The notes below the pieces were generated by a model. The model saw only the letters and a program-made list of their open reading frames with translations, did no database searches and was not told the DNA's origin. From assembly GCF_947498175.1 (NCBI RefSeq), contig NZ_CANMJB010000003.1:372001-436000 (forward strand): a stretch of DNA of 64,000 bases, written 5' to 3'. Within the stretch, counting starts at the first letter, position 1. Each line of letters begins with the position of its first letter. Positions 1 to 64,000 of this stretch are shown here, piece after piece. The DNA is from an uncultured Algimonas sp. (GTDB lineage Bacteria > Pseudomonadota > Alphaproteobacteria > Caulobacterales > Maricaulaceae). The position numbers and the translations under genes were made by a program.

Positions 1-351
1 AGCTCCTGCCACAAATTGATCCAGGAATTGCCGGAAGACACGCTCATCGCTCCGGCCCACGGCATCCCGTTCCGCGGTGCTCACAAACGGCTCAACAAGC
101 TGATCGAACACCATGAAAAGGCCCTCGACCGCCTCTACGACTTCTGCCGCGAGCCGAAAATGGCGACCGAGGTCTATCCCGTCCTGTTCCGCCGCGAAAT
201 CGACGACCGCAATCGCATCATGGCCGTCGGCGAAAGCGTGGCGCATCTGAACTGTCTGAAAGGGCGGGGTCAGGTAACGCGTCGGCTCAACGATGCGGGA
301 CAGTTTACTTATAAGAGCCGCGAAGCTAGCGCAAACAAAAGCTGTATTTAA
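1..351 (+). CDS. MBL-fold metallo-hydrolase, C-terminal part (5' truncated by window edge)
   Basis: The reading frame is open from base 1 (S-S-C-H-K-L-I-Q...), so the listed TTG at 16 is not the real start and the gene begins outside the window. The visible part has the last metal-ligand loop (IAPAHGIPF) of a metallo-beta-lactamase fold, followed by a helical winged-helix-like tail (GESVAHLNCLKGRGQVTRR). That tail is typical of the MBL hydrolases annotated as beta-lactamase-domain proteins in Proteobacteria. The substrate cannot be told. The last ten residues (SREASANKSCI) run into AT-rich DNA, so the C terminus may have been altered where foreign DNA joins. Confidence 0.8.
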   Translation, partial: SSCHKLIQELPEDTLIAPAHGIPFRGAHKRLNKLIEHHEKALDRLYDFCREPKMATEVYPVLFRREIDDRNRIMAVGESVAHLNCLKGRGQVTRRLNDAGQFTYKSREASANKSCI

Positions 352-438
352 AGCTATCTTCCTTACTAGAAGCTTTGAAGCTTGTTCAAAGTCTAAAATT
401 AACTACTACTGGTTTACATTTTAGGTTTAATTGGAAAG

Positions 439-633
439 TTATTCTTGAGTTTTAAGCTTTTGCAGAAGGATGTGTTTTGCAAGCTGGAGAAACACCAAAA
501 ATCCTAAATGGGCCAGCCCATAGAGTACAAAGTTTTTATTAGAGCTGAGATCAAACCCTGCGGACGCCATCGCATATATAAATGCAAACATTAACATCAT
601 TAGGATTAAGTTAATATGTTTAGTTTTAATCAT
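439..633 (-). CDS. Small two-TM membrane protein, candidate bacteriocin immunity protein
   Basis: 64 aa with two hydrophobic segments (about residues 8-27 and 36-53) and a basic C-terminal tail. It is preceded by GGAGAAG about 9 nt from the ATG. It lies 91 bp downstream of, and on the same strand as, the double-glycine peptide gene, which is the usual place for an immunity gene. Its size and topology resemble the colicin V immunity protein Cvi (about 78 aa, two TM), but no sequence similarity is claimed. Base composition is clearly AT-richer than the rest of the window, as for its neighbour, which suggests co-acquisition. It could instead be an unrelated small membrane protein. Confidence 0.55.
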   Translation of the reverse strand: MIKTKHINLILMMLMFAFIYAMASAGFDLSSNKNFVLYGLAHLGFLVFLQLAKHILLQKLKTQE

Positions 634-665
634 AAATAATCACTTCTCCATTTTGTATGTTGGCT

Positions 666-691
666 GAGTGGGCCTTTAAGTAGGCCCACTC
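666..691. repeat. Perfect hairpin between bacteriocin and immunity genes
   Basis: GAGTGGGCC and GGCCCACTC form a perfect 9-bp stem with an 8-nt loop. Read on the minus strand it follows the precursor gene by about 34 nt and is not followed by a T-run. It looks like an mRNA-stabilising or attenuating stem rather than a full terminator. This could keep peptide transcript in excess over the immunity transcript (inference). Confidence 0.6.
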
Positions 692-724
692 TAATTATAT
701 TATCTGGCTTTAGCCAAACTTATG

Positions 725-982
725 CTAGGCTCCAGCTACTGTGGCAGCGCTAATCAGGGCTAGGCTACTGTAGATGCCTCTAACAGCAGAAGTTCCCCCT
801 CGGATAGGGTTCATAGCTCCAGCCGCTCCTCCACCAACTGTTCCCCAAAAAACAGCTCTTGGACCGCCGCCTGCGACCGCAGCTGAAACCCCGCCACCAA
901 ATGCGCCCAATGCGCCGCCAGCAACATTGGCCCAGATTGCGCCGCCTGTTTTATGCATTTCATCCGTTGTTAATTCACGCAT
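725..982 (-). CDS. Double-glycine leader bacteriocin (colicin V/class II microcin-like) precursor
   Basis: The 14-aa leader MRELTTDEMHKTGG matches the pattern of the colicin V leader MRTLTLNELDSVSGG: basic residue at 2, LT, hydrophobic spacing, then GG. Cleavage after GG would release a 71-aa peptide with 18 Gly and 18 Ala, no cysteine and many GxxxG-type steps (AGGALGAFGGGV), as in pore-forming class II microcins. I chose ATG 982 over the upstream ATG 994 because GGAG sits 6 nt before it; the longer form would be 89 aa. The gene diverges from a C39-peptidase ABC exporter and HlyD partner about 470 bp away that could process and export it. The target organism and killing activity are unknown. 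No homologue could be searched. Confidence 0.75.
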   Translation of the reverse strand: MRELTTDEMHKTGGAIWANVAGGALGAFGGGVSAAVAGGGPRAVFWGTVGGGAAGAMNPIRGGTSAVRGIYSSLALISAATVAGA

Positions 983-1037
983 CATGTACTCCATATTGAT
1001 GCGGTAGCCGCAGAGTTAGCGGCGACCTGTTAGCAAT

Positions 1038-1218
1038 CCACGGCGGCTCCGGCTGCAGGGCTTGGACGCCGTGGTCCGGTCGGGATGACCGGGGTTATTC
1101 CGGCTTTCACCGGAATGGGGTGCGGGCTTGAAGGGCGGGCATGAACGCCTTAAATCGGAGAGGCCTGTTGGCAGGTGAGGGTGGGCTCCGGCTGCACTCG
1201 CGAGACGCACCCTCACCT
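1038..1218. repeat. Cluster of three palindromic repeats between peptide gene and exporter
   Basis: Three hairpins lie in a row. CCACGGCG/CGCCGTGG is at 1038-1045/1067-1074, ATTCCGG/CCGGAAT at 1097-1103/1110-1116, and a perfect 11-bp stem AGGTGAGGGTG/CACCCTCACCT at 1173-1183/1208-1218. The loops of the first and third both begin with the same 13-mer GGCTCCGGCTGCA. This looks like mosaic intergenic repeat DNA of the high-GC host, and contrasts with the AT-rich peptide genes beside it. I see no credible gene in 995-1313; the overlapping ORFs are read-through of the repeats. Confidence 0.65.
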
Positions 1219-1260
1219 CTTTCGGAAGAACACGGGCCTGATCGATATTGCCTCCCAGCT

Positions 1261-1306
1261 TGCATTTCATTGTCATCGTTTGTCGCGAGCATTTACATGA
1301 AATGCA
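1261..1306. repeat. Inverted repeat TGCATTTCAT...ATGAAATGCA upstream of exporter
   Basis: A perfect 10-bp inverted repeat with a 26-nt spacer lies about 150 bp before the exporter gene, where the DNA becomes AT-rich again. The same 10-mer TGCATTTCAT also occurs inside the leader-coding part of the peptide gene at 954-963. It could be an operator shared by the divergent units or a transcript hairpin. The function is not shown by the sequence. Confidence 0.4.
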
Positions 1307-1313
1307 CCTGCAC

Positions 1314-1454
1314 ATGTCGAACAAAGATACTATACAATTTATAGAAGAATTTTATGGAACCCTATGCCAGACCTTGTCTATGGTGCGATGCGCAATGGTC
1401 GCGGGGCAATGGATGGGGCTTGTTGACGTTGGCGAACACTGCAGGAAAAGCTAA
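1314..1454 (+). CDS. Possible small ORF (46 aa) directly upstream of exporter
   Basis: This frame (MSNKDTIQFIEEFYGTLCQ...) ends in TAA three bases before the TTG start of the exporter, and the exporter's Shine-Dalgarno-like AGGAAAAG lies within its last codons. That arrangement would suit translational coupling. There is no double-glycine motif and no good ribosome binding site before its ATG. It may be a second peptide, a coupling leader, or chance. Low confidence. Confidence 0.25.
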   Translation: MSNKDTIQFIEEFYGTLCQTLSMVRCAMVAGQWMGLVDVGEHCRKS

Positions 1455-1457
1455 GCC

Positions 1458-3608
1458 TTGACGCAGAGTATGGCTGCGGACCGCGATGCCTTGAACGCCA
1501 TCCGTTTGTCCGGGCGGTCGCGGCTGCCTCTGATCCTGCAGAGCGAAGCCGCCGAATGCGGCCTGGCCTGTCTGGCCATGATTGCCGGTCATTACGGTCA
1601 TTCGGCCTCGCTCAACGAGTTGCGGCGGCGTTTTTCCGTGTCCATCAAGGGCGTGAACCTGCAGGGCCTGTCGGAGGTGGCCGACCGGCTGGGCTTCTCC
1701 TCCCGCGCGCTCCGGCTGGAACTGGACGAACTATCCAAGCTGCGCATGCCCTGCATCCTGCATTGGGATTTGAACCATTTCGTCGTGCTGAAGGCCGTGC
1801 GGCGCGGGAAGGTCGTGATCCACGATCCGGCACGTGGCAAACGGACCCTGCAGCTGGCCGAGGTGTCGAAGCATTTCACCGGCGTCGCGCTGGAACTGAC
1901 GCCGACGCCCGATTTCGCCAAGAAGCCGACCAAGGAGCGGGTCCGAATCTTCGATCTGTGGAACAAGATGACGGGGTTCATTCCGATCATCCTGCAGATC
2001 ATCGCCCTGTCGCTCGTCCTGCAGGTCTTCGCCATCGTCGCGCCCTTGGTGAACCAACTCGTGGTGGACGAGGCCATCGCCAAGAGCGACACGAACTTCC
2101 TGCAGGTCGTGATCCTGGGCTTCGCCCTGTTGCTGGTCGCGCGCACGCTGGTGGAGCTATTGCGCGAATGGGTGTCGATGTATTTCGGCACGCTGCTGAA
2201 TTACCAGATGCGGTCCAACATGCTGCGCCACGTCATGCGGCTGGAGGCGGAATTCTTTGAGAAGCGCCACATCGGCGACATCATGAGCCGGATGGGCAGC
2301 CTAAAGCCCGTGCAGGATCTGTTCACCCAGTCCTTCGTGACCGTACTCCTCGACGGCCTCATGGCAGTCGTCACGCTGGTCGTGATGTTTCTATACTCCC
2401 CGCTACTAGCCGGTGTCGTGATCGGGGTCGTGTTTCTCTCCTTTCTCGTGCGGTTGGCGACCTTTCCGCATGTGCTGCGGCTCGAGGAAGAAAGCATTCA
2501 GAAGGATGCAGAGCTGGAGACCATCTCGCTGGAAACGGTGCGCGGCATCCGCGCCATCAAGATTTTCGGGCGCGAACGCGAACGCCATGCCCACTGGCAG
2601 AATTCCTATGCCGACACGATCAATGTCGATCTGCGGCTGCAACGCTTCACCATCCTGTCCGGCGCGGCCAATCGCGGCGTGTTCGGGCTGCTGGAGCTGG
2701 GTATCTACTTCCTGGGTGCCATGCTGGTCATCAATGGCGAGCTGACGCTCGGCATGTTCTTCGCCTTCCAGAGCTACCGGGGGCAGTTTGCGGACCGGAT
2801 CAATTCGCTGATCGATCTGTTCTTCCAATTCCGCACGGTCGGGCTGCATCTGGAGCGCCTGGCGGATATCATCTATTCCGAGCCGGAGCCCGGTCTCGAT
2901 GCGCCAGTCGGGGCAGGCGCGCCGTTGACGGGCGCAGTCGAGGCGCGGAACCTGTCTTTCCGGTACGGCGATGCCGATCCCTGGATCGTACGGGACGTGG
3001 ACCTGAAGATCGCGCCGGGCGATCGTGTCGCGCTGACCGGGCCGTCCGGTGGTGGCAAGACGACTTTGCTGAAGATCCTGATTGGCCTGCACAATCCGGT
3101 CGAAGGAGACGTGCTCTATGATGGTCGGCCGATCGAGGCGACGGGCATTCGCTCCATCCGCAGCCAGCTCGGCGTGGTCATGCAGGACGACCGATTGCTG
3201 ACCGGATCACTCTACGACAATATCAGCTTCTTCGATCCGGAGATCGATGTGGCGCGCGTCGAAGCCTGTGCCATGGCCGCGCATGTGCACGCGGATATCA
3301 TGGCCATGCCGATGGGCTATCACAGCCTGGTCGGCGATATGGGGTCGTCGCTGTCGGGCGGGCAGGTGCAACGTCTATTACTGGCGCGGGCGCTCTATGC
3401 CAATCCGCGCATCCTGTTTCTCGACGAAGGCACGGCCAATCTTGACCCGCATGCGGAAGCCGCCATCGTCGAAACATTGTCCCAACTGCCGATCACGCAG
3501 ATCATCGTCGCGCATCGTCCGGCTGCCGTCCGTCATTGCACCCGTGTCTTCAGGATTGATAATGGGCAGGTGGTCGAGCTGGAAACGGTTGCGGAGGCAG
3601 ATATATGA
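1458..3608 (+). CDS. Bacteriocin ABC exporter with N-terminal C39 peptidase (CvaB/LagD type)
   Basis: This is a peptidase-containing ABC transporter that would cleave double-glycine leaders and export the mature peptide. The N-terminal C39 domain has all catalytic parts: Cys in AAECGLACLAMI, His in LNHFVVL and Asp in IHDPARG. A six-helix exporter domain follows (about 165-460). The nucleotide-binding domain has Walker A GPSGGGKTTL, signature SLSGGQVQR, Walker B ILFLDEGTANLD and the H-loop IVAHR. Length (716 aa) is normal for the family. The TTG start has AGGAAAAG 11 nt upstream; an in-frame ATG at 1470 is the alternative. It overlaps the HlyD gene by ATGA, so the two are co-translated. The substrate is inferred to be the divergent GG-leader peptide. 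Confidence 0.93.
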   Translation: MTQSMAADRDALNAIRLSGRSRLPLILQSEAAECGLACLAMIAGHYGHSASLNELRRRFSVSIKGVNLQGLSEVADRLGFSSRALRLELDELSKLRMPCILHWDLNHFVVLKAVRRGKVVIHDPARGKRTLQLAEVSKHFTGVALELTPTPDFAKKPTKERVRIFDLWNKMTGFIPIILQIIALSLVLQVFAIVAPLVNQLVVDEAIAKSDTNFLQVVILGFALLLVARTLVELLREWVSMYFGTLLNYQMRSNMLRHVMRLEAEFFEKRHIGDIMSRMGSLKPVQDLFTQSFVTVLLDGLMAVVTLVVMFLYSPLLAGVVIGVVFLSFLVRLATFPHVLRLEEESIQKDAELETISLETVRGIRAIKIFGRERERHAHWQNSYADTINVDLRLQRFTILSGAANRGVFGLLELGIYFLGAMLVINGELTLGMFFAFQSYRGQFADRINSLIDLFFQFRTVGLHLERLADIIYSEPEPGLDAPVGAGAPLTGAVEARNLSFRYGDADPWIVRDVDLKIAPGDRVALTGPSGGGKTTLLKILIGLHNPVEGDVLYDGRPIEATGIRSIRSQLGVVMQDDRLLTGSLYDNISFFDPEIDVARVEACAMAAHVHADIMAMPMGYHSLVGDMGSSLSGGQVQRLLLARALYANPRILFLDEGTANLDPHAEAAIVETLSQLPITQIIVAHRPAAVRHCTRVFRIDNGQVVELETVAEADI

Positions 3609-4840
3609 GCCTGTTTCGTCAGGAAGCCATCGACAATAAGCGGCGTAAGCTGCACGGTGACGTCATTCTCGTTCAGCCGGTGCGTTTCTACGTCATGGCA
3701 GGGCTTTTTTTCACCATCGTCTTGTCGGGTGTCATCTATGCGGCGTCGCGTGACTATACGCGCAAGGAAACTGCGGTCGGCTTCATCGCGCCGACGACAG
3801 GGCTGACCACGGTACGGGCCGACCGGGGCGGAATGATCACGGATGTCTTCGTCTCCGAAGGGGACGCGGTCCGGCAGGGCGATCCGTTGTTCGAAAGCCG
3901 TGTCGATATCGAAACCGATGCGGGGTTCGTGTCCGAACGTCGTCTGGCATCGACGGACGAACGGATCGCGGAACTCAACAACCGCGAGGCACGGATCGAG
4001 GCTCGCTCAGAAGCGGAACGGCGACGGCTGAATGCGGCGATCCAGAATCTTCAGCTGGAAGTCGGGGCGCTGTCCGAACGGCGCGATCTGGAACAGGTCG
4101 TTGCCAATCTTGCCCGGATGCGGCTGGAAAAGTTCGAGCAGTTGTTAGCCGACGACACAGTCTCGCAACTCGAATACGAGCAGGTCGAATCCCAAGAGCT
4201 GCAAGCTCGCATCGCTCTGCAGGCAATAGAACAGCAACTCATTGCGCGCCGCTCCAGTCTTGAAGATACGCGGTTTCAAATTAGGAATTTGCCAAAGCAA
4301 CGTGAGCAGGAAATGTCGCAGTTGCGACAGGAAATTTCTGCTTTGCAGGACACACGAACGTCCATCGAAGCCCAGAGCCTCTATATTGTCCGCGCCCCAC
4401 GCAGCGGAACCGTGTCCGGACTCCAGGCAAGGCTGGGCCGCGTGGTGGACCCTGCCGTTGCGATCGCCGTGATCGTGCCAGAAGACGCCATTCTCGAAGC
4501 GCGCTTGCTGGTGCCCTCTTCAGCTGTCGGTTTCACGGATGTCGGTCAGCCCGTAAACATCCTTCTCGACGCCTTTCCCTACCAAAAATTCGGCGCGCAT
4601 CGGGGTCGTGTTTCGCAAATCTCCGCCACGCCGTTCCGTCCGGGGGAAATCGAAAGCCCGATACCGTACGATCAGTCCGTTTATCAGTTGAGAGTCGCGT
4701 TAGAGGACCAGAGCATCACGGCATATGGCGAACGAATCGATCTCAAGCCGGGAATGACCTTGCAAGGCGACGTCATCACCGACCGGCGGTCCTTGCTGGA
4801 ATGGATGTTCGACCCGCTGTTTTCATTGCGACGGACTTAG
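3605..4840 (+). CDS. HlyD-family membrane fusion protein (CvaA-like)
   Basis: 411 aa. It is the periplasmic adaptor joining the C39 ABC exporter to an outer-membrane channel, probably a TolC-like protein encoded elsewhere. One TM segment lies near the N terminus (FYVMAGLFFTIVLSGVIYA). A lipoyl/barrel half follows (VSEGDAVRQGDPLF), then a long coiled coil (about 95-240) and the second lipoyl half (RAPRSGTVSGLQARLG). It starts on the ATGA that ends the exporter gene. The architecture matches adaptors of colicin V and related type I bacteriocin secretion systems. No TolC gene lies in the window. Confidence 0.92.
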   Translation: MSLFRQEAIDNKRRKLHGDVILVQPVRFYVMAGLFFTIVLSGVIYAASRDYTRKETAVGFIAPTTGLTTVRADRGGMITDVFVSEGDAVRQGDPLFESRVDIETDAGFVSERRLASTDERIAELNNREARIEARSEAERRRLNAAIQNLQLEVGALSERRDLEQVVANLARMRLEKFEQLLADDTVSQLEYEQVESQELQARIALQAIEQQLIARRSSLEDTRFQIRNLPKQREQEMSQLRQEISALQDTRTSIEAQSLYIVRAPRSGTVSGLQARLGRVVDPAVAIAVIVPEDAILEARLLVPSSAVGFTDVGQPVNILLDAFPYQKFGAHRGRVSQISATPFRPGEIESPIPYDQSVYQLRVALEDQSITAYGERIDLKPGMTLQGDVITDRRSLLEWMFDPLFSLRRT

Positions 4841-4855
4841 CCGTCCCACGACGCA

Positions 4856-6196
4856 CTAACTACCCGCATCTTTAAGAACGCTTTGGCAGGCGGGGGTCGG
4901 ACCGATGCGATCCGCGAGCGTGCGGCAGAGTTCGCGCGCGAGAACGGCGTCGCCCGTATCCAGGCGCAGACGGGCCAAACGGGCCGTGGCTTCCGGTTCG
5001 AACGGCGTGTCGTCGAGCACGCGGCGATACCAGCGTTCCGCCTCCTCGGGTCTGCCTTGTGCGGCGTGGGCATCGCCGATCATCACCCCCATCGGCGCAA
5101 GCCACGGTCCGATCGTGTGCGGTGAGCCGGAATAGGCCCGCCGCATCGCCGCATGAGCGCGCATATAGTGCGCCAGACCGCTGCCGGGCACGCGCATGCC
5201 CCGGATCTCGCCCAGATTGACCATCGCCTCCCAGGCTTCGGGGTCGGCCGCGATGGCGGCGTCGAACGCTCGTTCAGCGTCGTCTAGGCGTCCCGACGCG
5301 GATAGGGCGAAGCCCAGCGCTTTGTGGGTGTCGGCGTCACGGGGGCTGTCGCGCACGGCGCGTTCGCCCAACCGCACGGCGCGGTCCAGCGCCGCGCGCG
5401 CTTCGGCGGTCGAGGTGATCCCGGTCCGCATTGCCTCGGTCAGGGAGTCGGCGGCCATGCCCGAGCCCGGACGGCCGCTCCAGCGCACGACGCGTTGCAC
5501 CAACGCGTTGGCCAGACCCGCCTGCGCGGGCGCATAGGCCGGATCGGCCGCGACGGCGCGTTCATACAGGCTGATCGCGGCTTCGTTGTCGGCACGGGTG
5601 AAATTCATGTAGAGATCGTCGGCGCGGCGGGTCAGCCGTTCGGCCTCAGCCATATCCGAAGCGACCGGCGTTCCGGCGTCTGGCGGGAGGGACGGCGCAT
5701 CGCCTCCGATCCGGACGATTCCGGCGATCGCGATCAGAATCAGGGCTGCCGAACCGATCCATAAAAGCAAGCGCTGCCGTCTTGGACGCGCGGCTTGCGC
5801 TTCAGACGGTTCGATGGGACGGACAGGGACGAGCAGACGGTAGCCCCGCTTGGGGATTGTCTCGATGAAGATGGGATCGGACGCGCTGTCGCCGAGCGCC
5901 TTGCGCAGTTTCGACAGGGTGCGGGACAGAACGTCTTCGCCGACGATGACGCCGGGCCAGAGCGCGGCGTCCAGTGCCTCGCGCGTCACGACTTGTCCCG
6001 GATCGCCGGCGAGCCGGATGAGCAGATCCATCACCTTGGGTTCGAGCGATCTGACCTCTGCGCCGCTGCGCAACGTGCCGCGCGAGGCATCGACGTTCCA
6101 GCGACCCAGTCGGAAGCGGGGCGGGGCGGTCTCGCTATGGGTATCTGGTCGGGGCATGGAGAGGGTTTCGGGAGGATAAAAGGAGGGTTCGGTCAT
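4856..6196 (-). CDS. CadC-like transcriptional regulator: wHTH, one TM, TPR repeats
   Basis: About 446 aa. An OmpR/PhoB-type winged helix lies near the N terminus (RFRLGRWNVD... EVRSLEPKVMDLLIRLA... LSKLRKALGD... FIETIPKRGYRLLVPV). One TM helix follows (LLLWIGSAALILIAIAGIV), then a periplasmic region with TPR-like repeats (AISLYERAVAADPAYAPAQAGLA and others). Membrane-anchored regulators of this kind bind DNA in the cytoplasm and sense envelope signals with the periplasmic part. ATG 6196 is preferred; a GTG at 6202 is in frame. It is convergent with the HlyD gene and divergent from the S41 lipoprotein with a 69-bp gap, so that gene is its likeliest target. Confidence 0.85.
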   Translation of the reverse strand: MTEPSFYPPETLSMPRPDTHSETAPPRFRLGRWNVDASRGTLRSGAEVRSLEPKVMDLLIRLAGDPGQVVTREALDAALWPGVIVGEDVLSRTLSKLRKALGDSASDPIFIETIPKRGYRLLVPVRPIEPSEAQAARPRRQRLLLWIGSAALILIAIAGIVRIGGDAPSLPPDAGTPVASDMAEAERLTRRADDLYMNFTRADNEAAISLYERAVAADPAYAPAQAGLANALVQRVVRWSGRPGSGMAADSLTEAMRTGITSTAEARAALDRAVRLGERAVRDSPRDADTHKALGFALSASGRLDDAERAFDAAIAADPEAWEAMVNLGEIRGMRVPGSGLAHYMRAHAAMRRAYSGSPHTIGPWLAPMGVMIGDAHAAQGRPEEAERWYRRVLDDTPFEPEATARLARLRLDTGDAVLARELCRTLADRIGPTPACQSVLKDAGS

Positions 6197-6265
6197 GGTC
6201 ACGCAGACGACCGGTCGTCAGAGTTGGAAGCAAACACACACCTTATTGCCATATGGACATTCAAG

Positions 6266-7810
6266 ATGAAACGTCATGTTCTCACACTGCTAGCTGCCAG
6301 TTCGGCCCTTCTCGCCTGCGCGCCGCAGCCCGGGAGCGTCCTCCCATCGATTGAGGCCGAGCCGGTGGGTACGCAAAACTCAGTGACGGACGACGCTCCG
6401 CTCTCCAGCGCGCTGTCCGAGACCGAACTCTATTGGCGCGAGACGATCGATCCCGCCGCCGCCCAAGCCGATCTGCGCGCGCTCTATGAGGGCCTGCGCG
6501 AGGCGCATTTCGATCTCTTCGCCAATCGCAGCGAAGCCGAACATGACGCCTTGTTCGCCGAACTGGACGCGGCGCTGTCCGAACCGGTCAGCCGGTTCGA
6601 CCTGTTCAAGACGTTGCAACGCTTTGCGGCGTTCGGGGATGTCGCCCATGCACGGATCGACTTTCCGTCCGAACTCTGGAGCGCCTATCGCGACCGGGGC
6701 GGCCGCGCCTTACCGCTCTATCCGCGCATCGAAGGTAAAGCGGTCTATGTCGGTTCGAACATGTCGGGTCTGGACGAAATCGGCGAAGGCGACCGGTTGA
6801 TCGCTATCGACGGCGTTCCGACCGGCGATTGGGTCGACCGAATGTCGCGCTACATTTCCGCGGATACGCGGGACATCGCGACTTCGCTCATGGAATTCAC
6901 CTTTCCGCGCGATCTCTGGACGCTGACGGGCGAGCGTCCGTCCCATTCGGTGCGGGTGGAAACAGCCGATGGTACGGTCCGCACTATCGATGTGCCGACC
7001 CTGACGACGGTGGAACAGGCTGCCAATGCCGAAGGCGATGAAGGCGGCTCGGCCGGCGCGTCCTTGCGCGAGTCGCGCCTTATCGGGACAACCGCCTATC
7101 TGAAGCCGGGACCGTTCTACAATGCCGAAGACCTGTCCCGATCCTGGGACAATGGCGACTTCGTGACGTTCATCGACACTGCTTTTGAGACATTTTTGGA
7201 TGCAGGCGCGACGACGCTGATCCTCGATTTGCGCGACAATCCCGGCGGCGACAACAGCTTCAGCGATCCGATGCTGGCTTGGATCGCGGACGAACCCTTC
7301 CGCTTCTATTCGGAGTTCCGGGTCCGGTCCAGCGCGCAGGCCGAAGCGTCCAATGCCGCGCGGCTCGAAGCCTCCGGTGCGACCGAGGGTCCGAGCGTGG
7401 AGTTCGCCAGGCTCTATGCGGAAACGCCTCATGGCGAAACTTTCGACTTCGACCTGCCCATGGCACAGCCCCGTGACGGCCAGAGATTTTCCGGACCTGT
7501 CTATGCCCTGATCAACCGCAACAGCTATTCCAACGCGGTCAATGTGGCGAGCATCTTGAAGGACTATGGGTGGGCGACCTTGGCGGGCGAGGCGACGACG
7601 GATTTCGCGACGACCTATGGCTCGATGGAAACCTTCACCCTGCCGGAATCCGGTTTCACGGTCGGATTCCCGAAATCGCTGATCGTCCGACCGAACGGCG
7701 ATACCACGCCTGGACCCGTCTATCCGGATCTTGCTCTTTCTGGACCTCTCGGCTCAGGACAAGGCGATTCGATGCTGGACGCCCTCCTCCGTCACATCGA
7801 GCAAGGGTGA
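6266..7810 (+). CDS. S41-family peptidase-like lipoprotein
   Basis: 514 aa from ATG 6266; the ORF track starts far upstream inside the divergent regulator. The N terminus is a lipoprotein signal with lipobox LLAC, so the protein is likely membrane-anchored in the periplasm. A small PDZ-like stretch precedes the C-terminal S41 domain (TTLILDLRDNPGGDNSF ... INRNSYSNAVNVASIL), where the second serine of NSYSNA occupies the nucleophile position. The typical CtpA lysine motif is not seen, so it belongs to the non-CtpA branch, and catalytic activity is unproven. It is divergent from the CadC-like regulator. Confidence 0.82.
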   Translation: MKRHVLTLLAASSALLACAPQPGSVLPSIEAEPVGTQNSVTDDAPLSSALSETELYWRETIDPAAAQADLRALYEGLREAHFDLFANRSEAEHDALFAELDAALSEPVSRFDLFKTLQRFAAFGDVAHARIDFPSELWSAYRDRGGRALPLYPRIEGKAVYVGSNMSGLDEIGEGDRLIAIDGVPTGDWVDRMSRYISADTRDIATSLMEFTFPRDLWTLTGERPSHSVRVETADGTVRTIDVPTLTTVEQAANAEGDEGGSAGASLRESRLIGTTAYLKPGPFYNAEDLSRSWDNGDFVTFIDTAFETFLDAGATTLILDLRDNPGGDNSFSDPMLAWIADEPFRFYSEFRVRSSAQAEASNAARLEASGATEGPSVEFARLYAETPHGETFDFDLPMAQPRDGQRFSGPVYALINRNSYSNAVNVASILKDYGWATLAGEATTDFATTYGSMETFTLPESGFTVGFPKSLIVRPNGDTTPGPVYPDLALSGPLGSGQGDSMLDALLRHIEQG

Positions 7811-7812
7811 TT

Positions 7813-8142
7813 CTATGAAGATCCTTCGCGCTTCCGCCGTTCCTGCTCTTCCATCATCTTGACGTAGTTGGGCTGTTCGTCGGCGCCGCTGTGGCTGGAG
7901 AAGAAGATGACGCCCATGAAGAACAGGCCGCTGAGGAAGGCGAGCGGGATGGCGACGTAGTGGGCGAGCTTCCCATGGATGGTGACGTTTTCGGCCATGG
8001 GCCAGAACATCAGAAGCAGGCAGATCGGCAGGGATATGGCGACGTACCACAAGGCGTAGCGCTTGAACTTGGCTTTGGCCTCGCGACGCCGCTCCGCTGC
8101 GGCGGCGCGTGATCGGGCGGACTCCGTCATTCTTTCAGGCAT
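7813..8142 (-). CDS. Small two-TM membrane protein, unknown function
   Basis: The start at the internal methionine (MPERMTESARS) is chosen because a near-perfect AAGGAGGT lies about 9 nt before it; the longer ORF-track start has none. The protein is 109 aa: a charged N-terminal helix rich in Arg/Ala, two TM segments (WYVAISLPICLLLMFWP and YVAIPLAFLSGLFFMGVIFF) and a charged C-terminal tail. I do not recognise the family. It is convergent with the S41 gene and lies downstream of katG on the same strand, though the katG terminator separates them. Confidence 0.7.
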   Translation of the reverse strand: MPERMTESARSRAAAAERRREAKAKFKRYALWYVAISLPICLLLMFWPMAENVTIHGKLAHYVAIPLAFLSGLFFMGVIFFSSHSGADEQPNYVKMMEEQERRKREGSS

Positions 8143-8255
8143 GATCCAGGCGACCTCCTTGCTTACGCAGCCTACAGGGACAATCCTGGTCCGGAAAGGG
8201 CCGTCCGCTCCGGGGAGCCGCGCAACTGTCATGCAGATATGCGCGGGCCGGCATG

Positions 8256-8292
8256 AAAAAGGCCGCGCGGAAGGTCTCCTTCCCGCGCGGCC
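8256..8292 (-). terminator. Intrinsic terminator of katG
   Basis: On the minus strand a long GC stem (GGCCGCGCGGGAAGG pairing with CCTTCCGCGCGGCC, one bulge, 3-nt loop) is followed at once by TTTTT. It begins about 24 nt after the katG stop codon. Confidence 0.9.
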
Positions 8293-8316
8293 AATTTCGT
8301 TCGAGAACGGGTCCGC

Positions 8317-10823
<2,507 letters not shown>

Positions 10824-10853
10824 ACCCGGTTTTCCGTAATCGGAAAACCGGGT
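10824..10853. terminator. Strong hairpin after pspF
   Basis: CCCGGTTTTCCG and CGGAAAACCGGG pair over 12 bp (13 with the flanking A-T) around a TAAT loop. It lies 10 nt beyond the pspF stop codon. The T-run follows only on the plus strand (TTTTC). It probably ends pspF and could block reading from the other side. Confidence 0.65.
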
Positions 10854-10863
10854 TTTCGGACCT

Positions 10864-11922
10864 CTATTTCTTCAGACCATGTTTGCGCAGCAAGCCCCGC
10901 AGCTGATGATAGCTCAGGCCTAGCCGCTCCGCCGCCTTGCCCTGATGATCGTTCGTCGCGCGTAGCGCTTCGTCGATCAGGCCGCGTTCGAAGGCGCGCA
11001 CGCGGCCGGGAAAATCGGTCGGGGCGTCGCCGGGTTCCGTGTCTTCATCCTTGCCAGCTTGCAAGTGCGGGGCGGCTTGCACGCGTGGCATGGCTTTTTG
11101 GTGCGGGGTCTCCGGCCCAGGCCCTCCGACTATGCGGTGCGGACTGTCGAACGGGTCGAGGTCGAGATCCGCGATGGGCTCGCCCAAGGCCTCGTCCGCC
11201 AGGAAAGCCCGGACCGTGCTGCGCTCGATCAGGCCCTTGAGCTCGCGCACATTGCCGGGAAAGGGATGATTGCGCAGCCGTTCGTGGGCTTCGGCCGTCA
11301 GGCCTGGGAAAGCGTCCGCGCCGAGCTGGCTGACCACCACCCGTCCGAAATGCTCGATCAGGGCGGGCAGGTCGTCGGGGCGGGCGCGCAAGGGCGGCAG
11401 GGTGATGACGTGGAAAGCGATCCGGTCGAGCAGGTCGGCGCGGAAATCGCCGCGCCTGGCCGCGCCGGGCAGGTCGGCGTCGGTCGCGGCCACGACCCGC
11501 ACGTCCACCTCTTCCGCGTAGAGCTCGCCCGTCGCCTGGACCCGGCCGTGCTCGATCGTCTGCATCAGCTTTTCCTGGAGGTGGACCGGCATGTGCTCGA
11601 TCCCGTCCAGGAAGAGCGTTCCGCCATCGGCTTCGAAGAACCGGCCGTTCGTGTCCGCGCGTCCATCCATGAAGGTCTGGCCGAACAGTTCGCGGTCCAG
11701 CGCGTCGTCATCGAAGGCGGCGCAGTTCACCCGCACGAAGATCTTCTCCCAGCGCGGCGACAGGAAGTGAACGCGCGACGCGATCAGCTCCTTGCCGGTG
11801 CCGCGCTCGCCGACGATCAGCGCGGGCCGGTCGGTCGAGGCATAGTCGGAGACGCGGTCCATCAGCGCCATGAAGGAGGGACTCGATCCGATCGGTTGAG
11901 AACGCATGGGCATGTTGGCCAA
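10864..11922 (-). CDS. pspF: PspF-like AAA+ bacterial enhancer-binding protein with degenerate GAFTGA
   Basis: 352 aa with a sigma54-activator-type AAA+ domain and a Fis-type helix-turn-helix (KAAERLGLSYHQLRGLLRKHGL) but no receiver domain, as in PspF. It is divergent from pspA-B-C. Walker A is GERGTGKE. The loop normally reading GAFTGA is LFGQTFMDGRAD, and the Walker B stretch is GGTLFLDGIEH, so Gly replaces the Glu that follows Asp. Homologues lacking GAFTGA generally cannot open sigma54 promoters. It may therefore work with sigma70 or as a DNA-binding switch (inference). The start is TTG 11922, or ATG 11913 or 11907; none has a clear ribosome binding site. Confidence 0.85.
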   Translation of the reverse strand: MANMPMRSQPIGSSPSFMALMDRVSDYASTDRPALIVGERGTGKELIASRVHFLSPRWEKIFVRVNCAAFDDDALDRELFGQTFMDGRADTNGRFFEADGGTLFLDGIEHMPVHLQEKLMQTIEHGRVQATGELYAEEVDVRVVAATDADLPGAARRGDFRADLLDRIAFHVITLPPLRARPDDLPALIEHFGRVVVSQLGADAFPGLTAEAHERLRNHPFPGNVRELKGLIERSTVRAFLADEALGEPIADLDLDPFDSPHRIVGGPGPETPHQKAMPRVQAAPHLQAGKDEDTEPGDAPTDFPGRVRAFERGLIDEALRATNDHQGKAAERLGLSYHQLRGLLRKHGLKK

Positions 11923-11930
11923 ATAGGCCA
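11916..11930. promoter_or_regulatory. Palindrome TGGCC-N5-GGCCA over pspF start
   Basis: A perfect 5-bp inverted repeat overlaps the pspF translation start region. It could be an autoregulatory site or a 5' transcript hairpin. No binding evidence. Confidence 0.3.
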
Positions 11931-11979
11931 GACTTGATGACTAATCCAGCCAAACCATGTGGAAAATAGACCAATCCAT

Positions 11980-12015
11980 TTACCGTTTGTCGGTAAGAAA
12001 GATAGAAAACACAAT
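11980..12015 (+). promoter_or_regulatory. Candidate sigma70 promoter and operator of the psp operon
   Basis: TTGTCG (11987-11992), a 17-nt spacer and CACAAT (12010-12015) make a moderate sigma70-type promoter pointing towards pspA. The -35 lies within the inverted repeat TTACCG-N5-CGGTAA (11980-11996), which could be the PspF site. I scanned 11923-12151 for TGGCAC-N5-TTGC and found nothing convincing. Confidence 0.35.
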
Positions 12016-12151
12016 TTTTTCAAAGATTTAGTTTTTCGTGACAAAAGGCGCCGGACTCATCATCTTCAAATCATCGAAACGGACCGGAAGCGTCCGACCC
12101 ACCAGAGCCCGCCTCGCCGGGACGAATAGAGAGAGACGAAAGGAGACGATG

Positions 12152-12331
12152 ATGACCTACCGCACCATCGACAATGATCTGAACGCCATCACCGGACACG
12201 CAGCGCCGTCGCGCTCCGTTCGCCGGGCCCGCCGCCGCCGCGGCTACGCCGCGATGAGCGTGCGCACCACCGGCAGCTACGGCTATATGCCGATGCACGG
12301 CTCCGTGGACACCTACGAGGAAATTCTCTGA
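12152..12331 (+). CDS. Small basic ORF (59 aa), first gene of the psp operon
   Basis: The start is ATG 12152 with AGGAG 6 nt upstream; the adjacent ATG 12149 is too close to that site. The protein has a basic middle (RSVRRARRRRGYAAM) and ends near SYGYMPMHGSVDTYEEIL. No TM segment or known domain is recognised. Its stop overlaps the ATG of the next ORF (TGATG), and both precede pspA in the same direction, so it is likely co-expressed in the envelope-stress response. Confidence 0.55.
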   Translation: MTYRTIDNDLNAITGHAAPSRSVRRARRRRGYAAMSVRTTGSYGYMPMHGSVDTYEEIL

Positions 12332-12465
12332 TGGATCCGCGCTACACAGGACCGGACGGCTGGCGCGTCAAAGGCGCTCGCTTCGTCCAATACATCACCA
12401 CCCGCGACAAGGAATGTTGGGGCTTCTTCGCCGCAGGTTTCCTGATCGCCGCGATCCTGGCGTAA
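12331..12465 (+). CDS. 44-aa single-TM protein between the small ORF and pspA
   Basis: This gene is too short for the ORF track. ATG 12331 overlaps the preceding stop (TGATG), and it ends in TAA at 12463-12465. The translation begins MDPRYTGPDGWRV and ends in a hydrophobic segment WGFFAAGFLIAAILA, so it is probably inserted in the inner membrane by its C terminus. It lies 43 bp before pspA. By position it could be a small envelope-stress protein like the short membrane members of other psp operons, but no homology is claimed. Confidence 0.5.
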   Translation: MDPRYTGPDGWRVKGARFVQYITTRDKECWGFFAAGFLIAAILA

Positions 12466-12508
12466 GGCGCCAGGACCATCCAACCATTCTCAAAGGAGAC
12501 GAGACACA

Positions 12509-13216
12509 ATGGGTATTTTTTCCCGCATGGGCGACATCATCAATTCCAACCTCAACGCCATGATCGAGGCGGCCGAAGATCCTGAAAAGATCGCCCGCCT
12601 GATCATCCAGGAGATGGAAGACACGCTGGTCGAGGTCCGCACCGACGCCGCCCGTCACATTGCCGAGCGCAAGGAGCTGACGCGCCGCGAGGACGATTAT
12701 CGCAAGCGCGCCGACGACTGGGCGAACAAGGCCGAACTGGCCATCACCAAGGACCGGGAAGACCTGGCCCGCGGAGCGCTGCAGGCCAAGCGCCAGGCCG
12801 AGGACATGGCCGACGTGGTCGGCAAGGAGATCGAGGTGCTGGACGAAGCCATCGCGAAAGCGGACGGCGACCTGTCCAAGTTGCAGACCAAGCTCGACGA
12901 GGCCAAGGCCAAGCACAAGGCGCTGACCATGCGCAGCACGGTCGCCCGCAGCCAGGTCAAGATGCGGTCCAAGATCGTGGACACCCGCGTCGACGACGCC
13001 CTGTCCCGTTACGAGCGGATGGAGCGCAAGGTCGACGAGCTGGAAGCCCATGTCGAGGCGTTCGATCTCGGCGAAGGCGAAAGCCTGGAGAGCCAGTTCG
13101 CCGCCCTGGAAACCGACGACGAGCTGGAAGACGAGCTGGCCGCGCTGAAGGCCCGGATGAGCAAGCCGAAAAAGGCCGCCAACAAGTCCGAAAAGCCGTC
13201 CAAGAAAGCGAGCTGA
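12509..13216 (+). CDS. pspA: Phage shock protein A (PspA/IM30 family)
   Basis: 235 aa and almost wholly helical coiled coil, starting with the amphipathic membrane-binding helix MGIFSRMGDIINSNLNAMIE, followed by DPEKIARLIIQEME. PspA coats and repairs damaged inner membrane and, in Gammaproteobacteria, restrains PspF. The C terminus has an extra Lys-rich tail (KKAANKSEKPSKKAS). AAGGAG lies 10 nt upstream of the ATG. It precedes pspB and pspC in one operon, divergent from pspF. Confidence 0.97.
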   Translation: MGIFSRMGDIINSNLNAMIEAAEDPEKIARLIIQEMEDTLVEVRTDAARHIAERKELTRREDDYRKRADDWANKAELAITKDREDLARGALQAKRQAEDMADVVGKEIEVLDEAIAKADGDLSKLQTKLDEAKAKHKALTMRSTVARSQVKMRSKIVDTRVDDALSRYERMERKVDELEAHVEAFDLGEGESLESQFAALETDDELEDELAALKARMSKPKKAANKSEKPSKKAS

Positions 13217-13355
13217 TCGGAATCGGCCGCAAGGCTGACAGACACGTCCGGGAGGATTATGCGGGATATCATGGCTGGCCAACCCTTCGTGCCGGTTCCC
13301 GTCCTTCCGGGCGTACCACCCGACCGATCAACGCAAGACGAAAAGAGAGACACCA

Positions 13356-13604
13356 ATGTTGAGACCCGAAGTCCTGGTCTTCATGATCCCCATCGTCGCC
13401 ATCGTCATGGGAATCGCATCCTCGATGCTGAAGACCCACTACGAGCATAAAGAGCGCATGGGCGGAGGCGGCACGCCGGAAAACGGCGCCCACCGCGCCG
13501 AACTCGAACAGATGTCGCGCATCGCCGACATCCTCGACCAGCGCGTCAAGGTGCTGGAGAACATTCTGGACGACGAGATACCGAACTGGAGGGAGAAATC
13601 ATGA
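13356..13604 (+). CDS. pspB: Phage shock protein B-like membrane protein
   Basis: 82 aa with an N-terminal TM helix (VLVFMIPIVAIVMGIASSML), then a hydrophilic helix with a leucine-zipper-like end (ELEQMSRIADILDQRVKVLENIL). PspB and PspC together sense membrane stress and recruit PspA in known systems. It overlaps pspC by ATGA. The 139-bp gap to pspA holds no clear gene. Confidence 0.85.
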   Translation: MLRPEVLVFMIPIVAIVMGIASSMLKTHYEHKERMGGGGTPENGAHRAELEQMSRIADILDQRVKVLENILDDEIPNWREKS

Positions 13605-14083
13605 AAAAGCGCCGCTACGAATATGAAGAACGCTGGGAAGACGATCACGGTACGTGGGAATCGCGCGAAAGCGGCGACTACGGTCAACGCCCCAAGCTGC
13701 GCCGCAACAAGATCGACGGCATTCTGGGCGGAGTCTGCTCCGGTCTCGGCGACTGGCTCGGCATCGATCACGGGCCGATGCGGATCTTCTTCGTCCTGGC
13801 CGTGATCTTCCTGGGCTTCCCGGTGCTGATCTACTTCCTGATGTGGATGTTCATCCCGTCGGACAAGCGAGCGCCTTACGTCCGCGAACGCCGCGAACAG
13901 CGGCGCGCCCATCGCAAGGCCCGCCGTCACGGCTTGCCGGACGCCGGACCGGTCGATGCGCCGCGCTATTCGGACGTCCGGTCCAAGTTCCGTTCGCTGG
14001 AAGTCCGGCTGCAGGATCTGGAACGGTCCGTGACCTCGCGCGAATGGCGGTTGCGCCGCGATTTCCGGGACCTGGAAAGCTAG
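13601..14083 (+). CDS. pspC: Phage shock protein C (PspC domain)
   Basis: 160 aa. The PspC domain is evident: RNKIDGILGGVCSGLGDWLGI, followed by a long hydrophobic segment (MRIFFVLAVIFLGFPVLIYFLMWMFIP). A basic region and a C-terminal helical part (KFRSLEVRLQDLERSVTSREWRLRRDF) come after. It starts on the ATGA ending pspB, so the two are translationally coupled. In known systems it is the membrane sensor that relieves PspA inhibition. Confidence 0.93.
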   Translation: MKKRRYEYEERWEDDHGTWESRESGDYGQRPKLRRNKIDGILGGVCSGLGDWLGIDHGPMRIFFVLAVIFLGFPVLIYFLMWMFIPSDKRAPYVRERREQRRAHRKARRHGLPDAGPVDAPRYSDVRSKFRSLEVRLQDLERSVTSREWRLRRDFRDLES

Positions 14084-14102
14084 GCCCGCAGACATAAGAA
14101 AA

Positions 14103-14126
14103 GTCCGGACGGTCCAACGTCCGGAC
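14103..14126. repeat. Hairpin after pspC
   Basis: GTCCGGACG-N6-CGTCCGGAC, a perfect 9-bp stem 20 nt after the pspC stop, without a T-run. It may stabilise the psp transcript or lower expression of the two genes that follow. Confidence 0.6.
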
Positions 14127-14154
14127 ACCACGATAGAAGAGGGAGACAAGAACA

Positions 14155-14382
14155 ATGAATATCATAGCCACCACCTTATTGGCGGGAACGATCGCCATCC
14201 TGCCGGCGGGCCTTGTCCCGAAGCCCGATATCGCCAACCCGATCGACGGGGTGAGCGTCTGCGTCGCCGGGATGCAGATTGGCCTCGACGCGGACGGCCT
14301 GGAAACCAAGGCCGCGAACACGACCGACTTTACACTGGAACTGCGCTTGAAGTCCGCCGCCCCGATCCGAGTGCGGCTGTGA
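14155..14382 (+). CDS. Small secreted protein (75 aa), unknown
   Basis: It has a signal-peptide-like N terminus (IATTLLAGTIAILPAGLVPKP) and a short polar rest, with GGGAG about 9 nt upstream of ATG. Its stop overlaps the GTG start of the next gene (GTGA), so the pair is translationally coupled. The family is not recognised. It follows pspC on the same strand after a hairpin. Confidence 0.6.
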   Translation: MNIIATTLLAGTIAILPAGLVPKPDIANPIDGVSVCVAGMQIGLDADGLETKAANTTDFTLELRLKSAAPIRVRL

Positions 14383-15275
14383 GGCGCGCCGCTCTCCTGA
14401 TGGGCGCGGCCGCCGCACTGAGCGCCGCCCCGGCCTTCGCGACGGACGTCACGATTCGCGACTTCGTTGGCACGGTCATGCTGGTCGAAGGTTCGGACGG
14501 GGTCGAACTGATCGAACAGGGCCGCAAGGGCGATGTCGATTTCAGAGACTCCCCGTCGGGGATCGTCGTCGATGGCGGCATGGACAACCGGGCCCGTAAC
14601 GACGCCTGCAAGGGCCGCGGCGTGTCCTTCGACCTGGACTGGAACGGCAGAGACTATGCGGGGGACACCCGGCTGGCCGACTATCCCAAATTGCGGATCG
14701 GCGTCCCGTCCGGGTCCGACCTCACCATCGAAAGCAGCGCCGTGCGGCTTGAAACGGACGTGGCGTTGGACCGCGCGGAACTGGATCTCTCGGGATGTTT
14801 CGACGTTGCCCTCGCCGATACGACAGCGGTGCGCCTGGACAAATCCGGCTCCGGCGACTTCACGGCGGCCAATGTCGGCACGTTTACGGCCGAGAAATCC
14901 GGTTCAGGCGATATCGAGCTGAAACGCGTCGGACGGTTCGACCTCGAACAGTCCGGCTCCGGCGACGTCGAGATCGACTTGATCACGGGTCGCGCCGACA
15001 TCGAGAAATCCGGGTCCGGAAATATCGAGATCGTGGAGGTCGACGGCGATTTCGAGGTCGAGAAGTCCGGCTCCGGCGACGTCGTCATCGACGGCGGGGA
15101 AATCCCCAATCTAGTGGTCCGCAATAGCGGGTCCGGCGATGTGGACATCGCCGCGACCGTCGGCAATGCCTATGTCAGGGCTTCGGGCGCGGGCGACGTG
15201 ACGCTGGGACGCCTGACCGGGTCGATCGATCAAAGAGCGTCGGGATCCGCCGACATCAATTGGGACACAGACTGA
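14379..15275 (+). CDS. DUF2807-like secreted protein with SGSGD repeats
   Basis: 298 aa. A Sec signal peptide (ALLMGAAAALSAAPAFA) is followed by a beta-helix-like region with repeated KSGSGDxxxxxVGxF units spaced about 18-20 residues, six or more copies. This is the pattern of the DUF2807 putative adhesin-head family, which often sits beside PspC or envelope-stress genes. It starts at GTG overlapping the preceding stop. The last 20 bp overlap the convergent mnmC gene. Probably periplasmic or surface-exposed; the role is unknown. Confidence 0.75.
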   Translation: MRRAALLMGAAAALSAAPAFATDVTIRDFVGTVMLVEGSDGVELIEQGRKGDVDFRDSPSGIVVDGGMDNRARNDACKGRGVSFDLDWNGRDYAGDTRLADYPKLRIGVPSGSDLTIESSAVRLETDVALDRAELDLSGCFDVALADTTAVRLDKSGSGDFTAANVGTFTAEKSGSGDIELKRVGRFDLEQSGSGDVEIDLITGRADIEKSGSGNIEIVEVDGDFEVEKSGSGDVVIDGGEIPNLVVRNSGSGDVDIAATVGNAYVRASGAGDVTLGRLTGSIDQRASGSADINWDTD

Positions 15276-16929
15276 TCCGCTCGGCGAACCCCGTCTCCAG
15301 CGGAGACGGCTCGCCCAGATAGGCCGACGCCAGCGCCTCGCCCAGAAGCGGGCCGAACACGAACCCTCGCGATCCCAGACCGGACAGGATCCAGACCTCC
15401 TGTCCGGTTTCCGATTCCAGACGCATCAGGCGCGGCAACGTATCCGGCGCGTTGACCCGGACGCTGGCGCGGCAGGACGTTACCGGATCGCCGAGATCGA
15501 GCCCTTGGTCGCGGGCCTGCGCGGTGTTTCGGGCGTCGTCTTCAGGACGGAGTTCGAAGGCGTCCGCATGGTCCACGATCCGGTCATGCGTCGCGCCCAG
15601 CAGCAGTCGGCCGTCCAGCCCGATCGCATAGCCGCCATAGGTCAGCGCACGCTCGAGCGTGCCGTCCGCCCAGCTCAACTGCCCGCGCGAAAAGCGGAAC
15701 GCCGTCTTCGGCCATAGATCGCGGATGCCGTAACCGGCGGCGAGGATGACCGGGCCGTCTATTTCCGACGGATCGAAGAGGCGTCGCTCCTGAAGCTCGC
15801 AGCCTGCCAGAAAGTCGCGGCGCACCGCTTCCGGATCGATCACGACGGCGCTGTTTATCTCCAGCGCGCCCGCCTCCCAGCGCAGATGACCGGGCCCAAG
15901 CGGTTCGTTCCGCGCGATCCGCCGCAGCCGGTCGGCTTGCGTGTCGTCCTTCGGGCGGTGCGTCACGCCCGCCTGCAGGACAAGGCCGCGATAGGCCGCG
16001 CGGGCGTAGAGGAAACTCGACAGGAAGAAACGCGACTCGGACCGGTCCTGCAGGTCGAGCCTCGGCTTGACCAGCGCGGCCGGATTGCCCGACGCGGCCA
16101 CATGGTCCGGGTCCGACAGCACGGTCGGCGAAAGACCGCGGCGTCGGAAGGCGCGGGCGACCGACGCCCCGGCAATGCCCGCCCCCACGATCGTCGGCAT
16201 CCGGACCGAAGGACAACGGGACGGCGATCCGGGCAACCGCGCTTCCAGCCGGTGGCGCTTGCGGCCGAAGCCCTCTTTGCGCTCCACCTCGAATCCGGCC
16301 GCTCCCAGCGCCAGCCGCACCGCGCCCGCGACGGTGAACGTCGCCAGACGCGCGCCGGGCGCCGACAGGCGGGCGACCTCGGCCATGACGTCCTGCGACC
16401 ACATGTCCGGGTTCTTGGCGGGCGAAAAGCCGTCTAGGAACCAGGCATCGGCATGGAAGTCCTGCCCGGCCAGAGCGGAAACGACATCGTCATGAACGAG
16501 CGTCAGGGTCACCGCGCCGAAATGGCGGCGGTGCACGCCGCGCACGGGGCCAGGCCAGCTGTCAAGCAGCGGAGCGGCGAGGTCGGCCAGGTCCGGAAAG
16601 GCCGACAGAGCGCGGGCCAGTTCGGCGCGCTCGAACGGATGACCCTCGACGGAGATATAGTGCAGCCGTCCCGCCGCCCCGCTGTCGCGCCAGGCCTTCC
16701 AGGTGGCGAGGAAGTTCAGCCCCGACCCGAAGCCCAGCTCCGCGACCGTGAAGACAGGCCGGCCCCTCCACCCGTCCGGCAGTCCGCAACCTTCCAGGAA
16801 GACGGCGCGCGTTTCCGCCAGCCCGCCGTCGGTCGAGAAATAGATGTCGCCGAAATCCCGCGCCGCTGGCGTGCCAGGGCGGGAAAAGTCGAGCGAAGGG
16901 GCGGGCGTGCGGGTGAGAGGCCGGTGCAT
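15256..16929 (-). CDS. mnmC: tRNA 5-methylaminomethyl-2-thiouridine biosynthesis bifunctional protein MnmC
   Basis: 557 aa and bifunctional. The N-terminal methyltransferase half has the SAM-binding VAELGFGSGLNFL and the catalytic-region WFLDGFSPAKNPDMW. The C-terminal FAD oxidoreductase half has IVGAGIAGASVARAFRRRG and ends near GSRGFVFGPLLGEALA. Together the halves finish mnm5U at the wobble base of certain tRNAs. The fusion is the classical order, somewhat shorter than the E. coli protein (about 670 aa). It is convergent with the DUF2807-like gene by a 20-bp overlap. Confidence 0.95.
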   Translation of the reverse strand: MHRPLTRTPAPSLDFSRPGTPAARDFGDIYFSTDGGLAETRAVFLEGCGLPDGWRGRPVFTVAELGFGSGLNFLATWKAWRDSGAAGRLHYISVEGHPFERAELARALSAFPDLADLAAPLLDSWPGPVRGVHRRHFGAVTLTLVHDDVVSALAGQDFHADAWFLDGFSPAKNPDMWSQDVMAEVARLSAPGARLATFTVAGAVRLALGAAGFEVERKEGFGRKRHRLEARLPGSPSRCPSVRMPTIVGAGIAGASVARAFRRRGLSPTVLSDPDHVAASGNPAALVKPRLDLQDRSESRFFLSSFLYARAAYRGLVLQAGVTHRPKDDTQADRLRRIARNEPLGPGHLRWEAGALEINSAVVIDPEAVRRDFLAGCELQERRLFDPSEIDGPVILAAGYGIRDLWPKTAFRFSRGQLSWADGTLERALTYGGYAIGLDGRLLLGATHDRIVDHADAFELRPEDDARNTAQARDQGLDLGDPVTSCRASVRVNAPDTLPRLMRLESETGQEVWILSGLGSRGFVFGPLLGEALASAYLGEPSPLETGFAERISLCPN

Positions 16930-16972
16930 GGTGACGCCTCGCTATCCCCCCACGGGGAGTGGAAGGCCGGTC

Positions 16973-18250
16973 CTAACCCACGATCCGCCGGTACAGGGTC
17001 TGCTCCACATAGCCGTCGGCGGGCAAGCCGTTGTCGCGCTGCCAGGCGCGGATGGCGGCGCGCGTGGCGGGGCCGATCAGGCCGTCCACGCCCTTCGTGT
17101 CGTAGCCTTGCGCGGTCAGCGCTTGCTGCAACGCTTCCTTCTGCGGCTTGTTCAGCCCCATGTCGCCTTCGGGCCAACCGGCCGTCACGAGCTGGCCGCC
17201 GCGCAGCGCCTCGCCGAGGCTGGCGATGCCCATCACATAGGCGCTGGCCGGATTGTAGCGCATCAGCACGTCGAAATTGTCGAAGGCGAGCAGCTTCGGC
17301 CCGCGATATCCCGCCGGAGCGAGTAGGCGCGCCTGCAGCCGGGCGTCGCCGGGCGTCCAGTCCGCCCCGTTCGCCGGACGCACGCCGAGCCGCGCCCAAT
17401 CGGCGACGCTCATCGTTTCCACTTCCGACACGGAATAGTCGAACCCGTCGGGCAGGACCACTTCGCCCGCGACCGGCACGCCCGGCGTCCAGCCCGACCG
17501 GGTCAGATAGTTGGCGGCACTGGCCAGCGCATCGCCTTCATTGCCCCACAGGTCCTTGTTGCCGTCGCCGTCGAAATCCACGGCATAGTCGCGGAAGGTC
17601 GTCGGAATGAACTGCGTCATGCCCATCGCGCCCGCCCAGGCGCCGCGCAGCTGTTCGGGCCGCACGTCGCCGGAGCGGATCAGCTCCAGCGCGGCGAAGA
17701 CCTGCTCTTCCGCCCAATCGCGCCGCCGGCCGTCATAGCCCAAGGTCGTGAGGGTGGTGAACAGGTCAAAATCGCCCATGATCCGGCCATAGCTGGTCTC
17801 CAGGCCCCAGATACCGGCCAAGATGTGGGCCGGAACGCCGTAGGCGCGCTCCACGGCGGCCAGCGTATCGGCATGTTCGGCCATCTCCGCGCGGCCGCGA
17901 TCGATCCGGTCCGCAGAGGCGGCGCCCCGGATATAGTCCCAGACGGGCTTGGTGAACTCGGGCTGGTTGGCGTCGCGCTTCAGCGTGCGCTCGTAATATT
18001 CGGCCGCCCCGATCGTGCGCGCCACGAGGGCCGCATCGTGGCCCCGCGCGATGGCGCGTCTCGCCAAACCGTCGCGATAGGCCTCGAACGTCGGTCGCTG
18101 GACGGCCGGCGCGGATTGCGTGACCGGCGCTTGCACCACGGGTGTCTGAACCTGGGGTTCGGCCGCCGGAACAGGGTCGGGCGCCGCGACGGACGCGCAG
18201 GCCGACAGCAGGAAAACGGGCAAGACGGAAGAAAGCAGGAACAATCGCAT
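16973..18250 (-). CDS. Lytic murein transglycosylase (MltB/SLT_2 family), lipoprotein
   Basis: 425 aa with lipoprotein signal LLSACA. The MltB-type domain (ILAGIWGLETSYGRIMGDF, with the catalytic Glu in LETSYG; GAMGMTQFIPTTF) cleaves peptidoglycan glycan strands. It is followed by a C-terminal peptidoglycan-binding domain (LNKPQKEALQQALTAQGYD...IGPATRAAIRAWQ). It is anchored to a membrane facing the periplasm and takes part in wall remodelling. Single gene upstream of mnmC on the same strand. Confidence 0.94.
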   Translation of the reverse strand: MRLFLLSSVLPVFLLSACASVAAPDPVPAAEPQVQTPVVQAPVTQSAPAVQRPTFEAYRDGLARRAIARGHDAALVARTIGAAEYYERTLKRDANQPEFTKPVWDYIRGAASADRIDRGRAEMAEHADTLAAVERAYGVPAHILAGIWGLETSYGRIMGDFDLFTTLTTLGYDGRRRDWAEEQVFAALELIRSGDVRPEQLRGAWAGAMGMTQFIPTTFRDYAVDFDGDGNKDLWGNEGDALASAANYLTRSGWTPGVPVAGEVVLPDGFDYSVSEVETMSVADWARLGVRPANGADWTPGDARLQARLLAPAGYRGPKLLAFDNFDVLMRYNPASAYVMGIASLGEALRGGQLVTAGWPEGDMGLNKPQKEALQQALTAQGYDTKGVDGLIGPATRAAIRAWQRDNGLPADGYVEQTLYRRIVG

Positions 18251-18469
18251 GGACGGACTCTAACAGTCCGGCAAGGCCCGCGATAGGGCGCTTTCATGAC
18301 GGATTGGCCAGACTTTGTCTTCGGTTGCAATAGGATCCGGGTTGGGAAACGGGTGAGTCGACAAGCCTGTCGCATCTGCCATCCGCGCATTGACTTCGCC
18401 GGACGTCGTCCATATATGCCCGCTTCCGCTGAAAATGCGCCGAAATTCTATCCTAGAGGACCTGAGGTC

Positions 18470-18595
18470 ATGAAAGTCCGCAGCTCACTGAAATCGCTGA
18501 AGAACCGTCACCGGGACTGCCAGGTCGTGCGCCGCAAGGGCCGCCTCTACGTCATCAACAAGACGGATCCCCGCTTCAAGGCCCGCCAGGGCTGA
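18470..18595 (+). CDS. rpmJ: 50S ribosomal protein L36
   Basis: 41 aa, [20 protein letters not shown]..., the full L36 length. Only one of the four zinc-binding cysteines of the C+ type is present, so this is the zinc-independent type common in Alphaproteobacteria. The ORF track starts upstream; ATG 18470 follows GAGG about 5 nt away. It stands alone, outside the ribosomal protein operon, as is usual for this form. Confidence 0.97.
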
Positions 18596-18653
18596 TACGA
18601 AACGGCGCGTCGCACGGCGCGCCGGCATGACTGCCCAATATAAAGGCAAAGTC

Positions 18654-19526
18654 ATGGAACGGCCTCTTGCCTTGCCGGGCGAGGGGCTTCATTTTGCGCG
18701 GGTGAGAGCTTTCCCGCCCATTCTGCTTTTCCTGCTCGCGACCCCGGCCGCCGCGCAGGTGGAGCTTGTGCCGGATGTGCCGCCTCAAACCGTGCCGTCT
18801 CAAACCATACCGCCTGAAACCATACCGCCCGAAACCACACCAGAGACACCGCAAGGCGACACGCCCCCCAATGACGATGGTGCGCGCATCATCATCGAAC
18901 CGCCGGTCGAGTTGCTGCCCGCCCCCGACCTGCCCCCCGACGTCGCGGATCCGCCCGACGCCTCCGGCGCTGACGAGACCGTTTCCACGTCGCCGACGCC
19001 CGACGCCGCGCCGGACTATTCGCGCCTGTCCGCGGCCGAGGAACGCGCCGCGCGCCTGGACGCGATGTTCGTCCGCCTCTCGGAGGCCGAGTCCGAGACG
19101 GCCGGCAATCTGGTCGCCGAGGAAATCTGGGCCGTCTGGCTGAACAGCGGCAGCCCATCGTCGGACCTCATCCTGCGGCGCGGCGCGGCCGCGCAAGGCC
19201 TGGGCGACACTGCGACGGCGCGGCTGATGTTCGATCACGTCACCGCCTTGCAACCGGACTATGCCGAGGGCTGGGCGCGCTCGTCGCGGCTGGCGCTGGA
19301 AGAGCGCGACTTCGCCCGTGCCGTGTCCGAGGCGATGCGCGCCCTGACGCTGGAGCCGCGCCACTTCTATGCCATGCAGACGCTGGGCAATGTGCTGGAA
19401 CGGCTCGGTCGCCAGGAAGAGGCGCTGGATGCCTACCGCGAAGCCGCGCGCCTGCACCCGACGCTCGGATCCGTTGGTGAACGGATCGACGCGCTCGAAG
19501 TGCAACTGGACGGCAGCATTCTCTAG
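18654..19526 (+). CDS. Secreted TPR protein with proline-rich linker
   Basis: About 290 aa from ATG 18654 (AAAGG upstream). A signal peptide (PILLFLLATPAAAQ) is followed by a Pro/Thr-rich linker (PQTVPSQTIPPETIPPETTP) made by four 15-bp DNA repeats. C-terminal TPR repeats follow (ATARLMFDHVTALQPDYAEG; ALTLEPRHFYAMQTLGNVLERLGRQEEALDAYREA). It is probably periplasmic and mediates protein contacts. It is convergent with the deacetylase gene by 4 bp. The exact partner is unknown. Confidence 0.75.
   Translation: MERPLALPGEGLHFARVRAFPPILLFLLATPAAAQVELVPDVPPQTVPSQTIPPETIPPETTPETPQGDTPPNDDGARIIIEPPVELLPAPDLPPDVADPPDASGADETVSTSPTPDAAPDYSRLSAAEERAARLDAMFVRLSEAESETAGNLVAEEIWAVWLNSGSPSSDLILRRGAAAQGLGDTATARLMFDHVTALQPDYAEGWARSSRLALEERDFARAVSEAMRALTLEPRHFYAMQTLGNVLERLGRQEEALDAYREAARLHPTLGSVGERIDALEVQLDGSIL
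18783..18842 (+). repeat. Four 15-bp tandem repeats coding a PxTxP linker
   Basis: The units are CCTCAAACCGTGCCG, TCTCAAACCATACCG, CCTGAAACCATACCG and CCCGAAACCACACCA. The length is a multiple of three, so copy-number change would alter the linker without breaking the frame. Confidence 0.75.
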
Positions 19527-20518
19527 GGCGCGGCGTCCCGGCCTTGCTCGCCGAACGCCTTTTCCGCCGCGACCCGCGCTTCGATCCCGGCTTCGTCCGC
19601 CGACCAGTGATCGAAATCGTCCGCCCCGGCGCGCCCGGACTCGCGGGCGATCGCCGCAAGGCGCCCCATGCCGGAAAACAGCGTATCCGGGGCCGCCTGC
19701 AAGGCGGGATCCGCATAGGCCTCGTCCGGGTCGATGATCGTCCATCCGGCCCGACGCAGGGCGGCGACCATCCGGTGCGTCGCCAGAGCGGCGATGTCGT
19801 TTTCGTGCAGCAGAAGCACTTGCGCCGGCCGCGCGCCCAGAACGTCCATCGCCATGCGGTCGTAATGCGCGGCCGCGTCGACGACCATGTCGGCATAGAC
19901 CCGGCCGAGCGCATCCTCATCCACGGCCCGACCGTCCTTCAACGCCTGTTGCAGCAACGAGTCGAGGTGCCAGTCATAGGTATCGACCGTGACATAACCG
20001 TTGCGGAGTCCGCGCTCCGACAGCGCTTGGCGCAAGGCTTCGCGTTTGGCCCGCGCCGCGATCCTGTCTTCGCCGTAGCCGCCTTCGTCCAGATACGGGA
20101 ACCGGAACCAGGGTCGGCGGTTCGGCAAACCCTCCAGCAGCGTTTCCGCCCGGTCGGTATCGGCGATGAATTCACCCACGGACGTCCGGCTCGCCCAGGG
20201 ATGGGTGTCGGTATGGTTGGCGATCCGGTGTCCGGCCTGTCCGTAGGCCTGCAACCGTGCGCGGCCGTCCCGGTCCAGTCCGCGCGTCGTGGCGAAGATG
20301 GCGACCGGCCCGGTTCCTGCCTTGTCCCACTGGTCCAGCAGCGCTTCGGTCCGGTCCGCCCCGGTGAAAAGACGGCCATCGCCGCGCGGAGCGTCGTCAT
20401 AGGTCAAAGCGATCCGCTTGGACCCCGGATCCGGTTCGGTCTGAGCCATTCCGGTTTGGGCCGAAGCGGCGATGCCGCCGCCTAGAAAGAGCAATAGGAT
20501 CGTCCAAATGATGCGCAT
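19523..20518 (-). CDS. Polysaccharide deacetylase (NodB domain), secreted
   Basis: About 331 aa from the internal ATG, which gives a clean signal peptide (MRIIWTILLLFLGGGIAASAQ). The NodB fold shows the first motif IALTYDDAP and the zinc-binding HxxxH in ANHTDTHPW, followed by a proline/Arg motif (PWFRFPYLDEG). Such enzymes remove N-acetyl groups from cell-wall or capsule sugars; here the location is periplasmic or extracellular. The substrate is not known. Confidence 0.88.
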   Translation of the reverse strand: MRIIWTILLLFLGGGIAASAQTGMAQTEPDPGSKRIALTYDDAPRGDGRLFTGADRTEALLDQWDKAGTGPVAIFATTRGLDRDGRARLQAYGQAGHRIANHTDTHPWASRTSVGEFIADTDRAETLLEGLPNRRPWFRFPYLDEGGYGEDRIAARAKREALRQALSERGLRNGYVTVDTYDWHLDSLLQQALKDGRAVDEDALGRVYADMVVDAAAHYDRMAMDVLGARPAQVLLLHENDIAALATHRMVAALRRAGWTIIDPDEAYADPALQAAPDTLFSGMGRLAAIARESGRAGADDFDHWSADEAGIEARVAAEKAFGEQGRDAAP

Positions 20519-20592
20519 GCGGTCCCATAGCCCATTTCCGGGCCGCGCCAACAGGCTTGCACCGGCGCGCCGACCCGCTACAGGCCCGTCCC

Positions 20593-22287
20593 ATGCCCGT
20601 TCCTACGCTCGTCCTGAATTTCGGCCATTCCGTCCTGCGCTCGCTGTCCGACTATACGGAAGCCGCTTCCGAGATCTACCGCCACTACCGCACGGGCCGG
20701 AACATCGTCGCCGTGACATCGGCGCAAGGCGACCAGACGGATGTGCTGCTGGCCGAAGCGCGGCGCATCGGGCCCGAAGGAGCCTCGGACGGTGGCGGCG
20801 CGCGCAACCTTCCGGAACTGCTGCAACTGGGCGAACGCCGGTCGGCCGCGCTGCTGGCGCTGGCCTTGGAACGGATCGGCGCGCCCGCCTTCGTGCGCCA
20901 GGCGCGCGGTCTGGGCCTGACGGCCCAGGGCGATCCGATGAGCGCTGAACTGACGGGCCTCGACACCGGGCAGCTGATGCAGGACCTCAAGGATCACGAC
21001 ATCGTCGTCATGCCGGGTTTCGTGGCCATCGGCGAAAAGGACCGCGCCGTTCTGCTTGGCCAGGGCGGGGCGGACTACACCGCGCTCTACGTCGCCGACC
21101 AACTCGGCGCGCCCGCGCTGCTGCTCAAGGATGTGGACGGGGTCTATGACCGCGATCCGAAAGAGGCGTCCGACACGCCGCCGCGACGTTACGCCCGGGT
21201 GTCCTATGCCGATCTGCGCCGCAAGGCCGGGCCGCTGATCGCGGACCGCGCGATCGATTACGCCGAAAGCACGGGCCAGCGCTTCCGCATCGGCAAACCC
21301 GGCGTGGCCGGATCGACCCTCGTCGGCGATGTGTCCGGCCTGCCCGAAGAAACCGCGATGCCGCCCAAGCTGCGTATCGCCATGATGGGGCTCGGCATTG
21401 TCGGCGGCGGGGTCTGGCGGCGCGTGGCCGAACATCCCGACCGCTTCGAGATCGTGCGCGTCATGGTCCGCAACCCGGACAAATATATCGACCAGGGCTA
21501 TCCGGAAGATCTGCTGACGACGAAGGCCGAAGACCTGCTAGCGGCGGAGCCCGACATCTTCATCGACGTCTCCGGTCCGATCGAACCGGCGCTGCCCCTG
21601 ACGCGCGACATGCTGGCGCGCGGCGTGGATGTCGTGTCGGCCAACAAGCAGGCCGTCGCGGCGGGCGGGCAGGCGCTGCTCGACCATGCAAGAAGGTCGG
21701 ACGCGCGGCTGCTCTTCTCCAGCGCGGCGGGCGGCGGCATGCCGATGCTGGAAATGTGTGTACGCGAACGCGGGAGAATTGCGCGTGTCGAAGCGCTGCT
21801 CAACGGCACGACCAATTTCATGCTGGGCGAAATGGAGGGTGGTCTGTCCTATGACGACGCGTTGAAGATTGCCCAGGACCGCGGCTATGCCGAAGCCGAT
21901 CCGACCGCCGATGTGGACGGCCACGACGCGGCCGCCAAGATCCGCCTCGTCAGCCTGCTCGGCTTCGGCGAAGAATTGGATCCGGCCGACATTCCGCGCG
22001 ACTCGCTGTCCGACATGACCGGCCAGCAGGAACCCGGCACGGTTCTGAAACGGGTCGCGCGCGTGTCGGGCGATACGGGCGAGATCGTCGCCGATCTGCG
22101 CCTGCGCGCCCTGTCGCCCAACAATTTCCTGGCCCAGGCCGACGGCGAGGACGCCCATGCCGTGTTCGATTTCACGGATGGCGACCGCTACGTCATCCGC
22201 GGCAAGGGCGCGGGCCGCTGGCCGACGACCGAATCCGTCATGGCCGACCTCTACGATCTCTCAAACGGCACCGATCCGTCCGGTTGA
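20593..22287 (+). CDS. Fused aspartokinase-like / homoserine dehydrogenase without ACT domains
   Basis: 564 aa. Residues 1 to about 260 are an amino-acid-kinase domain like aspartokinase (LLQLGERRSAALLAL; PGFVAIGEKDRAVLLGQGGADYTALYVADQLGAPALLLKDVDGVYDRDP). The N-terminal K-F-G-G-T motif is changed to LNFGHSVLRS and GRGGSDTTA to GQGGADYTA, so kinase activity is doubtful. From about 265 a complete homoserine dehydrogenase follows (MMGLGIVGGGVWRRV; VVSANKQAVA; SSAAGGGMPML; GTTNFMLGEM; DPTADVDGHDAAAKI). ThrA/MetL fusions are about 810 aa with ACT domains between the halves; these are missing here. It serves threonine/methionine synthesis. ATG 20593 is chosen over the upstream GTG/TTG options. Confidence 0.9.
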   Translation: MPVPTLVLNFGHSVLRSLSDYTEAASEIYRHYRTGRNIVAVTSAQGDQTDVLLAEARRIGPEGASDGGGARNLPELLQLGERRSAALLALALERIGAPAFVRQARGLGLTAQGDPMSAELTGLDTGQLMQDLKDHDIVVMPGFVAIGEKDRAVLLGQGGADYTALYVADQLGAPALLLKDVDGVYDRDPKEASDTPPRRYARVSYADLRRKAGPLIADRAIDYAESTGQRFRIGKPGVAGSTLVGDVSGLPEETAMPPKLRIAMMGLGIVGGGVWRRVAEHPDRFEIVRVMVRNPDKYIDQGYPEDLLTTKAEDLLAAEPDIFIDVSGPIEPALPLTRDMLARGVDVVSANKQAVAAGGQALLDHARRSDARLLFSSAAGGGMPMLEMCVRERGRIARVEALLNGTTNFMLGEMEGGLSYDDALKIAQDRGYAEADPTADVDGHDAAAKIRLVSLLGFGEELDPADIPRDSLSDMTGQQEPGTVLKRVARVSGDTGEIVADLRLRALSPNNFLAQADGEDAHAVFDFTDGDRYVIRGKGAGRWPTTESVMADLYDLSNGTDPSG

Positions 22288-22360
22288 GAGGGCAATCGGG
22301 TCGGAACCCGATGTGTCATCCATGCGTCACATAACGGTCAGACGACCCGGAGAGACGATC

Positions 22361-22591
22361 ATGGCTCAGTGCAACCAATGCGGAAACGACTACGACCGCG
22401 CCTTCACCGTGACCTTGCATGACGGCCAAACGGGCACGTTCGACAGTTTCGAATGCGCCATCGCCAAGATGGCTCCGTCCTGCGCGCAATGCGGCTGCCG
22501 CATCATCGGGCATGGCCGTGAAACCGTCGACGACCGCACTTTCTGCTGTGCATCCTGTGCCGACATGGCCGGCGCGGAACTCGAAGCGTAG
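22361..22591 (+). CDS. Cysteine-rich zinc-ribbon small protein
   Basis: 76 aa from ATG 22361 with GGAG upstream. It has cysteine pairs CNQCG, CAQCGC, CCASC and the motif FDSFECAIAKMAP followed by CRIIGHG. This matches a widespread family of small metal-binding proteins of unknown role, sometimes labelled metallothionein-like. It is cytosolic. The next gene starts 2 nt after its stop, so they are co-transcribed. Confidence 0.75.
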   Translation: MAQCNQCGNDYDRAFTVTLHDGQTGTFDSFECAIAKMAPSCAQCGCRIIGHGRETVDDRTFCCASCADMAGAELEA

Positions 22592-22592
22592 C

Positions 22593-23648
22593 ATGACGGA
22601 TCTGGCCGGGCCCGACGTGCCGGGGCCGGTTCCCACCCCGCATGGCGATATGCCGGGCGCCTCCGCGACGCGACGGCGCACGGCGCTATTCCGCAAGGTC
22701 CAGGGCTGGCTCCGCAGCCCGTGGGTGATCGCCCTGATGGGCGCGGCGCTCGTCTGGGCGCTGTTCCAAGTCGCGCCCTGGCCGGAGTGGAAGCGCGCCT
22801 TTGCGGAGGCCGACCCGCTCTGGCTGGTTCCCGCCGTCGCGCTGGTTCTCGCTCATGAGCTGCTCAAGGTCGGCCGCATGGAACAGCTCGTGCCCTGCGT
22901 TCGCGACAGTCGTCTGCGCCACGCCCGGATCGTCTACGGCATGGCCTGCGTCGCCCAATTGCCTGTCGGCACGGTCGGCGGCGATCTCTACCGCGTCATG
23001 CGCCTGGAGGAATGCGGCGCCGACCCCAAGGACGCGACTGCGGCGACCTTCCTGATCCGCATGATCGGCTTTTCGACGACTTTGACGCTGGCCGGGCTGG
23101 CGGGCGTCTATGTGCTGGACAGTGTCTGGCCCCTGATCGGACCGCTGCTCGCCGCCGTGATCCTCTGGCTGCTGGCCTCGTCGCAAAACCCGCCTGCTTT
23201 CGTCGGCCGTCTTGTGGCGCGGGCGGACGATACGGGCTCCGGACGCTGGGGACGGTTCATATCGCTGGCCGCGCGCCTGATCCGCCATGTGTTCCGCGAG
23301 GCGGCCGACCTGACCCGCGCGCAGATGCTGCGGGTCCTGGGCTACACGCTCGCCCTCTATGGCTTGCGCGCGACGATCGCCTGGTTCTGCCTGCTGGCGA
23401 TGGAAATCGATGTGAGCTGGCTAGCGGCTTTGGCCGCGCTGGCCGCGGGCAATCTGGCCAGTTCCGTACCCAGCCCGACCGGCAATGTCGGTCTGCGCGA
23501 GGGCGGCATGGTCGGCGTGTTGGCGGGCCTGGGCATCGCCGTCGCGCCCGCCGCCATCGGGGCGTTGCTGTTCCGCGCCTGCATGGTCGCGGGCGCCGGG
23601 TTGGGGTTGCTGGTAACGGGAATGGCTGCGAAGCTGACGGGCCCCTAG
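22593..23648 (+). CDS. UPF0104 / lysylphosphatidylglycerol-synthase TM-region family membrane protein
   Basis: 351 aa with about eight TM helices. It shows the family signature PVGTVGGDLYRVMRL and, near the C terminus, SSVPSPTGNVGLREGGMVGVL. Members resemble the flippase half of MprF and are thought to move lipids or lipid-linked sugars. No lysyl-transferase domain is present. ATG 22593 directly follows the zinc-ribbon gene. Confidence 0.8.
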   Translation: MTDLAGPDVPGPVPTPHGDMPGASATRRRTALFRKVQGWLRSPWVIALMGAALVWALFQVAPWPEWKRAFAEADPLWLVPAVALVLAHELLKVGRMEQLVPCVRDSRLRHARIVYGMACVAQLPVGTVGGDLYRVMRLEECGADPKDATAATFLIRMIGFSTTLTLAGLAGVYVLDSVWPLIGPLLAAVILWLLASSQNPPAFVGRLVARADDTGSGRWGRFISLAARLIRHVFREAADLTRAQMLRVLGYTLALYGLRATIAWFCLLAMEIDVSWLAALAALAAGNLASSVPSPTGNVGLREGGMVGVLAGLGIAVAPAAIGALLFRACMVAGAGLGLLVTGMAAKLTGP

Positions 23649-23687
23649 CCAAGTTAGACGAATGGCCAGGCTGGACAAATGGCCAAG

Positions 23688-24467
23688 CTAGACGAAAACC
23701 GCGATCGACTGCATCCCGTCCACGATGAGCGCGCCGTCGCGGTTCCAGATGCGCATGACCTGCGAACAATAGCCGTCATGCGCGGCGCTCAGCTCCGATT
23801 CGACCATGTACCAGCCGTCGGTCGTGTCCGTGTCGCGCAATATGTTGCAGATCCAGCTCATCGAACTGACGGGTCCCATCTGCGTCATGATCGGGAAGGT
23901 GGCGGGCGGCAGGATGTCGGCCAGGCCCAGCAGGGCGATCTCTCCGGACCGGGCCGCCGGATCGGAATGGCGGGCCCAGCACCGCAGATATCCGCGCGTG
24001 CCGCCTTCTATCGGGCGGGTGCCTTCGATCAGCTTGACGTCGTAGTTCCGCAGGAATGCCGGAATGAACGGCGACTCCGTTTTCGTAAACGGTTCGCACC
24101 GGTCCGGCGGCGGCGTGCCGGGCGCGGGACGATCCACGCGCACATGGCTGTCGCGCGCCCCGCCGAAGGAGAAGACCGCCGTGCAGGCGGCGCGTCCACC
24201 CAGGTCGGCGCGGGCCTGCACCGTCGTGACGTTGCGGCCGCGCCGCAGCAACTCCGTCGTCATGTCAGGTGCGTCCGCGACCGGTCCGGTGAAATTGACC
24301 AGGGCGGAGCGCAGCGGCGGCAGTTCGTCATGCTCGCCGCGCACGCGCGCCAGCAGCAAGGCGGCGCTGAGACCGCCATACGCCGTCCGGCCTTGTTTCC
24401 AAGTCTCCGGAATGTCCGGGGATCCGGTTGCGGCTTGGTCGGCGAGCGCGGAAAAAGTCGGGTCCAT
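23688..24467 (-). CDS. Acyl-CoA thioesterase-like double-hotdog protein
   Basis: 259 aa. The N-terminal hotdog has WKQGRTAYGGLSAALLLARV and the C-terminal one has MTQMGPVSSMSWICNIL, followed by DGWYMVESELSAAHDGYCSQVMRIWNRDGAL. This is the layout of TesB-like thioesterase-superfamily proteins, which cut acyl-CoA thioesters. The exact acyl substrate is unknown. It is divergent from the isomerase/panE pair and convergent with the UPF0104 gene. Confidence 0.82.
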   Translation of the reverse strand: MDPTFSALADQAATGSPDIPETWKQGRTAYGGLSAALLLARVRGEHDELPPLRSALVNFTGPVADAPDMTTELLRRGRNVTTVQARADLGGRAACTAVFSFGGARDSHVRVDRPAPGTPPPDRCEPFTKTESPFIPAFLRNYDVKLIEGTRPIEGGTRGYLRCWARHSDPAARSGEIALLGLADILPPATFPIMTQMGPVSSMSWICNILRDTDTTDGWYMVESELSAAHDGYCSQVMRIWNRDGALIVDGMQSIAVFV

Positions 24468-24598
24468 CCCATCCGGCTAATCCGCCGGGCCGGGCCGTGC
24501 CAGACCCAATCGAGCTTGGGCGGCGTGCGGGAATGAACCGCTTGTGCCGGGCGGGCGGCTCCTCCAGTGACGAAGCGCGACTTGATGGAGTGGAGCCC

Positions 24599-25219
24599 GT
24601 GACGACCCTCGATTTCTACTATGATGTCGGCAGCCCGAATGTCTATCTGGCCTGGAAGGCGCTGTCGCAGGTGGACGGGCTGGCGCTGGATCTCAAGCCC
24701 GTTCTGATCGGCGGCCTTTTCAAGAGCGCCAATAACCTCCCGCCCTGGACGGCCTTTTCCGGCGTCCCGGCCAAGATGCGCTACATGATGGTGGAGATCG
24801 ACCGGTTCGCGGAACTGTACGGCCTGTCCGGCTTCCGGATGAACCCGCATTTCCCGGTCAATACGCTGCTGGCGATGCGCACCGCCATGATCGCGCATGA
24901 AGAGGGTGTCGCTGACGCCTTCGTTCCGGCGGTGCAGGCGGCGATGTGGGAGACGGGGCGCGACATCGCCGATCCCGGAATCCTCGCCGATGTATTGGAC
25001 GAAGCCGGTTTGCCGGGACCGGAGATGGTTGCCCGCACGTCGGAGCCTGCAGTCAAGCAATCGTTGGCGGACGCGACGCAAGCCGCCGTCGATCGCGGCC
25101 TGTTCGGCCTGCCGAGCTGGTTCGTGCAAGGCGGCACGGACCTGTATTTCGGCAAGGAGAATTGCTGGATGTTCGGCGCGGCGCCGACCGGGTCGCTTCC
25201 GCACGCGCCCGCTTCATGA
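24599..25219 (+). CDS. 2-hydroxychromene-2-carboxylate isomerase-like (DsbA-fold) protein
   Basis: 206 aa from GTG 24599, supported by two GGAG sequences just upstream. It is a kappa-class GST/DsbA-like fold with N-terminal LDFYYDVGSPNVYLAWKAL, internal NTLLAMRTAM and C-terminal GLFGLPSWFVQGG...FGKENCWMF. In the family it isomerises an aromatic-degradation intermediate with glutathione; here it may act as a general GSH-dependent isomerase. Its stop overlaps the panE start. Confidence 0.88.
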   Translation: MTTLDFYYDVGSPNVYLAWKALSQVDGLALDLKPVLIGGLFKSANNLPPWTAFSGVPAKMRYMMVEIDRFAELYGLSGFRMNPHFPVNTLLAMRTAMIAHEEGVADAFVPAVQAAMWETGRDIADPGILADVLDEAGLPGPEMVARTSEPAVKQSLADATQAAVDRGLFGLPSWFVQGGTDLYFGKENCWMFGAAPTGSLPHAPAS

Positions 25220-26217
25220 ACAAGCCGCGCATCACCGTATTGGGCGCCGGGTCGATCGGCTGCTATCTCGGTGGCCGGATGATGCAAGGCGGCGCGGCGG
25301 TGACCTTGCTCGGCCGAGAGCGGCTGGCGAAGGTCATGGCGCAGAAGGGTTTGACGCTCAGCGCGCACGGGCGCGCGACGATCCATCTGGACGAGGTGGA
25401 TTTCGCCAGCGACCCGGTGGCGCTGGCGGGCTCGGACATCGTCGCGCTCTGCGTCAAGAGCCAGGACACGGCCGACGCGGCCGCGCTGATCCGCCAGCAT
25501 GCGCCGACCGCCTGGATCGTGTCGTTCCAGAACGGGATCTCCAATCTGGCGACCTTGCGCGACGGCGTGCCGGATGCCGTCATCGGCGGTGCGGTCGTGC
25601 CGTTCAATGTGACATCGCCCGGGCCGGGGCGGTTCCACCGCGGCACGGACGGCGGTCTCGTCATCGGACCGGGCGCGCCGGAGATCGTGAGCGGTGCGCT
25701 GCGCGCCGCCGGGGTCGGCGTGCGGATCGTGGATGACATCGACGCCTATCTCTGGGCCAAGCTGCTGGTCAATCTGAACAATGCGCTGAACGCCCTGTCG
25801 GGCGGGCCGTTGCGCGACGGGCTGCTGCAACGCGGCTATCGCCGCGTGCTGATCGCCATGATCGAGGAAGGCCTGGCGGTTGCGGCTGCCGAAGATGTGG
25901 ACGTGGCGACATTCAATGGCCGCCACCCCAAAACGCTGATCCGGCTGATGGCACGGCCCGACTGGCTGTACCGGATCGTCATGGACCGGATCGCGAAGAT
26001 CGACCGCACGGCACGGTCCTCCATGCTGGACGATCTGGAGGCGGGACGCGGGCCGGAGCTGGATTACCTGCAAGGAGAGATCGTGCGGCGGGCCGAGGCG
26101 CACGGGATCGGCGCCCCCGTCAACCGGGCCGTGATGTGCGCGACGCAGGACGCGTTCGCGCAAAGGAAAACGCCCAGGCTGAGCGGGGCGGACATGGAAC
26201 GGCTGTTCCTGTCGTGA
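25216..26217 (+). CDS. panE: 2-dehydropantoate 2-reductase
   Basis: 333 aa from ATG 25216, which overlaps the previous stop (ATGA). The Rossmann motif ITVLGAGSIGCYLGGRM binds NADPH; ALCVKSQDT and SFQNGISN follow, and the catalytic Lys lies in AYLWAKLLVNLNNALNAL. In pantothenate/CoA synthesis it reduces ketopantoate to pantoate. Some paralogues in this family act on other 2-oxo acids, so the exact substrate is inferred. Confidence 0.88.
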   Translation: MNKPRITVLGAGSIGCYLGGRMMQGGAAVTLLGRERLAKVMAQKGLTLSAHGRATIHLDEVDFASDPVALAGSDIVALCVKSQDTADAAALIRQHAPTAWIVSFQNGISNLATLRDGVPDAVIGGAVVPFNVTSPGPGRFHRGTDGGLVIGPGAPEIVSGALRAAGVGVRIVDDIDAYLWAKLLVNLNNALNALSGGPLRDGLLQRGYRRVLIAMIEEGLAVAAAEDVDVATFNGRHPKTLIRLMARPDWLYRIVMDRIAKIDRTARSSMLDDLEAGRGPELDYLQGEIVRRAEAHGIGAPVNRAVMCATQDAFAQRKTPRLSGADMERLFLS

Positions 26218-26226
26218 AAGACGATG

Positions 26227-26267
26227 GCGGCACCGCGCGACTGGGAGGGGGTATCGCACGGTGCCGC
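26227..26267. terminator. Hairpin between convergent panE and hsp20
   Basis: GCGGCACCG and CGGTGCCGC pair over 9 bp around a 23-nt loop just after panE. No T-run, so it may not terminate by itself. Confidence 0.4.
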
Positions 26268-26328
26268 GTCGTTGCGTCCGGCGCGCCTCAAGGGGGAGGA
26301 AAGGGGAGCCGGGTCCGCGACGACATAT

Positions 26329-26841
26329 TTAGGCGGCTTTCTTCTTTCCGCCAGTTTTCGGAGCAATTAACTTTTCGCCACTTGCAGCCGCGCCAGTGCT
26401 GCCGCCGATCGCGATTGTCCGCGGCTTCAGCGCTTCGGGCAGTTCGCGCCGCAGCGAGATCGACAAAAGGCCGTTCGCCAGGTCGGCCGTATCCACGACG
26501 ACATGGTCGGCCAGCTGGAAGCGGCGTTCGAACCCGCGCTCCGCGATGCCGCGGTGCAGATAGTCCGCCTCGTCATTGGCGCTCTTGTCCTCGATGCGGC
26601 CCGTGATCGTCAGGCGGTTCTGCTCGGATTCGATGCTCAGGTCGTCATGCGAGAAACCGGCGACGGCCAGCTCGATGCGGTAGGCGTCCTCCGACAGGCG
26701 GACGATATTGTAGGGGGGATAGGTCGCGGCGTTCTGGGCCTGCGTGCTGGCCGCGTCGATCAGGCCGGCCATGCGGTCCAGACCGACGAAGGACCGGTAG
26801 AGGGGCGACAGGTCGTACGCCCGGTTCGTTGTAGCTCTCAT
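26329..26841 (-). CDS. Hsp20/IbpA-type small heat-shock protein
   Basis: 170 aa from ATG 26841 (AGGA 6 nt before it). The alpha-crystallin domain is clear: YPPYNIVRLSEDAYRIELAVAGFSHDDL, then HRGIAERGFERRFQLADHVV and ANGLLSISLRRELPE. It holds unfolded proteins in the cytoplasm during heat stress. The C-terminal IxI-type motif is RTIAIGG. The upstream region carries a heat-shock-like promoter and an RNA-thermometer-like leader. Confidence 0.95.
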   Translation of the reverse strand: MRATTNRAYDLSPLYRSFVGLDRMAGLIDAASTQAQNAATYPPYNIVRLSEDAYRIELAVAGFSHDDLSIESEQNRLTITGRIEDKSANDEADYLHRGIAERGFERRFQLADHVVVDTADLANGLLSISLRRELPEALKPRTIAIGGSTGAAASGEKLIAPKTGGKKKAA

Positions 26842-26846
26842 GATAC

Positions 26847-26864
26847 ATCCTCGTTTCAAGCAAT
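26847..26864 (-). promoter_or_regulatory. ROSE-like RNA thermometer hairpin over the hsp20 ribosome binding site
   Basis: On the transcript, AUUGCU, a 7-nt loop (UGAAACG) and AGGAU can form the conserved last hairpin of ROSE elements. There UUGCU pairs imperfectly (with a G-G pair) with the Shine-Dalgarno AGGA. A further hairpin, GCACGG/CCGTGC, lies at 26882-26905. ROSE elements are known upstream of Hsp20 genes in Alphaproteobacteria and open on warming. The match is by eye. Confidence 0.6.
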
Positions 26865-26913
26865 GCAGTTGATGATGGAATGCACGGCCCGTTGCGGCAC
26901 CGTGCAAGAGTAT

Positions 26914-26941
26914 ATGTAGGAATCTATTCCTTGATATCAAG
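26914..26941 (-). promoter_or_regulatory. Candidate sigma32 (RpoH) promoter of hsp20
   Basis: CTTGATA, 14 nt, CCTACAT fits the alphaproteobacterial RpoH pattern (CTTG, then CC-rich -10) and would start a leader of about 64 nt containing the ROSE-like hairpin. Confidence 0.5.
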
Positions 26942-27048
26942 AGGTCGCCTCCGCGCCTTCATGCGGCCATGCAAACCCGAGCTCCGGCCCGTCCCGGATT
27001 ACGAAACAATTAGGTTCACGCCTGCGGATTCGGCGTTACAACGGGGTC

Positions 27049-27936
27049 ATGAAACGTTTTCTGATACCACTCCTCCTTCCTTTCGCACTCGCCCTAGCGG
27101 CTTGCAACGGCGAGACGCCGGACACGGCCACCCCGCCCGACGACACTGTGGAGGCCCCGGCGACTGCGACCGAAACGGCGGCGGCCACGCTCACGCTGGC
27201 GGACGTCATCGCTCATCCGCGCCGCGGCGACGATGCGGCGCGCGACGAATACCGCAATCCGGCGGCGACGCTGGACTTCTTCGATATCGGCCCCGGCCAG
27301 ACCGTGGCCGAGATCTGGCCCGGCTGGTACACGCCGATCCTGGCCCCCTACTTGGCCGACAATGACGGTGCCTATGTCGCGGTGCTGTTCCCCGACGACG
27401 TCAGCGAGCGAATAGCCGAACGCAACGCCGCCTTCCGCGAGCGTTTCGCCGACACGGACGAATTCGGCGACATCGCCTACGGCACCTTCTCCGGCGATAC
27501 GGGCCTATCGCTCGAGACGGGGTCCGTCGATACGATCCTGACATTCCGCAATGTCCATAACTGGATGGGCGGCGGTTATGCGGAAGACGCCTTCGCCGAA
27601 TTCTACCGCACGCTGAAGCCCGGCGGCATGCTCGGCGTGGTCGAACACCGCCTGCCCGAAACGCGCACGCAGGACCCGAATGGCGCGACGGGCTATGTCC
27701 AGGAAAGCTACATGAAGGCTCTGGCGGAGGAAGCCGGGTTCGAATTCGTGGCAAGCTCCGAAGTCAACGCCAATCCGCTGGACACGGCCGACCATCCGCT
27801 CGGTGTCTGGACCCTGCCGCCGCGCTCGCGCGTGCCGGAAGACGGAACGCCGGAGGCCAACGGGTTCGACGCCGAACTCTATCGCAACATCGGCGAGTCC
27901 GACCGCGCCACGCTGAAATTCCGCAAGCCGGAATAG
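27049..27936 (+). CDS. Methyltransferase-like lipoprotein
   Basis: 295 aa with a lipoprotein signal (FALALAAC) and a Pro/Ala/Thr-rich linker. A class I methyltransferase-like fold follows (VAEIWPGWYTPILAPYLADNDGAYVAV; DTILTFRNVHNWMGGG; YRTLKPGGMLGVVEHR). The SAM-binding glycine loop is weak (EIWPGWYT), as in the family of exported methyltransferase-like proteins found in Alphaproteobacteria. Export is unusual for a SAM enzyme, so it may not methylate. The role is unknown. Confidence 0.75.
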   Translation: MKRFLIPLLLPFALALAACNGETPDTATPPDDTVEAPATATETAAATLTLADVIAHPRRGDDAARDEYRNPAATLDFFDIGPGQTVAEIWPGWYTPILAPYLADNDGAYVAVLFPDDVSERIAERNAAFRERFADTDEFGDIAYGTFSGDTGLSLETGSVDTILTFRNVHNWMGGGYAEDAFAEFYRTLKPGGMLGVVEHRLPETRTQDPNGATGYVQESYMKALAEEAGFEFVASSEVNANPLDTADHPLGVWTLPPRSRVPEDGTPEANGFDAELYRNIGESDRATLKFRKPE

Positions 27937-28089
27937 GACAGGGCTTGAGCGAGGCGTTCCAATCCGCACCGGCGCATGGCTCGATCGACGTTCGCGCATG
28001 GGCGCAGCCCGGGAATTTTCCCTTGGCGCGCCCGGCCCGTCGCCCCATATAGCCCGGACACGAACCCCCACTTTTTTCCGGAGAGACCC

Positions 28090-28386
28090 ATGGACAACGA
28101 AACGATCGCCACCCGCATGAAGAGCGCGCTGGAACAGGCCGGCGGTCTGGACAAGTCCGTCAAGTTCGATTTCGGGGGCGACGGCTCCGTCTACGCCCAC
28201 GGGACAGAGACCGAAGTCGGGTCCGACAAGGAAGCCGACTGCACGATCAGCGTGGACAAGGACGATTTCATCGCCCTGGCCGAAGGCAATCTCGATCCGA
28301 TGATGGCGTTCATGTCCGGCAAGCTGAAAGTGGCCGGCGACATGAGCGTCGCCATGGGTCTCCAGTCCATCTTCTCCAACATGTAG
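28090..28386 (+). CDS. SCP2 sterol-binding-domain protein
   Basis: 98 aa from ATG 28090 with GGAGAG upstream. The SCP-2-like fold shows SVKFDFGGDGSVYA, ADCTISVDKDDFIALAEGNLDPMMAFMSGKLKVAGDMSVAMGLQSIF. It binds lipid or fatty acyl groups in a hydrophobic tunnel and is a soluble carrier in the cytosol. It precedes a lysophospholipase-like hydrolase on the same strand. Confidence 0.9.
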   Translation: MDNETIATRMKSALEQAGGLDKSVKFDFGGDGSVYAHGTETEVGSDKEADCTISVDKDDFIALAEGNLDPMMAFMSGKLKVAGDMSVAMGLQSIFSNM

Positions 28387-28445
28387 TCGCCTTGGCGGGC
28401 GTCCCTGCGCTTGCATAGCCGGGGCGTCCGCACCATTTCGCCGCC

Positions 28446-29420
28446 ATGCTGGATTACGAACAGGCGGAGCTGGTCCAGCCGAGCGGCCACGCCGTCCCCG
28501 ACGGATTGCAGGGACGGCTGTCGCTCTATTTCCTCGACCGTCCCGGAGGCGATCACGGCCCGGCCCAACGATTGCGCGTCGCCCTGGCCATGCCGGCTCG
28601 CGACGAAGCCCGCGGAACGATCCTTTTTTCGCCGGGCCGCACCGAATTCATCGAGAAATATCTGGAGTCGATCGACGATCTGACCCGGCGCGGTTTCTGC
28701 GTCGTCATCGTCGATCCGCGCGGGCAGGGCCTGTCGGAGCGGATGCTGGACGACCGGGTCCGCTCCTATGTCGCAACCTTCCAAGATTACGCCGACGATC
28801 TGGGCTGGGTCTGCGATACGCTCGCGCCGCATTGCCCCAAACCGGTCGTCGCCATGGGTCATTCCATGGGCGGGACCATCGTGCTGCACGCGATCCTGTC
28901 CGGCGTGCTGAGCCCGTCGGCCGTCATCACCTCGGCGCCGATGCTGGGATTGCTCGATATCGACAACGAATTCATGCGCGCGGCGATCCGCGGCCTGTCG
29001 GCGCTCGGCCTGTCCCGGCGCAACCTGCCGTTCCAGAAACAGCGGGGCGGCCTGCCGGTCGCGTTCGCCGACAACAAGCTGACCTCGGACCGGGAGCGCT
29101 ACAAGCGCTGGGCGTCCTTCTTCCAGAACTCGCCGCGCCTGCGCGTGGGCGAGCCGACCTTCGGCTGGATCGCGGCCGCGCTGTCGTCCATGGCCTTCGT
29201 CAATCGCAATGCGGCGCGCCTCGGCATTCCGGGCCTCATGGTGGCGGCGGGCGGCGACCAGATCGTGGATCCGGCCGCGGTCGAACGGTTCGCCCAACGG
29301 GCCGGTAGCGAGTACCGCGTCGTTCCGGGCGCCAAGCACGAACTGTTCCTCGAACGCGACCCGATGCGCGACGAATTCTTCGACATCATCGATCGCTTCC
29401 TCGAAGACCAGGCGCTCTGA
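28446..29420 (+). CDS. Alpha/beta hydrolase, lysophospholipase-like
   Basis: 324 aa. The nucleophile elbow is VVAMGHSMGGTI with the catalytic Ser. The oxyanion region is ILFSPGRTEFIEKY, and the Asp and His lie in GGDQIVDPAAV and PGAKHELFLE. This is the pattern of the lysophospholipase/monoacylglycerol lipase (PldB-like) branch. It probably hydrolyses lipid esters; the substrate is unproven. Confidence 0.85.
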   Translation: MLDYEQAELVQPSGHAVPDGLQGRLSLYFLDRPGGDHGPAQRLRVALAMPARDEARGTILFSPGRTEFIEKYLESIDDLTRRGFCVVIVDPRGQGLSERMLDDRVRSYVATFQDYADDLGWVCDTLAPHCPKPVVAMGHSMGGTIVLHAILSGVLSPSAVITSAPMLGLLDIDNEFMRAAIRGLSALGLSRRNLPFQKQRGGLPVAFADNKLTSDRERYKRWASFFQNSPRLRVGEPTFGWIAAALSSMAFVNRNAARLGIPGLMVAAGGDQIVDPAAVERFAQRAGSEYRVVPGAKHELFLERDPMRDEFFDIIDRFLEDQAL

Positions 29421-29429
29421 CGCGCTGCG

Positions 29430-30524
29430 GTGGCGCCGTCTCCTCACATCGTCATCCTCGGCGCCGGGCTGATCGGCCTGTCGAGCGCGGATGCGCTGTT
29501 GCGGCGCGGGGCGCGCGTGACGCTGCTCGAACGCGGTGGCGCGGTCATGCGCGGGGCCAGCTTCGCCAATTCCGGGATGATCCATCCGTCGCAGGCCTGC
29601 AGTTGGTCCGGCCCGGCCAACGACCCGGCCATGGACGCCGCCGTCCATGGCCTGGCGCTTCACTCGGTCGGTCTACTGGAACGAAACATGACCGAGCTCG
29701 GCCTGCCGGACCTGCGCGACCGGCCGGCCGGCTGTTACCAGATTTTCGACGATGCCGCACAGGCGCAAGCGGCCTGTGACCGCCTGTCCCTACGCGGGAT
29801 CGACGTGCGTGGCGTGGCGCCCGGACCCGCGACTTTCGGCCGGCCGGGTCTGTTCTTTGCGCAGGACCGTTCCGCCGACGCATATGCCTACGGTCTGGCG
29901 TTGGCCGATTCGGTTCGCGTGCGAGGCGGGACGATCCGGTTGGGCCGTGACGTTTCTCTGGATGCGGGCGGCGCGCGCGTGCGCGCCCTCATCGACGGCG
30001 AACCACTGGATTCCGATGCCGTCGTGCTGGCTTGCGGGGCGCAGACGACGACGCTCCTGCGTCATGTCGGTCTCGGCTCCTGCATTGAGGGGGTTCGCGG
30101 CTGGTCGGCGGATTTCGACGTGCCGCCGGATCATGATCTTCCGCCACAACCCGTCATGGACGCCGCAACGCGCTCGGCGCTCACCCTTTTGAGTGGAACC
30201 TTGCGGCTATCGGGAACATGGGGGGACGCGTCGCCGGACCGGCTGCTCTCGCGTTGGTCCGACATTCTGCCCCGCGGTGTTCTGAGCGAGACAGGGCCGA
30301 ACCGGATCCGGTCGAGCTTGCGGCCCGTGTCCGCGCGCGGCGGCCCGGTGATAGGTCCGACGCCCCACCCCGGCCTGTTCGTCAATGCCGGACACGGCCA
30401 CATGGGCTGGACCTTATGTGCCGGATCGGGCGAACTTCTGGCCGACATCCTTTTGGGCGGCGCGGATCCGCAGGTTTTCTCGTTTGATGCGCAGGCCAGG
30501 TCCGGCGCGCGGAAAACCCAATGA
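29430..30524 (+). CDS. FAD-dependent oxidoreductase, DadA/D-amino-acid dehydrogenase-like
   Basis: 364 aa from GTG 29430, 9 nt after the hydrolase stop. The DAO fold has an FAD-binding N terminus (IVILGAGLIGLSSADALLRRGARVTLLERG), then GASFANSGMIHPSQ, typical of DadA. The C terminus has RSSLRPVSARGGPVIG and NAGHGHMGWTLCAGSGELLADIL. It would oxidatively deaminate D-amino acids or a similar amine, passing electrons to the respiratory chain. Likely co-transcribed with the hydrolase. Confidence 0.86.
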   Translation: MAPSPHIVILGAGLIGLSSADALLRRGARVTLLERGGAVMRGASFANSGMIHPSQACSWSGPANDPAMDAAVHGLALHSVGLLERNMTELGLPDLRDRPAGCYQIFDDAAQAQAACDRLSLRGIDVRGVAPGPATFGRPGLFFAQDRSADAYAYGLALADSVRVRGGTIRLGRDVSLDAGGARVRALIDGEPLDSDAVVLACGAQTTTLLRHVGLGSCIEGVRGWSADFDVPPDHDLPPQPVMDAATRSALTLLSGTLRLSGTWGDASPDRLLSRWSDILPRGVLSETGPNRIRSSLRPVSARGGPVIGPTPHPGLFVNAGHGHMGWTLCAGSGELLADILLGGADPQVFSFDAQARSGARKTQ

Positions 30525-30741
30525 AAGCGGGTCTTGATGGCGATATCCACAGGGTCGTCCACACTTGTCGGCGGGACGGTTCTGCGGAAATGTGAAGATC
30601 GCGCTTGCGTTCCCAGCGGATGACCCTACTTAGCGCTCATCGAACGGCGACGCTCACAAGGCTCGCAGCTCGGTCGCCCCACAGTCTCAAGAACGACGCA
30701 GGCCGCTCCGGCGCGCTGAACTCTTCTCGCCGATTAAGGTG

Positions 30742-30885
30742 TTGACATTGGGGCGGGAAACAGGCACTAACGCTTCCCTCGTGAAGCATGCCGGTTTCGC
30801 GGAAATCCGCAGCAAGTTGCCAACGCAACAAACTGCAGATCGATGCAAAAAAGGTGTTGCAAAGAGAATTTCGGTTTTCTAAGTA
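30742..30885 (+). promoter_or_regulatory. Candidate rRNA operon promoters
   Basis: TTGCAA (30857-30862), a 17-nt spacer and TAAGTA (30880-30885) form a good sigma70-type promoter about 350 bp before 16S. A further TTGACA lies at 30742-30747, followed 17-20 nt later by CACTAACGC, and could be a second start. No gene is seen in 30525-30741. Confidence 0.5.
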
Positions 30886-30938
30886 GCGCGCCTCGCTGAA
30901 GACGAACAAGTCTTCACGGCGAAAGCCACAGCGAGGGG

Positions 30939-30969
30939 GTCTCCTTCGAGAGACCTTTTGTTTTGGATG
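30939..30969 (+). terminator. Intrinsic-terminator-like hairpin in the rRNA leader
   Basis: GGTCTC-N6-GAGACC followed by TTTTGTTTT lies about 50 nt after the inferred start from the TAAGTA promoter. It would stop transcription unless an antitermination complex has assembled, or it ends a short leader RNA. Positions are accurate to a few bases. Confidence 0.55.
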
Positions 30970-30990
30970 GAGACCTCGTCTCTGTCCGGG

Positions 30991-31008
30991 TTGTTTGACA
31001 TCGTGAAT
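30991..31008 (+). promoter_or_regulatory. Motif TTGTTTGACATCGTGAAT in leader, repeated in spacer
   Basis: The core TTTGACATCGTRAA occurs here before 16S and again at 33194-33210 before 23S (TTTTTGACATCGTAAAC). Placement before each large rRNA suggests an antitermination (nut-like) or processing signal. TTGACA also resembles a -35, but no matching -10 is found. Confidence 0.4.
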
Positions 31009-31233
31009 ATTGGGAAGAGAGACGCAGGCGGCGTTTGGCGGCGCGCAGACTTGGTAACAAGCTGCACACTAGTCGAACGTCACAAGACGTTTCTTTTCAT
31101 GAAGTTACGATCGCTTGATCGATCCTTCTAGCGAGGGAAAGATTAGAGCACTCGTGATTTCTTTGAAACGCACAAACGCTGTGAGGCTTCGGTCTTACAA
31201 CGTCAGTGATAGAATGTGACGGTCAGACGCTCT

Positions 31234-32722
<1,489 letters not shown>

Positions 32723-32933
32723 TTCCCTGAGGATCTTCGATGGCTTGTCCATCACGCATCCTTTCGGAAGCCTGGAATAAACTTAGGTCCAAGGGCTCAC
32801 GCCCAAGCTGTTCGTTCAGCATTGGATCATTAGCGGTCAGACGCTGTCTTCGTTTCTCTTCCCATTTGGTCATCGTCGACCTCAAGCAATATGGCTTGTT
32901 ACAGGCGTTGGCTGTTGAGACGGTTGCAACTGG

Positions 32934-33010
32934 AGGCCGGTAGCTCAGCTGGTTAGAGCGCGCCCCTGATAAGGGCGAGGTCGGAAGTTCAAGTCTTCTT
33001 CGGCCTACCA
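32934..33010 (+). tRNA. tRNA-Ile (GAT)
   Basis: A 77-nt cloverleaf with acceptor AGGCCGG/TCGGCCT, anticodon loop CTGATAA (GAT), T loop TTCAAGT and an encoded CCA. It is the usual first tRNA in the 16S-23S spacer. Confidence 0.97.
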
Positions 33011-33055
33011 ACCGCAGCTTTCCTGGTTCCCGACCTTCCTCGCGGAAACGTCCTA

Positions 33056-33131
33056 GGGGCCTTAGCTCAGTTGGTAGAGCATCTGCTTTGCAAGCAGAGG
33101 GTCATCGGTTCGAATCCGATAGGCTCCACCA
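33056..33131 (+). tRNA. tRNA-Ala (TGC)
   Basis: A 76-nt cloverleaf with acceptor GGGGCCT/AGGCTCC, anticodon loop TTTGCAA (TGC), T loop TTCGAAT and encoded CCA. Second tRNA of the spacer. Confidence 0.98.
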
Positions 33132-33297
33132 GGACTTCATCACTGTCTCGACAATGAAGAAAGAATTGCCGCTGCACATTGCAAGCCGGCAGGTTTTTGA
33201 CATCGTAAACGGAGGGCTCATCCGCCCAGAACTCCGGCTTCATTCAACTCCCTTAGCCGGGAGGAAGCTGGTACATACATTCTCTTAGGATGAGCTT

Positions 33298-33319
33298 TGA
33301 ATAGTAAAGATATCGTCTG
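33298..33319 (+). repeat. Left arm of 22-bp inverted repeat flanking 23S
   Basis: TGAATAGTAAAGATATCGTCTG is exactly complementary to 36276-36297, placing the whole 23S gene inside a long stem. Nearer the gene, CGAGATCGA (33420-33428) pairs with TCGATCTCG (36221-36229), and the mature ends AATCAAGC/GCTTGATT pair. Known rRNA precursors are cut in such stems by RNase III. Confidence 0.8.
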
Positions 33320-33431
33320 GCATGCTCAGACGCGAGCGTCGGCCCACATCGAGCCGGCAATCCTCGCGCATGAGCGCCAAACATTGAGGCCGCAACATCT
33401 TCTGGCGTTGCGGCCCTCTCGAGATCGAAGA

Positions 33432-36216
<2,785 letters not shown>

Positions 36217-36275
36217 CAACTCGATCTCGAAGGCGCTCATGCGCGTGGCTTGCCAGCCCGTGTGTGACGCATCGT

Positions 36276-36297
36276 CAGACGATATCTTTACTATTCA
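36276..36297 (+). repeat. Right arm of 22-bp inverted repeat flanking 23S
   Basis: CAGACGATATCTTTACTATTCA, the exact reverse complement of 33298-33319; see the left arm. It lies between 23S and 5S. Confidence 0.8.
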
Positions 36298-36326
36298 GAT
36301 TATACCGCTTTTCGTGGCCTGCATTA

Positions 36327-36442
36327 ACCGGGTGGTTATTGCGAGAGGTCCCCACCCGATCCCATTCCGAACTCGGTCGTTAAGCCTCTCAGCGCCGATG
36401 GTACTTTGTCTCAAGGCACGGGAGAGTAGGTCACCGCCCGGT
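36327..36442 (+). rRNA. 5S ribosomal RNA
   Basis: About 116 nt. The terminal helix CCGGGTGG/CCGCCCGG encloses the hallmark CCCGATCCCATTCCGAACTCGG and GGGAGAGTAGGTCACCGCC. The ends are approximate. Confidence 0.95.
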
Positions 36443-36495
36443 TTATCCAGGCCACGATCACAGCGGTTCATCCTCCGATTACACAAGAAACATTC

Positions 36496-36530
36496 AACGC
36501 CCTCGGCTCGCGCCTGGGGCGTTTTGCGTT
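36496..36530 (+). terminator. rRNA operon terminator
   Basis: AACGCCC-N14-GGGCGTT followed by TTTGCGTTT, about 55 nt after 5S. It separates the operon from the genes before tRNA-fMet. Confidence 0.75.
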
Positions 36531-36747
36531 TGGATCCCACTATACTGGCCGACCCTTGCGTTTGTTTTGCGGGTTCAGAATGATACACGCTCTCTTGGCA
36601 AGGGATGACGGAAGCGAAGCAGTCAAGGTCTCGTCGTCTCGCATGAAGCCGGGCTTCCGGGACAGGGCGGACACGACAGGTCTAGCGGTCGAGGATTACG
36701 TCTTGCTCGTCCTGCTGACTTGTCTCGGCCTGGTCTGAAACCGCATA

Positions 36748-37357
36748 TTGTTAGTCTACTCCGTCTCCTCGGCGGCCTGCGCGGAACAGATCGCCGCGTT
36801 CGGAGCGATCGGTTCGGGCTGGCTCGCGGGACAGACCGCCTGGCCCCTCCTGTTCTTGTGCTCCTGCCTTTCGGCGCTCTACGCACTCACCGTCATCGCC
36901 GCGCGCTGGAACGGCCGGGTCGGCACGCTGCTCCTGCGCCTCGTGCTGCTGATCGGTTTTTTTGTCTGTCGCTCGGTCTGCGCATGATGATGATCGATGA
37001 CCCCTTGCGGCCCGACGGAACGGTTCTGATCGACACGCGCCAAGACATTCTGAACCGCGACGCGGGATCCTTGCGAGACGGGCTGGTTTTCGAAAGCGAC
37101 CCGATGGCGCGGACCTTCGGGCGACCGGCTTGCGTCTTCTTAGGCAAGCACGTCTGATACTCCCCGCCGGTCCGACGGGCCAGGGCCGCCCTCTCTATGA
37201 TGTCACGGGACTGAAGGGCCGATTGATCAGGGCGCACCAGGCCCGCCAAGTCTATATCGACCTCAGCGCGGCCGAAACGGCGGACGTTCGGCGCTTCCTG
37301 CATTCTGATGCCCGTCGGACGACGGCGAAAGCCGCTCTATTGCCGGATCGCTTTTGA
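36748..37357 (+). pseudogene. Possible decayed membrane-protein gene in three frames
   Basis: Consecutive protein-like pieces lie in three different frames. A two-TM piece (TAWPLLFLCSCLSALYALTVI ... LLLRLVLLIGFFVC) is in 36748-36987. A polar piece (DDPLRPDGTVLIDTRQDILNRD) is in the frame of 36720-37157. A last piece (DVTGLKGRLIRAHQARQVYIDLSAAETADVRRFL) is in 37130-37357. This would suit a gene broken by at least two frameshifts. None of the pieces is recognised, and chance ORFs cannot be excluded. The rest of the 5S-to-37374 stretch shows nothing else. Confidence 0.3.
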
Positions 37358-37373
37358 CGTGTATCCTGCGGCC

Positions 37374-38234
37374 ATGATCCGTGGCATACTGACCTGTCTT
37401 TTCTTCATCCTTCCGGTCACGCTGGCGTTGGCGCAGACCGATGATGGCTACGGCCTCACCGAGCGAACCCAGAATCGGATCCTCGGAGTCGAGCAGGATT
37501 ACGAGGCGATGATACAAGACATGGTGCCGGAATTCCGTCTCGTCAGAACGCTGGAAACCTTTCCACCAATAGAAGAGCAGACATATCCGTTGCGGTTCGA
37601 TCTCTCGGATGAGGACAAGCTGAGCGCGTCCCGAAGAAATTCTCCACCCTTCATCGTGACATTGCATGAGACTCAAACGGGCCGGCCGATCGCGAATTGT
37701 GCCGCACCCTGTTCCCTAGACGCGCCGCTCCAGCGCGGTCTGATCGTCCAATTGTACCGCTTCGGATCCGATCCCATTCATGTAACGGCCGAATCCTATC
37801 ACGAGGCCAATGACCCTCATCCGATCTATTTGCCTTTCAACGAGGTGGATCATCAGCTCGTGCGGGAGAAATGCCGGGCCGAGTTCGAGGTTATCCGCCA
37901 ATCGGTCGCCAGCCGGGAGGCCAGCAACTGTGTTCGTGTGCCACCCATGATGCCGCCGGAAGCCGAACGCAGTGGACATTGCGTCGTGGCATTCACGGTC
38001 GCGGAAGACGGCGATACCGTGGATGTCCGATCGCGGGAGTGCACGGAACAGATATTCTGCGACCCCTCTGCGAAAGCGGTCCGCCATTTCATCTATCATC
38101 CTGAACTGCGATACGGAACGCCTCGCGAGGTTCGGGACATGGAGACGAAAATGATGTTCCGGCTGGTCAGTGAAGACGGCACCCTGATCCCGGAACCGGA
38201 CGGCCCGATGGAGCCTTGCGTCGGCAGCGTCTGA
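37374..38234 (+). CDS. Secreted protein with TonB-C-like domain
   Basis: 286 aa from ATG 37374, which gives a signal peptide (GILTCLFFILPVTLALAQ). The C-terminal part (VPPMMPPEAERSGHCVVAFTVAEDGDTVDV ... FCDPSAKAVRHFIYHPEL) has the TonB C-terminal (energy-transducer) pattern of a beta strand with SGHC and a paired later Cys. There is no N-terminal TM anchor or proline-rich spanning part, so it is not a normal TonB. It lies alone between the rRNA operon and tRNA-fMet. Function unknown. Confidence 0.6.
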   Translation: MIRGILTCLFFILPVTLALAQTDDGYGLTERTQNRILGVEQDYEAMIQDMVPEFRLVRTLETFPPIEEQTYPLRFDLSDEDKLSASRRNSPPFIVTLHETQTGRPIANCAAPCSLDAPLQRGLIVQLYRFGSDPIHVTAESYHEANDPHPIYLPFNEVDHQLVREKCRAEFEVIRQSVASREASNCVRVPPMMPPEAERSGHCVVAFTVAEDGDTVDVRSRECTEQIFCDPSAKAVRHFIYHPELRYGTPREVRDMETKMMFRLVSEDGTLIPEPDGPMEPCVGSV

Positions 38235-38311
38235 TGCCCGGCCAGTCTGTCATTTTTGCGACAGGACGCTTGCAAGCCCGCACTCTCTTCCATATATGCC
38301 AGCTCTCTTGG

Positions 38312-38388
<77 letters not shown>

Positions 38389-38396
38389 AGACCGCG

Positions 38397-38426
38397 ATCC
38401 CGCCTTTCCGGCGGGATTTGTCGTTT
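38397..38426 (+). terminator. Terminator of tRNA-fMet
   Basis: ATCCCGCC-N5-GGCGGGAT followed by TTGTCGTTT, 8 nt after the tRNA. Confidence 0.8.
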
Positions 38427-38553
38427 CTGGACAAAGGTTTGCGCGAACGATTGCCGCGCCGGTCCGGACGGTCTCTCGCAGAACTCACGACGATGTGCCT
38501 CGGGCATGACTGGGTCCGTGTTATGGATGTCCGACACTGCCGAAGCCTTCGCC

Positions 38554-38940
38554 ATGCACAAGATCGGCATCGTCATCTGTTCGGGCTGAACGGGCCCGGC
38601 CTGTCGACCAATTTCAGGGCGCTCAATTTCGCCGAGGAACTGCTCACGGCCGGAGACGACGTCCGGCTCATCTTCGACGCCAGCGGCGCGAAATCCCTGT
38701 CGAAGATCCTCGCCCCGGCCCACCGCCTCCACCGGGCCTGGATGGAATCGAAAACCGCGATGCACGGCACCTGCCGCGAATGTACCAAAGCCTATGGGGT
38801 GATGGACGCGCTCGAAGAGGCGGACGTGCCTTTGCTGGCCGGCTTCAAAGGGCATTTGGCGTTCCGGCTCTTGCTGGACGAAGGCCATCGGATCGCGACC
38901 TTCCAAGCGCGCCATCCACAGGTCGTTAGGAATATGTTCT
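38554..38940 (+). pseudogene. DsrE/DsrF-like protein gene with a frameshift
   Basis: ATG 38554 opens MHKIGIVICSG and then meets TGA. The rest of a DsrE-like domain continues in the frame of ORF 38256-39038: NGPGLSTNFRALNFAEELL, GDDVRLIFDASGAKSL, HGTCRECTKAYGVMDALEEADVPLLAGFKGH. Adding one C in TTCGGGCTGAAC would restore ICSGLNGPGLS. The downstream end also runs past the expected stop. It is either a real -1 mutation or a sequencing error. An alternative start in the second frame (MDVRHCRSL...) would lack the first beta strand. The role of the intact family is sulfur transfer or unknown. Confidence 0.6.
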
Positions 38941-38974
38941 TGATTTGTTCTCGTGCATCGGCTTCAATCCATGC

Positions 38975-39685
38975 ATGCAGTTCACATTCGACATGGATGA
39001 TCGCGAGAGCCTGCTTCGCCGGGTCGATGCGAGGTTGAGGCGACACTTCACCGGCTTTCCGCCCCGCTACCGGTTGCTCGATCCGGTCAGCCAACTGGTC
39101 ATGAGCCTGCTTGGCGGGAAGACCTTCGGTCCGGTTTCGCGTGCGGCTCACGCTCGCCTTGTCGCCACATACGACAACTGGTCGGATGTCCGCGACGCGC
39201 CGATCGGCGATATAGAAGCCATTATCCGGCCCGTGACGCATTGGAAGAAGAAGGCCGAACGACTCCAACGGGCTCTGCGCGCTTTCACGGACGATGACGG
39301 GACCCCCGATCTCGACTGGCTTTCGGATCTCACGGTCGAAGAAGGCCATCGCCGGCTTGAAGCGATCAACGGGATCGGGCCGAAAACGGCTGCAGCAGTA
39401 TTGAACACGAGCACGCTTCGCCGGCGCTCGCTGGTCATCGACACCCATCACATCCGCATTCTGGAACGGTTGCGGTTGTTGAAACGCAATGCGAATTTCG
39501 TCGAGGCCTATCGGACGATCATGCCGCTCGTGCCACAGGATTGGGGTCCCATGCGGATCGACACGCATCACATGCTGTTCAAGCGGCTGGGGCAGGTGAC
39601 CTGTCGTCATTCCGTCGGGCATTGCCACCGTTGCCCTCTCAACGATCTCTGCCCGAGCGCGGCGGCCGACGGCGCGTTCGGCTAG
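38975..39685 (+). CDS. Endonuclease III-like HhH-GPD protein (copy 1)
   Basis: 236 aa from ATG 38975, chosen because MQFTFDMD aligns with the start of the next gene (VQLTLEID). The helix-hairpin-helix INGIGPKTAAAVLN carries the Lys, and VIDTHH the Asp, of bifunctional DNA glycosylase/AP lyases. The C terminus binds a [4Fe-4S] cluster (CRHSVGHCHRCPLNDLC, spacing 6-2-5). It would excise damaged pyrimidines or act on another base lesion. It is a paralogue of its downstream neighbour. Confidence 0.85.
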   Translation: MQFTFDMDDRESLLRRVDARLRRHFTGFPPRYRLLDPVSQLVMSLLGGKTFGPVSRAAHARLVATYDNWSDVRDAPIGDIEAIIRPVTHWKKKAERLQRALRAFTDDDGTPDLDWLSDLTVEEGHRRLEAINGIGPKTAAAVLNTSTLRRRSLVIDTHHIRILERLRLLKRNANFVEAYRTIMPLVPQDWGPMRIDTHHMLFKRLGQVTCRHSVGHCHRCPLNDLCPSAAADGAFG

Positions 39686-39687
39686 CC

Positions 39688-40452
39688 GTGCAACTGACGC
39701 TGGAAATCGATCCGCGCGCGGATGCCCTGCTTCGAATCGATGCGCGCCTTCGTGCCCGCTTCGCCCTGCATGTCATCACCACCCGCCACGATCCGGTCGG
39801 CCAATTGGTCAAGGGCATCATAGGCGGTCGTACGCGCAGCGAAGTCGCCGGAGCGGCCCTGCACCATCTCAAGGAGGGTCTCGGTTCTTGGGAGCGCCTG
39901 TGCGACACGCCCATCGGCGAGATCGAACGCTATATCAGCGCCGTGACTTTTTCCGAAGCCAAAGCCCCGTACGTCCGTGCCAGCCTGCGGCAGATCAAGC
40001 GCGAGCGCGGTCGGATCGACCTGTCCTTCCTCGCGTGCTGGAGCGTCCGGGACGGCATGGCATGGCTGGAACGCCTGCCCGGCGTGGGACGCAAGGCCTC
40101 CGCCTCGGTCCTGAATGCCAGCGTGCTGCAAAGACGCGCCCTGGTTCTGGACACGCATCATCTGCGCGCCTTGCGCCGCCTCGGTCTGATCGGACCGGGC
40201 TGCGACACGGTCCGCGCCTATGACACGATCATGCCGCTTCTGCCGTCGGAATGGTCGGCGGAGGACATTGACGACCATCACCGCCGTTATAAGCGGCTAG
40301 GCCAGACCTATTGCCGTCACGACACGCCACTTTGCGAATCCTGCCCGTTGAGCGGCCTCTGTCCAACAGGCCGTGCCGCGCAGAAACGCCGCGTCGCTCG
40401 GTTTGGCGTTCCGTCCCGCCGGATCCCCGAACGGGTCCGCCACACCGTGTAA
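39688..40452 (+). CDS. Endonuclease III-like HhH-GPD protein (copy 2)
   Basis: 254 aa from GTG 39688, 2 nt after the first copy's stop, so likely translated by coupling. HhH motif [14 protein letters not shown] (catalytic Lys), LVLDTHHLR (Asp) and Fe-S cysteines [17 protein letters not shown] (6-2-5 spacing) are all kept. It has an extra basic C-terminal tail ([18 protein letters not shown]). The two copies differ widely in sequence, so the duplication is old and they may repair different lesions. Confidence 0.85.
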
Positions 40453-40603
40453 AGCACCCGGCATCAGACCCCCCGACTTGCTTGGTTCTTCACTGGAAAA
40501 GGGATCGGCGAACAAGGGATCGGAGACGTCTTGGCAACGGGTTTGGCGGTGTGTCTCTTCACGGAGCGTTGAAACCGCGCCTGCGCTGCGCCATGCACAG
40601 TCC

Positions 40604-41524
40604 ATGAAACATTTCCTGACCCTGTCCGATCTGTCCGCGGCCGATCTGCGCGCTCTTCTCGACGCCGCCCATGCGCGCAAGACGGCACGCGCCGGACGTC
40701 CCAAAGGCGCGCCGGACGACGATGCGGCGCTGGCCGGTCACACGCTCGCCATGATCTTCGAGAAATCCTCGACGCGTACGCGCTTTTCATTCGAGCAAGC
40801 CATGCGACAGCTGGGCGGCAGCGCGATCGTCGCGACGGCCGACCAGATGCAGCTGGGCCGGGGCGAACCCGTCAAGGACACGGCGCGTGTGCTGTCGCGC
40901 TACGTCGATGCGGTCCTGCTGCGCGTCAATTCGCACGACACGCTGGCCGAATTCGCGGAACATGCGACCGTGCCCATCGTCAACGGCCTGTCGGACTACA
41001 ACCATCCGTGCCAGATCGTGGCCGACCTGATGACGCTGGAAGAACGCGGGCTGACCCTGGAAGGCGCCCGGCTGGCCTGGATCGGCGACGGCAACAATGT
41101 CGCGATGAGCTTCGTCAATGCGGCCGCGCTGGCGGGCTACACGCTGGTCGTGGCCAGCCCCAAGGGTTACCGCTTGCCGGAGGCCGACGTGGCGCGCGCG
41201 CGCGAAGCCGGGGCGGCGATCGAAATCGTGGACGATCCCGACGCCGCCGCGGCCGGGGCCGACGCCCTCGTCACGGACTGTTTCGTGTCGATGGGCGATC
41301 TGGATTACGAAGAACGCGTCGCCGCCCTGTCGCCTTTCGCGCTGGACGAAGACCGGCTCGCCAAGGCCGCGACGGGCGCAACCGTGCTGCATTGCCTGCC
41401 CGCCTATCGCGGCCAGGAGATCACGGACGGCGTGATCGAAGGGCCGCAATCGGCGGTCTGGGACGAAGCGGAAAACCGCCTGCATGCGCAAAAGGCGATC
41501 CTGAGCTGGTGCCTGATGGACTGA
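40604..41524 (+). CDS. argF: Ornithine carbamoyltransferase
   Basis: 306 aa from ATG 40604; the ORF track start is far upstream. Carbamoyl-phosphate site [17 protein letters not shown] motif in [12 protein letters not shown], and ornithine-binding [11 protein letters not shown] with FVSMGD (SMG loop) are all present. It makes citrulline from ornithine and carbamoyl phosphate in arginine synthesis. argD lies 6 kb away in this window on the same strand, not in the same operon. Confidence 0.97.
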
Positions 41525-41597
41525 CGCGGTCCAGCCGACAATGCGGTTTGGACCATGCATCTTGCGCGCGCCGCCGGGACGCGCGAAAGCCGGGTCC

Positions 41598-43427
41598 ATG
41601 TCCTTACGCGCCCTGCCTGTTCTTTCCGCTGCCGTCCTCGCGGCGTGCCAACCCTCCGGCGAAACGCCCGAGCCGACCAATCCGAGGACCGACGATCCAG
41701 TCGCCCAGTCCGAGGTCATGGTCGCTCCGCCCCGGCAAGCCATGGTCGCCGCCGCCAATCCCTACGCGGCCGAGGCGGGTGCGGAAATCCTGCGCGCGGG
41801 CGGCTCGGCCGTGGATGCGGCCGTCGCCGTTCAGGCGGTGCTGGGCTTGGTCGAACCGCAAAGCTCCGGCTTGGGCGGCGGGGCCTTCCTCGTCCTGCAC
41901 GATCCCCGCACGACCGAAACCTGGACCTATGACGGACGCGAGACCGCACCCTCGGCGGCGACCTCCGCGCTGTTCCTGGGCGATGACGGTAAGCCCCTGC
42001 GCTATTTCGATGCCATCGCCTCGGGCCGGTCCACCGGTGTGCCAGGCGCGGTCGCCATGCTCGGCATGGCGCATGAAGATTACGGCACGCTGCCATGGGC
42101 CGACACGCTCGATCCGGCGATCGCCTTGGCGGAAGAGGGTTTCGTGGTCAGTCCGCGAATGGCGGAGCTGGTGGAACGGATGGGGGCCTATGTGCTGCCG
42201 CGCGACGACGATGCGCGGGCCTATTTCTTCGTGGACGGCGATCCGGAGCGGCCCATTCCGGCCGGTTTCACGCGCGACAATCCCGCCTACGCCCAGACCT
42301 TGCGCGCCTTGCAGGCGGATCCGCGCGCGCTCCTGCACGGTCCCATCGCCCAAGCCATCATCGACAAGACGCGCGAAGCCCCACGGCCCGGAACGCTCAG
42401 CCTGGACGACATGGCGGATTACCGCCCGATCAAGAAAAGCGCGCTCTGTTCGTCCTATCGCGATCACCGCCTCTGTTCCGCGCCGCCGCCCTCGTCGGGC
42501 GGGGTCGGGGTGCAGGCGATCCTGGGATTGCTGGAAGAGTTCGACATGGCGCAGGCCGGACCGAGCCTGGAGGGCTGGCACCTCTTCGTCGAAGCCAGCC
42601 AGCTCGCCTATGCCGACCGGGACCGCTACGTCGCCGATCCGGACTACGTGGACGTCCCGGTCGACGATCTGCTCGACAAAGGCTATCTGGCGGGCCGGGC
42701 CGACCTGATCCACAGGGATGCGGCGCTGACCCGCTACGCTGCGGGTGATCTGGGCGATGCGGGTACGGACGCGACCGGCGAGGTGCCGGGAACGTCGCAT
42801 TTCACCATCGTGGATGCGGACGGGCTTGTCGTTTCGATGACCACCACCGTCGAAGCACCGTTCGGCAGCCAGCGCATGGTCGGCGGGTTCATGCTGAACA
42901 ACGAACTGACGGATTTCTCCTTCAGGCCCGAGGACGATCAGGGGCGTCCGATCGCCAACCGGGTCGAACCGGGCAAGCGGCCGCGGTCTTCCATGGCGCC
43001 GCATATCGTCTTCGGCCCCGACGGCGCGCTGGCGTTCACGACCGGCTCGCCTGGCGGCAACGCCATCCTCGCCTATACGGCCAAATCCATCGTCGGGCTC
43101 ATCGATTGGGACCTGTCCGCGCAAGCCGCCATCGAGCTGCCCAACGTCATCGCGCGGAACGGCACGGTGCGACTGGAGGCCAAGGACTTGCCGGACGAGG
43201 ACACGGACGAGGTCCAGCGCGCCGGTCCGGCCGAGGAATTCGGTTTGGATTCGGATATCATCGAGGGTCTGGAAGCGATGGGCCACGAGGTGGTGCGCTC
43301 GCGCGGAGAGATCAGCGGCCTGCACATCATCCGGGTTCTGCCGGACGGCACGCTACAGGGCGGCGCCGATCCTCGCCGCGAGGGCGTGGCCATCGCCGTG
43401 GACCTGGACTCCGTTGACACGGATTAG
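41598..43427 (+). CDS. ggt: Gamma-glutamyltransferase, lipoprotein
   Basis: 609 aa from ATG 41598, giving a lipobox LAAC. It is an N-terminal nucleophile hydrolase that cleaves itself before the Thr in EVPGTSHFTIVD. Large-subunit motifs AAVAVQAVLGLVEPQSSGLGGGAFLV and small-subunit GSPGGNAILAYTAKSIVG are present. It hydrolyses glutathione or transfers its gamma-glutamyl group in the periplasm. The family is usually soluble and periplasmic; lipid anchoring is inferred from the lipobox. Confidence 0.95.
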   Translation: MSLRALPVLSAAVLAACQPSGETPEPTNPRTDDPVAQSEVMVAPPRQAMVAAANPYAAEAGAEILRAGGSAVDAAVAVQAVLGLVEPQSSGLGGGAFLVLHDPRTTETWTYDGRETAPSAATSALFLGDDGKPLRYFDAIASGRSTGVPGAVAMLGMAHEDYGTLPWADTLDPAIALAEEGFVVSPRMAELVERMGAYVLPRDDDARAYFFVDGDPERPIPAGFTRDNPAYAQTLRALQADPRALLHGPIAQAIIDKTREAPRPGTLSLDDMADYRPIKKSALCSSYRDHRLCSAPPPSSGGVGVQAILGLLEEFDMAQAGPSLEGWHLFVEASQLAYADRDRYVADPDYVDVPVDDLLDKGYLAGRADLIHRDAALTRYAAGDLGDAGTDATGEVPGTSHFTIVDADGLVVSMTTTVEAPFGSQRMVGGFMLNNELTDFSFRPEDDQGRPIANRVEPGKRPRSSMAPHIVFGPDGALAFTTGSPGGNAILAYTAKSIVGLIDWDLSAQAAIELPNVIARNGTVRLEAKDLPDEDTDEVQRAGPAEEFGLDSDIIEGLEAMGHEVVRSRGEISGLHIIRVLPDGTLQGGADPRREGVAIAVDLDSVDTD

Positions 43428-43451
43428 GCGTCGCAGATTGGGTGCCGCAGA

Positions 43452-44003
43452 TCAGGCGTCGCCGCCTGCATCCCCATGCATGGTGAAGCCGTCATTCTCG
43501 TTCGCCCGGGGGATGGCCTCGCGCGGCAGATGGCCGTCCGACTCGATGACGGTGATCGTGCCGTTCGGCTCGAACGTCATCGCGCCGACATCGCCTATGT
43601 CGTCCAGTCCGGCCATGCGGACGGCGCCCATGATTTCGTCTTCGTTGATGCGCGCGCGCGCCATGGCGCGTTTATCCATGACGCCGTTACTGATGACCAG
43701 CACCGGCTCTTCCTTGATCCATTTGGAAAAACGCGGAAAACGGAAGGTTAGCGCGGTCAGGATCCATTGAAGCCCGACCATGGCCGCCATGCCGAGCAGG
43801 GAGGCGGGCAGGTCGTGCGGCGTCAGGATCGCGCTGGCCGCCAAGCTGCCCATGGCGACGTTCAGGATCCAGTCGAAGCTGTTCATCCGCGCCACCGTGC
43901 GCTTGCCGGATATCCGCATGAGCGCGATCACGAACAGATAGGTGGCGGTCGTGGCGATCAGCACGCGCGGCAGCAAAGGGAGATCGGTCAACCAGTCCAT
44001 CAT
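43452..44003 (-). CDS. DUF421 (YetF/YcaP-type) membrane protein
   Basis: About 183 aa from MMDWL, with three TM segments at the N terminus (VLIATTATYLFVIALMRISGKRTVARMNSFDW, SLLGMAAMVGLQWILTALT). The soluble DUF421 domain follows (EEPVLVISNGVMDKRAMARARINEDEIMGAVRMAGLDDI). The RxSGKRT...N.FDW signature is typical. Role unknown; in spore formers relatives affect germination. It is convergent with ggt and downstream of the kinase gene. Confidence 0.85.
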   Translation of the reverse strand: MMDWLTDLPLLPRVLIATTATYLFVIALMRISGKRTVARMNSFDWILNVAMGSLAASAILTPHDLPASLLGMAAMVGLQWILTALTFRFPRFSKWIKEEPVLVISNGVMDKRAMARARINEDEIMGAVRMAGLDDIGDVGAMTFEPNGTITVIESDGHLPREAIPRANENDGFTMHGDAGGDA

Positions 44004-44056
44004 TGACCGTATCCCTGCCTGCGCGCTTCGTTCCGACAAAATGCCGCAGGCAGGCG

Positions 44057-45457
44057 TCAGTCTGCAGCGCGCGCCAGCCCCAGAATGAAAGTCGTGCCGT
44101 CCGGCCCGGTCTCCAGCAGTTCCAGCGATCCGCCCATTCCTTCGGCCAGTTCCTTGGAAATCGACAGGCCGAGCCCGGTGCTGCCTTCGCTGGTGCCGCG
44201 GGTGAACGGCAGGAACAACCGGTCCTCGACCGATTCCGGCAGGCCGGGACCGTTGTCGGAAATGCGGGTGATGACCGTATCCGCGACCAGGTCGGCGGAC
44301 ACATCGATGGCGGGTTTGTCCCGTCCGCTCATGGCTTGCGCGGCATTGCGCAGCAGATTGCTCAGGATGCGGTGCAGCTGCTCCGGGTCGGCCGTCACGC
44401 GCACATCGCGCCCGATCCGGTTGGCGATCCAGACTCTGGGAAAGGCGGTGCGCATATCCATCTGCACGTCGGCGACGATGCGGCCCAACTGGACGGTCTC
44501 GAAGACCGGCTCCGGCTCGCGGGCGCTGGAATATTCCAGCACCTCGTCCGTCAGCCCGACGCCGCGTTCGACCGTGCGGGCCAGACGTTCACCCATCTCC
44601 GCCAGCGCCGGATCGGGATTGGCGGACAGGCGGTCGGCCATCAGCAGGGCGGTGGACAGCACGTTGCGCAGATCGTGGTTGATCTTGGTCACCGACAGGC
44701 CGAGCGAGGCGAGCCGTTCGCGCTGGCGGAAGGCAGACCGCAGCGACTGCTTCATGGCGTGGAATTCGCGCTGCAACTGGCCGATCTCGTCGCGCCGCTC
44801 GGATGCTGGTGCAAAGCGCCGCCGCCGCTCCGGCGCTTCGCGGAAAGCGGTCATGTCGTCGGCGAGTTTCTGGACGGGCCGCACGATCAGGCGCAGCATG
44901 GACAGATAGATCAACGCGCCGACGAACGCCGCGATCAGGATGCTCAGCAGCAATATCCGTCCGGCATAGGCGCGCAGTTCCGCCCCGATCGCCGCGCAGG
45001 GCACCAGCAATTCCAGCCGATCCTGCCCGGCGATGGGCGAGGGAGCGATCAGCCGTAGGTACCCATCGCCGCGGGCGAAGAAATCCATGCCGGTGGCGAC
45101 GAAGTCGGGGAAACGCGTATCCGTGCGCAGATCCTCGACCGCGACGATGTCGGCCAGGGGCGGCTCGCCCAGGATCAGGAAGGTCTGTCCGTCCTGGAAG
45201 GCGGCAAGCAGCCGCGCATCGGTTTGCTTCATGAATTGGCGGGCCAGCATGTCGGAAGCTTCGCGCGAATGCTGCCCGGCCTGCTCGCTCATCAGCGCTT
45301 CGGCGACCAGCCCGGCCGACTTGGCGCGCATTTCCAGCCCCTCCTGGCGGAAATAGGCGATGGACGGCAGGAACAGCAGCATTTCCGCCGCCAGCACGAA
45401 GCCGACGGTCAGCAGCAGCAATCGGGCCGACAGGGATCGGGACAGGAAGCGGTGCAC
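44057..45457 (-). CDS. Sensor histidine kinase (HAMP + HisKA/HATPase)
   Basis: 466 aa. It has two TM helices (LLLLTVGFVLAAEMLLFLPSI and ILLLSILIAAFVGALIYLSML) around a periplasmic sensor, then a HAMP domain. The H-box is TKINHDLRNVLSTALL (His-Asp), the N-box NLLRNAAQA, G1 DNGPGLP and G2 GSTGLGLSI. No response regulator is next to it, so it is an orphan kinase whose partner lies elsewhere. It lies downstream of gcrA, past a terminator. Confidence 0.93.
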   Translation of the reverse strand: MHRFLSRSLSARLLLLTVGFVLAAEMLLFLPSIAYFRQEGLEMRAKSAGLVAEALMSEQAGQHSREASDMLARQFMKQTDARLLAAFQDGQTFLILGEPPLADIVAVEDLRTDTRFPDFVATGMDFFARGDGYLRLIAPSPIAGQDRLELLVPCAAIGAELRAYAGRILLLSILIAAFVGALIYLSMLRLIVRPVQKLADDMTAFREAPERRRRFAPASERRDEIGQLQREFHAMKQSLRSAFRQRERLASLGLSVTKINHDLRNVLSTALLMADRLSANPDPALAEMGERLARTVERGVGLTDEVLEYSSAREPEPVFETVQLGRIVADVQMDMRTAFPRVWIANRIGRDVRVTADPEQLHRILSNLLRNAAQAMSGRDKPAIDVSADLVADTVITRISDNGPGLPESVEDRLFLPFTRGTSEGSTGLGLSISKELAEGMGGSLELLETGPDGTTFILGLARAAD

Positions 45458-45473
45458 TCGCGACCGATGAAAG

Positions 45474-45500
45474 AAAAAGGCGCGTCCGGCAAGACGCGCC
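45474..45500 (-). terminator. Intrinsic terminator of gcrA
   Basis: On the minus strand GGCGCGTC-N6-GACGCGCC is followed by TTTTTC, about 27 nt after the gcrA stop codon. Confidence 0.9.
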
Positions 45501-45526
45501 CCAAAAATCGTGATGTGCGACCGATC

Positions 45527-46066
45527 CTAGCGCAAGCGCTTGCGCGACGTGGGAGCCGGTCCGATGCTGATCATCTTGCCGGAACTGTTGCGGCGGCGCG
45601 ACGGCTGGTAGGCGACCATGGAATGCGCCGTGCAATAGGGTTCGTCCGGATCGGTCTTGCGGCCGCAGAAACGGAATTCGTTCCCGCCCGGATCGCCGAT
45701 CGGCCATTTGCACATGTGATCGGTCAGGGTCAGGATGGTGGCGTAGTTGCCGTCCTTCAGGGGCTTGGCATCGAGCGGCGCCTGCGTCGGCACGGGCAAT
45801 TGCGCCGGAACGGCCTTGGGCTTGGCCGCGGCCGCCGGCTTGGCTTTCGCGGCGGGTTTGGGTTTGGCCGCCATGCGCGCCGCCTTGTCCTTGGCGGCCG
45901 GCTTGGGACGGCTGGGCTTGGCGCGTCCGGACAGGCCGAGGCGGTGGACCTTGCCGATCACCGCATTGCGTGTCACCCCGCCGAGTTGCTTGGCGATCTG
46001 GGAGGCGGACAGGCCGTCCGCCCAGAGTTTGCTTAAGGTTGCGACGCGGTCTTCGGTCCAAGCCAT
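45527..46066 (-). CDS. gcrA: Cell-cycle regulator GcrA
   Basis: 179 aa from ATG 46066 with AGGAGAT at good spacing. The N-terminal DNA-binding domain MAWTEDRVATLSKLWADGLSASQIAKQLGGVTRNAVIGKVHRLGL is the GcrA hallmark. A Lys/Ala/Pro-rich linker and a C-terminal sigma70-contacting domain (MCKWPIGDPGGNEFRFCGRKTDPDEPYCTAHS) follow. In Caulobacter GcrA works with sigma70 at GANTC-methylated promoters to drive S-phase genes. Its presence limits the organism to Alphaproteobacteria. The DnaA-box-like sites upstream suggest the known DnaA control. Confidence 0.97.
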   Translation of the reverse strand: MAWTEDRVATLSKLWADGLSASQIAKQLGGVTRNAVIGKVHRLGLSGRAKPSRPKPAAKDKAARMAAKPKPAAKAKPAAAAKPKAVPAQLPVPTQAPLDAKPLKDGNYATILTLTDHMCKWPIGDPGGNEFRFCGRKTDPDEPYCTAHSMVAYQPSRRRNSSGKMISIGPAPTSRKRLR

Positions 46067-46178
46067 GGACGATCTCCTATCGGCGGGCGCGGACCGGGAG
46101 CCCGCACACCATATATTGTTTTCCCTGACGAAAATCTTGTAGCAAGCGAGCGGCGAGCCACAAAATATGGGTGGCTGC

Positions 46179-46219
46179 CTATCCACAGCAATCAAGATAT
46201 TGTGGCATCTTCATCCACA
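46179..46219 (-). promoter_or_regulatory. Two DnaA-box-like sites upstream of gcrA
   Basis: CTATCCACA (46179-46187) and TCATCCACA (46211-46219) each differ by one base from TTATNCACA and point the same way, 113-153 bp before the gcrA start. DnaA is known to control gcrA in Caulobacter. The sites could also serve the divergent ABC permease gene. Confidence 0.5.
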
Positions 46220-46322
46220 GGCCGTCGCCTGATTGAATCCGCGAGAGTCCCCGAAGTTCCATAGCGCTTTCAGGCGGGATGCGGTGTTGCACAGTCCTCC
46301 GGCGCGGGACTATGGCGGGACC

Positions 46323-47162
46323 ATGTCCCACATCCCGAAATCAACCCTCGTCGCGCAGGCTCCCGAAATGGCCGCGCGCTCTCCCGAAATACGGTCTCTG
46401 GGCCCCGTCAACTGGATGGGCCTGGCGACGCTCTATAAGAAGGAGGTCAAGCGCTTCATGCGGGTCGCGCCGCAGACCCTGCTCGCGCCGATCATCTCCA
46501 ACCTGCTCTACATGACGGTCTTCGTGCTCGCCTTCGCCGCGCTCCGGCCCGACCCGTCGGCGTTCATGGCGTTTCTCGCGCCCGGTCTCGTCATGCTGGG
46601 CATTCTGAACAATGCGGCCGCGAACAGCAGTTCCTCGATCATGACCGGAAAGATGATGGGATCGATCACCGACGTGCTGATGCCGCCTTTGTCGCACACG
46701 GAACTGGCGCTGGGCTGGATCGGCGGGGCAGCCACGCGCGGCGTGCTCGTCGCCATCGTCACGGCCATCGCCCTGTCGTTCTTCACGCCCCTCATCCCGA
46801 TGCATCTTTGGGCGGTGCTTTATTTCGGGCTTTCCGCCTCGGTCATGATGGCGATGATCGGCGTGCTGTCGGGCATCTGGGCGGAGAAGTTCGACCAACT
46901 CGCCGTGGTCAACCAGTTCATCATCCTGCCGCTCTCCTTCCTGTCGGGCACCTTCTACCGCATCGACGTCCTGCCGCCGATCTTCCAGACGCTGATCCAG
47001 GGCAACCCGCTCTTCTACCTGATCGACGGCTTCCGCTACGGATTCACGGGCGAAACCGACGCCAATCTCCTGTTCGGGGTTGTATTCATCGCCGCCTTGA
47101 ATATCGCTCTCTTCCTGGCCGTCTGGTTGGTGCTGCGCGCAGGCTGGCGGATCAAAAGCTAA
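46323..47162 (+). CDS. ABC-2 type transporter permease
   Basis: 279 aa with six TM helices and no ATPase domain. The ABC-2 fold shows in FLAPGLVMLGILNNAAANSSSSIMTGKMMGSITDVLMPPLS and LSGTFYRIDVLPPIFQTLIQGNPLFYLIDGFRYG, as in the YadH-like group. It would need an ATPase partner encoded elsewhere; none is adjacent. ATG 46323 is preferred over the longer ORF. The substrate is unknown. argD follows 32 bp later and may share the transcript. Confidence 0.88.
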   Translation: MSHIPKSTLVAQAPEMAARSPEIRSLGPVNWMGLATLYKKEVKRFMRVAPQTLLAPIISNLLYMTVFVLAFAALRPDPSAFMAFLAPGLVMLGILNNAAANSSSSIMTGKMMGSITDVLMPPLSHTELALGWIGGAATRGVLVAIVTAIALSFFTPLIPMHLWAVLYFGLSASVMMAMIGVLSGIWAEKFDQLAVVNQFIILPLSFLSGTFYRIDVLPPIFQTLIQGNPLFYLIDGFRYGFTGETDANLLFGVVFIAALNIALFLAVWLVLRAGWRIKS

Positions 47163-47194
47163 GGCCCCCCGGAATGCGGGGAATGGAGTGAACC

Positions 47195-48391
47195 ATGGCC
47201 GAGGGAAACCACCTCTTTGACTGTTACAATCCGCCGAACATCGTGTTCGAACGCGGGGAAGGCGCCTATCTCTGGACGGACCAGGGCGAGCGCTATCTCG
47301 ACTTCATCGCCGGCATCGCGGTCAATTCGCTCGGCCACGCGCCTGCCGACGTGGCCGAGGCCGTCACCGCGCAGATGGGCAAGGTCTGGCATCTGTCCAA
47401 CATGTTCAAGGTGCCGGGCCAGATCGAACTGTCGCGCCGTTATTGCGACGACTTGCCTTGGGCCGACAAGGTGTTCTTCCAGAACTCCGGCACGGAATCC
47501 CTCGAACTCGCCATGAAGACGGCGCGTCGCTATCAGTACGGCGAAGGGCGCCCGGAGAAGTACGACATCATCGGTTTCGGCGGTGCCTTTCACGGACGCA
47601 CCTTCGCCGCCGTCAATGCGGCCGGGAATCCGAAATATCTGGAAGGCTTCGGGCCGAGGCTGCCTGGCTTCGTCAATCTGCCCTTCGGCGATCATGATGC
47701 GTTGAAGGATGCGGTCGGCGAGACGACGGCCGCCGTCTTGGTCGAGCCGGTCCAGGGCGAAGGCGGCGTGCGGGCGCTTCCGCCCGAATGCCTGCGGGGG
47801 CTGCGGGAGCTGTGCGATGAACACGGCGCCCTGCTGATCTATGACGAAGTGCAGTGCGGTGCGGCCCGGACCGGCCGGCTCTGGGCGCATCAGTGGGTCG
47901 ACGGCGGCCATCCCGACATCATGGCGGTCGCCAAGGGCGTCGGCGGGGGCTTCCCGCTCGGCGCGGTCATCGCCAGCGCCGAGGCCGCCAAGCACATGGT
48001 GCCCGGCACGCACGGCACGACCTATGGCGGCAATCCGCTGGCCATGGCGGCGGGCATCGCCGTGCATGAGCGCATCAGCGACCCGGCCTTCCTCGAAAAC
48101 GTCCGCGACGTCTCCAACGCCTTCCGCCAATCGCTCGAAGGCCTGAGAGACGAATTCCCCGACCTGATCGCCGAAGTGCGCGGCAAGGGCCTGCTGATCG
48201 GCCTGAAAATGGCCGTCGAAGGCGATCACCTCAAGGCCAAGACGCGCCTGCTCGACCACAAGATGATGGTCGGAACCGCCGGCGACAACGTGCTGCGCAT
48301 GGCCCCACCCTTGATCATCGGCGAAACCGAAGTGCGAGAAGCGATGGAGACGCTCCGCACCGTGCTGTCGGAGATGCGTCCCCACCTCTAA
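47195..48391 (+). CDS. argD: Acetylornithine aminotransferase
   Basis: 398 aa class III PLP aminotransferase. N-terminal YNPPNIVFERGEGAYLWTDQGERYLDF, FQNSGTESLELAMK, FHGRTFAAV, the Asp in LIYDEVQCG and the PLP-lysine in IMAVAKGVGGGFPLGA followed by GTHGTTYGGNP are all present. It converts N-acetylglutamate semialdehyde to N-acetylornithine in arginine synthesis and may also serve the lysine pathway. Close ornithine or succinylornithine aminotransferase roles cannot be fully excluded. Confidence 0.94.
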   Translation: MAEGNHLFDCYNPPNIVFERGEGAYLWTDQGERYLDFIAGIAVNSLGHAPADVAEAVTAQMGKVWHLSNMFKVPGQIELSRRYCDDLPWADKVFFQNSGTESLELAMKTARRYQYGEGRPEKYDIIGFGGAFHGRTFAAVNAAGNPKYLEGFGPRLPGFVNLPFGDHDALKDAVGETTAAVLVEPVQGEGGVRALPPECLRGLRELCDEHGALLIYDEVQCGAARTGRLWAHQWVDGGHPDIMAVAKGVGGGFPLGAVIASAEAAKHMVPGTHGTTYGGNPLAMAAGIAVHERISDPAFLENVRDVSNAFRQSLEGLRDEFPDLIAEVRGKGLLIGLKMAVEGDHLKAKTRLLDHKMMVGTAGDNVLRMAPPLIIGETEVREAMETLRTVLSEMRPHL

Positions 48392-48403
48392 CCTGGCCCC
48401 ACA

Positions 48404-48565
48404 GGTTTGCGTCCCGCGTGCGGATCTAAGATTGCCACCGGCAATCGTCGCAAACCTTGTTCCGCAGGAACACGCGTCCCAAAGGACGCGAAGGGAACGC
48501 CGCCCCGCAAGCCCGGACGGCGCCCTGTCGGCCTGCCTCTCCTCATCCCGGGCTCGACCCGGGAT
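48404..48565 (+). repeat. Structured hairpin cluster after argD
   Basis: Closely packed stems lie in one stretch. GGTTTGCG (48404-48411) pairs with CGCAAACC (48449-48456) around an inner GATTGCC-ACC-GGCAATC. TGTTCC-GCA-GGAACA (48458-48472), CGCGTCC-CAAA-GGACGCG (48473-48490) and ATCCCGGG-N5-CCCGGGAT (48545-48565) follow. It could be mosaic repeat DNA or a structured RNA. The rest of 48392-49121 shows no gene I can support; its ORFs are low-quality. Confidence 0.6.
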
Positions 48566-49121
48566 CCATCTCCCAACGGTTCCGCCCAGCCCAGCCGTCC
48601 CGTGATGGACCCCACGGGACCGCGCCATCGTGCCCCTGCCCGGGGGTGAAACTATGAAGGTAGCTAAGGCAAGACCAGGAAGGCCTCGCACGGGTTTCGG
48701 GCATGTCTGTTTCGGACTCCTTTAGAATGCATTCCTTGTCCATCTGGAACGTCCGGCCCTTTCAGTCGCTTGCAAAAACGCAAACCGATCCTCGTTCGGA
48801 TCACGGCGCTGACGACCGGTGCGCCGGCCGGACGCGCGGGCTTCGCCCTTGCGTGAAACGGTAACCTCTCTTTCGGTGCCTCGCGGGACCGAAGCCCGCG
48901 CCTCGTGCCACTGCCCAACGGAGCCAAGGCACAGACTGCACTCTCCGCCGGATCAGGACATCCGGTTATACGAAGAAGCGCGCGCGAAGATCAACGTTCC
49001 CTCACCCGACCGTGCCAGCCGGACCAGAACGCAGAACGTGGGACCTCTTACGGACACGAACCGGCTTTACGCCCCATCGGGTGCGGGCTAGGTCCGGAGC
49101 CATGCCGACCGGACCCGCTTC

Positions 49122-50096
49122 ATGACTTCCGCGCCCGACACGTTGGACCTCGCACGAGGGGCGGTCGCGATCGAGCGCGACGGGCTGGACGCGCTGGTCG
49201 GTGCGCTGACGCCCGGCACGCCGCTGGGCGAGGCGGTTCTGGCGACGGTCGCGGCGATCCGCACCGCGCCGGGCCGGGTCGTCGTGTCGGGCATGGGCAA
49301 GTCCGGCCATGTCGCGCGCAAGATCGCCGCGACCTTGGCCAGCACGGGCACGCGCGCCAGCTTCGTCCATCCGGCCGAAGCCAGTCACGGCGATCTGGGC
49401 ATGATCGACCGCGACGATCTGGTGCTGGCCCTGTCCAATTCGGGCGAGACGCGCGAGCTCTCCGACATGGTCAACTATTGCGCCCGCTTCGACATCCCGC
49501 TGGTCGCGATGACCTCGGTCGCGGGCAGCACTCTGGGGCGCGCGGCCGATCATTTGCTGCTGCTGCCCAATGCGGCCGAGGCCTGCGCGGTCACGCGCGC
49601 GCCGACGACCTCGACGACGCTGATGATGGCGCTGGGCGACGCGCTGGCCGTGGCGCTGCTGCGCGGACGCGGCTTCGGGCCGGACGATTTCCGCACCTAC
49701 CATCCGGGCGGCAAGCTGGGCGCGGCGTTCCGGCGGGTCGGGGACGTGATGCGCGACGGGCCGATGCCGCTGACCGGCCCGGACACGCCGATCGACGATC
49801 TGGTCGCCCTCATCACGCAAGGCGGGGCGGGCACGGCCGGGATCGTGGAGGACGGACGCTTGGTGGGCGTGGTCACGGACGGCGATCTGCGCCGCAATTT
49901 CGGCCGCGACATGACGGACTTGCGCGCGTCCGACATCATGACGCCGGGGCCGGTGACGGTGGAGCCCGACACGCTGGCCGCCGACGCGCTCGGCCTGCTC
50001 AACCGCAAGCAGATCCAGGCACTATTCGTGGTGCGGGACGGCGCGCCGGTCGGGTTGCTGCACGTCCACGACTTCCTCGGAGAGGGGGTCGTCTAG
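49122..50096 (+). CDS. kdsD: Arabinose-5-phosphate isomerase (KdsD/KpsF)
   Basis: 324 aa. The SIS domain has VVVSGMGKSGHVARKIAATLASTGTRASFVHPAEASHGDLGM and ALSNSGETRELSDM, followed by RTYHPGGKLG. Two CBS domains close the protein. It turns ribulose-5-phosphate into arabinose-5-phosphate for Kdo, the inner core sugar of LPS. It is convergent (4-bp overlap) with the phosphatase gene, which is in one operon with kdsB, so both steps of Kdo supply are encoded together. Confidence 0.95.
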   Translation: MTSAPDTLDLARGAVAIERDGLDALVGALTPGTPLGEAVLATVAAIRTAPGRVVVSGMGKSGHVARKIAATLASTGTRASFVHPAEASHGDLGMIDRDDLVLALSNSGETRELSDMVNYCARFDIPLVAMTSVAGSTLGRAADHLLLLPNAAEACAVTRAPTTSTTLMMALGDALAVALLRGRGFGPDDFRTYHPGGKLGAAFRRVGDVMRDGPMPLTGPDTPIDDLVALITQGGAGTAGIVEDGRLVGVVTDGDLRRNFGRDMTDLRASDIMTPGPVTVEPDTLAADALGLLNRKQIQALFVVRDGAPVGLLHVHDFLGEGVV

Positions 50097-50671
50097 GGCC
50101 TGATGTTCCACTCCGTCACGCGCCAGTGATCCGGAGTCTCGTCGATGATGCCGTAAGCGCCGGTCTTGAGCTTGCGTTCCGCCCCGTCATGGCGGGCGAC
50201 GTCGAGCGCGAAGCGGGCGATGCCGTTGCTGGTCACGATCAGCGTCCGGCCGACGGATTGGGCGAGCAGATCGGCCCAGTCGGTGCGGATCGTTTCCGGA
50301 TCGACCAGCCAGTCGCGCGGCGGCACGGCGTTCTCGTCCCAGCGGGCGATGGCGTCCGCGCCGAGACGGGCGATCACGGCGGCTTCCGGCTGGCCCTCGT
50401 CCGGGCCGTAGTCGATTTCCAGCAACCGGTCGTCGAAGAGGATGTCAGGCCCGGTCATTTCCGCCGCGATGAGTTGCGCGGTCTGGCGGGTCCGCCGCAA
50501 AGGCGAGCTGACGATGCGGTCGAACGCCGTGCCGGTGAAATGCGCGGCCAGCGCGGCGGCCTGTGTCCGGCCCGAAGAGGATAGCGGCAGATCCGTGCCG
50601 CGCCCGACGCGGCGCACGGTCTCGCCCGGATCGAATGTGTTGCCGTGTCGGACGATGACGATCTGCCTCAT
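50093..50671 (-). CDS. Histidine phosphatase family protein
   Basis: 192 aa. Catalytic RHG lies in IVIVRHGNTFDPGE, with the second Arg in SSPLRRTRQTAQ, the acid region in DDRLLEIDYGPDEG and a late His position replaced by VTSNGIARFAL. In typical members a His stands near VTHG; here it is Asn, which may lower or change activity. Third gene of a ribD-like/kdsB operon, joined by ATGA overlap to kdsB. The substrate is unknown. Confidence 0.85.
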   Translation of the reverse strand: MRQIVIVRHGNTFDPGETVRRVGRGTDLPLSSSGRTQAAALAAHFTGTAFDRIVSSPLRRTRQTAQLIAAEMTGPDILFDDRLLEIDYGPDEGQPEAAVIARLGADAIARWDENAVPPRDWLVDPETIRTDWADLLAQSVGRTLIVTSNGIARFALDVARHDGAERKLKTGAYGIIDETPDHWRVTEWNIRP

Positions 50672-51444
50672 CGGCTTAGCTCCGCCAGCCTGGCTTCGGC
50701 GCGGGCCAGGTCTTCGGGCGTGTCGATCCCGGCCTGGCTCATCGGATGGGCCGCGACGCGCGCGCAGGTGATGCTCAGACCCGCTTCCAGCGCGCGCAGC
50801 TGCTCCAGCCCCTCGATCCGTTCATAGGGCGAGGGCGGCAGGGCGACAAAGTCTGCGAGCGCTGCGCGGCGATAAGCGTAGAGGCCGACATGCTGCAGCA
50901 CGGGCGACATGTCGGTTTCGGACCGGGCTTTCTTGCGGATGGCCGGAATGACCGCCTTGGAGAACCAGAGGGCGCGCCCGTCCGTTCCGACGATCGCCGT
51001 CGTGCCGGAAAACGGCGTGGTGCGCTTGGCCACGCGCAGTTCGTCCAACGCGGTCCAGGACAGCGGGACGACGGGCGTGGCGATGTCGGCGTCCGGGTCG
51101 GCGGCCAGCGCGTCGAGGCAAGCTCGGACGTAGTCCGGCGGAGTGAACGGCGCATCGCCTTGCAAATTGACGACGATGTCCGCGTCCGGCGCGAACAGGT
51201 CGGCCGCCGCCTTCGCCCGGTCCGATCCGCTCGGCAGGTCCGGGTCGGTCATGATGACGGGCAGGCCCTCGGCGTCGCAGAACTCCGCGATGCGAACGTC
51301 GTCCGTCGCCACGACATAGTCGCCGATCTGCGCGGCGACGGACGCCGTGCGCGCCAACATCGCCACCCCGCCGATCTCGGCCAGCGGCTTGCCGGGAAAG
51401 CGGGTGGAGGCGTAACGCGCAGGGATCACGATGAGGGCGGTCAT
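50668..51444 (-). CDS. kdsB: 3-deoxy-manno-octulosonate cytidylyltransferase
   Basis: 258 aa. The CMP-Kdo synthetase motif IPARYASTRFPGKPL is at the N terminus, with VVATDDVRIAEFC, SGSDRAKAA and VNLQGDAPF. It activates Kdo with CTP before transfer to lipid A. Overlaps by 4 bp with its upstream and downstream neighbours, so the three genes form one operon. Confidence 0.95.
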   Translation of the reverse strand: MTALIVIPARYASTRFPGKPLAEIGGVAMLARTASVAAQIGDYVVATDDVRIAEFCDAEGLPVIMTDPDLPSGSDRAKAAADLFAPDADIVVNLQGDAPFTPPDYVRACLDALAADPDADIATPVVPLSWTALDELRVAKRTTPFSGTTAIVGTDGRALWFSKAVIPAIRKKARSETDMSPVLQHVGLYAYRRAALADFVALPPSPYERIEGLEQLRALEAGLSITCARVAAHPMSQAGIDTPEDLARAEARLAELSR

Positions 51445-52511
51445 GAGGCGGCGTATACAGGCGCATTGAGCGCACGGAACCGGGATTCGTAGCCGGGCAG
51501 ATGCAGCACGTCCACGCCGTGATTGCGCAGGAAGGCGAGGCCGGTCTGGCGGGTGAAGGTCTCGTCTTCGGCCACGGCGTAGATGAGGCGGCGAAGGCCG
51601 GATGCGACCAGGCGTTCCGCGCAGCCGGTCGGCTTGGAGGCGCGGGTCAGGCAGGGTTCCAGCGTGCAGATGACGGTATGAGCAGAGCCGTCTAGCTTGG
51701 ATAGCAGCGCTTCCTCGGCATGGTCCGTGGGCCCGGTTTCGCGGCTATAGCCGGTCGCGAGGACAGACAGGTCCTCGCTGCAGGCCACGGCCCCGACGGC
51801 GAAGGCGGTGGCGCTGGGCGGGCATTGGGCGGACAGGTCGAACGCCCGCCCCATGAGGGGCCGGGCGCGCGACAATAGCAGATCGATATGGTGAACGGTC
51901 GTGTCGCCGAGCCGTTCGGTGCTGGCGATATGGAGCGGGGCGAGAAACGCGTCGAGATCGCCGAACAGGCGCGCGTGCCCAGCATCGCCGAATGCGCGCG
52001 GGCTGACCGCGAGGCGTAATCGGCGCGCGCGGGGCAGGGCGAGGCGGAGCATTTGCGCGCCGCCTTCGATCAATATGTCGGACAGACCGCGCGCGGTCGC
52101 GATCCCTAGAACGGCCTCGATCGGGTCGCCCATGAAATGTTCGACCGTGGCTTTCGCACGATCGGGGGGCGCGTGGGTCGGACTCGCGCTCAGCACGATC
52201 GTTTCTGCGGTCCCGGTGCGAAAGAAGGCGCGGTCATGCGGTATGTCGCCGGACCGGGTGATGACGACCTTGATTGGGTCGGGCGCGCGCCCTGCCGCGG
52301 CTCGCGCGGCAATGTGCGCCGCTCCGCGCGTGGCCAGCGAAGGATCGTCCCGGCGCAGCGTCTCCGCCCCGATCACGATCATGTCCATGCGGGCGCGCAA
52401 GGCCAGCACGGCATCGAGGTCTTCGGGCGAAGACAGCACGGCGCGCTGGGGCGACGTATCGTCGAGATAGCCGTCTGCGGAGACGGCGCAGGAGAGATGG
52501 AGCGTGGGCAC
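51441..52511 (-). CDS. RibD-like protein with reversed order: reductase then deaminase
   Basis: About 356 aa from GTG 52511. Residues 1 to about 215 are a RibD_C/DHFR-like reductase (TLHLSCAVSADGYLDD, MIVIGAETLRRDDPSL, ILIEGGAQML). The rest is a cytidine-deaminase-type zinc domain (DHAEEALLSKL; CTLEPCLTRASKPTGCAE). Normal RibD has the deaminase first. It probably carries out both early pyrimidine steps of riboflavin synthesis or a related reaction. It overlaps kdsB by 4 bp. Confidence 0.8.
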   Translation of the reverse strand: MPTLHLSCAVSADGYLDDTSPQRAVLSSPEDLDAVLALRARMDMIVIGAETLRRDDPSLATRGAAHIAARAAAGRAPDPIKVVITRSGDIPHDRAFFRTGTAETIVLSASPTHAPPDRAKATVEHFMGDPIEAVLGIATARGLSDILIEGGAQMLRLALPRARRLRLAVSPRAFGDAGHARLFGDLDAFLAPLHIASTERLGDTTVHHIDLLLSRARPLMGRAFDLSAQCPPSATAFAVGAVACSEDLSVLATGYSRETGPTDHAEEALLSKLDGSAHTVICTLEPCLTRASKPTGCAERLVASGLRRLIYAVAEDETFTRQTGLAFLRNHGVDVLHLPGYESRFRALNAPVYAAS

Positions 52512-52541
52512 GGTCGGACTAGTAGCACCTACCGACGCGTT

Positions 52542-52566
52542 GTCCCCGGCATTTATTGCCGGGGAC
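52542..52566. terminator. Perfect hairpin downstream of ald
   Basis: GTCCCCGGCA-N5-TGCCGGGGAC, 10 bp perfect, between the ald stop and the RibD-like start. No T-run on the minus strand, so termination is only likely. Confidence 0.5.
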
Positions 52567-52585
52567 GAAAATGGGAGTGGACGAT

Positions 52586-53698
52586 CTAAAGAACGCTCTT
52601 CGCCGGGACCCAGTCCAGCCTTTGCGCTTCGGCGACGGCTTCGAGGGTCAGCCGGCCCTCGCAGACGTTCAGCCCGGCAAGCAGATGCGGATCCTCGCGC
52701 ATCGCATCCTTCCAGCCCAGCCGGGCGATGCGCTTGGCATGATGGATGGTCGCGGCGTTGAGCGCGTAGGTCGAGGTGCGCGGCACGGCGCCGGGCATGT
52801 TGGCGACGCAGTAATGCACGATGCCGTCCACGACGAAGATCGGGTCGGCATGGGTGGTCGGACGGGACGTTTCGAAACAACCGCCCTGGTCGATGGCGAC
52901 GTCGACCAGCACGGCGCCCTCCTTCATCCCGCCGAGCATGTCGCGCGTGACCAGCTTGGGAGCGGCAGCGCCGGGGATCAGCACGGCGCCGATGACCATG
53001 TCGGCTTCGGCCAAGCGGGCTTCCAGCACGGCCGGGGTGGAGCGTTCGATGTTGGCGCGTACGCCGAATTCGTAGGAGAGTTTCTCCATGACCGTGTTGG
53101 AGCGTTCGAGGATGGTCACGTCGGCTTGTATCCCGACCGCCATCAGCGCGGCATTGTAGCCCACATCGCCGCCGCCGATCACCAGAACCTTGCCGCTGTT
53201 CACGCCCGGCACGCCGCCCAGCAACACGCCGCGTCCGCCGTTTTCCTTCTGCAGCGCGTTCGCGCCGGCCTGGATCGACAGCCGCCCGGCGACCTGGCTC
53301 ATCGGCTTGAGCAGAGGCAAGCCGCCCCGGTCGGATGTGACGGTTTCGTAGGCGATGGCGACCGCGCCGCTCTCGATCAGTTCGCGCGTCTGATCGGGAT
53401 CGGGGGCGAGGTGGAGATAGGTGTAGAGAATCTGGCCGGGGCGCAGCATGGCGCGCTCCACCGCCTGCGGCTCCTTGACCTTGACGATCATCTCGCAGCC
53501 TTCGAACACGCTGGCGGCATCGGGTTTGATGGCCGCCCCGGCGGCTTCGTATTCGGCGTCGTCCGATCCGATGCCGGACCCGGCCTGGGTTTCGACCCAG
53601 ACGTCGTGGCCGTCGGCGACCAGCTCGGCCACTGACTCCGGCGTCAGGCCGACGCGGTATTCGTGGTTCTTGATTTCCTTGGGGACACCGATGCGCAT
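52586..53698 (-). CDS. ald: Alanine dehydrogenase
   Basis: 370 aa, the family length. N-terminal [20 protein letters not shown], the substrate-binding [20 protein letters not shown] and the NAD site [17 protein letters not shown] identify it. It interconverts L-alanine and pyruvate with ammonia. The Lrp-type gene is divergent with a 130-bp gap, a common pair in which the regulator controls ald in response to alanine. Confidence 0.97.
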
Positions 53699-53755
53699 GG
53701 GGGTTCTCCGGCGAAGAGCGAATGGATTGGGCGCCTCATAGATAGCTCGTTCCTC

Positions 53756-53779
53756 GAAAAGTCACGAATTTTGCTTTTC
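53756..53779. promoter_or_regulatory. Candidate Lrp-type operator between ald and lrp-like gene
   Basis: GAAAAG-N12-CTTTTC, a perfect inverted repeat in the AT-rich middle of the divergent intergenic region, the expected place for an AldR/Lrp site. Confidence 0.4.
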
Positions 53780-53828
53780 CGCATCCGGTCTTGCGCGTTA
53801 ATGTCCGACGATATCGTTCAGCAACGGG

Positions 53829-54293
53829 ATGTTTTCGATGATCGAAGCGACGGACCGCAAGATCCTCCGGGAATTGCAGCAGGACAGCCGCCGATCCGCC
53901 GCGACCATCGGCGAGCTCGTCGGCCTGTCGGCTTCGGCCTGCCACCGCCGCATCCGATTGCTCGAGGAGCGCGGCCTGATCGAGGGCTATGGCGCGCGGT
54001 TGAACGCCGACGCGCTCGGCTACGCGATGAGCTTTTTCGTCGAAGTCACGCTGGAAGGGCAGAGCGAGACCGTGCTGGGCGATTTCGAACGGGCGGCCCT
54101 GGCCCGCGACGAGGTGCTGGAATGCCACCTGACGACCGGGCCGGCGGATTATGTGCTGCGCGTCGCGGCGCGTGACACGGAAGACTATGAGCGCATACAC
54201 CGCCGCGTCATTTCCGGCTTGCCGCACGTCATCCGCATCCAGAGCAGCTTGGTCATGAAGACGGTCAAGCGCTGGCGCGGCTATCCGGTTTGA
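53829..54293 (+). CDS. Lrp/AsnC-family regulator, probable ald activator
   Basis: 154 aa. The winged helix (EATDRKILRELQQDSRRSAATIGELVGLSASACHRRIRLLEERGLIEGY) is followed by a RAM/AsnC ligand domain (ADYVLRVAARDTEDYERI). It binds amino acids and controls the divergent ald gene by position. ATG 53829 or 53838. Confidence 0.92.
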   Translation: MFSMIEATDRKILRELQQDSRRSAATIGELVGLSASACHRRIRLLEERGLIEGYGARLNADALGYAMSFFVEVTLEGQSETVLGDFERAALARDEVLECHLTTGPADYVLRVAARDTEDYERIHRRVISGLPHVIRIQSSLVMKTVKRWRGYPV

Positions 54294-54341
54294 AATATTC
54301 CATGCCTCGACCGTAAAGACCGGGCCGGGTAGGGGCGCGGC

Positions 54342-55220
54342 ATGAGCCGATGGGTCGATTACTGGCGCGCCGTGTCCGGGCGCATCACATGGGACCGCAG
54401 CCTGCTGCGCGGCGCGTGGACCGTGCCGTGGCTGCACTGGCGCGGGCGACGCGGCCGTCCGGCCCAGCGCGGCACGATCGCCTACTGGCCGCAACCGGGC
54501 GCGCCCTGGTACACCATGCCGCTGGCCCTGTGCAGCACATCGTTGCGCGAAACGCGGGACTTGCGCGCGGCGGATGCGGTGATGATCTTCGACGACCGGA
54601 CCGAAACGACGGTCGCCCTGCCGGATACGGATGCACGCCTTCTGAACGCCCGCGCGACCGATATTTCCAAAAGCCATGTCGGCGATGTGTTCGAAACCGT
54701 GTTCGGTTATCCGGTGACGGTCGATCCGGTGCGGCATGCGGGGGTCATGGTCGAGAAATCCGAGGAGAACGGCGTGCATGACGGGCGCATCGTCCAGGGG
54801 CCGCTGACGGCACCGCGGCCCGGTTGCCTCTATCAGCGCTTGGCCGACAGCACGGTGCGCGACGGCGTGACAGAAGATCTGCGCTGTATTTGCGTCGGCG
54901 GCCGGCTCGTCCTGGTGTTCCGCAAGGAGAAGGCGGCGGCCGCGCGTTTCGGCACAGCCTATCTCGGAACCACAGTGCGCGAGGCGCAGGATTGTTTCAG
55001 TACCGAAGAGCTGTCCAAGATCGCGCGTTTCTGCGACGGGATCGGTTTGGATTTCGGCTCCGTCGATGTGGTGCGCGATTATCCTGATGCAGGGCGGCCC
55101 TACATCGTGGACGTGAACAAGACCTGCATGCCGGTCCTGTCCATGCCGGTCGGCGCGCTGGAACCGGCCTTGCGCCGGATCGGGACGGCGCTGGAAGCGC
55201 TGGTCCTGTCGCCCCGCTAG
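54342..55220 (+). CDS. ATP-grasp-like protein of unknown function
   Basis: 292 aa. The C-terminal part GIGLDFGSVDVVRD...YIVDVNKTCMP has the Asp and Asn metal-binding positions of ATP-grasp ligases, and RLVLVFRKEKAA may be the nucleotide-binding lysine strand. The N-terminal part (TIAYWPQPGAPWYTMPLALCSTSL) is not recognised. It may join an amino or carboxyl group to a sugar or peptide. The stop codon lies in the first unit of a tandem repeat. Confidence 0.5.
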   Translation: MSRWVDYWRAVSGRITWDRSLLRGAWTVPWLHWRGRRGRPAQRGTIAYWPQPGAPWYTMPLALCSTSLRETRDLRAADAVMIFDDRTETTVALPDTDARLLNARATDISKSHVGDVFETVFGYPVTVDPVRHAGVMVEKSEENGVHDGRIVQGPLTAPRPGCLYQRLADSTVRDGVTEDLRCICVGGRLVLVFRKEKAAAARFGTAYLGTTVREAQDCFSTEELSKIARFCDGIGLDFGSVDVVRDYPDAGRPYIVDVNKTCMPVLSMPVGALEPALRRIGTALEALVLSPR

Positions 55221-55272
55221 CTTTCAGGCCCTAGTCTTCCGGGCCTAGTCTTCCGGCCCTAGTTTTCCGGCC
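55217..55272. repeat. Four 14-bp tandem repeats spanning both convergent stop codons
   Basis: The units CTAGCTTTCAGGCC, CTAGTCTTCCGGGC, CTAGTCTTCCGGCC and CTAGTTTTCCGGCC lie head to tail. The palindromic CTAG gives a TAG stop on each strand. The first unit holds the stop of the plus-strand gene and the last holds the stop of the minus-strand gene. Confidence 0.85.
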
Positions 55273-57871
55273 AAGGCCGCATCGTCAGGCGATGGCCGCC
55301 CAGCTGCACGGCGTTGGCCTCATGGCAGGACAGATAGAGCAGCTGCAGCGGATCGGACCCGCTGGTGACGTAATGCATGACGTCGAACATGCGCGCCCGC
55401 CGCTGGTCGTCGGCATAGACGAGCGCATCGTCCAGGATGACGGGTGAGGGTTGTCCCTGGCGGCCCAGCATCCGGGCATAGGCAAAGCGGGTCAGGATCG
55501 CGATCTGCTCGCGTGTGCCGCCGGACAGCTGCTCCAGATCGTCCTGACGCCCGTCGCGGATCAGTCCCTGGGCCCCCAGCGTTTCGTCCAGCGAGACGTC
55601 AGCCCCGTCGATCACCATGCGCAATAGCGGCTGCAGCTCCTGCCGGACAGGGTCGGTGTAGCGTTCCTGCAGCGTTGCCTGGGACTCGCGCAGCGTGTCG
55701 CGCAACAGGCTCAGGGCGTCGGCCCTGCGGCGATGACGCTCCAAATCCTCGTGCAGGCGGGCGGCGCGGGCCTCCAATCGTGCGACTTCGGCGTCCGGAT
55801 CGCGCTGTTCGAAACTTTCGCGTCTCCGGGCCGACAGTTCGGCTTCCTCCATGCGCAGCTGCGACAGGGTTTCGGTGCGTGTCCGCGCAATGTCGCCGAG
55901 ACGCTTGATGCGCGCTTCGATCAGGGCCGGGTCGGTCGGTGCCTGCGCTTCGGCCTGCGAGAGGGCGGCTTCGGCGGTGTCGATCTGCGAGGCCAGGGTC
56001 GCCGCCTGCGCCGCCAGCGTTCCGTAAGCCGCGCCGCGCCGGTCGGACGCCGCTGTCAGGGGCGCCGCCGCGAGTGCACGTCGCCGGGCCGACAGGCGCT
56101 CGCCGGTTCTGGCCAGCTCCAGGTCGATTTCGGTCAGCTGGGACCGCGCCGCGTTGCGCTCGCCCCGGGTTTGCGACAGGCGGTCTCGCAAGGCGTCGGC
56201 GTCGATCGGGGTCTCGTCGCGCGGTTCGTCCTCGAGCTGGATCCGGAGCCGCTCAATATCGGCGTGCAATCGTTCCCGTGCGTCCAGCAAGGCGTCGCGG
56301 CCATCGGGCGCGATCAGCGTGATCTGGCGGTCGATCACGGCGATATTGTCGGACAGCGCCTTCCGGTCCCGCAGGATGCGCAGGGCCTCCTCCTGCGACT
56401 CGACGCTGTATTCGTCCTGAATGTCGGACAATGCTGTTTCGGCTTCGTCTCTCTGGCGGCGCAGCGTCTCCGCCTCCGGCGCATCGAGCCGGATCGTGCC
56501 GACACCGTCGATCGTCAAAGTGCGCGATGCATCCAGTCTGACCTGTCCGGTTCCGACGGGGTGGCCGTCCAATCGCGCCTTGTGGCCCGACTCCAAGGTC
56601 AGGAGCAGCACCGCATCCATGCCCGCCAGAGCGACATCGGCCTGTTGCACGTCGCGCGATCGCCGGTCCATTTCATCGACGACGTCACGGGTGACGGACG
56701 GCAAAACATCGCGTTCGGCGACCAGGCCGGCCCGTCGGTCCAGTTCGCCGTCCAACGCCTCCAGATTGGCGGTGATAGCTTGCAAGGCGGCGTTTCGGTC
56801 GGCCAGACGGCCGCGCGCGGCCCGGCGGGAGTCCAGCGCGGCCAAGGTGTCGCGGTCGCGCTCGTAACCAATCAGCGTTTCGTCAAGCTGATCCAGCGTG
56901 CGCGCCACACCAGCGCGGCGCTCCGCAAGACCGGCGCGTTGCACTTCGAGCGCGGCGATCTCCGCCTGTGCTTCGTCCAGGGCCTGGACGGCGCTCATAT
57001 GCGCCGCGAGCTTCTCGGCGGCGCGCTCGCGCTCGGCTTCAAGACGGGCGAGCTTTTCTCGCTTACGGTCCAGCTCGCTGCGGGCGACCTTGGCGCGGTC
57101 GAGCGCCGCTTGCGCCTCGGCCAGCTCATCCGCCTCGGCTTCGGGGTCGCCTTGGGCCCGGGTCGCGGCGATGCGCTCGCGCACGCGCGACAGGTCTAGG
57201 CTCATCCGGTGCGTGGCGGCTTTGGCGGTGCGGGCCGCCTCCAGAGCGGCTTCGGTGGCGGCCAGAGCGTCTTCGGCCAAGGCCAGCGGCCCGCCGGTCC
57301 TGACCCGGCCCGTCGGGGTCAATAATTCGCCGAGATCCGTTTCCGTCCGGTCCAAATAGGCACGAGCGCGTTCACCGCCGACTAGGGTGGACAATTCGGT
57401 TTCCAACTTCGAGGCAACCTGGCCGTCATCTTCGGCGCGCGCCATGCTGTCGCCTTGGCGGACCCAGAGCAGTCCGGAGGGACCGCGCGCGCGCGCAGGA
57501 CCCAGACCGAGCATGTCCGCGAGCTTTTCCTCGGCTTCGCGCTTGGTCGCGATCACGGCGCCCGTCTCGCGGTCGGCCAGCTGCGCGTCGCGGCTTTTGA
57601 CGAAGCTTTTCTTCAATCGGTAGGCGCGGCCCGCATGGGTGAAATCGACCTCGCCGACCGGTGTGCCGCCGTCGCGTTGCAGCCGCTTGGCATCGCCCCG
57701 CCAGCTCGTATGCGGCAGGAACAGAACGGTCTCCAGAGCTGTGAGCAGGCTCGACTTGCCGCGCTCATTATGCTCGGCCACCACGTTCAGGCCCGGCTGC
57801 AGCCCGCTCACGGCGATGCCGTCCGCTCCGAACGGGCCGACATGGCGGAAGCGGAACGCATCGAGCTTCAC
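55259..57871 (-). CDS. YhaN/Rad50-like AAA ATPase
   Basis: 870 aa. It has a split SMC-type ATPase with Walker A AEHNERGKSSLLTAL at the N terminus and the signature LEQLSGGTREQIAILTRFAYARML with Walker B PVILDDALVYADD at the C terminus. Long coiled coils lie between (about 165-700). Overlaps by ATGA with the upstream nuclease gene, as in YhaO-YhaN or SbcD-SbcC pairs that process DNA ends. No zinc hook CxxC is seen in the coiled coil, unlike Rad50. Confidence 0.88.
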   Translation of the reverse strand: MKLDAFRFRHVGPFGADGIAVSGLQPGLNVVAEHNERGKSSLLTALETVLFLPHTSWRGDAKRLQRDGGTPVGEVDFTHAGRAYRLKKSFVKSRDAQLADRETGAVIATKREAEEKLADMLGLGPARARGPSGLLWVRQGDSMARAEDDGQVASKLETELSTLVGGERARAYLDRTETDLGELLTPTGRVRTGGPLALAEDALAATEAALEAARTAKAATHRMSLDLSRVRERIAATRAQGDPEAEADELAEAQAALDRAKVARSELDRKREKLARLEAERERAAEKLAAHMSAVQALDEAQAEIAALEVQRAGLAERRAGVARTLDQLDETLIGYERDRDTLAALDSRRAARGRLADRNAALQAITANLEALDGELDRRAGLVAERDVLPSVTRDVVDEMDRRSRDVQQADVALAGMDAVLLLTLESGHKARLDGHPVGTGQVRLDASRTLTIDGVGTIRLDAPEAETLRRQRDEAETALSDIQDEYSVESQEEALRILRDRKALSDNIAVIDRQITLIAPDGRDALLDARERLHADIERLRIQLEDEPRDETPIDADALRDRLSQTRGERNAARSQLTEIDLELARTGERLSARRRALAAAPLTAASDRRGAAYGTLAAQAATLASQIDTAEAALSQAEAQAPTDPALIEARIKRLGDIARTRTETLSQLRMEEAELSARRRESFEQRDPDAEVARLEARAARLHEDLERHRRRADALSLLRDTLRESQATLQERYTDPVRQELQPLLRMVIDGADVSLDETLGAQGLIRDGRQDDLEQLSGGTREQIAILTRFAYARMLGRQGQPSPVILDDALVYADDQRRARMFDVMHYVTSGSDPLQLLYLSCHEANAVQLGGHRLTMRPWPEN

Positions 57872-59028
57872 GACGACGCCTCATCGATCGCGGCGAAGGA
57901 AAAGAGCAGCCGCAGCGCTTCGGAGGCGGTCTCCCGGTCGGCCTGGCTGAGTGCCCCGTCCTCGCGGCGTGCCTTCAGCGTTTCGGCCGCGCGCCGGACG
58001 GAGCCTTGCGCATCCAGGGCGTCCATGTCCTCGGCCACGACCTTCAGGGCAACCGACGATCCACCGCGCAAATCGATATGGGCGCAGCGATCGGTCAGCG
58101 TGTCGATGAACCACTCGAACTCGCTCCACTCCTGAAGGGTGGTTTCGCCCGAAACACGGATCTCGGCCAGCGTATGACGTGCGGCGCGGCCTTCGCCGAC
58201 GATGTGGCCGATTCTCTGCACCGCCTCGTCGAGCCCGTCCACGCGCAATGCGGCTTCGATGACGGGCCAGTCATAGGCGGCGGTCGGCAAATCGGTGATG
58301 ACGGGTTCGGCGCCGGCGGCTTCGATCTCCACCAGCAGCACCTGGCCCCGTCGTCCAGGCTTGAAGCGGTCCGGCTCCGGCGTACCGGGATAATGGGTGC
58401 GCGCATTGACGGCCGTGCGGGCATGCCAGTCGCCCAAGGCGAGATAATCGAGCCGGGCGCGCGCTGCCCGGTCGGGCGGGATGACGGCGTCGCTGTCACC
58501 GTCGTCGCGCCCGTCCAGCTTCGTGCCGAAGGTGCGGATCGAACCATGCGCCACGCCGATGCGAATGTCGCCCTCCGGGGTCGGGGCCGTGTCCATCCAC
58601 GCCGTCAGATCGCGGCCATGATGCAGGCGTTGCCAGGGCGCGGGCAGCAGCCAGGCGTTTTCGGTCATCTCGACTGGCTCCGCCGTTCGCAGCAGCTGGA
58701 CATTGTCCGGTGCAGCGTCCGAGATACGGTCCCAGAGCCCCTCCGCCCCGTCGGGATCGTGATTGCCGGGCAGGAGCCACCACGTCACGTCGGCGGATTC
58801 CCCCATGATCTCCAAGGGCTGGCGCAGGACGGAATCGTTCGGGTTGGCATTGTCCCAAGCGTCTCCGGCGACGATCACGTGCGCCGCGCCGTGAGACCGG
58901 GCGGCGTGCGCGATGCGTGCGACCGCTTCTTGCCGCTCGGCCGTCAGGCGGCCTGACAGGCGGTCTTCGAACCGGCCGAAGCGCTTGCCCAATTGCCAAT
59001 CGGCGGTATGGATGAAACGGATGGCCAC
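57868..59028 (-). CDS. Metallophosphoesterase, YhaO/SbcD/Mre11-like nuclease
   Basis: 386 aa. The calcineurin-like nuclease motifs are FIHTADWQLGK, VIVAGDAWDN, LLPGNHDPDG and GVAHGSI with LALGDWHAR. It is the Mre11/SbcD-type partner of the downstream ATPase, cutting DNA ends in an ATP-dependent complex. First gene of the two-gene operon. Confidence 0.9.
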   Translation of the reverse strand: MAIRFIHTADWQLGKRFGRFEDRLSGRLTAERQEAVARIAHAARSHGAAHVIVAGDAWDNANPNDSVLRQPLEIMGESADVTWWLLPGNHDPDGAEGLWDRISDAAPDNVQLLRTAEPVEMTENAWLLPAPWQRLHHGRDLTAWMDTAPTPEGDIRIGVAHGSIRTFGTKLDGRDDGDSDAVIPPDRAARARLDYLALGDWHARTAVNARTHYPGTPEPDRFKPGRRGQVLLVEIEAAGAEPVITDLPTAAYDWPVIEAALRVDGLDEAVQRIGHIVGEGRAARHTLAEIRVSGETTLQEWSEFEWFIDTLTDRCAHIDLRGGSSVALKVVAEDMDALDAQGSVRRAAETLKARREDGALSQADRETASEALRLLFSFAAIDEASS

Positions 59029-59135
59029 TAACCTATGTTATCAAACTGATTCTTTTCGGTTCTTGACCATTTGTCGCATGTGGGAACCTGGCCTGAGAAC
59101 TGGACAGACTTAGGCGTTTGTAATATGTGAGGACA

Positions 59136-59166
59136 ACCTTTCCAAAGTCGAATGACCAGGAAAGGT
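59136..59166 (+). promoter_or_regulatory. Hairpin that may sequester a ribosome binding site
   Basis: ACCTTTCC (59136-59143) pairs with GGAAAGGT (59159-59166). The right arm is a Shine-Dalgarno-like sequence 10 nt before ATG 59176, a 13-codon mini-ORF (MPIMARVARKRNA) whose TGA overlaps the GTG start of the next gene (GTGA). Confidence 0.4.
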
Positions 59167-59213
59167 CTGACCCTCATGCCGATCATGGCGCGGGTCGCAC
59201 GAAAGCGCAACGC

Positions 59214-59636
59214 GTGAACGTAACGAAACGATCTCTCGACGGAACAGTCACAACCGGTGATGTCGTCACTCTGCAGGACCGGATCGACCTCATGACGGTC
59301 GAATCCGCGCGGCTCGAAACATTCGGCGTCGTGCTGGACTGCATCTGGTTCGATACGGAAGATTGCCTGCGTTACGGCCGTCATCCGGTCAACACGATCG
59401 ATGTCTTTCCCCGCCCTGCGCCCGAACGCGACATCGTCAAAGGCATGGAAGTCCGGTTGCGCTCCCGCGGTCCTGTCATGACGGTGCGCAACCTGCGGGC
59501 CAAAGATGGGTTGGAGATGGCCGATTGCGTCTGGAACGGGCCGATGGGTCGGGAACGCCGCCGCCTCTTCCCGGTCGAAACCCTCGTCCTGACCATGATG
59601 GAACGCTTCGAAGGCCTCGGCGGCGAATTCGTCTAA
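59214..59636 (+). CDS. Protein with two DUF2158 (YodC)-like repeats
   Basis: About 140 aa from GTG 59214; GTG 59127 is the longer alternative. The C-terminal half GMEVRLRSRGPVMTVRNL...ADCVWNGPMGRERRRLFPVETL matches the small YodC/DUF2158 fold. The N-terminal half, GDVVTLQDRIDLMTVESARL...LDCIWFDTEDC...NTIDVF, follows the same pattern more loosely. So the protein looks like an internal duplication. Function unknown; known members are single-domain proteins of about 60-80 aa. It is divergent from the nuclease gene. Confidence 0.6.
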   Translation: MNVTKRSLDGTVTTGDVVTLQDRIDLMTVESARLETFGVVLDCIWFDTEDCLRYGRHPVNTIDVFPRPAPERDIVKGMEVRLRSRGPVMTVRNLRAKDGLEMADCVWNGPMGRERRRLFPVETLVLTMMERFEGLGGEFV

Positions 59637-59825
59637 GGCCTTCACTTCACGGCTGGCCCGAGCAGGGCGTCGTCTCTCCCGACTCGCAACTCTTACCTCC
59701 CCTTCGTGGGTGACGGGGCAAAGCCTGCCTTTGGCATGCGGATTCGAAGCGATTGCACGGTTTCGTCCGGCGTGCGACCGAGATAGGATTAGACTCCGTA
59801 ACATTTGCACGACGAGACATATTTC

Positions 59826-61319
59826 ATGAAGACGATCGGTCATTTCATTGACGGCAAACGCGTGGACGGGCGCTCCGGGCGGTTCAAGGACATCTACGAT
59901 CCCAATACGGGCGCCGTACAAGCGCGTGTCGCCATGGCGACCCCGGCCGAGCTGGATGCCGCCGTCGCGTCTGCCGCCGCGGCGCAAATGGCCTGGGCCA
60001 ACACCAACCCGCAACGCCGCTCGCGCGTGCTGTTCGCCTACAAGGCGCTGGTCGATCAGCATATGGACGAACTGGCCGACCTGCTCAGCCGCGAACACGG
60101 CAAGGTGCTGGCCGACAGCCGCGGCGACGTGATCCGCGGCCTGGACGTGATCGAATTCGCTTGCGGCGTGCCGCACGCCCAGAAAGGCGAGCACACTTAC
60201 GGGGCGGGCCCGGAGATCGACGTCTATTCCATGCGCAAGCCGCTAGGCGTGGTGGCTGGGATCACCCCGTTCAACTTTCCGGCCATGATCCCGATGTGGA
60301 TGTTCGGCATGGCGATCGCGGCGGGCAATGCGGTGATTCTCAAACCGTCGGAAAAAGACCCGTCCGTGCCGATGCGCCTGTGTGAACTGTTCGTGGAAGC
60401 CGGCGGCCCGGCCGGGCTGTTGCAATGCGTCAATGGCGACAAGGAGATCGTGGACGCGATCTGCGACCACGAAACGATCAAGGCCGTGTCCTTCGTGGGC
60501 AGTTCCGACATCGCGCAATATGTCTATTCCCGAGCCACCGCCAACGGCAAGCGCGCCCAGTGCATGGGCGGAGCGAAGAACCACGGCATCATCATGCCCG
60601 ATGCCAATATGGACCAGGCCGCCAAGGACATTCTCGGCGCGGCCTATGGCTCGGCGGGAGAGCGATGCATGGCGCTGCCTGTCGTGGTGCCGGTCGGCGA
60701 AGGCACGGCGGAGCGCTTCCTCGATGCGCTCCTGCCCAAGATCGACGCCATGACGGTCGGGACTTCGACGGACCCGGACGCCGATTACGGTCCTGTCGTG
60801 ACCCAGGCCCATAAGGAAAGCATCGAAGCCGACATCGACCGTGCCGTCGAGGAAGGTGCGACGGTCGTACGAGACGGGCGGGGCTTCATCCTGCAGGGAC
60901 ATGAAGACGGATTCTTCGTCGGTCCGACGCTGCTGGACGATGTCACGCCCGACATGCAGACCTATCACGAGGAGATCTTCGGTCCCGTCCTGCAGATCGT
61001 GCGAGCCAAGGATTTCGAAGCGGCGCTGCGCCTGCCGTCCGAGCATCAATACGGCAACGGCGTCGCCATCTTCACCGCCAATGGCCGCGTCGCGCGCGAG
61101 TTCGCCGACCGGGTCGAAGTCGGCATGGTCGGGATCAACGTGCCGATCCCCGTGCCCGTGTCCTACCACAGCTTCGGCGGCTGGAAACGTTCCGCCTTCG
61201 GGTCGGCCAACCAGTACGGCATGGAAGGACTGCGCTTCTATACCAAGGTCAAGACGGTCACCCAGCGCTGGCCGGAAGGCGAAACGGAAGATAGCGCGTT
61301 CATCATACCGACATTCTAG
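59826..61319 (+). CDS. mmsA: Methylmalonate-semialdehyde dehydrogenase (CoA acylating)
   Basis: 497 aa from ATG 59826. Aldehyde dehydrogenase fold with GVVAGITPFNFPAMIPMWMFGMAIAAGN, KPSEKDPSVP, VSFVGSS and the catalytic Cys in GSAGERCMALPV. The C-terminal WKRSAFG...YGMEGLRFYTKVKTVTQRW is characteristic of MmsA. It oxidises methylmalonate or malonate semialdehyde to propionyl- or acetyl-CoA in valine and pyrimidine degradation. Confidence 0.96.
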   Translation: MKTIGHFIDGKRVDGRSGRFKDIYDPNTGAVQARVAMATPAELDAAVASAAAAQMAWANTNPQRRSRVLFAYKALVDQHMDELADLLSREHGKVLADSRGDVIRGLDVIEFACGVPHAQKGEHTYGAGPEIDVYSMRKPLGVVAGITPFNFPAMIPMWMFGMAIAAGNAVILKPSEKDPSVPMRLCELFVEAGGPAGLLQCVNGDKEIVDAICDHETIKAVSFVGSSDIAQYVYSRATANGKRAQCMGGAKNHGIIMPDANMDQAAKDILGAAYGSAGERCMALPVVVPVGEGTAERFLDALLPKIDAMTVGTSTDPDADYGPVVTQAHKESIEADIDRAVEEGATVVRDGRGFILQGHEDGFFVGPTLLDDVTPDMQTYHEEIFGPVLQIVRAKDFEAALRLPSEHQYGNGVAIFTANGRVAREFADRVEVGMVGINVPIPVPVSYHSFGGWKRSAFGSANQYGMEGLRFYTKVKTVTQRWPEGETEDSAFIIPTF

Positions 61320-61381
61320 AGCGGCTTGACCGCGTCAATCTTGGTTATAAAGTCACAGTTTATCTTGCAGGAGCGTCGTCC

Positions 61382-63892
61382 ATGACCCATTACAGAAACC
61401 GCCTTGTCGCTTCATCGGCACTTGGACTTCTCGTTCTCGGTTTCGGGGCGGCTCACGCTCAGGACGTCGTCATCGTCCAGCCCGGTGCACCGGGACAGCC
61501 GAGCCAGGTTCTCAACACGCAACAGGCGGCGACGATCGCCAAGAACAGCTATTCGCGCGACGATGTCCGCTTCATGCAGGACATGATCCCGCATCATTCG
61601 CAAGCCGTAGAGATGGTCGCGCTGATCGAGGCGCGCAGCAACAATGAGGACGTGGTCGATATTGGCGGGCGGATCGATGCCTCCCAGGCCGACGAGATCG
61701 AGTTCATGCGCAATTGGCTGCGGACACGCGGAGAGGCGCTTCCAGGTGCACACGCCCATCACGGCACGCACATGTCGCATGCAGACATGGGCATGGCGAC
61801 ACCGGCCCAGATGGCGGAGCTGGCGACATTGCAAGGCACCGCCTTCGACGAAATGTTCCTGACCCTGATGATCCGCCATCACGAAGGTGCGGTGGACATG
61901 GTCGAAGATCTGCTGGGCCAGCCCGGTTCGGCCTATGATCCCGTACTCTACGAATTCGTCAACGACATCACCAACGATCAGACCGCCGAAATCAAGCGCA
62001 TGAACGGTCTGCTGGAAGATTTGTCGCCCGATCCGCGCGCGGCCCTGTCCGCCGGCTTTGCGGATGCGGGGGAGGCGATCTCCAATCTGGTCAAGGTGGC
62101 AAGCCTGCCCAAGCCGCGCGGCTTCTTCGATCCGGCCAATCCGTCCGGCCTGCCGCCCATTATCGAACCCGATGATGAGGAGGAGGAGGCGGAGGGTCCC
62201 GCCATGGATCATGCCGGTCACGGCGCGGACCATGACGCGAGGCAAAGGGCCGCCAGCGCAGCCCTCGATCCGGAGCGCGATGACGAGCAGTCCAATGAGG
62301 AAACGGAATGGGGCGAACGTTCGCCACAGCTCAGCTTCTCCAATACCGACATGGCCTTTTCCGGTGACCGCCTGGTGGTCGGCAACTATCACGGCTTCAA
62401 CATCTACGATCTGTCAGACGATGCTGCGCCCAAACTGGTCGGTTCCGTCGTCTGCCCGGGCGGGCAGGGCGACGTGTCCATCGTCGGCGACCTGTTGATC
62501 ATGAGCGTCGAACAGACGCGCGGCCGCGTCGATTGCGGTCGCGAGGGCGTGTCGGAAGATGTCAGCGAGGCGCGTTTCCGCGGACTGCGCATTTTCGACA
62601 TCAAGGATCTGGCCCGCGTGCGCCAGGTCGGGCAGGTCCAGACCTGTCGCGGCTCGCACACCCATTCGGTCGTCTCGAACGAAGGCGGCAAGATCGTCGT
62701 CTACAATTCCGGCACGGCCTCGATCCGAGACGGCGAGGAACTGGACGGCTGCGTCGGCGCGGTGGCGGGCGACAACCGCACGGCGCTGTTCCGCATCGAC
62801 GTGATCGAAATCCCCGTCGATGACCCCTCCAAGGCACGCATCGTCGATAGCCCGGCCGTCTTCGCCGACGAAGAAACCGGCAATATCTCCGGCCTGTGGC
62901 AGGGCGGCGATCACGGCGAGGACACGCAACGCACCAACCGGACGGATCATTGCCATGACATCACGGTCTTCCCGTCCAAGAAACTCGCGGCCGGGGCATG
63001 TTCGGGCAATGGCGTAATCTTCGACATCTCCGATCCCTACAAACCCAAGCGCATCGATGCGGTCGTCGATCAGAAGTTCGCCTATTGGCACTCCGCCACC
63101 TTCAACAATGACGGCACCAAGGTGCTGTTCACCGACGAATGGGGCGGCGGCAGCCGTCCGCGCTGCCGTCCGTCCGATCCCAAGGATTGGGGCGCCAACG
63201 CGATCTACGACATCGTGGACGGCAAGCTGGAATTCCGCAGCTACTACAAGATCCCCGCGCCGCAGAGCGAAGCGGAGAACTGCGTCGCCCATAACGGCTC
63301 CATCGTGCCGATTCCCGGCCGCGATATCTTCGCGCAAGCCTGGTATCAGGGCGGATTGTCGCTGATCGACTTCACAGACAGCTCCAACCCGACCGAGATC
63401 GCCTATTTCGACCGCGGCCCCGTCCATGAGGACAAGCTCGTACTTGGCGGCTATTGGTCCACTTACTGGTATGACGGCCGGATCTACGGCACCGAGATCG
63501 TGCGCGGTCTGGATGTGTTCGAACTGAAACCCAGCGCGCATGTCAGCGAAGCCGAGATCGAAGCGGCTCTCGCAGCCGACCAGGGCGAGCTGTTCAATCC
63601 GCAACAGCAGTTCGAAGTGACCTGGCCTGATGCCGAACCCGCTGTCGCGCTTGCTTTCGTCGATCAGCTGGAGCGGGCCGGAGCCCTGGATGGCAACCGG
63701 CTCACCGCGCTGCGCACAGCCGTTGGCCAAGCCGGAGAGGCGATCGACCGTAACGCGCGCAGCGATGCGCTGGCGACACAGCTTGCCGCTCTCGCGTCCG
63801 GTCTCGACACGACCGACACGGCGTCGGCCGCTCGCGTCACGGATCTCCGCAATGCACTGACAGCCATGGCCGCGCGTTTGCGCCGGACGTAA
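61382..63892 (+). CDS. Secreted DUF305 / LVIVD beta-propeller fusion protein
   Basis: 836 aa with signal peptide (ALGLLVLGFGAAHAQ). The N-terminal DUF305 ferritin-like four-helix domain (FMQDMIPHHSQAVEMVALIEARS; MFLTLMIRHHEGAVDMVEDLL) carries paired HH motifs thought to bind copper. A His/acid-rich linker (DDEEEEAEGPAMDHAGHGADHD) leads to LVIVD-type beta-propeller repeats (LRIFDIKDLARVRQVGQVQT; NGVIFDISDPYKPKRIDAV; LIDFTDSSNPTEIAYF). It is probably periplasmic or extracellular. Metal handling or adhesion is possible; no role is proven. A helical C-terminal tail ends the protein. Confidence 0.82.
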   Translation: MTHYRNRLVASSALGLLVLGFGAAHAQDVVIVQPGAPGQPSQVLNTQQAATIAKNSYSRDDVRFMQDMIPHHSQAVEMVALIEARSNNEDVVDIGGRIDASQADEIEFMRNWLRTRGEALPGAHAHHGTHMSHADMGMATPAQMAELATLQGTAFDEMFLTLMIRHHEGAVDMVEDLLGQPGSAYDPVLYEFVNDITNDQTAEIKRMNGLLEDLSPDPRAALSAGFADAGEAISNLVKVASLPKPRGFFDPANPSGLPPIIEPDDEEEEAEGPAMDHAGHGADHDARQRAASAALDPERDDEQSNEETEWGERSPQLSFSNTDMAFSGDRLVVGNYHGFNIYDLSDDAAPKLVGSVVCPGGQGDVSIVGDLLIMSVEQTRGRVDCGREGVSEDVSEARFRGLRIFDIKDLARVRQVGQVQTCRGSHTHSVVSNEGGKIVVYNSGTASIRDGEELDGCVGAVAGDNRTALFRIDVIEIPVDDPSKARIVDSPAVFADEETGNISGLWQGGDHGEDTQRTNRTDHCHDITVFPSKKLAAGACSGNGVIFDISDPYKPKRIDAVVDQKFAYWHSATFNNDGTKVLFTDEWGGGSRPRCRPSDPKDWGANAIYDIVDGKLEFRSYYKIPAPQSEAENCVAHNGSIVPIPGRDIFAQAWYQGGLSLIDFTDSSNPTEIAYFDRGPVHEDKLVLGGYWSTYWYDGRIYGTEIVRGLDVFELKPSAHVSEAEIEAALAADQGELFNPQQQFEVTWPDAEPAVALAFVDQLERAGALDGNRLTALRTAVGQAGEAIDRNARSDALATQLAALASGLDTTDTASAARVTDLRNALTAMAARLRRT

Positions 63893-63935
63893 AGGCGGCG
63901 GGTATCGCGGCACCGTCCGTGGAAGTTGTCTATCC

Positions 63936-63966
63936 GTAACGCGCGTCCCTATGCGCCGCGCGTTAC
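63936..63966. terminator. Hairpin after the DUF305/LVIVD gene
   Basis: GTAACGCGCG-N11-CGCGCGTTAC, 10-bp perfect stem about 43 nt after the stop, no T-run. Probably ends the transcript. No gene is seen in the last 108 bases. Confidence 0.45.
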
Positions 63967-64000
63967 AATGTTTGCGGGTTATTTCGTCCCGCCGACCCCG

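Follow-up and report, generated by a model that had tools for sequence, protein, structure and literature searches.

Our comparative analyses show that the psp locus of the window (the whole stretch of DNA analysed, 64,000 nucleotides long) encodes a PspF lacking both the GAFTGA motif and the Walker B glutamate, and that among relatives the absence of GAFTGA goes together with the absence of the sigma54-type -24/-12 promoter. In the two-by-two table, which covers the 95 loci where a sequence of PspA is available, 40 have lost the motif and have no -24/-12 site, 55 have kept both, and none is mixed. This co-occurrence gives strong support to the original prediction that psp has here been rewired away from sigma54; to judge from the sequences compared, motif and promoter appear to have been lost together in at least two independent lineages. 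Few AAA+ activators of sigma54 have been studied as thoroughly as PspF, and both GAFTGA and the Walker B glutamate are regarded as essential. In the window's family, a natural PspF without loop or glutamate exists beside sister lineages that have both, and the promoter change is visible base by base. This makes testable how an enhancer-dependent system leaves sigma54 and whether ATP binding alone suffices for activation. We consider it likely that this PspF acts as a PspA-gated, hydrolysis-deficient, ATP-binding activator of a sigma70-type psp promoter.

PspF and the psp locus of the window

The pspF gene (Table 1) most likely starts at the ATG at 11913, or else at 11907, in an open frame that reaches 11922, and is divergent to pspA, pspB and pspC, the gene context expected for PspF. 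The best NCBIfam match of its product is TIGR02974 (E 1e-104, 350 bits, under the curated equivalog cut-off of 443.55), and a profile search recognised PF00158 (sigma54-activator AAA+), AAA_lid_14 and HTH_8. Its AAA+ domain is 46% identical to that of E. coli PspF structures, the best PDB matches all being PspF, and its AlphaFold2 model (pLDDT 86.9) has the PspF AAA domain 2c99 as top PDB match (TM 0.92 over the target).

Table 1. Features of the psp region, in window coordinates; promoter, enhancer and IHF-like elements are predictions
Feature	Position	Strand	Remarks
pspF	10864..11913	-	AAA+ domain and Fis-type HTH; no GAFTGA, no Walker B Glu
Walker B position E108, Gly codon	11602..11604	-	Residue 102 of the 347-aa protein
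Degenerate L1 loop LFGQTFMDGR	11659..11688	-	Residues 74-83 from ATG 11907; E. coli PspF: LFGHEAGAFTGAQ
Three tandem predicted PspF enhancer (UAS) sites	11915..11975		About 11915-11932, 11937-11954 and 11958-11975; 21-22 bp apart
Inverted repeat TTACCG-N5-CGGTAA (TTACCGtttgtCGGTAA)	11980..11996		Not conserved, probably not functional as such
IHF-like site TTTCAAAGATTTA	12018..12030	+	Consensus WATCAANNNNTTR, one mismatch; between enhancer and promoter
Predicted -35 GTGACA	12038..12043	+	Family form [TG][CTA]GAC[AT], in 36/36 lost family loci
Predicted -10 CATCTT	12061..12066	+	Family form CATNTT; 17-bp spacer; predicted start near 12073
Small ORF 1	12152..12331	+	59 aa, Arg-rich, psp leader; one-base overlap with small ORF 2
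Small ORF 2	12331..12465	+	44 aa, ends RFVQYITTRDKECWGFFAAGFLIAAILA; directly 5' of pspA
pspA	12509..13216	+	TIGR02977, 276.1 bits, above cut-off 242.95
pspB	13356..13604	+	PF06667 above cut-off
pspC	13601..14083	+	PF04024 above cut-off

In the alignment with E. coli PspF, whose example chain is an E108Q mutant, the loop reads LFGQ, a three-residue gap and TFMDGRADTNGRF against LFGHEAGAFTGAQKRHPGRF in E. coli; LFGHEAGAFTGAQK of the E. coli structures thus corresponds to LFGQ and TFMDGR on either side of the gap, and LFLDE corresponds to LFLDG. This bears out what had been read from the DNA alone, namely QTFMDG in place of GAFTGA and glycine in place of the Walker B glutamate, with Walker A (Lys42) and the HTH (matched by HTH_8) intact. 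Trp56, Asn64, Asp107, the arginine fingers Arg162 and Arg168, and Arg227 are retained as well. Measured against what characterises bEBPs, the protein lacks the sigma54-contacting GAFTGA, and its set of hydrolysis residues is incomplete, Lys42, Asp107 and both arginine fingers being there and the glutamate being glycine. Absence of GAFTGA with the ATP-binding residues kept is the combination seen in the R. capsulatus NtrC kind of bEBP.

The original prediction had singled out rpoN as the gene to look for. The genome does encode RpoN at full length (509 aa); its gene shares a contig with pspF, at a distance of about 43 kb, and rpoN occurs in 101 of the 108 genomes of the window's family. Sigma54 has not been lost, which rules out rpoN loss as the cause of the rewiring and makes the change local to psp rather than part of a general sigma54 loss. 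There are four bEBP genes in the genome: a sole canonical one (L002, with GSFTGA and DE), NtrX, an NtrC-like regulator and PspF. NtrX and the NtrC-like regulator are also without GAFTGA (L003 1054-2478; L005 892-2214), so that the psp rewiring fits a wider tendency.

Two small ORFs occupy the psp leader. Homologues of the first were found at 23 loci, 20 of them GAFTGA-less and 3 with the motif intact. The second has one hydrophobic segment, is probably membrane-spanning and has homologues at 75 of the 96 psp loci of the order, in both GAFTGA states; it has no match in Pfam or NCBIfam and is possibly an unrecognised Psp component. Downstream of pspC (window 14379-15275) lies a gene for a DUF2807/Toastrack, LiaG-like protein, and Toastrack proteins have been reported within some alphaproteobacterial psp operons. 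Two genomes of the survey carry two pspA copies each (G006, on contigs 3 and 10; G123, on contigs 24 and 93), G123 having two pspF-psp loci; these copies represent duplication or assembly mixture. Two genomes of the window's family (G019 and G135) have PspA without a close PspF and are candidates for natural pspF loss or for assembly gaps.

The GAFTGA loop and the -24/-12 promoter among relatives

The comparison covers 96 PspF loci, drawn from 60 relatives and from genomes of the window's family (108) and of its order (249); they were called lost or intact according to whether PspF is without GAFTGA or has kept it. The 56 intact loci all have the Walker B glutamate, and their loops include one GAFSGA (L099) and a few GSFTGA. 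Of the 40 lost loci, 36 belong to the window's family, where the loop reads QTFMDG or SFLDG or is deleted entirely, and 4 to a different family within the order. The Walker B glutamate is missing in 39 of the 40, and L100 is the only lost locus whose loop is not shortened by at least three residues. A further 40 loci across the class are all canonical and all have a -24/-12, one of them with GAFTNA (L224). Since GAFSGA and GAFTNA both keep a -24/-12, these variants are possible tolerated steps. The alignment across related genera that the original prediction had proposed shows the loop loss to be clade-wide: all 29 loci of the window's own clade are loop-less, which rules out sequence error as its source and, with it, a sequence correction that would restore GAFTGA.

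Sites of 13.7-16.7, on a consensus score with a maximum of 16.7, are present in 56/56 intact loci at a near-fixed distance from the pspF Walker A codon, however long the leader that precedes pspA. In the pspF-pspA gap of the window no -24/-12 was found, the top score being 12.5 of 16.7 (shuffle p 0.21). At the same fixed position, the lost loci of the window's family reach a top score of 10.9, without a -24/-12, and none of the 40 lost loci has a site there. Because this absence is common to 36 loci of the window's family, it is far beyond chance. A displaced -24/-12 elsewhere in the leader is likewise lacking in 38 of the 40; the two exceptions (L042 and L050, scores of 13.7-13.9, shuffle p 0.01 each) occupy unrelated positions, one near the enhancers, and were rejected as chance matches. 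Both the scoring of the gap and the comparison with relatives thus agree with the initial impression that psp has no visible sigma54 promoter. In a Henriciella MAG (L107) the -24/-12 matches that of sister-family loci in every base, which may point to a Hyphomonadaceae-like sister group.

On the PspA tree the loss needs four changes, and on the PspF tree, which was built with the loop and Walker B columns removed, it needs three. An AU test (p 0.446) does not reject one loss event for all lost loci of the window's family, and we therefore claim only two losses firmly. The independent pairs on the PspA tree all agree, two on strongly supported branches and four on the best tree; with only two strongly supported pairs, significance in a formal sign test is out of reach.

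It could be argued that sigma54 is still used, through the unusual loop and a degenerate -24/-12 that the consensus score misses, given that rpoN is intact and that the loci with GAFSGA and GAFTNA tolerate some loop change beside a -24/-12. We regard this as very improbable in view of the extent of the loop shortening and of the missing glutamate at the lost loci, of fixed-position scores that do not exceed 10.9 where every intact locus reaches at least 13.7, and of the other conserved element that fills the place.

Control elements between pspF and pspA

That element, [T/G]NGAC[A/T]-N16-18-CATNTT, is conserved at the place of the old promoter in 36/36 lost loci of the window's family, with a spacer of 17 in 28 of them, 16 in 7 and 18 in 1. 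Measured from the Walker A codon of pspF, the start that it predicts lies at 260-276 bp in the lost loci of this family, compared with 266-270 for the start that the -24/-12 predicts in its intact ones. Of the lost loci, the four that belong to the other family share another conserved sequence, around TANTGAATCC-GTGACGG. The new -10, CATNTT, matches TATAAT poorly, and the psp element as a whole resembles a weak sigma70 promoter, which points to sigma70 as its putative user. In a weak test, the upstream regions of groES in the genus have a CTTGCGA...CATACATG-like sequence and the psp -35 is [TG][CTA]GAC[AT]; a promoter for RpoH, the heat-shock sigma, was set aside since a CTTG-type -35 as at groES is absent from psp. 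In many loci a hairpin begins near the predicted psp start, as in the 5' leader hairpin of L018, L020 and L041 (e.g. GCTGAGGC-AAAC-GTCTCAGC), which is perhaps an mRNA-stabilising or regulatory element.

A sigma70-like -35/-10 had been part of the original prediction and stands, whereas the inverted repeat TTACCG-N5-CGGTAA that it placed on the -35, as a binding site for PspF, exists in the window but lies off the conserved -35. Among 30 loci the repeat has an exact match in L010 only, and the two nearest relatives, L011 and L012, carry it in broken form, which rules it out as the PspF operator. The PspF-like sites that are conserved take the form of three TNGTnAAAnnnACnAA repeats, closer to pspF than the inverted repeat. 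When a 17-bp enhancer matrix (consensus TgGTgAAATtcACcAAA), trained exclusively on loci with GAFTGA, is applied to the lost loci, it also detects three sites there, with their spacing kept at about 23 and 20 bp. Their score is 24.3 bits, compared with -0.2 ± 5.5 for shuffled sequence, and 97% of loci exceed the 95% level. The second site of the window is weak (3.0 bits). The IHF-like site agrees at 8-9 of 9 positions in 31 of the 36 lost family loci, a score of 8 being reached by 12% of shuffles.

Selection on the protein itself has been uneven. Lys42 and Trp56 are kept in 40/40 lost loci, Arg227 in 39/40 and Asn64 in 38/40 (Trp56, the predicted PspA contact, is also present in 56/56 intact loci), while E108 survives in 1/40, R162 in 23/40 and R168 in 29/40. 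At matched PspA divergence, identity of the AAA+ domain is 51% in lost versus 76% in intact loci, and that of the HTH is 66% versus 58% and thus not reduced. This pattern of residue and domain conservation implies that the parts binding DNA, ATP and PspA are constrained and that those serving hydrolysis and touching sigma54 are not. ATP hydrolysis has probably been lost from PspF in the window's lineage and in one or more others. The faster evolution of the AAA+ domain, together with the loss of arginine fingers in some lineages, might suggest that PspF is a decaying relic without function. Such decay seems highly unlikely to us, as the open frame spans the PspF match in the lost loci, with one in-frame stop codon in L100 only, as HTH identity is undiminished and Trp56, Lys42 and the enhancer are conserved, and as pspF is present in 51 of the 53 pspA-bearing genomes of the window's family.

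As the main alternative, PspF might have been reduced to an autorepressor, or to a co-repressor dependent on PspA, with psp being constitutive or under another regulator. In E. coli, PspF uses the same sites to repress its own sigma70 promoter. In the window the predicted enhancers are immediately upstream of the pspF start codon, and conservation of the enhancers alone could be explained by pspF autoregulation, because the pspF promoter must sit at or beside them; the fast AAA+ evolution in lost loci also speaks for this possibility, which we deem unlikely but well worth keeping in mind. Against it, the IHF-like site and the enhancer-promoter spacing on the pspA side have been kept, neither of which is needed for autorepression, and Trp56 and the Walker A lysine persist at every lost locus.

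Proposed mechanism and comparison with known systems

In the activator model that we prefer, PspF would still bind the three enhancer sites beside its own gene, would probably still bind ATP and would be held by PspA through the Trp56 loop. Without GAFTGA it would be unable to engage sigma54, and without the Walker B glutamate it would probably not hydrolyse ATP. The -24/-12 would have been swapped in place for a sigma70-type -35/-10 and the other control elements kept. Membrane stress would free PspF from PspA and, with IHF bending the DNA in between, enhancer-bound PspF would most likely stimulate the housekeeping RNA polymerase at the new promoter, the activation step most likely proceeding via ATP binding and not hydrolysis. 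We infer three elements of this model: the sigma factor used, activation rather than repression by PspF, and gating by PspA. On balance, we favour the view that at least two conversions have turned PspF into a PspA-gated, ATP-binding, hydrolysis-dead driver of a sigma70 promoter, with the enhancer, IHF-like site and start kept and the core promoter swapped. If true, these loci would form a natural series of an enhancer-dependent switch changing its polymerase. For a psp locus with pspF, dependence on sigma54 cannot be assumed.

The full-text literature searched, which leaves most subscription journals outside, contained no GAFTGA-less PspF and no PspF-paired sigma54-independent psp promoter, and we claim novelty provisionally. 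According to one survey, descriptions of the PspF of the Psp response exist for Enterobacteriaceae only (PMC9239133). With ATP or dATP, the E108A, E108D and E108Q variants of E. coli PspF show defects when the promoter DNA is duplex, E108Q at low ATP being an exception (PMC4132715). These defects, together with the NtrC precedents described below, favour a hydrolysis-deficient activator of sigma70 type.

The psp system of the window resembles the PspF/sigma54 system of E. coli in its divergent pspF and pspABC, in an AAA+ and HTH protein with Trp56 and the same fold, in its enhancer sites beside pspF and in an IHF-like site before the promoter. By contrast, it is without GAFTGA, Walker B glutamate and -24/-12, has a sigma70-like element instead, and has two small ORFs in the leader. 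The NtrC of R. capsulatus is likewise a GAFTGA-less enhancer-binding protein, and it is reported to activate sigma70 transcription in a manner that needs ATP binding but not hydrolysis (Bowman and Kranz 1998, as cited in PMC10274813), a requirement that fits the residues kept and lost in PspF. However, NtrC is a phosphorylated response regulator, whereas PspF lacks a receiver domain and its control is expected to come from PspA; in the case of PspF, moreover, the matching promoter change can be traced across relatives. Caulobacter NtrC, from which GAFTGA has been deleted, also works at sigma70 promoters (PMC10274813), but it requires both Walker A and Walker B, suggesting that hydrolysis is retained, unlike the window's PspF with its missing Walker B glutamate. 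VpsR of Vibrio cholerae is a further GAFTGA-less bEBP acting at sigma70 promoters; it differs from PspF in being reportedly ATP-independent (PMC10274813) and in being a biofilm regulator that is not controlled by PspA.
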